This document shows, one piece after another, positions 1 through 32,299 of a stretch of DNA of 32,299 nucleotides. Source of the DNA: Spirogloea muscicola (lineage: Eukaryota > Streptophyta > Zygnematophyceae > Spirogloeales > Spirogloeaceae); the NCBI GenBank assembly GCA_009602725.1, contig WELB01000061.1:431566-463864 (forward strand). Reading direction: 5' to 3'. Within the stretch, counting starts at the first letter, position 1; each line of letters begins with the position of its first letter. The translations under genes and the position numbers were made by a program. The notes below the pieces were generated by a model. It ran no database searches. It was given only the letters and a program-made list of their open reading frames with translations, and was not told the DNA's origin.

Positions 1-24
1 GATCTAACCGCCGGCGGGAGGGGG

Positions 25-127
<103 letters not shown>

Positions 128-301
128 TGACAGCCAAAGTCTGAGAGTAACCCCTCCTTGGGCTGGTCCACTTGGCTCTGACCGCCGTCGGGCCCAGCTG
201 GGAGGCCACCAGCCCGCTACGGCAGCTTGCTAGCCCAGCAGCTCCTGTGGGCTCCCTCGCCTGCTGAAACACGGGGCAGCAAGTGCTGGTTCTCCAGCCT
301 T

Positions 302-2410
302 ATGGCCGGCTGCCCCAGCTGCATGCAGGCGACAGGGCCGACGGCGAGCCCCGTCAAGGAGCAGCCCAACGCCCCGCAGCTCGTGAGCGGGCTGAGCAAT
401 GGGTCCGACAACGAGGACTTCCGTGCAGAGCTTGCCTGCATTGAGTATCTGCGAGCACGGTGAGAGCACGCGCCTCCCCGTGTCTCTCTCTCCTTCCACA
501 TGCCCATCTCACATCTCCTCCCTGCTTTCTGCCTCTCTGTCTCCTCTCTCTCCTTCTCCTCAGCCTCTGTCTCCCCTTCCTCCAGAAGAAGGTGTCTCTC
601 GCACTGCCTTTCTGTTCCTGTCTCTCTTTTCCTGGCTCGCTCTTCATCTGGGGTCCCTCTCCCCTGCTCTTGCTCTCAGCTCCTTCCTCCCTTTTCCTGG
701 GCCTCGATGGCGACCATGGGGCAGCAGCCATGCGTTGCTCGACGTGCCACATATGTCGCTGCCGTCCGCTTGGCGCTGCCCATCAATGAAGAGGTGGGTG
801 CCACAATACAGTCCTTAGACCCCTCAACCATGACCTTGACTTGACTTGACTTGACTTGACTTGACTTTCATGTTGTATTGCCTTTAATTTGGGGTGGCTT
901 GACTCCCATCTTGACTTCGACCGCGACAGCACTGAGTTTCAGCTTGCAACTCGGTTAGAGACTGAGCGCCGGAACCACAGAAGCATGAGCGCAGGCATAT
1001 TGGGATGCACGGCTGGCCGGAGAGGTGTCCCACGGTGCAGCAGCGTGTGGCGCATTGGAGCTCCTGAGCGCCGGTGTGCGGCGCCATGTGGCGGTGCGTG
1101 GAGTCGACATCGGCGCACTGCTACGTCTGGAGCGCGATGTCCTGCTGCCTGGCGCCACGGGCGCGTCCGATGAGATTCTGCGTGCTGTCCTTGGCGGCTG
1201 CCTTTCCCAGGCCGCCATCACGGACGCCTTCCAGGTCCGCAGTTGACTGCAGCTCAAGTTACTTCTGTGCTGTCGCCACCGCACGGCGTGCTGATGTGCC
1301 CGCAGTGGCTGTCAAGCCGTTGCCTGCAGATGGAGAGCCACGGTGCATGGGGGGTTCTGAGTGGCCATCTCCCGGCATTCCGAGCAGCCTGGATTGGTAA
1401 CAGTCAACCCCCACCCTCCAGCCCCTCCTCCCACCACCAAAAGAAGCTTCAAGCTAAGTTACATGCATAGCTAAGTTGCATCAGAGATTATCTTCAATTG
1501 GTTCGAGGTCATTGTAGATCAAGTTTTTCTAAGCTCTAGACTTGCGAGTGCACTGCAACTGGCATGATTGCTGCCAGTTGGAGCTTGCATGGCTTCGACG
1601 CTGAGAAATGTCGGCAGCGCGGCGTGTGCAGAGGGCCTGATGGCACAGCTGGCTAGTAGGCTGGCCGGCGGTGCCAATGCCGCCAAGCACCGCTTCTTCG
1701 CAGGCCGCCTGCCTGAGGGTGAAGCCTGTGAAGGTTACCCACTTTCTCTTACCAAAGAGGGCGCCACAGCTCTACGCGCCACGGCACTGGCAGAGGGGCC
1801 CAGCAGCGGCGCCGACTGCGTGCACCTGACTGCCCACGACGGCGATGCCGTCGCTGTGGCGCAGTGCCTGTGCCGCGATGTGCAAGCATATGCCAACAGC
1901 GATGCAGCAGTCACAGCTTGATGGCGCTTGTGAACGCCACCAGTGCCCTCCCTCTTCCTTTACTTCTACCATCTCATACTGCCAGTCTGGGGGCCGCAGG
2001 AGGGAGCCCCCTTTGACCTCATCACATTGTCCAACATTGGCGATTGGATGAGCGATGACGACTTCTGCACCTTCGTCCAGGCCACAGCCAGCTGCCTCTC
2101 CGACGAAGGTACGTGCTGCGCGGCACTCGCGGCCGCATGCCCGACGTGCACTCTGCCTGAGTGCGGGCTTGGTGTTGCTACGGCACCAATGGCCACTCTT
2201 TTGCACCTCCCTCTTCCCTCTCTCTCTATCTTTCCAGGCGTTCTCCTGCACCGCCGCATGGTTGGTCGGCAGCGTGCAGCATTTGAGGAGTCTCTCAATG
2301 TCGATGAGGCGCTGCTTGCCGCCGTTGCGGAGGCGGAGCGCACATGCGTGTACTGGTGCCGTCCTGAGGCTGTCATGGTCGGTGTCAAGCGGCGCTTGGC
2401 GCTTGCATGA
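302..2410 (+). CDS. DUF3419 / BtaA-like SAM-dependent family protein, multi-exon
   Basis: Likely an S-adenosylmethionine-using enzyme of the DUF3419 family, which includes the aminocarboxypropyl transferase of betaine-lipid synthesis; the substrate here is unknown. Supported exons are 302-459, 995-1234, 1330-1396, 1578-1879, 2000-2108 and 2238-2410 (stop TGA). From 995 onward all phases agree. The join from 459 to 995 needs at least one more exon, possibly one ending at 793 (GAG before GTGGGT). Family-like segments are AYWDARLAGEV at 995, RFFAGRLPEGEACEGYPL near 1700 and FDLITLSNIGDWM at about 2012-2050. That last motif matches the conserved Asp/Ser-Asn-Asp block of the family. The C-terminal exon ends VMVGVKRRLALA, as in bacterial members. 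The start at 302 is the first ATG giving a continuous exon with a consensus GTGAGA donor. Family assignment is from memory of motifs and is moderately sure. Confidence 0.55.
836..865. repeat. (TTGAC)6 tandem repeat
   Basis: Six perfect copies of the pentamer TTGAC sit in a predicted intron between exons of the DUF3419-like gene. The unit happens to be the core of the plant W-box. Here the strict tandem array more likely reflects a simple-sequence repeat. Confidence 0.95.
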
Positions 2411-3325
2411 GCTATCGTAGCCCGGTGCTTATCCGAAATTCTTTGTCGTTCCTTCAAATCATGCGCCGCATTTGGCCTCAGTGGTCTGAAGATCTCCATG
2501 AAGACCAGGATTCAGCTTTGTCAAACCATTGAGTTTTACCTTACAGACTCTTCCGCCACCTCTGCCACCACTATCAGTAGCTGACTGGCTGCTGGCGGCT
2601 GCTCATTACATCTGCTTAGACCACCACTAGTTGCCGCATTTTGTACGGCAGAATTGGAAACCTTTAGCTTATAACATTGTTTGCAGGACTGATCGTCTGC
2701 TCCAACATGCAGTCTGCATGACAAGCCATCTCCTGATTCCTATGATCGCCCACTTGCTTAGCAGCAAGCAATTGCCGTGGTTAAGCCTGAGAGTGCCTCA
2801 AGTCCAGCCTCTGGACATGCGTAAAGTTCGACGGCTGTGTGCTGCTAGGCTCTGGTACTTCATTGATGTGCTTACTGACCTAGCGCCATCCTGAACAACA
2901 GTGCAGGTGTCGTTGTTTGCAGTAACCTCCACCTAATACCTTCCTCTTTAAGAAAAACTTGGACTACAAGATGAAGGGCAGAGCTGTCGAGTCTGAAGGG
3001 GCGACAGATGGTAGGAGGCGTGGCTGAGCGAACACGGGCAAGTTGCTCCAAAGGATGGGAATTCAGTCATCTTGCGCCCATAACTGCCGGCCTCAAAGCA
3101 AGGAAAAGTCTTTCTGGCCGTGAGATAAGCAGCAAGCAGCTAAAAGGCCGTCATTTGCACCTCAATCTACGTTCTATACTTGCAGGTCTTCTTCTTAAGC
3201 CCAATGGAAGCAGACCCCAATTCTAAGGTCCAGTCAGGAGTAAAGCAACCATGTCTACCTTTGTTGCAGCTTGGGCTTGCGCACGCCCTCAAGCTCGTAA
3301 CTTGTGCTGAGAATAAGTGCAAGTC
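2411..3325. other. convergent intergenic region, no gene recognised
   Basis: This 915-base stretch separates the stop codons of the plus-strand DUF3419-like gene and the minus-strand ALS-ALDH gene. It should hold both 3' UTRs. Short open frames occur on both strands, but none shows a recognisable domain, splice structure or low-complexity signature. No tRNA or strong hairpin was seen. Confidence 0.6.
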
Positions 3326-6300
3326 TTATACAATCTGACCCACATTGCGCATGAGCATGACGCGGGTCTCCGTCATGTCCTCCATGGCGTACCGCAGGCC
3401 CTCGCGGCCCAGCCCCGAGTCTTTCACGCCGCCGTATGGCTGCCACCAAGAGCAACACAAGGGCATCAAGCTCTGCAGACATGTGGAGCCCAATACGTGT
3501 TCGCAGCGCTGGCAGGATGCAGACACTGTACCGCAACTATTTGAGTCACCAAAGCTCACTTGCGAGTCAATGCGCATGCTTGGCACGTCGTTGATGCACA
3601 CGCCGCCAACATCAAGGTGCTCAAATGCATAGAATGCCTTGTTCAGGTCCCTGGTGAACACTCCAGCCTGCAGTGCTCGCCGGAGCTTGGCTATTAACAG
3701 GATAGGCCGCTGCCAAAGGGCCTCTACTCTGATTTGTTCCTTCTTGAGTACGAACTTTCCCCGCTGGAAAATATAACACATCCTTAAAGCGACCTTCAGC
3801 GTGGCCATAAGGACAAGGAGACGGTACGTAGGACTGGCCACTTTGCGACTCCCAGGATGGCACATCAATTACCTGGAGCCCAAACTTTGAGGCATTGACA
3901 TCGTCGATTGTAGTTATGAAGTCGTCATAAGGTATGAGCACCACCACGGGCCCAAATACCTCCTCGCAGTGGACCTGCGCAAATACAATGCAAGGCTGTG
4001 TCTGCATCAGCTCTTTGAGTTGGCCAGCGAGATAGGACAGTCACTCTGTGGAAAATCAGAGCACTCTCTAGTCCATTCAGGGTTGTGAAGTGTACTTCCG
4101 CACGGCTGCATGGTGACCTTGAAGAATCTGTGCACATCACTTGAAGCATGCACTACCTCCAAAGATGGACGAGTTCTCACCTCCATGTCCGGCCTCACGT
4201 TTTCCATGACGGTGGCCTTGTAGAAGACGCCGTCGCGTTTGCCACCTATCAGTACTCTGTTGTGGGGAATGGTGGCAAACCGCATGAGCTACAGATGTGT
4301 TGTCAGCAGAGACGGCAAAATGCATGAACAACAAAATGGAGTGGTAAGGCCTCCTCGTTCTGGCAAAAGTTGCTAGGGGGTGGTGGTTACCGCGCCCCAT
4401 TCTCAACTGCGTGGTCCACCCACTGCTCGATGCGCTTGGCCTCTGACTCGGCAATAATTGGACCTATGAATGTCTCCTCATCTAGTGGGTCCCCCTGAGA
4501 CAAGTGCTCTGCAATCTCAGAAGGGCCTCGTGGTGATGTACTTTTGAGTGAGAGAGTGATGTGTTGACACCATCATTTACACGACATCAAAGAGTGGCTT
4601 GCATCCACTTTCAGCAAGTGAAGAAGCAATTACTTCATCATACCTCTTTGAGCTGCGAGACTGCCTCAGTCAGCGCCCCTTTGACCGTCTCATAAAGGTT
4701 CTGTGCATAGGCAGAGCAATGTGGAGGATCTCAATGGCAGGGATATGGCTCTTTCCCGAGTGGATGTCCTCTATCACACCCACTAACGCCCTTGGCCTCA
4801 TTGCCTAATGCATCTCCAGTTTCGGCCTTCTGCTGGCAACATTGCAAGATCGTGAGATCGACAAGGCATCTTGCACGAGATACAGTCAACGTAGTGGTAA
4901 GTAGAAAGTCTATCATGCCTTTTTGATGTATATCCGCTGCACGCTGATGCACGACTGCCCACTCTGGTAGAAACCACCGTGCACAACGCGTGCAATTACA
5001 CCACCAAGGTCAGGCACTAGCTCCTGTCACACCAGCAGAACAATGCATAAGCACGTTAATTTAATGACAGCAGAAAGCAAGACTAATTACCTGCTGATAT
5101 CAAGGCAATATGGGTCTGAGCCTTTGTAAGAAGTCTTCTGCTATGTAGTGTTGCTTGGAATTTTACTCATTGCTGAGGATGGCTAAAGCGTAGCAGAGTA
5201 GGAAGCAATGCTCACGTCAACAATGCAGGCAGCATTTCCGCCCAGCTCTAGCACCACTTTCTTCTTTCCAGCTCTAGCCTTCATAGCCCACCCAACCTGT
5301 TGCGGACGAGCCAAATCAAGCTGTTAGGTAAGTCCACTTCAGGTGAATATCAGCACAGAACTGGGCACTGAGTCTCTCCGGGGGGCATTGCTAAAACCTG
5401 GGCAGCAGTACAGCCAGGGCGATGCAAGTGCAGAGGAGAGAACAGCGCAGCTGATGAGAGACGGAACACACAGATGGGGACCCCGTGAAGGAGAGGAGCT
5501 TGAATCTGTCGTCCGTTGTGAAGAGATCAGCTCCATCTCTGGCGCATGGGAGGATGGAGAATGCTCCTTCCGGCAGGTTCGCACGTGACAGGATCTCTCC
5601 AAGAAGAAGAGCCCCGATGGGAGTACGGCTGCAAGCCAGCGGCAAAGCGACAAAGCGGCAAAGAGTTCAATTCAAGATCTCACAGAAGTTGGCATTCAGC
5701 TGATGGTCAATGGGTCACTGTGGTCAAGCCCCAAGCCTGCATGAAGGTGGCAGTCCACACCTAGCAGGCTTCATCACAAATGGGCAGCCGACAGCTAGCG
5801 CCGGGGCAATCTTGTGAGCAGCCTGAACAATAGAAATCAGGAGTCAGAGCATTGCATCTCAGTGTGACAGTTTCACAATGTAGCAATTCTAATTGCCTGC
5901 AATTAACTAATTTTTTAGCTATTGTTTTCAATCAACTCAATGCCACAAGAGACAGGAGGATCCTTGCAGCTCGCTCAACGAAGGGCACAAGGGATTTACC
6001 AGATTGAGGGGGAAGTTGAATGGGCTGACCATGCTAATGGGACCTATCGGGAACTTCCGCACCTGTCAGCAGTATGTGCAGGGCTCCAGCCAATCATGCA
6101 ACCAGCAACTAGGATGCAATTCATGGCACAATTACCAGGTCTGACATGATCGCACCATGTCCTCAATCACACAACCTGGAAGCCGTGTGCTTACTTCTGC
6201 ATACAGTAAGGCATGCACCAAAGAAGGCAGCTTACCAGGGACTGGTACCCTTTGGCTCTCTCTGAAATGTCTATGGGGGCATACTCGCCATACCTTCCCT

Positions 6301-7259
6301 CCGCACAAGCAGGAGTATCAGAAGACTCATACATAGAATCTCCGGGATGCAGCGAGTAGGTCAGCATGTCACAGAAGTATGCCTATTTGCTAGCGGTGAG
6401 GAGACAGCTTGCATGCAGAATATTCACCTTGGGCCTTTACTGGACATAACTTGGACAGGGCAGGGCTAATCTGCAGTGATTAAGCTAGGTTAGCTGGACT
6501 ATATCAATGGCCACGGGCAACACGGACTGGTGCTTGCTTACATACGGACGCTCTCCTCTGCAGCAATCTGGAAGGTGTCAATGAGCCTCTGCACCTCTCC
6601 TCGTGAGTCCCTATTAATCATAAATGAAGTGCACTCACAATTGTTAGCACATCTATCATTTGGTGGATCTGTAACGCCCACTTTGATGGTCCACTCTTTC
6701 TAGTAAGGCTTTAAGCAATCTTCAGATAACGAGCACCAGTATCTCGAAGCGTCATCCCAATAGAACCTGCTGAGAGCAAGGCCGGTAAGGGCAGTGGGCT
6801 ACCTGATGGGCTTTCCAGCCTCCATGCAGAGGGCCTTGGCAAACTCCTCCGACCTCGCCTTCACCTCCCTCACAACCATCTCACAGACCGCCTTGCGCTC
6901 GTAGCTGGCCATGGCTGCCATTGCAGGCGCAGCCCGCTCTGCCGCTGCAATGGCCACCTCAATGTCCGCTGCATGCGCCAGGGCGCACCTCGCGCCCACC
7001 TTGCCTGTTCCAATGGATATGGATGCTCATGGGTGTGGCTACATGAAGCAGAAAAGCTTACACGAATTTTACCTCTAGTAGCAAAGATAACACACAGAAG
7101 AAGTGAAGCTGTGAACGTATGGGAGAAGACCAAGAGCACATGTGATACACCTCAGCTAGCTTGTCTTGAGCCTGAGTGTGACAAAGTAGGTACTTTTAGA
7201 GCATAACAGAGAGGAAAGACATAGCACTGACTCACCCGTGTACTTGTTCGTGACCTCCA
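3326..7259 (-). other. aldehyde dehydrogenase module, exons 16 (end) to 30 (residues ~661-1137)
   Basis: After exon 16 the exons are 6803-7004, 6542-6610, 6236-6293, 6000-6062, 5761-5822, 5472-5628, 5216-5296, 4919-5023, 4644-4700, 4391-4494, 4181-4256, 3873-3974, 3560-3667 and 3326-3439. The full catalytic set is present: the oxyanion Asn in SPFNFPLN (~811), the general base Glu in LELGG (~906), and the nucleophile Cys in FYQSGQSC (~941), at normal spacings. EEVFGPV and PYGGVKDSGLGREG, the usual C-terminal ALDH blocks, are also intact. The sequence resembles the ALDH21/RNP123-like and phosphonoacetaldehyde/succinic-semialdehyde type of bacterial and moss enzymes. That placement is from memory and moderate. 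No catalytic residue is lost. Confidence 0.93.
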
Positions 7260-10200
7260 GGTCTGTGTTGGGCTGCTTGGCGACGTTAGCGATGTAGAAC
7301 GGGTATGTGGTGACCTCCGACTCAGAGGTGCTCGCTTCTGCCCTTGGCGGAGCTGCACTGTGGCCCACAGAGGCCCCTTCCTTGCTTGCAGATTGCAGCA
7401 TGCCAAACTCCGCCGAGGACAACTTGACTGGCGCTTCGGCCTTAGCGGGGCCAGTGTTGTCTGTCAGTGAAGGGGCCCCACCAGGGTGGGGGACGTCCGC
7501 AGACTTCTCGCCCGTGTTGATGTCCGCCTCGTCGTCCTTACGCGTCGGGACGGAGGTGAGCGTCGAGCCGCAAATGGCTGGGACAGCTGCCACCTCTTTG
7601 AGCTTACCGCTGAGGACCTGCACATGACACCGCCGGTCAGCAGCCATGATAAGACATGCTGTGAAGGTTTCACCAAAGAGATCAAGTCAGTGATAGTGAT
7701 AACACGTGTAATTATGGCCATTCTTTATATGGGGCAGCCAGATTGCAAGGGCAGCCAGATTGATGACTTGATCTCACGTTAGCCTGTATGTGGTCTTTGC
7801 GGACGAGCCCAGGCAGCTCCTTGTCAAGCACCTCATTGTCCTTAGTGTAGTCAACCGGGACCTGTTTGCAGCAGCTCAGCGCTGAGCTTAAGCAGACATT
7901 CATATGCAGGCAGGCACAGTACACAGCAAGAGCAGCACATAACATAAAAGACGGCAATAGACGAGCCAAGTCCGAGAGCGACCTCTATGAGCTTGACGCC
8001 AGGTAAGACGTCGAGGCACTGGTGCAGGATCTCGAGGAACTCGTCCGCCTTGGTCACGCGGAAGCCCTTGGCTCCGTAGCTGGTGGCTCACAGCGCCCTC
8101 GCCATAGTCAGACACCGAAAACAGCCGGCCAGCAGGACATTTTTCGAGGTCTTGTATATCAATCATGTCGGTTGCTATTCCTGGGTGAGGTGTGGAGATA
8201 GAGGCCCACCTGTTGGCATACGCGACAAAGTCGGGGTTGTCCAGTTCCAAACCGAATCTACCAATCACCATTCCACCAATGCAAGGAGAGGGCAGTCAGC
8301 TCACAAAGTTCCATGGCAGGCTGACTAGGGGAACTATTCGAGTGGTCGAGGACGCCATGTTGATATATTTAAGTATGGCCCGAAAAGAAGGTCATGCCAA
8401 TCTTCACATGGACCCGGCTTAGCCGGCCGCGCTGCGCCCCACAAGGGCACAATTATATCCAAGTTTGAAGGGGGCCGCACTTGCTGAACCCCGCCGCATG
8501 CTGCTTCCACTTGATCATGCCGTAGCCATTGTCGTTGATGACAATTACAGTCATGTTGAGCTTGATCCTGACCGCAGTCTCCAGCTCCTGTTAACCAGGG
8601 GTAAATGTCAGAAATCACAAATAAGGTGACATAAGCTAGTTTTGGACAAGAAATTTGTGACCACGTGAATTGGAAACATGACTACTCGAAGAACAGCAGT
8701 CAAATAGAATGGTCATATCATTATTCTTCTGTGGCTGTCCCTGGCTCCACCATCCTTCCACATTCTGAAACTTGAGGAAGCTTACAAGGCCCTTCGAAGA
8801 AGCTTACGCGGCTTTGGCCTCGTACGATGCATGCGCACCTGCGAATTCATCATGAAACCTCCGTCGCCGCATATAGCCACCACCTTTTTCTCTGGGTAGA
8901 GCAGCGAGACAGCCATTGCCGAGGGCAGACCGGCGCCCATTGTGGCGAGAGCATTGTCAAGCAGAAGAGTGTTTGGTTGATACGCCTGTCAAGCACCTCC
9001 TTGCTTCCTCAGTACGGTGGATCAAGTCTTGAAGCCCATAAAGTTTAGTGACCAGCAGGGTTACTATAGAAGGCATTACAGAAACTTGAGACATCCTAAG
9101 TCAAAACCTGTCTCCTCTTCGTCAAGCTCTTCTGTAGGTACCATGTGGAGCGAGCAGCACTGATCCAGAAGCCTTGTGTTTCATATCGCACCAACCTTGT
9201 AGCAGCGTGCAAAGTAGATTTTGTACATGCCTGCGTTAGAGAGAGCAAGATGAAAGGGAGGATCAAGCAAAGACCAGCCTGCTGCCTGCTCCAGCGACAA
9301 GGATCTCTAGTAGTTCCTGATAAAGACAACATGACACATGCAGTGCTCAAAGGACAAAACCCACTGGTATAGAATAAGCCAGCAAGCCGTTGCTGCTCTT
9401 AGAGTCACACACCGAGAGAAGGAGAGGTAACACCAGCTTACCGTTGTCCAGACAGGCGACACCGTCATCTGGGAGTGCTCTCCTGCGCAGATTGATGTGG
9501 TGGAAACAATCAGCACATGCGTGTTGTCTTCACGACCAACGTGGACGTGGACTCGCAGTAGGACCAGGAAATACAGTGGTGAGTCCAAAGCTAGGTAAGT
9601 CAAGATACAATGCTGTGAAGATAAGCACCTCACGTCGGCCACAACACGCTGTGGGGAGAGGGGGAAGGCCGGATTGTCAACGTTTTTGCGAAGCGAGTCC
9701 TCAAAGTCCTTCTTCACCTGCGCATTGTCTCAGAAAAGGTAACCTTCAGAGGCTCAAGGTTGAAAGCTAAACGTTTAGCTGTATATGGAGTCTGAGACTG
9801 AACTTTGAAACCTGCACCCAGAATCTTAGCAGCACAACAATGCAAGGCTGTCCTGGGAAAAGGGGGAGGCAGGCAGCAGCTTGACAACAATTCCAGAACT
9901 CTATTAACTGGCATAGGATGTCCAGGTCCACTCACGCCCATCATGAACGAATGGTCCCAGTGGCTCTGGGGCTCCAGGCGATTTGTAAGCTGCCAGACGG
10001 CATTGGCGATGTCGCCAACAACCTCCAGCTGCGGGAAGTAGACGTTGTCTAACTTCGCGCTGTAGAAGTTCACGTGGATCACCATCGGCGGCTCGTTGTG
10101 CCTGAAGATCCCATCAAATCACAATGGTGGTCGTCACAAGATGAACTGGAAGACAACACAACATCTTCCTATATATTCTCAGGCAATTAGCTCCTAGTGG

Positions 10201-12099
10201 ACCTCCTTCCTGCAGGCTACACATTGAGCGTTCGGTGCACGCCACACTACACTCACGAAATTAGCAACCTCCTCACTCCCAGAGGGAGGTGTGCTGGTTT
10301 GAGAGGGTGGCCATTGCCTCATAATGAAGGGCGGCTTCTCGACGACGTCGTGGCCAATGTTGATGATGAGATCCGCGGTCTCGCAGCACAGGTGCGGGAA
10401 GTCGTTGGCGGACAGCGCGCAGCAGCCAAGGCACAGCGGGTGCGAATCTGCACACGCTCATTTGGTGCCGCCCACAAGGACCCTTCAGCTCACATACTCG
10501 GAACTCTTGGTCTTTGTGCACGCTGCAGGATCGCGGGCTTTCTTGATGCGTGAGTCGGACGTGGCAGCTTATGTGGGACAGAGAAGTGGTCAGCGAGGCA
10601 TCACCTGGGACGACGCCCTTGCCCATCTGCGTCGTGACAAAGGGAACGCCAAGCTTGTCCACGAACTGCCTCAGCCTGCCACCATCAGCACCCACCGCAG
10701 CAAAAGTGAGCGCCCATTTCGTGACAGCCTTAAGGCCACGCGCGCGTCTCACTCGGGCACTGCTTAGTGTCCAGCTATAAGCAGCAAGAAGCTTAATATT
10801 ATCGTAGAGTGGGCACACCATACCCCCATGAAAAATACTTGAAGGTGAGTACTACTTGTTAGCAATTTTACTGTGAGCTTATTACCTCGTAACCTGCTTT
10901 GACAGTGACCTTTCATCGATGCAGATTATGCAAGCTTGAGCTTGGCTGAGGAGCCGACGGAAGCCTTAGAGCTTAAGCTGCAGTACAGCTGTAGCAACAT
11001 ACATCTTCTGGGTGAGTTTGCGGTTGGCGCCAGCGCCAATGAGGAGCAGCGGGCGCTGGGCAGCCTCAATCATCGCGACAGCCTTAGCAATGGCCTTCTC
11101 CTCGCCGACGGGCCGCCGAACCTGGTGCACCGGAAAGAGCTCGGCGTCGGTGAGAGTGCTTGCAATGTCCTCTGGGAGCTCCAGGTGCACCGCCCCGGGC
11201 CGCTCCTCCATGGACAGCCGCACCGCCTCTCGTACGAGCGACGGCACCAGGTCGCCGTCAGCAATCTGCCGCGTATACTGCAGCAGGAGAAGCAGGCCGG
11301 TCGCCGGCTGTGATTCAGGCCCACTGTCACTCATGCAAATCCAAGTTCTCTGAGGTGCACAAGTGGAAGATGCAAATAGCTTGTTTGTCTAGACATTGTA
11401 GATTGAACACTAACTGCGCGTCAGACGTAGTTAAGAGGGCTTTGGCACCACGCACCTTGGTGATGGGTCGCAGATTCTCAACAATGTCTACGATCTGAAA
11501 TGACCCCTGCTTGCTCTTCCGTATCGGCTTCTGACCTGTAATCATCATCTGCGCTCGTCCCTCCAGCCGAAATCTAGTCAGGTGTCAGAGCGACGAGGAG
11601 AGCCCTCGCCGCACTGATGCAATGTGGGCGTCTCAGCTTGGCGCGGCAGCCAGCAAGGTGCTCGAGTTAAGGCGGGCGGCCGACCATGGGGAAGCCGGCA
11701 AGCTGAGCATAAGCAGCGGCCGTCGTGAAGTTGGTCGCGCCAGGTCCGAGAGTGGAGAGGCAGACGCCACATTGGCCTGTCAGGCGGCCGACAGTAGCGG
11801 CCATGAAGCCCGCCGCCTGCTCGTGCCGCGTCACAACCAGCTTGATGGTCGAGCTCTGCAGCGAGTCTAGAAGGTCCATGTTCTCCTCGCCGGGGATGCC
11901 GAAAATGTACCTGCACCATTGCATTCACGCGGCATGGAGCAGCTCAGCATGCCGCCTGCAAAACTCTGAGCAGCAGGCAATTCTGGGCAACGAGAGTGGC
12001 GAGCAGGAGCAGTGTGAGCACGCCCCCGACTCACTCGATTCGCTCGTTCTCTAGGGCCTTGACGAACACGTCCGACGTCTTGCGCTTATCGCCACCCAT
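3326..12099 (-). CDS. fused acetolactate-synthase-like TPP enzyme + aldehyde dehydrogenase (30 exons, 1137 aa)
   Basis: This is a predicted bifunctional enzyme. Residues 1-558 form a complete ALS/pyruvate-oxidase-type thiamine-diphosphate enzyme. Residues 559-661 are a low-complexity linker. Residues ~661-1137 form a complete NAD(P)-dependent aldehyde dehydrogenase. Thirty exons join in consistent phase: 3414 coding nt from ATG at 12099 to TAA at 3326-3328, with no internal stop. Twenty-eight introns are GT-AG and two appear to be GC-AG. The start MGGDKRKTSDVF aligns with bacterial ALS N-termini, so no transit peptide is visible and a cytosolic location is inferred; an upstream leader exon cannot be excluded. 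The expected chemistry is a 2-oxo acid to an aldehyde by decarboxylation, then to a carboxylic acid with NAD(P)H. A 2-oxoglutarate to succinate route is the best-precedented guess. Two adjacent genes are the alternative, but the inter-module gap is one 160-base intron. Confidence 0.8.
7236..7617 (-). other. exon 16: inter-domain linker and start of the ALDH module
   Basis: This single 382-nt exon begins in phase 0 directly after the ALS C-terminal exon. It encodes about 103 residues rich in Ala, Ser, Pro, Glu and Thr. It then enters the ALDH N-terminal signature YPFYIANV...LEVTNKYTG. The upstream intron (7618-7777) has a GTGAGA donor and a TGTGCAG acceptor. If that intron were retained, translation would stop at TAA 7712-7714, 22 residues after the ALS exon. 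An ATG at 7645-7647 lies in frame with the linker, so an independent ALDH could in principle start there. The low-complexity composition suits a flexible tether. Confidence 0.75.
7778..12099 (-). other. ALS-like TPP-enzyme module, exons 1-15 (residues 1-558)
   Basis: Exons, from high to low coordinate: 12035-12099, 11685-11910, 11456-11548, 11003-11277, 10605-10675, 10318-10447, 9936-10101, 9629-9717, 9442-9482, 9196-9230, 8839-8985, 8481-8587, 8210-8257, 7983-8079, 7778-7861. Visible motifs are YIFGIPGEEN (residues 23-32); RHEQ with the Glu that activates TPP at about residue 52; LSTLGPGATN; ITGQKPIRKSKQG; RPGAVHLELPEDIA; QMGKGVV; IGHDVVEKPPF; VYFPQLEVVGDIANAVW; LDNALATMGAG; and the TPP/Mg motif GDGG (437-440) paired with INDN (~463-466). 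The module ends VPVDYTKDNEVLDKELPGLV, the usual ALS C-terminus. Its 558 residues equal a full-length family member. The ITGQKPI(R/K)KSKQG subtype is bacterial in flavour and unlike plastid IlvB-type acetolactate synthase; I do not recognise an acetolactate-specific signature. Confidence 0.92.
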
Positions 12100-12803
12100 G
12101 GCTGCGTGCTGCCCACAGCTAGATGTGGTCGGATGAATTGTGTTCCAGGAGGGTGGGAGAGCGAGCTGGGGCCTGGCTGCCTGAAGATGGCGGAGCGCTC
12201 TGTGCAAGAGCAGAGGTGAGGGAGAGGAGGGAGACCAAATCAGGTGCGGGCAGCTGCGCGGGCTACTTGTCCACTCCGAGTGACGGGCAAAGCATTGCTG
12301 CTTCTGGAGAGGGGCTGGGAAGCAGACGAGGGGGCGAGCGAGGTCTACGGAGCAAGACCTGCCTGCTCAGCCAGCGTAAGGCAATCAGGATCCCGGCGAG
12401 CTGCTGTAGGTATTACTTCACCAAGTGCAACCCATGTGATCAAAAGAAAATTGTAATGAGAGAGGAACACTGTTACCTCCTGCTGGGGGCGGATGGCCCT
12501 CTTCAGGCCCCGCAGTCGCTGCTTAGCTCGTAATTTGGCCCCTTCGAACCTTGTCAATTCTTTTCGGGCTGGCTTCTCACAGCCCTTGCCCCCATTGGGA
12601 GAGCCACTTCTTCGATGGGGGGGGCAGGAAGCTCGGAAGGAAGCCGGCGGATTGCTGGCTGGCGGCGCCGGGGGACGGGCTGTACAGGGCGAGGGAGAAG
12701 AAGGAGAGGGGCTGGACAGGGCTTTGGGCGTGTGGCGGGGAGGGAGGGCAGCGCGCGGGGGCGCAGCGGTAGAGGGGGAGGTCGGGGTCAGGGTGCCGGG
12801 CGC

Positions 12804-12811
12804 TGACGTCA
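12804..12811. promoter_or_regulatory. TGACGTCA palindrome (CRE/bZIP-type site)
   Basis: This is a perfect 8-bp TGACGTCA palindrome in the divergent promoter, about 700 bases upstream of the ALS-ALDH ATG and 500 upstream of the TAF1C-like ATG. bZIP proteins bind this sequence in plants and animals; binding here is inference. Confidence 0.45.
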
Positions 12812-13022
12812 CGGCCGACGGCCCCGCCGACGCGGACGTAGCCGGCGGGCTTTCAGTGACACGTTTGGGGGATCCACTGGCCTCCTACCATATTCTTGCC
12901 CAGATGTATTCGGTGCAACAACAACACCAGAAGCGTATTTGATTTCACAACCCGATCCGACTTCTCACGTCTGCGTCCGCTGCCATGTCGATGTTCACGT
13001 CCGCGTCTGCGTCGAATCGGCA

Positions 13023-13036
13023 TTGCCACGTGGCAA
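13023..13036. promoter_or_regulatory. 14-bp perfect palindromic G-box
   Basis: TTGCCACGTGGCAA is a perfect 14-bp palindrome centred on the G-box core CACGTG. It is followed immediately by ACGTCACC, which holds a TGACG half-site on the other strand. It lies about 270 bases upstream of the TAF1C-like ATG. Plant and algal bZIP or bHLH factors, often in light or metabolic control, bind such sites. Confidence 0.55.
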
Positions 13037-13307
13037 CGTCACCACGGGAGCGCGGCCCCCTTGCCACTTGGACGCACTTTTAAGGTTAGGGTGCCGTGCT
13101 CGCATTCCTCGCCGCCGCCGCCGCCGCCGCCGCCGCTGCCGCCGCCACTACCGCCGCTTGCCCCGCCTACTTTGCCGCCGCCGCCGTCGCCACCTCCGCT
13201 GCCTCTTCAGGCTCGTCGCCGCCGGCCTGTCGCCGGCGGGGGTAGCGCCACGCCCGGGCGGTCACAGAGAGCTGCGCCTCCAGCCCCATCAGCGCCCCGC
13301 TGATGGC

Positions 13308-16300
13308 ATGGCGGCCGCGCCGAGCCTGGTGCCGGCCGCCCCCGCAGTGCAGCTGCTCGTCACTGGCGCGGACCTGCGCCTGCAGAGCGCCGGGCCCTCG
13401 CAGGGCGACCCGCGCCTGGTGAGCCCCTGCCGAACCTCCCGCCCCGGAAGTCACGGCCTCCGCGTCGCCTTTCCGTCGTCTCCGTTACGTCGGGAGACGC
13501 TTTGAAGCCGTGGATCCCGACCTAGTCTTGAACCCTCAACCTCAAGAATGAAGCTCTTATCCTAATCTGTGCGTATACGTAAGCCCAAACCATGCTTCGC
13601 CTGCTGCGTGCGCAGGTCGCCGAGAGCGTGCTGGCGAGCTTCCCGGGGGTGAACGTCCCGCTGCACCTCCTTCAGGGCCTGGTGGCGGAGGACGCGGCGC
13701 TGCGCAGCCGCGCCGCGCTGGACGGCGACCCCCTGGCCGGCTGCTGCCTGCAGTCCATCCAGGTGCTCCTCCTCGCCGCAGCACCCGCAGAAGCAGCATG
13801 GCGATGCTCGATCTTCGGCCTGTCGTGTCTGCCGCTCGGTGTAGCATGTGAGGAGCACATTTATTGAGGAGCATATCATTTGGAGCATGAGGCTAGATCA
13901 AACATCCAAGTCAATATCGGGTGATAGGAAATGTCAGGTACGGTCATGGAGGTGTCAGAATCACCTCATTGTGAAGCCAATTCTGGTGTAGCACAGCTTA
14001 TTGTGAGCTGTATGTATGCCATTATCGCAACGCCTGAGTTTGGTAGCACTAAAGCTTGAAGCCCCAGAAGCCCCTGAAGCCCGTGAAGCGCCTGAGTCCC
14101 CATTTCTTCTAGCCTTCACGGTGATAGCCGCTGAGAAGTCTGAGCAGAACAGGGACATGCAGGCAAGGCCCACATTGGCAGTGAGCCCCTGCCATGGGGC
14201 CAAGCTCAGGCGGCGGCTGAACCGGCGTATAAATCACCTCTCTGCAGGAGCCCAGCGGGGACCTCCATGTCTACTTTCCCACGGGGTGCAACGGCGCGCA
14301 GCTCGGGGGGGCCCGCTGCTGGAGGGACGCTGGTGGGAAGTGGCGGGTGGCGCAGCATGAGAATGCCAATGTGGACGCAGAAATGGTGAAGATGACGGCA
14401 GTAGCGATGATGGAGGGGCAGAGCAGCAGGGAGTTCGATGGAGAAGACGGTGACAGTGACAAGGGCGGAGAGGAGGAGGTGGAGGAGATTGGCGAGGGAA
14501 GCGGCGGAAGCGATGACCACAGCAGTGAGGGCAGGAGGGAGTCGGCAGTGCATCGAGGAGGGGTGGCGCAGTCCAGCAGTGACTCTATCAGAGAGGCAGA
14601 GAGAGCTGCGATCGGCAGCCAGCGCGTGGTGCATTCACTTCGCACATCGCTGTCTGGCCACTATGCGCTCACGGGGCCGCTGGACCAGCCGATCAAGCAG
14701 GTAAATATGCACTGAACCCTTGCACTGCTCTTGCAGCACACCAGCCCATGACAAATGACAGTGAACAAAATCACCTACTTAACGTCTATCATCAGTACAC
14801 TAGCATGGACTACACTTGCTGATAAGTCAGTTGAACGCTGTTGAGTATGTTGTCAAAGTGTGTCCAGCCATGGCACGCCCTTCACCAGGACCATCAGGAC
14901 GCAGTTGGGCCCCAATGGTTGCAGATGATTCCTGCTGCCTCACATTTGCTCTCGCTTGCCTTGAGATAGTTGCTGCGAGTTGGCAGCACCTCTGACTGTA
15001 CTCTGCGGATGCATTGCTTGGTCGAGAAGCTTGCCGCTGTAGCAGGTGATGGCATGTCAGTCGGCCTTGCGACGACTCTCATTGCTGCCCGGACATTGTC
15101 AACCATTAAGGTCTTTCGATTGTCACAGAAGGTGAGCAGAGTAGACTCTTTGCATCATACATATTTAATGCATACTTCTAGCATCTGTCAGCTGCAAGTG
15201 CCTTTGATAGCTCCGCGTACGGGCCACTCGCAAGGTTCTTGAGCTTCTCTGGTCCATCAGCCTGCTCGTTTCATTGAGAGCACTAGAGCACCATTCTGCA
15301 CCTTGGTCAGCAGAGTTGTTAGACCAGTTCCTCTATTCACTCTTCTCTTCCCCTGCCTCTCCACATCTATTAGCTAGAATTAGCTGAAGTTGCTTCTCAT
15401 TTGCGCTCTGGCGATTCTGTTGCCACCTCCAACGACCTCCAACAGGAAGGTGGCAGCGAGATTGAGCTGATTGTGGACGCGAGGTTTTCGAGGTGCCCAT
15501 GCCATGTGAGCGTTCCCACCACATAGTCCTTCAGTAGGCTCGGAAGAATTGGCTCAACCATCATGCTCCTACGTGTATCTGGCAACAGGGTCAGCGTCTG
15601 TGTTCTCTACCTGGACCTAAGTGGCGGTAACTCTTGATCATTGTCAATTGCTTATGCACTGGCTAGTCATAGTCACCTTGGATGCAGAGTGTGCTTTCGG
15701 TGCTTTGCTGACATTTAGTTGCTGAACGGGAACACTGGGTTGGTCTAGCATGTCATGTTCCAAGTCCAAGAAGTGTCACCAAGTACGTGTCTAAGTACGT
15801 GTTTAACCAGTTATGGTCAATCTGAGACCTGACCTGCTACATCCAGTACGCTTGGCCTGTTACCTTGTTGTCTTGCGATACAATATCTATGTCGAAATGC
15901 AAGTCAAGAGGCAAAATCTGAAGCCTTATTCTGCATTCTGACCATACCCCAGCTTCGATCACAGTAGACTGGTGGCTACAAACCTGCCAAAGGTTTACCT
16001 CCTACATGGAAAAAGCAGGAGGATCCTGGCTGAAGGTTGTCGATCGTTTGGTTGGTTGCATAAGGTCCAGAATTACAAGGAAGGACGTGCTTAACCATGT
16101 CAGGGTTCTTGGCAACTCCTTCCTAACAAAGGGAGAGCACCCCGCAGTTGAGATTGCCAACTAAAAGGGATTGTCCTGCAGACTCTGTTGACGCTGATCT
16201 GGAGGCCAATCATTCAAACCCATGTTTGGACCAAAAGATGGTGCATTGTCTAAGAACTTGCGCAACATGCACGCAGGTGGCGTGGAATCCGTACTTCCCG

Positions 16301-19300
16301 GGCACAGAGGCGGCTATTGTGCTTGATGATGGCTCAGTGCACTTCCTAAGATTTCGTCGGGGAACGAGCGCCGGCCTGCTTGAGGCTGCACACGTCCCCG
16401 TGGCTTCGGCAGAGGACATGTTCACTGGCAGCCAGGCGGGTGTGGCTGCAGCGATGAAGAATGCTCCAGGGCTCTGGCCTGCAGCAGGCTGGTGGCACTG
16501 CGAGTACGGCGGGCACCCCGAGACGCTGCTCGTGGCGTCTCAGCGCCACGTGCTCTTGGTCAATGTAAAGGATGGCCTTGGAGGTACACACACTTACAAA
16601 CACACAGAGTTCTTAGCTTGCAGCTTTTCAATTGCTTGTAGACAAAGCCCCAGCTTGTCAGTTTTCCATCTGTGCTAAGCAGCATACTTGCTGTCCAGTA
16701 TACTTGCTTGACAAGATGGCATCTGCACCTTCAGCTCGCTGATGCTTGACCGGTAATGTCAACTATCCTGCCTCGTGTTGCCAAACGGACTCGTCAGTCC
16801 GGCGCCTCGTGGACGCCGCCGGGCTCCATGCTTTCAGCCTGTCGCGGTCCCCGCGAGAAAGATTCTGGTCCCTGGCGACGTCCAGTCCCCTTGTCGGCGG
16901 CAGTGGCTTCCACTTCGCTGTAGCTGACGCCTCGCACGTGATGCTCTTTGACGTGCGGCAGCCGCAAGCAGCAATGCTCCAGGTCTTCCAAAACTCCTGA
17001 CCCTCGCCAACTTCCGTACCTTATCAATCAAGTTCTGCAAGTTCTTGTACTCAAAAGCTTATGATTTTGGCAATAGCAATCTTGACAGCTGAAGGCTCAA
17101 ATGCAGAGGCTGATTAGGACGCTCTTGATGAACAACGTTGCTTTCTCAATCTGAGGGCATTGAGTCTGTGGCATGGTACCTAGTGGGAGCACCTCATGGA
17201 CGAGCCGCCCCAACTTCTCTTCATCCTCCGGCACGCAGATGGTACACAAAGATGCTCACTGCTAGCAAGACGAATTTGTGGCGGCGGGCTGCTGTCATGG
17301 CCGCCATAGTAACGCCCTGCTTCTGAAAAGAAGAGTGGCAATCCCATTCAGAAGCTTCTTAGAGGCACACGTAGTCCATGAGCCAAGACCATGACCCCAC
17401 ATCTGCTCATCGCAAGAAAGATCTAAGTTAATGTCAACCCAAAGCTGCACGAATCGTCCTCTGGAGACGGCTGAATTTCTGAATTTCTGTGAAAGCCGTC
17501 TGCATGGCTTAGCCAATTGTGGACGCCATGTACTTGAGATTCAGCATTGCATCTGCAAGTGGTGGGGCTTAGTAGACCTTACTGAGCACTTGACCAAGCA
17601 ATAGCCTTTCTCGTGGAGGTGAAGGCATAAGTCACAAGTCTAAAATCTAAACCCTAAATCCCAAACACCAAACCCTCTTTCTTTTGCTTATCAAATCATC
17701 GTTTTTGCTTACACAGGTTATACGATTGTGGCAGCTTCGCTTGTTTCCGGAAGAGTCAGCTGCTTCTCGTACACCTCAATCAGGCCAGAAGGCGCTGTGG
17801 ACGTATCATCCAAACATCTGCAGAAGGGACCCGCCCTCCTGATTGCGAGCCCTACTTCCTCGCTGAAGAGATTGTTGGAGGCTCCTGGCAACCAAGTCCT
17901 GGAGGGGCCAGACTCCGTGGCAAAGCAGCGACTGGCTGGAGTTGCGCTTGCGCCCAGTGCCAGCAGCGTTGCCATCTTGAGGCTTTCATCCAGTCGTGGC
18001 CGACTGGTGATCCAGGAGTTTGTTGCACACCTGGAGGGCCATGGACTTCGGCGCGGTCTCAGCAAGCAGACTGACTACAGTGATCCTTGTGCAAAACTGA
18101 AGATGGACAATGTGACGGAAGCTTTGCAAGGTATGCGCCCACAAAAAGCAGCGCAGCCATCTGTGCTCTTTGAGAAGCTAGCATCCTGTCAAACGTTGGT
18201 GTATTCTTGATGCAGCTCACTGGCTCGAGGTCAACTGGGCATTGACCTAAGGATGCGTGGCTCCTGTGCTTTTTCACACTCAGATCTTGCACGGGCGTCA
18301 TCATTTCCGACAAGGGCACAGCAGGAGTTTCCAAGTGTTGTGGGTTGTATCAGTTAAAAGATCCACTTTACTTGCACCAAATGCATTTGACATGCATTTG
18401 CACTTGCATGCATTTGACACTTCCGTAGCTGTCACGTGCTGTACGTAATTGGAATTTGACCTTGACCTTGATATAGACATGAAGACAGGTCATGCATTGA
18501 CCACCACTCGCCCACCAAGCGCACTTGTGAAGAAACGGAAGGCAGGCAACCTTGATCTTGCCACAAGAGGGTTGACGCAGCCTCAGCTTGAGGCTAGACT
18601 TCAGCGAGTCCTTGAGGATATGAAGGAGCCCGTGACACTGTGAGCCGCCTGCTGCAGTGGCATCTGTTGCTACTTTACGAAGTTCGCTATCTGCACTTTC
18701 TATTTTACTGACAGTGATACATGCAGGTATAGAACAGGCACACAGTGTGATGTGGATACAGGTCTTCTTGGTCTGGATTCAAGTATGGGACTCTGGGGCT
18801 CCGCATCAGGTGATGATGACTGCTTTGCTGCAACAGGCGGGAGCTTGTCGTCCAGCTGCATCTAGAGCAGCTGCCGCCGTCGCTCCGCAGCTGCACCGTG
18901 GCGCTTCCGACAGACTACAGCAACCTTGGGCAGCACTGGCACCAGCTTGGGTACTCGCCAGCAAACATAGAGGCCGAGCTGCAGAGGCTGGATGGAGCAG
19001 TCCCGGAGCCGAGGGATGCGACGATGGCAAAACCCCAAGCCAAGGCCGACCTCCAGTGGCGCGTCCACCGCGGCATCCAGTCGATTACAAGGGAAATAAG
19101 AACTGCTGACGGCAGCGATGACCAGTTGCGTGCCAGTCATGGATCTGATGTGCCGCAGGGTCTTCCGCTGGCCGTGATGTTGGAGTTGGCAGAGAGATTG
19201 ATTGATCTGAGGGCTGCAGCCGCCAGCAGCCCATGCTTTGAGGACATCCTGCAGAGGGAGGCAGAGCTTGCTAACGCACTTCGGCAGTGCCTGAAGGAGC

Positions 19301-19929
19301 TGCCCTCTGAGGCAGGGAGATTGTCGAAACGGCAGCAGCTATCCGATGGCGCTAGTGACCGCCAGCGGCTGGCAGCAGCTGCGAGCCGGCTGCTCCTTAA
19401 TCGGCTGGTGGTTGCTTCTGCTTCTTCGCCTGGGCCCGACTGGCGGAGCTTGGCTAGGAGTCCGCGGTGCTGGACGCCAATGTCAGAGACAGAGGAGCGG
19501 CTGCTGTGGCCGCACGCCACCATCGTCCTGCCCCATGAATTCGAGCTCCGGCGCCGGCTGGCGGCCATAGCTCCACCAAATAAGGAGCCCGATGGCGATG
19601 GCAAAGTTGTGCCGCTTGAAGGTGGGTGCCCATGCTCTAAATCAAGGCTCCCCTTGTAAATATGCCCATAACCACGACTACTACATCCTTCGGCTTAAAA
19701 TTTAAACCTCAGAAGCAGTAATTGAGCGCTGTAATGCTTGCAACTTGCTGTCACAGTATTTCTCTCAGCCTACAGATGTGTCATTCTTCTTCTGAGATGT
19801 TTACAACAAGAGAAACCGTTGTCTGCAGAAGATTGTGTGGGTGAGGAGGTTGCTCTTGCCGAGCTCCAGAATGCGTGGCTCGATTGGCAGGGCCTTCCAG
19901 CACCCACGCAGCTCGAGCTGCAACTCTAG
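13308..19929 (+). CDS. TAF1C/Rrn6-like RNA polymerase I core initiation factor subunit, multi-exon
   Basis: Likely the beta-propeller subunit of the Pol I promoter-selectivity factor (human TAF1C, yeast Rrn6), acting in the nucleolus at rDNA promoters. Resolved exons are 13308-13418, 13616-13762, 14248-14700, ~15046-15131, 15446-15505, 16277-16583, 16798-16982, 17717-18130, 18477-18639, 18837-19621 and 19829-19929 (TAG). Phases agree at every resolved join except 14700 to 15046 and 16982 to 17717, where a short exon each is probably missing. Diagnostic segments are VGLATTLIAARTLSTIKVF; VAWNPYFPGTEAAIVLDDGS; GWWHCEYGGHPETLLVAS; and GFHFAVADASHVMLFDVRQP, the plant TAF1C propeller signature. Exon 3 carries an acidic, Gly/Ser-rich insertion (about 14370-14600). 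The C-terminal exon is alpha-helical and Ala/Leu-rich. The start is the ATG of MAAAPSLVPAAP; an overlapping ATG five bases upstream is in another frame. Confidence 0.72.
17648..17665. repeat. short interstitial telomere-like motif (CCCTAAA type)
   Basis: TAAACCCTAAATCCCAAA contains a perfect telo-box, AAACCCTAA, followed by a degenerate second unit. It lies about 50 bases upstream of the acceptor of a TAF1C-like exon, within an intron. Telo-boxes in plants often mark promoters of translation and ribosome-biogenesis genes. This intronic copy could be that element, a scar, or chance. Confidence 0.5.
18381..18416. repeat. three copies of ATGCATTTG in an intron
   Basis: ATGCATTTG occurs at 18381-18389, 18392-18400 and 18408-18416 within a TAF1C-like intron, with short unequal spacers. 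It resembles a young local duplication. No function is assigned. Confidence 0.8.
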
Positions 19930-21626
19930 GGCCAAGAGCCTGGAGGTTCACATCCTTGAACGAGTCTAAGAGGCAGTCTGGAGCATTCTCTTCTGTTGAT
20001 TGAAGAAGTCCTCATCAATTTATGCCTTTCTGGAACATACAATGCCTTTGCGCTTGACAACGGTGCCTGAACTTGAACTACACCTCCTGAGCTGGGCCTG
20101 CGAGGTAAGAAGCGGGATAATTGCAACCTGCGGGCTTCCTTGACGGTTGGCTAAAGTCTGCCCGCTTGAGGTCTTGTAATCTGTTTATTGTGAGTGCATG
20201 AGGCCTATTAACCTAGTGTTTTATTTCTATCAGTACTGTCACCCAACAGGGAAGATAGCTCACAAAGCTGACAGCCCTTGTGTTTGCCGCATTCATGGCC
20301 TTACAAAGCAATTCTTTGTACCCTCACAGCATGTGCAGGCTCGTTTGGACTGAATCATAGTACAACCTGGAATTTGTGTCTACGCGGCAGGTTGGCACGT
20401 CTAGTCTATCTGCCAGCCATGCAGTGCATGCTCCTATCCATGGGCTTAGTTTCTCTGGATCGGTGTGCTCTTGATTGATCTGTCCCGTATTTTCGCAGGA
20501 AGACAGAGAAAACTCTTCCGATGGCTGTAAACGGGACTAAGAAGCCCAGAAGCCACATTGACTGGTATGACAAAAGCAATAGTCACGACTTGGGCTGGGA
20601 AATATCTGTATCAGTTCAGTGGGCTTTAGGAGCATTCCTCAGAGGGGCGTCCCAGCACGTTGCTCAGTCCTGAACCTGAGGGAACCTTGCTCTTTTGCGC
20701 CGATGCAGGTACTGCTGCAACTCATTTTGGATGCGGGCGGAGCCTGTGCTAGACTAATCTTTATCAGCCTCCATGAGCGGATCTGAGTCTGTACTGCTGG
20801 ATTAGGAGCGGTTTGCTGCTTTCTTGGAGAGGGGCAACTGCCCCGCTCGGATACGGAGCGGAGGAAGTGGTGGCGGTTGAGAAACATTGAGAGATGCAGT
20901 GCTGAGAGTTGTCAGCTCTGAGACATTTAAGAAGCGAAGAAGTTCTTTGGAAGGGGACGATGGTTGTGAGGCCTGCCTTATAGCATTGGACATGGTCCAA
21001 AGGGGCTGGAGAGCGCACACTTCAGAGCTGCACCAGAGCGACAACTAAAGGGAGCTCAAAAGGAGAACAAGCAACTCAGTGGGCCAGAGCTGTGAGCGCC
21101 AGCCCATACAGAGAAAAAAATAGTGAACAGAAAGGATTAAACATTGCAAGGTCTTGCAGAGATGGACGATACCACGCAGGGAACAAGTATAAGTCGAAGG
21201 ACGGCCGCTCCGGCAGCCTGAGAAGGAACAGCAACTCCAAGTTGACAGCAGCGGCTGTGTGAGAGGCCAGCCCAAGGAACGGACAAGGTCTGAAAGAAGT
21301 GGCTCCCCCCATGGGGGCAAGGGCTAGCTGAAAGGGCGCAATGGCGCAAGAAGCAACGCACAAATCGCTGAGACCTCAGCAAGTAGGCTCAGGAAGCAAG
21401 CGCGGCAAGAGTAGAAGAAGAAGAGTAGGCTCTCAGTATAAGAACACTCTTTCAGCATAGAGTTGCCCTGCCGAGACGCAGAGGCAGCAGCCAAGGTGCG
21501 GCCTGCTCGCAAGTGCACGGCGATCGCCTTTGGTTTGACAAGATAGTCTGCAACGAAGCAAGGACAGCGGAGGCTTGGGGGAGAAGCCACAGACATCCCT
21601 TGGGGAAAGTCTTCCTGGAGTTGAAA
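19930..21626. other. long gene-poor stretch between TAF1C-like and RPA32 genes
   Basis: About 1.7 kb with no recognisable exon, domain, tRNA or transposon end on either strand. The first part should hold the TAF1C-like 3' UTR; a TGTAA motif at 20175-20179, the usual chlorophyte polyadenylation signal, would give a 3' UTR of about 260 bases. The remainder is moderately purine-rich on the plus strand, with several short open frames on the minus strand that lack any family resemblance. It runs into the RPA32 promoter. Confidence 0.6.
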
Positions 21627-21662
21627 CAAACGAAGGCCAAAATGGCCAATGGCCTTCGTTTG
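21627..21662. repeat. 13-bp perfect inverted repeat (hairpin) upstream of the RPA32 promoter sites
   Basis: The left arm CAAACGAAGGCCA (21627-21639) and right arm TGGCCTTCGTTTG (21650-21662) pair perfectly around a 10-base loop that itself contains TGGCCA. It sits 42 bases before the first E2F-type site. It could be a protein-binding palindrome, a cruciform, or a hairpin in a 5' leader. Confidence 0.85.
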
Positions 21663-21703
21663 CACGCCTCCATGGCCTTGGGGCGCCCCAGCGCGCTCTG
21701 AAG

Positions 21704-21715
21704 TTTTGGCGGGAG
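21704..21715 (+). promoter_or_regulatory. E2F consensus site upstream of RPA32
   Basis: TTTTGGCGGGAG matches the E2F/DP consensus TTTSSCGC exactly and extends it. RPA subunits are classical S-phase E2F targets in plants and animals, which fits the downstream gene. Confidence 0.65.
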
Positions 21716-21730
21716 CAGGGACGGAGGACG

Positions 21731-21743
21731 TTGGCGCCAAATT
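21731..21743 (-). promoter_or_regulatory. second E2F site (palindromic core TTGGCGCCAA)
   Basis: TTGGCGCCAAATT reads as TTTGGCGC on the minus strand, a full E2F match around a symmetric GGCGCC core. It lies 15 bases after the first site, giving a paired arrangement typical of replication-gene promoters. Confidence 0.65.
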
Positions 21744-21843
21744 CGGACCTCACCCCCACACCGCCTCGCCCTCACCTCCGCCTGACGCGCCTCAAGCTTC
21801 AGCAGCCGCACCCTTCTCCGGCAAGACCAGCGAGCGCCGCGCC

Positions 21844-21850
21844 TGCGGCC

Positions 21851-21881
<31 letters not shown>

Positions 21882-21983
21882 AGGAGCGCGTGGCGAGAGA
21901 GTGGGAGAGTGGGAGGAGGGGGGAAGGGGAGCTTCAGGCCGCGTTGGCGGGCCAGTTTCCCGCGCAGGCCGTTNCGGCGGTTT

Positions 21984-22025
<42 letters not shown>
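21844..22025. repeat. two (GGC)n trinucleotide runs flanking an ambiguous base
   Basis: Runs of GGC occupy about 21849-21880 and 21984-22025. Between them, at 21974, the base is N. The second run encodes the Gly-rich N-terminus of RPA32 (GGFGG...GGF). Such runs collapse easily in assembly, so lengths and the missing start codon may be artefacts. Confidence 0.85.
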
Positions 22026-22154
22026 GTTCTCGAGCCAGAGCACGGGCCTGCTGCCGCTGACGGTCAAGCGCATGGCCACGGCGGCGCCCAAGGGCGCGGC
22101 CGACGAGTCCTTCTCCATCGACGGCCAGGACATCAACGCCGTGAGCCCGCCAAC

Positions 22155-22186
<32 letters not shown>

Positions 22187-23907
22187 AAGTCTGGCAGTCC
22201 TCCGCCGCTCCTGCCGGCATGCCCACGACGCCGCCGATGCGCAGCATGGAGCTGGGCTACAGCAGCTGCGGCGTGTTATGGCAGGTCACGGTGGTGGGCC
22301 GCGTGCTGTCTCGCGAGGACAAGGCCACGGACACCACCTTCCTGCTCAACGACGGCACTGGCCAGATCGAGGTCAAGCGCTGGTACTGCTGCCGCCGCCA
22401 ACGCCGCGGCCGCTGTCGCTGCTGCGCCGCCACCGCTGCCGCCGCTGCTGCGCTGCCGCCGCTTAGCAGGCTTATGTTGCTTGGTAATCTTTTGCGCCCG
22501 GAAGTGTTCGAAGTGAGACGCTGAGTGTTGCGGCTACTGGTGCTGCCAGGAACAACGGTGAGGACATCGGCGAGGGCCAGGACCTGGCTGCCATCCAGTA
22601 AGCGGGACTGAGCCCCGGCCACTGAGCACGCCCAGCGCCCACTGCTGCCGCAGCCGCTGCTGCCGTCCCCTGCCACCACTTGTCCGCTGGGCTAGCGGCG
22701 GTGGTCCCCTTCTCTGATGCATTAGCATGGCGGCCTCAAATGGCTGTTGCAGGATTGGGGCTTACGTCCGTGTGCACGGCCATTTGCGTGTCTTCCAGGG
22801 CCGCAAGTACCTCGTTGCTTTCTGCGTCAGGTTCACGCCACCTTCTCCACCAACTCTTGAGATTATCAGACAACTCTCTACATCACTGATCAGTTGACAC
22901 TGATGATACTAGTCAATAGTGTGGGAGAAGGACTATTTCTGATAGTCCTTCTCCTTCACGAGGAAATACTGTTTGTAGTGTCCGTCTCGGCGACACTTGA
23001 CGCTACCGCGCTTGGTCATGCAGGTCCGTCACGGACTTCAACGAGGTCACCTTTCACAACCTCGAGTGCATATTGGTTCACCTTGCCGCTTCGGCGCCGG
23101 CGGCACAGGTGAATATTGGCCTGTCGCGCCGCCGAAGGCGCTGCTGCACCAGCCTCTGCAGGAAGCCTGAGCTGCCGCCTTTGCTGCCGCTGCCGCTTGT
23201 GTCTGTCTTGCAGCCCTCTGCCGCTGTTGGTGCATCCGACGGACCTTATGCGAGGCCGCCACCGTACGCCGCCGCGTCGGTCAATCCTGTCAGCGGCGCC
23301 GGCGCTGGTATGGGCGATGGGCAGGGCATGGATGACGTCCAGAAGGTCGTCCTTGGTTTCTACGAGAACCCCAAGAACGCGTGAGTGGTTGCCACCTTTC
23401 CGCCACCATCGAGTCTCTTCAATGGCCATCTTCAAGGCCATCACCAGTAAAGCCAACCCCATGGTGAAGCTGTCATTGCCGTGGGCTTTGGCATGGATGA
23501 CTTGCGTAAGCTCTGCAAGAGAATATGAAGACTATCAAGAAGCAGCGAGGGCTGACGGCGCGTCAGGGCTACCATGGCTCATACAGGGAAAAGGAGCAGG
23601 GCATCTCGTGGATGGAAGTGGCGGGCAGCATCCCAGGTTACAGCAGGGCGCAGATCAAGTACAGTCCCTCGTGCCCTCCTTGCCACCAATTGCAGCAGCA
23701 GGGGGCTGGCTAGCCCTCTCCGCATGCCACTTCCTGCGTTACAAGCGATGGACAGCCGTCTGAGGCAGGGGGCAGGGTCTGTCTCTGACTACTGGGCATT
23801 GGCTCCTGCGCTTGCGCTTGCGCAGAGCTGCGGTCGACTTCCTCGTCAACGAGGGTCAGCTGTACTCCACAATTGATGACAACCACTTCAAGTGGACCGG
23901 CGCCTGA
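21968..23907 (+). CDS. RPA2: replication protein A 32-kDa subunit (RPA2), 8 exons visible, start unresolved
   Basis: Middle subunit of the nuclear single-strand-DNA-binding RPA trimer, acting in replication, repair and checkpoint signalling. Exons: ~21968-22140, 22285-22382, 22550-22597, 22753-22830, 23024-23108, 23214-23380, 23587-23658, 23826-23907 (TGA); all phases agree. Domains in order are a Gly-rich N-terminus ending FSSQSTGLLPLTVKRM; the OB fold with FSIDGQDINAVTVVGRV, FLLNDGTGQIEVKRW, GAYVRVHGHLRVFQGRKYL and VTDFNEVTFHNLECILVHL; a linker; and a C-terminal winged helix with NPKNA, ISWMEVAGSIPGYSRAQIK and VDFLVNEGQLYSTIDDNHFK. No ATG occurs between the E2F sites and the OB fold except at 22070, inside conserved sequence. 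The frame is open back to ATG 21649, but that would add about 100 unusual residues and put the E2F sites in the coding region. The start may lie in an upstream exon (acceptor GCGCAG at 21967) or be lost at the N. Confidence 0.93.
22924..22954. repeat. 12-bp perfect hairpin in RPA2 intron 4
   Basis: GGAGAAGGACTA (22924-22935) and TAGTCCTTCTCC (22943-22954) pair perfectly around the 7-base loop TTTCTGA. It lies in the 193-base intron 22831-23023. It might shorten the effective intron or be a remnant of a small element; no target-site duplication was seen. Confidence 0.85.
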
Positions 23908-25227
23908 GCCGCTGCTCCCAGCTGCTCTGCTCCAGCCTCGTCGTGCTTCCCTGTGGCCACAGGTAACGAGTACCTTCAGCGGCTGAGATGTCAGAATTGA
24001 GGTGATCAGCCACAGTCAGCCGCCTGCATGGTGCAAGTGGTAGCTGGAGAGCACCTGATTGGTGCTCTCTAACCTGCAGAGCACCAGCACTGCTACATGG
24101 CACCGCACCTTCGGGTGAGCTCGTATACTGGCCTCCGAGAGCAACGGCAGGGAGCTTGTTGCATTGCCAGCTTCCAAGCCTCGGCAACAGTAAGGCATGG
24201 AAGCCATGCATGCTTCTTCGTGCCGGGCATGACTTTAACGACTGAGCACCAACCCTGGGGCCAGTACGAGTCCCAAAAGGACTTGGGCCACTGTCAGTGG
24301 AGCTCAAGCTGGTTAGACAGCGTCACAGCGGCGGCCACAGAAGGGCCGGCCCACTGAGGAGACCAGCGGTTGGGCTGCAGAGGGGCAGTCGGCGCAGGTG
24401 CAGCAGGCTTAGCCCGCCATGGCGAACAAGCGATCGTGTAAGGGAGGCCCATTGGTAAGCAGAATATTATAATACATAATTACGAGAAAAATCAAAAGAT
24501 AGCCGGCCGGTGCAGAGGAATAGATCACAAATTTGATTAGCGGCGTGGAGGGGCGAGCTGAGCTGCTGGGCCGGGCGTTGCCACGGGGGGGGGGTCCCAC
24601 GTGGGAGGGAGGATTGGGGGGCAGCAGGCGAGGCGCCGCTCACGCGTACGAGCTGAGGGCGGGGAGGGGGGGCGGCGTCGCCCCCCCGGCGGTCATTCCG
24701 TCAATCAAGGCCCCTGCCCCCTGGCCCGCCCCGGCGCGCCCCGCGCTCCGCGCCGGCTTCCGCGGCGGCTCTCGCGGCGGCGCTCGCGGNGAGTGCGGGG
24801 GGCCTTGCCGGGCCTCCTTCTCAGCTCCCCTCGTCCGTTGAGGGCGCCCGGAGGAGGCGGTCCAAGGCCGGTGGCGACGCCGGCGCCGGCGACGGCGGCG
24901 GCGGCGGCGGCGGCGACGGCGGCGGCGGCGGTGGCTCGTGTTGTGGTGAAGTTGCGCGGAGATTGCTGTAATTTTGTTGGCCAATGTCGGCATGCGCGGG
25001 TGCAGATGGGGGCCTGCGCATCGAGGACGGCACGCCGCACCGGCCCTCCGCCGCGGCGGCCCGCGAGCAGGTGCGCCCAATCTGCAGCAGGCCCTAGCGA
25101 CGGCTGCGGCGGCGGCGGCGGCCTTAGCGGGCCGCCAAGAGCCTGTTGGTAGCAGTCGTGAAGCGGACGATCGAATCTGCTCGCCGGCCAAATGGCGGGG
25201 CCCTTCTGCTTACTTAGTCATGAGCAC
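23908..25227. other. intergenic region between RPA2 and the K+ channel gene, with GC-rich repeats
   Basis: A TGTAA motif at 24437-24441 is a candidate polyadenylation signal for RPA2, though it lies far (530 bases) from the stop. An AT-rich patch follows at about 24463-24510 and then an abrupt change to very GC-rich sequence with a (GGC)n run at 24891-24933 and an N at 24790. That GC-rich part probably contains the 5' UTR of the channel and perhaps a first coding exon, but I cannot define one. Confidence 0.5.
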
Positions 25228-25296
25228 CCTCTGTGTGCACCTGGTAGAGCATTCCTTTGGTAAGGGAAGGTCTCGGGTTCAAGTCTGGTCGTAGGC
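25228..25296 (+). pseudogene. tRNA-Thr(GGU)-like relic
   Basis: The stretch has an A-box-like CTGGTAGAGC, a perfect 5-bp anticodon stem TTCCT/GGGAA around the 7-base loop TTGGTAA (anticodon GGT, threonine), and a B-box-like GGGTTCAAGTC. The acceptor stem pairs at only three of seven positions, the T stem at about three of five and the D stem at three of four. It is therefore best read as a decayed tRNA gene or the head of a tRNA-derived SINE rather than a working tRNA. It lies about 190 bases before the channel ATG. Confidence 0.45.
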
Positions 25297-25482
25297 TGGC
25301 CTTGACAGCCGCTCTGTGGACATCGGCAGCCGCATTCCTTCCTCTGCTGATGCCGCGGCTCTCGTCCTGAGCGCGCGGCAGAGCAGCCTCGGGGCGCGCA
25401 GCGGCCGGCGGCGGCCCGGGAGGCGGACGACCTGCGGCGGCGCAGCGGCCACGGCGACATCGCGTGGGATGACGAGGACCGG

Positions 25483-28400
25483 ATGAGCTCCGTGCCGCTG
25501 CTCACGCAGGCCGACAGCGAGGACTCGCCGGAGCTGCGCGCCATCCTCAACCGCTCCGCAACCGTACGCGAGGGCCGCGACCCGCCGCCGTTGGAGGAGG
25601 AGGGCGGTGGCGCCGGCGCCAGCATCCATGACCACTTCGTCAGCCAGGTCCGGAGCCCCACGCTGGGACCCACAATGAAGGCGCCGGGGTCGACAATAGA
25701 CACTGCCGTGCTGACGGCGATCACTGACCCCATCATCGGCTGCCAGCTCGAGGACGCCGGCGATGGTGACGGCGAGAGCGGCACCAGGAAGGCAGCAGTG
25801 GCAATGGAGGAGGAGCAGCGGCATAGCAAGGGGGAAAGCGCGAGCGCGGTTGCAGCTGCCATGAGCCTGCCGCCTGGCGTGCTCGACCCAGAGGGCCCCG
25901 CCTATCTGCGCTTCTACTACCTCACCATCATTCTCGCCATCAAGGTCCGCCGGCTGCCTGTGTCACAAGTGCGCCCACGATGTGGCGCTGCTGTGCGTAT
26001 TGCTTGTGCATATTGACCCATAGATTGACTCTTGAGAAGCACTCATTGTGAGATAGAGCAGACCATAGAAAGGGTTTGCATATATTCCATACTTAAGTAC
26101 GGTAAGTTGGAAGGAGATTGCATTATCGTACTTTAACTGATGCCTGGATGATATTAGCAGTCTCTGTGTTGCACTATGGAGGGCTCCTGGCTTAGACAGG
26201 ACTGCAAGCCCGGCTGCGTCGGCAGCTGAGCGCCGCTGTCCCCTTACGCCTCGTGCAGGTGGCCATTGTGGAGCCCTTCAATGTCGCCTTCCTCAATTCA
26301 CACAACATCATCACCGTCACCAACGCACTCATCTACGTCACTGACGCGGTGAGATTAGAGCGCCTGGCTCAGACAAGCCTGCCAGAGAACGATCACAAGC
26401 CGACTACTGTTCAGGTTGGTCTGTCAACGGCCCCGGATGTGTTGGCGGCGGTGGCACAGGTCTTCCTTGTCGATGTGGCTGTGAAGTTCCACCTGGCTGT
26501 CTTTGCGGACGGCCAGTGGAAGGTCTCCCGCCGGCAGATCGCTGAGAAGTAGGCAATCTGCCTCAGCCTTTTGGCAGTAGCTTCATTGCCATCTCACTTA
26601 TGTTTCCTTGCGGCCCTCTGGAGCGCATCTGGAGCGCGTGCAGCTCTTGAGCAAAGTGCGCCCGTTGGCAGGTACTTGCGAGGCTCGTTTGCGTTCGACC
26701 TCCTTGCTGCACTGCCCTGGGACGTGGCACTCAAGCTCGCGCTCGCGGGCACCGAGCTCGCCGCAGATGTCAGCCTTGTTGGGCTCACGCGCCTCCTTCG
26801 CCTCAAGCGCCTGTAACCAGCTACCACCGGCCCCCCCATTGAGATACTTTCTGAGTTTGGGCGCGCTTGCTCCTGAGCTTGTGCGCGTCCGTCATACATT
26901 TGGGACACATTTGAGACACTGGGAGAGGATGGGACGTGGCAGCACCCTCTCATCTGACTCGCTGGCCTCCATGGCGACCTGGCCGCCAGCTGGCAGTTCT
27001 TCTGGCAGGTCGGCGTGGACATGCGGTTCAGCTACTTTGGAACGAGCGTTGTGAAATTCAGCGCACTCATCTTCTTTGCCGCGCACTGGGCGGCATGCGG
27101 CTTCTACCTGCTCGCGCGCCTCCACAACTTTGATTCTACTACTGTGAGCACTTACACTTGGCACGCACCTCACACGTGTAATGCACGAGAGAGAAGACGA
27201 CGTGTCAGAGTCCTGTCCTGCAACGATGTATATTCCCCTGAGATGTGCCGGGTTGCAGTGCTCAATTGTATGACCTGCGCAAGAAGCGCCAGCACGCAAT
27301 GTCGTGCCTATACTGGAGACCAGTATACATGACAGCTCTATACCGCAAAGCGCTCCTCCCCATGACCTTACACTCACCGGCACTGTGTACGCCAGTGGGT
27401 GGCCCATGACGAGCCGGGCCTCCAGTTCACAGGACCCCTTACGGCCTACGTCACGTCCATCTACTGGTTGGTAGTCTGATTGATTTTATCACTTTGTATG
27501 CGGAACCCAGACAATGGCCTAGCTTGTGATATGCATACAAGTTGCCCACTGAGGTATATCTTGTACCTTGTTTGACTAGCAATTGCCAACATTGCAGCTA
27601 ATTGTAGCTTCCTTTCATTGGTGGCTCATTGCAGGGCAATGACGACCTTGTCAACTACAGGTATGTGCAGTCTCAAAATCCGGCCAAGTGTCACGATGTC
27701 TACAAGAGGACATCCAAAGGCTGATAAGGGATAGATTGCATGTTCTGACCACCTAATCACCACTGGAATACCCAATTCAGGCCAAGTCAAATTCATCTGC
27801 GAGTATTTAGTCCTTAGTCCATCTCATACGAGCTGAGATCAAAGAGTTTGCAACCCACTTGAGCAGGTTATGGCGACTTCGCGGCTTTCACAAACTCGGA
27901 GCGGCTGTGGACGGCCGGTTTCATGGCCATCAACCTTGGCCTCACGGCTTACGTGCTCGGTAATATGACCGTGCTCCTCACCAAGGCTGACGCGCAGACC
28001 GCCCAGTACCGTGACAAGCTCGCGACTATAAATAGGTGATTGTTGGAGATATCCAGCTCTGCAAAATCTGCGTCCTGCATTTGATGCTTGATGTCAATTT
28101 CACATATATACTGTCATCCTCAGAGATTACATAAGTTATTCTAAGCAATGGTTGTAGCAGACACCTGCTAGACTGCAGCCACTGAGTGAAACAGTGCTTT
28201 TGTGCAAGTGTGCAGGTACATGAAGGCCCACAACGTGCCATCGGTGCTCCAGCAGGAGATGCGGGCACACCTGCGCCTGCACTTTGAGACCTCCGAGCTC
28301 CGCGATGACATCCTGCGACAGTGCCCCGTCACGATTCGCGGCCGCATTGTACGCCAGGTCTATGCCAAGCACATTGCTCGGCCGTATTTATTCAAGGGCA

Positions 28401-30970
28401 CGTCTGACTTATTTAAGGTGTGTGCTCAATCTCATCCTCAGCATGTCTGTGAGAGCAAGAGCCTTAAAATACGTACCTTGTGCTGTATCGTGACGGTTAT
28501 TGACAAGGTTGCCAGTACGACAGTTTTGTAGCTCACAGCAGACTTTCTGGGCACACTTGCAGGACCAGCTCGTGACACACATGCGCGTGGACTTCTTTCT
28601 CCCCAATACGAATGTGGTGACTGTCAACGACAGCACGTCCGAGCTCTTCATCATCGCCTCTGGACAAGCAGAGGTGGGCATTGCCAGCACTAGTGCCGTC
28701 CACTAATTGAGGTGCAGGAATTACTGCGATGCTGCTTGTAGCATCTTGCACAACTTCTTGAGCATGTTCTTTTCAACAAGCTCTGCCACATCCCAGGATT
28801 ACCGTGAATGTCAGAAGAATGAAATATTACATGGCATTGTTGCGCATGAGCGTAAGCAGGACCTTGCTGCCAAGTAGGCTTCATGTTTTGAGTTTGCTGC
28901 ACAGGCCGTCTACTCTAAGGGGGATCGGCACGCGTGGTTCGAGTATGGAGAGGGCGACCCTTTTGGAGGTACAAGCGATGCAAATCATAGCCAGAATTGG
29001 AGATTGCTCACTGCTATGCTTGTGCAATCTTAGGCCAAAATGATTCGTTCTTGTTGCAGCACTGCATCGACAGCATTGCCTTTGTACCCTGTTCCTGGTT
29101 CCTATGTCAGCTTAACCAGGTGATTGCGGCTCTTACTTGGGCCCTCCTCGCCGCCAGAGTTTGCGTTCATCTGCGGGAGCACGCAGAGCTGGACAGTGCG
29201 GACGCGCACGGTGTGCCGCGTACTCGTTCTAGAGCGAGACGGATATGAGACGCTGTGCAAGAACCACCCGCAGGATAATCGCCAGGTGGTCGTCAACCTC
29301 CTCGACCGGTACGCTCGTTGCTGACTTGAAGGATCCCCCACAAAGCAGTTCTGCTTAGGAGAGCCTTGCACGTAGTTAAGACAAAAACTTGAAAACGTCT
29401 TAGATCTAGTCAGCTTCGTTGTAAGCGAGGTATGAGATGAGGTACACAGTCATGGGCAGTGAGGGGTGCATGGAAAGTGCGTGGAGAGGTTGGGATGACC
29501 GCCTGTAACTCTGGCCTTTGGATACTGCTGGCTTGCTCAGAATAAGGGCCGTCTCAGATGCTGCTGCCCAGAGGAACCTGCGGCGGTCGCTGGTCGATCT
29601 CACCCTCCTCATCCGCCAGGACGTGGAGGTGGGGACGACCGCGCCCCACCTAGTATACAGCATTGTCATACGAGGAGCATCTCGCTTTAGAGACTTCATG
29701 CCTTCAATGCTTTGAATGAGTGCTATTTTTGGCTGCCCAGTAACCAAGTATATGGAGCTGCGGTCGGCATGCAGGCCTACATTGGCAGACTGGAGCAGGA
29801 GACGGTCGCCAGCCTGTGCTACGCCGCAAAGCGTGGCGACATGCTGGAGCTCTACCGGCTCCTCTCCAGCGGCTTTGACGTCAACATGGCCGACTATGAT
29901 GGCCGCACACCGCTGGTAACTTTTTGTCCCGTGCTCGCGCTCATTGAGGTGCACCGAAATAAGGATGCAGAGCTATCGGTTGGGGATGGTTTAGTTGCAC
30001 AAGTCTTTTTCCCGACACAGTATGGTGACCTCAAGTCTTGACAATTTAAGAGTCAGAGTCGTTCATTGGCATTTGTTCTGCTGAGAGGGGCCTACAGCAC
30101 TTGGCGGCGGCGTATGGACAAGGGAAGGCCGTCGAGTACCTGCTGAACAGCGGTGCCACAGCCAACGTGCAAGGTGCTTGCCTTCATGAGAAGCTGACGG
30201 AAGTGCGAGCAAGAATTGCATGCCCTGGGCACACATGGTGAGGTGCAGGCCTTGCATCCCCGAGAAGTTCTGATGCCTGGCTCACTCGTTGCAGCTCCGC
30301 CTCGTTGTCGCAGATGCGTTCTACCGGACACCGCTGCGGGAGGCCGTGTCAGCGGGCCACGTGGCAACCGCCAAGATACTATATGAGTGAGCGCTGCCCG
30401 GCCTGAGCACACCCCAAGACGCGGGAGTCCCTTGAGCTCTTACCTTGAGGCGGCGGTCCTCGCATCTGAGCTTGCAATGGTGGTGGGGGTCGTGGCAATG
30501 GCAGGCGGGGCGGGCAGCTGCAACTATCCAACGAAGGCACACACCTGTGCCGGCTGGCGTTCCGTGGTGATGTGGGCGAGCTGCGCCGGCTGCTGGAGTT
30601 TGGAGCTAACCCCGACTCCTGTGACTATGACTGCCGCGCGCCCATGCACATCGCCGCTGCCGAGGGCCAGCTCGGCATTGTTAAGGTACGCACCTCCTAT
30701 GAGCACGTGCAGCTGGACGGCTGACCGTGCCCGTGTCACTCAGCAACCTGACTTCTGGAGTGCATGCAATGTTGATGCATGTCGTTGAGCGTACAGGTTC
30801 TACTGGGCGAGGGCAAGGCGGACGTGAACGCGCTAGATAGATGGCACCAGACGCCACTGGACGAGGCACGACGGTGTGGCAACCGTGACATGGAGGAGCA
30901 CCTTGCAAGGCACGGAGGCCAAGCTGGCAGCGGCCTACGGCAGCAAGAGGGCTCTGCCGCTGGCAGCTGA
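25483..30970 (+). CDS. plant Shaker-type voltage-gated K+ channel with CNBD-like domain and ankyrin repeats (18 exons, 820 aa)
   Basis: A membrane K+ channel of the AKT/SKOR type. Exons: 25483-25944, 26259-26348, 26460-26548, 26672-26812, 26990-27143, 27396-27466, 27635-27660, 27867-28035, 28216-28417, 28563-28673, 28905-28968, 29158-29308, 29541-29628, 29775-29915, 30098-30173, 30314-30386, 30505-30685, 30797-30970 (TGA); 2463 nt, all in phase. S1 begins YYLTIILAIKV (about residue 144); S4 is LTRLLRLKR (252-260); S5 is KFSALIFFAAHWAACGFYLL; the pore has TTLSTTGYGD with the filter at 343-348. The C-linker follows, then the CNBD (FGEFAF...TVRTRTVCRVLVLERD) and four to five ankyrin repeats (about 615-800). 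No KHA domain follows. A coding-looking stretch upstream of 25483 (EADDLRRRSGHGDIAWDDEDR) suggests an additional 5' exon. Rectification direction cannot be read. Confidence 0.88.
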
Positions 30971-31498
30971 GCACTGCAACCACCTGCTGCTACTTATTGC
31001 CCTCGGCGCCAATACTGCGCTGCTGTCAAATCAATGCTTAGGCTACATGTAGACCTAGATGAAGTCTTGGCATCATGATCATGAGCAAGCAGAGGCTGCA
31101 GGGATATCACCGTGCAAGCCATCAGGGGCGCAGCCCTGCGCGGGCGAGGCCAAGCAAGCCCCACCATTCCATGGGCTCAGCAGATGGTACCTGTGCTACA
31201 TGCTCTCCAGTAGAGCCTTAGGCTCGCCGCAACTGTAAACCATGGACGTAGTTTTGGCTGTGGACGCTACATTGCTGCAGCAATGCCCAGAAAAGGCTAT
31301 CCAAATTCCTCATGGCCGTCACAACGCCCAAAGAGGGGTGGGCCGAGCGATGTGCACCAGTTGGTCACGCGCCTCTTCCTTTCCAGCGACCGCGTGCTCT
31401 TGGGCTGACTACAATCAATGTACAACAAGCAGGCGAGAGGTGTAGCCGGCCATGGTGCTAGCCGAGGCAACCAATCTGGACAACATGGTCTGCCAGGC
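30971..31498. other. convergent intergenic region between K+ channel and HMG-like genes
   Basis: Here the two 3' UTRs meet. A TGTAA at 31234-31238 is a candidate polyadenylation signal for the channel. A 12-bp palindrome TCATGATCATGA lies at 31073-31084. No gene is recognised. Confidence 0.55.
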
Positions 31499-32299
31499 CT
31501 AGGCCATCGTCCCGCCCTTCTTCTTGGTCCGCTGTGCCGCCTCGGCGCCATTGGCGGGCACGCCCGCCTTGTCCTTGCTCTTCTTGGGCTTGTCCTTCTT
31601 CCCCACTTGCGCAACCACTGGCACGACCTGGACGACAGGCGGCTTGGGGGTCTCCTCGTCGTCCTCATCGTCATCGTCATCCTCCTCATCCTCGACCTCG
31701 CCACCCTCTTTGCCTGCGCCGTCGTCGTCGTCGTCGTCATCGTCATCCTCGTCGTCGTCGTCGTCGTCATCATCGTCATCCTCACCCACTGCAGAAGACG
31801 GGACAGCCGGCGCTCCCACAGCCGGCACAGGAGCATCGTCGTCATCCTCATCATCGTCATCCTCCTCGTCGTCGTCCTCATCCTCGTCATCGTCCTCATC
31901 GTCGTCGTCCTCCTCGACGGCAGGCCCCGACGGAGCGGGCGCTGCCACCAGGGCTGCCGACATGGGCACCAGGGTGGCCGTGGCGCCCAGCCCACGGGCG
32001 GCGGCAGCCGTGGCAGGGTCGCTGGGCAAGGCGCCGGCCCCACTGCCAGCGTCGGCACCGGTGGCGGCAACGGCGGCAGCGCGCTGCTGCTCCTCGTGCG
32101 CCAGCTGCGCCAGGCCGTCCTCAGACTTGGTCTTCTGCCAGTCGCGCGCGGCCATGGAGAACACCTCCTTGGCTGACAGCGCCGGGTGCAGCGGCTTGAG
32201 GTACTTGACGCGCGCGCCGACATACTTGCTGTACTCCGTCGCCGCGCGCTTGGGCCGCGGCGCCGCCTCGCCGCCCTCCTCGCCGCCGCCGCCGGCGCC
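31499..32299 (-). CDS. HMG-box/YABBY-like nuclear protein with long Asp/Glu tracts, 5' part cut by window edge
   Basis: One open frame runs from the window edge to TAG at 31499-31501 (266 residues shown), with no intron needed. The N-terminal part is Gly/Glu-rich. A segment AATEYSKYVGARVKYLKPLH followed by PALSAKEVFSMAARDWQKTK resembles the YABBY/HMG-box helix pair (a conserved pattern of xxYxxxV..ax..phxxxKEaFsxxAxxW), which binds the DNA minor groove. A long acidic region of Asp/Glu runs then follows in two main blocks, separated by APVPAVGAPAVPSSAVG. The end is basic (KKDKPKKSKDK...RTKKKGG). HMG-type proteins with acidic tails act as chromatin or histone-binding factors; that role is inference. 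The start codon is outside the window. Confidence 0.65.
   Translation of the reverse strand, partial: GAGGGGEEGGEAAPRPKRAATEYSKYVGARVKYLKPLHPALSAKEVFSMAARDWQKTKSEDGLAQLAHEEQQRAAAVAATGADAGSGAGALPSDPATAAAARGLGATATLVPMSAALVAAPAPSGPAVEEDDDDEDDDEDEDDDEEDDDDEDDDDAPVPAVGAPAVPSSAVGEDDDDDDDDDDEDDDDDDDDDGAGKEGGEVEDEEDDDDDEDDEETPKPPVVQVVPVVAQVGKKDKPKKSKDKAGVPANGAEAAQRTKKKGGTMA

Follow-up and report, generated by a model that had tools for sequence, protein, structure and literature searches.

Two enzymes in one predicted gene of the green alga Spirogloea muscicola: a PRK08322-family TPP enzyme fused to an ALDH21-type dehydrogenase

On the minus strand of a 32,299-nucleotide stretch of the Spirogloea muscicola genome (the window), positions 12099 to 3326, stop codon included, hold a single reading frame of 30 exons that encodes 1137 residues and is predicted to join a TPP-dependent enzyme to an aldehyde dehydrogenase (ALDH). 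Gene structure, conservation in three genomic copies, constraint on the linker and bacterial gene order support a single fused gene, from which both halves would be expressed as one transcript. Sequence directly shows a fused and conserved frame, the families to which the two halves belong and the pairing of their bacterial relatives. As to function, we lean, with modest confidence, toward a version of the cyanobacterial ogdA-ssaD bypass carried on one polypeptide, probably cytosolic and parallel to a retained 2-oxoglutarate dehydrogenase. One nuclear gene would give a protein of about 123 kDa with two activities: its N-terminal half, of the PRK08322 family, would decarboxylate 2-oxoglutarate, the presumed substrate, leaving succinic semialdehyde and releasing CO2; a flexible linker would lead to an ALDH21-type, NADP+-dependent half that would oxidize succinic semialdehyde to succinate; and the enzyme would yield NADPH and succinate, the reactive aldehyde being handed over locally if there is any channelling.

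The gene model was obtained by protein-guided spliced alignment with two hand corrections: a 48-base GC-AG "intron" within exon 16 was kept as coding, being an open stretch that preserves the frame, and a spurious 5-base last exon was dropped, the reading being continued straight to the stop at 3326. This alignment returned the same counts of exons and residues as a preliminary description of the locus, while a spliced model made with no protein as guide likewise came to 1137 residues, yet with 31 exons and several different boundaries. The TPP-enzyme half (residues 1-558) comprises exons 1-15 (7778..12099), beginning with exon 1 (12035..12099; start codon 12099-12097), and includes the catalytic E52, D438 of the GDG motif and D465, and the lysines K389 and K474; exon 10 (9196..9230) holds Y388 and K389, and exon 12 (8481..8587) holds D465, Y468 and K474. 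Exon 16 (7236..7617) encodes the linker (residues 559-652) and the first part of the ALDH half, the remainder of which lies in exons 17-30 (3326..7004; stop codon 3328-3326), all on the minus strand. Of the 29 introns, 27 are GT-AG and two are GC-AG, namely those after exon 6 (10102..10317) and exon 24 (4701..4918), each with its GC donor kept in all three copies. Upstream of the start codon, neither an in-frame ATG nor an in-frame stop occurs within 80 codons in any copy. That the protein holds two complete enzymes, as previously described, was borne out by Pfam, with TPP_enzyme_N (7-120), M (191-325), C (384-530) and Aldedh (674-1127) all above cut-off.

Three copies of the fusion are present in the genome, on contigs C61 (the window), C36 and C3. 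Both C36 and C3 retain all 30 exons, free of frameshifts and internal stops, together with the terminal dinucleotides of all 29 introns, and exon 16 of C36 has an in-frame length difference of +12 bases. Chance assembly of exons is ruled out, because all 30 exons stay in frame in each of three diverged copies. Among the copies, dN/dS was 0.04-0.05 for the TPP half, 0.05-0.10 for the ALDH half and 0.19-0.23 for the linker, 74% of whose 94 residues are A, P, E, S, T, G, D, K or Q. An exon-by-exon genome search with the ALDH half as query found no free-standing copy; strong matches were limited to the three fused loci, a contig (C315) that is a 100% duplicate of part of C36, and a last-exon fragment on C175.

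The junction between the halves lies in the previously described 160-base intron, which we recovered at 7618..7777 on the minus strand as a GT-AG intron with phase 0 on both sides. Its GT and AG are kept in all three copies and the frames agree across it, which argues against two neighbouring genes, the second starting at an ATG within 7777-7618, having been wrongly merged in the model. Each copy does have an in-frame ATG slightly upstream of the linker exon with no intervening stop, so the frame alone leaves a separate ALDH start possible. The extra peptide that such a start would add is, however, not conserved: C61 and C3 share the same ATG and 10 residues, whereas C36, because of a one-base deletion, would use another ATG and other residues. 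Moreover, the gap from stop to start in C61 would be only about 65 bases, and bacterial gene order accounts for a fusion; we therefore consider two merged genes very improbable. The motif TGTAA, a poly-A signal in green algae, is missing from the junction intron in all three copies, but this says little because the motif occurs 4 to 7 times within the gene, and C36 and C3 are the only copies to have it in the downstream sequence that was read. No earlier report of this fusion was found in the open-licence literature searched.

The partners of the predicted fusion are not a random pair, because their bacterial relatives adjoin in the same order. Among 80 bacterial genome loci, none of them cyanobacterial, 56 have a same-strand ALDH gene (>250 bits) downstream of the TPP gene, within 0.5 kb in 55 of the 56, and in 45 of these pairs the partner is ALDH21-like. 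Such pairs, from Burkholderiaceae, Alteromonadaceae, Planctomycetota and others, share order and strand with the alga and are 58-63% identical to its TPP half and 57-63% to its ALDH half, but they are separate genes in all 45 ALDH21-like genome loci, and no fused gene was found among the 56 pairs. The algal protein would thus be a fused version of a two-gene module whose members are neighbours in many bacteria. Pairing is common, not universal, since in 11 of the 56 loci the partner is an ALDH of another kind (33-40% identity) and 24 of the 80 have no ALDH above 250 bits. Four of these 24 have at most 1.3 kb beyond the TPP gene, and four others show a weaker ALDH match (168-204 bits). A tblastn search of plasmids matched 3802 records, 148 of which have one place spanning at least 80% of the fusion; among the 40 rows listed, identity across the entire fusion is 59% for the first four alone (Burkholderia) and 43-48% for the others. 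When 209 neighbouring bacterial frames were clustered, most of the 14 largest clusters, those viewed, were confined to one bacterial family, and they offered no clear hint of a pathway; one cluster, presumably pyridine-nucleotide-disulphide-oxidoreductase-like by motif, appears at 4 loci from Planctomycetota and Verrucomicrobiota.

For the ALDH half, the best solved relative is moss ALDH21 (PDB 5mz5, 653 bits), with 60% identity over 487 residues. It has N811, E906 and C941, which we take to be the catalytic ALDH motif residues, and keeps three arginine positions of moss ALDH21 that are presumably substrate or NADP+ ligands. While the catalytic residues are thus shared, the moss enzyme is a separate 515-residue chain and its algal counterpart the C-terminal half of a fusion. 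By identity this half falls in the ALDH21 family, for which the published rule is more than 40% identity to a member (PMC3280228), and it is predicted to be an NADP+-dependent succinic-semialdehyde dehydrogenase; a review describes moss ALDH21 as a cytosolic NADP+ enzyme of that activity (PMC7823795). In the ALDH tree, which includes one plant row, a branch with SH-aLRT support of 100 separates 46 bacterial rows from the others. In the preliminary description the ALDH was not identified as ALDH21, and the bacterial pair went unmentioned.

The TPP half scores 832 bits against NCBIfam NF006187 (PRK08322) over residues 6-547, above the cut-off of 509, but falls below the cut-offs of both catabolic AlsS (TIGR02418; 393 of 551 bits) and biosynthetic acetolactate synthase (TIGR00118; 346 of 538 bits). 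The NCBIfam name of its family is "acetolactate synthase large subunit" (an equivalog). That name, together with PDB 13bb, which is called acetolactate synthase and is 44% identical to the TPP half, would suit a genuine acetolactate synthase tethered to an ALDH for a shared oligomer or shared regulation. We regard this as improbable, given the sub-threshold scores and the alignment with 13bb, which has M rather than K at the K389 position. A true acetolactate synthase releases no aldehyde, which would leave the bacterial pairing unexplained; for the same reason, the earlier suggestion that the order of the two enzymes follows successive reactions is plausible only for a TPP half that decarboxylates a 2-oxoacid, and not for an acetolactate synthase.

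Residues of the TPP half were matched to the 2-oxoglutarate decarboxylase of Microcystis by offset to published numbers, not by alignment. Docking to a predicted model places K386 and K471 of that enzyme on the substrate, and neither is among the mutants noted from that study (PMC10418658); at an offset of +3 they correspond to algal K389 and K474. Other offset matches pair D465 and Y468 with D462 and Y465, and E52, D438 and M413 (the Met under ThDP) with E50, D435 and M410; the matches at E52, D438, D465 and M413 are mostly general features of ThDP enzymes. Of the substrate contacts, again by offset only, K389, A411 (A408) and K474 agree and L467 is replaced by M470, while the docked residues V382 and H385 become N385 and Y388, and no Gln matching Q254 occurs at algal positions 256-258. 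The Microcystis enzyme and 56 of 83 family rows share a spacing of 385 between the catalytic Glu and the GDG Asp, and the alga has 386. None of 15 other TPP enzymes, taken from three bacterial genomes, has 385, though three of those lie at 384-386. Equivalents of both lysines, which could bind a distal carboxylate, are found in all 82 bacterial relatives (80 genome loci and 2 plasmid loci), yet among the same 15 other TPP enzymes K389 has no counterpart and K474 only one. Their distribution, and the succinic-semialdehyde dehydrogenase activity of moss ALDH21, weigh against a real fusion whose TPP half takes a 2-oxoacid other than 2-oxoglutarate (pyruvate, a longer one or a dicarboxylic one) and so supplies a different aldehyde; the PRK08322 family name, the docked substrate or cofactor residues that are not kept and the different ALDH partners in some bacteria speak for it, and on balance we judge it unlikely.

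The tree of the TPP half points to no donor: the alga, itself on a long branch, is placed next to a Magasanikbacteria row whose branch is also long, a placement (support 88) that carried a warning of possible artefact. On viral contigs, 9 sequences related to the TPP half were found; for the nearest of them, at 58%, no ALDH half was found on the contig stretch examined.

The bypass that we favour has a described two-protein counterpart in cyanobacteria: in Synechococcus 7002, ogdA and ssaD (A2770-A2771) belong to one operon (PMC5160925), and the ogdA gene has itself been named an acetolactate synthase gene (PMC4224347). As in the alga, a TPP enzyme classed with acetolactate synthase is combined with a succinic-semialdehyde dehydrogenase for the same presumed reactions; the cyanobacterial enzymes, compared by published description, are two proteins and the alga's is one, with 2-oxoglutarate as its probable substrate. 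Another eukaryotic alga, Euglena gracilis, is described as carrying out the same two reactions with a 2-oxoglutarate decarboxylase and a succinic-semialdehyde dehydrogenase (PMC6630311), but its pathway is mitochondrial and its TPP enzyme of a different lineage (PMC4224347). No targeting peptide was found in the fusion protein, which makes the cytosol its probable site of action, beside a mitochondrial 2-oxoglutarate dehydrogenase. Exon-wise matches to the E1 component of the latter occur in three copies, on C97, C134 and C136, all below the family cut-off because each is a single exon; 2-oxoglutarate dehydrogenase was, by comparison, not detected in Euglena (PMC6630311). The E1 exons rule out replacement of a lost 2-oxoglutarate dehydrogenase, and the bypass would not be required for completing the cycle.

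More tentatively, we propose that a bacterial two-gene module, fused in a green alga, may pass succinic semialdehyde between its active sites as a cytosolic, NADPH-making bypass, and that moss ALDH21 may be the half that survives from that ancient module. If these proposals hold, a cyanobacterial-type Krebs-cycle bypass would be present, in fused form, in a green alga, and moss ALDH21, known as stress-induced, would gain a likely metabolic partner and bacterial counterparts. A bacterial family labelled only "acetolactate synthase large subunit" would acquire a testable function, and the fusion would offer a ready-made enzyme for succinate or other 4-carbon chemistry.

The preliminary description had proposed a single gene of 30 exons and 1137 residues. 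A spliced alignment with bacterial relatives and the gene's three genomic copies as guides (contigs C61, which holds the window at 431566-463864, C36 and C3), followed by two hand corrections, bore out this reading frame on the minus strand from 12099 to 3326. Each of the 30 exons can be placed on C36 and C3 with no frameshift and no internal stop, and every intron donor and acceptor is kept in both (27 GT-AG, 2 GC-AG). Protein identity to the window copy was 1109 of 1141 aligned positions for C36 and 1113 of 1137 for C3, mean intron identity was 0.86 and 0.83, respectively, and pairwise comparisons between copies gave dS of 0.11-0.18 and dN of 0.006-0.04. The dN/dS ratio was 0.04-0.05 for the TPP half and 0.05-0.10 for the ALDH half, against 0.19-0.23 for the linker, which therefore keeps its frame but is less constrained, as expected between domains. 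ARAGORN found no tRNA within the window. In C61 a 117-base repeat (12497-12613) precedes the start codon by about 400 bases; more than 40 near-identical genomic copies of it (95-100%) were listed. The site is empty in C36, and its GATGG stands doubled around the insert in C61, so the repeat is likely a small non-autonomous mobile element. Some 90 bases of CT microsatellite occupy the window start (29-124).

All three copies keep GT and AG at the ends of the junction intron (7777-7618), and reading through from exon 15 into it reaches a stop in each. Two adjacent genes, with the ALDH starting at an ATG inside this intron, would be permitted by frame, since reading backward from exon 16 an in-frame ATG precedes the first stop in every copy. 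We consider this very improbable: the residues gained are not conserved, C61 and C3 sharing one ATG (10 added residues) and C36 using another because a one-base deletion shifts its frame, and in C61 the two genes would be only about 65 bases apart. Strong genomic matches to the ALDH half were limited to the three fused loci, a duplicate on C315 and a fragment on C175; this query thus revealed no stand-alone ALDH21 gene. The fusion of TPP enzyme and ALDH in one gene, as first described, is thus well supported as a prediction by the frames and splice sites kept in three copies. Searches of an open-licence collection of papers gave no earlier report of such a fusion, though reports elsewhere are possible.

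The TPP half scored 832 bits against NCBIfam PRK08322 (cut-off 509) and fell below the cut-offs for AlsS (393 of 551 bits) and biosynthetic ALS (346 of 538 bits). For the ALDH half, the closest solved relative was moss ALDH21 (653 bits, 60% identity), followed by the bacterial ALDHs 5kf0, 5jry and 5j6b. It carries arginines matching moss R121, R457 and R228, which we take, as a lead only, to be substrate and NADP+ ligands. A review describes ALDH21 as an NADP+-dependent succinic-semialdehyde dehydrogenase of the cytosol (PMC7823795).

Many bacteria encode counterparts of the two halves as neighbours. By tblastn the fusion matched 3802 plasmid records, in 148 of which one place spanned at least 80% of the query. 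Among the 40 matches listed, identity over the fusion reached 59% only in the first four (Burkholderia) and was 43-48% in the others; 30 were annotated, 29 as "acetolactate synthase large subunit" plus "aldehyde dehydrogenase family protein" and one with gabD. Among the best 80 of 551 genome loci found by the TPP half, 56 had a same-strand downstream ALDH above 250 bits (45 ALDH21-like at 57-63% identity, 11 of another type at 33-40%), starting less than 0.5 kb past the TPP match in 55 and 1.1 kb past it in one, and none of the 56 was fused. No such ALDH was present in the other 24, four of which had at most 1.3 kb remaining past the TPP gene and four others a weaker ALDH match (168-204 bits). 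Neighbours of the pair, viewed in the 14 largest clusters, vary mostly by bacterial family; persistence of the pair amid changing surroundings, together with its fusion elsewhere, is a classical sign that two steps are linked. In a plasmid locus of Leisingera aquaemixtae, the gene directly upstream of the pair (L100, 4422-5930) belongs to the FMN-binding glutamate synthase family, which may connect the pair with 2-oxoglutarate; the other annotated plasmid loci examined showed no such neighbour. TPP enzymes with 24-36% identity to the query also occur on eight viral-collection contigs (L125-L132).

Two papers show that cyanobacteria use a TPP enzyme to decarboxylate 2-oxoglutarate, with succinic semialdehyde oxidised by its partner from the same operon (PMC5160925), and that the decarboxylase gene clusters with acetolactate synthase (PMC4224347). 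Numbered residues of the Microcystis 2-oxoglutarate decarboxylase KGD (PMC10418658), among them K386 and K471, which docking to a predicted model places on the substrate, were matched to the alga by numbering offset rather than alignment: E50, K386, A408, M410, D435, D462, Y465, K471 and Y531 agree (algal E52, K389, A411, M413, D438, D465, Y468, K474 and Y535), whereas L467, V382, A384 and H385 are replaced by M470, N385, M387 and Y388, and no Gln stands at 256-258 to match Q254. Both K389 and K474 are present in 82 of 82 bacterial relatives; of 15 further TPP enzymes, from three bacterial genomes, none has the first and one has the second. PDB chain 13bb, called an acetolactate synthase and 44% identical to the TPP half, shares only the second of these lysines. 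This distribution favours a substrate carrying a second carboxylate, the lysines leaving 2-oxoglutarate itself unproven.

In the ALDH tree, a branch with support 100 sets apart the 46 bacterial ALDH21-like sequences, and more than one branching order is possible for moss, alga and bacteria; in the TPP tree the alga sits on a long branch with an unreliable nearest neighbour. A bacterial pair was likely transferred and then fused, at no assigned date, and we would guess that moss ALDH21 is a leftover half of the same module. The 153-Mb genome has 68 places matching the chlorophyll a/b-binding domain and therefore belongs to a photosynthetic eukaryote, presumably a green alga. TPP enzymes, 2-oxoglutarate dehydrogenase E1 and SSADH-like ALDH each occur in threes on different contigs, pointing to an assembly that is triplicated or triploid; the fusion gene likewise has three copies. 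Over 4042 bases C315 is 100% identical to part of C36, apparently a duplicate made in assembly. On C175 (123872-124775; 3873-4776 of fetched locus L009), an isolated last exon with its downstream region matches window positions 2553-3445 at 83%, a partial duplicate.

Within 80 codons upstream of the start, none of the three copies has an in-frame ATG or an in-frame stop, so a further upstream exon is possible; by default we would place the protein in the cytosol. A second, weaker set of fragments resembling 2-oxoglutarate dehydrogenase E1 lies on C75, C77 and C156, perhaps a DHTKD1-like gene. With slightly better than even probability, the fusion gene encodes a 2-oxoglutarate decarboxylase joined to a succinic-semialdehyde dehydrogenase. 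Because the genome retains 2-oxoglutarate dehydrogenase E1 exons (C97, C134 and C136) and SSADH-like fragments (C33, C38 and C147), the fusion seems to provide this alga with an additional route rather than a replacement.
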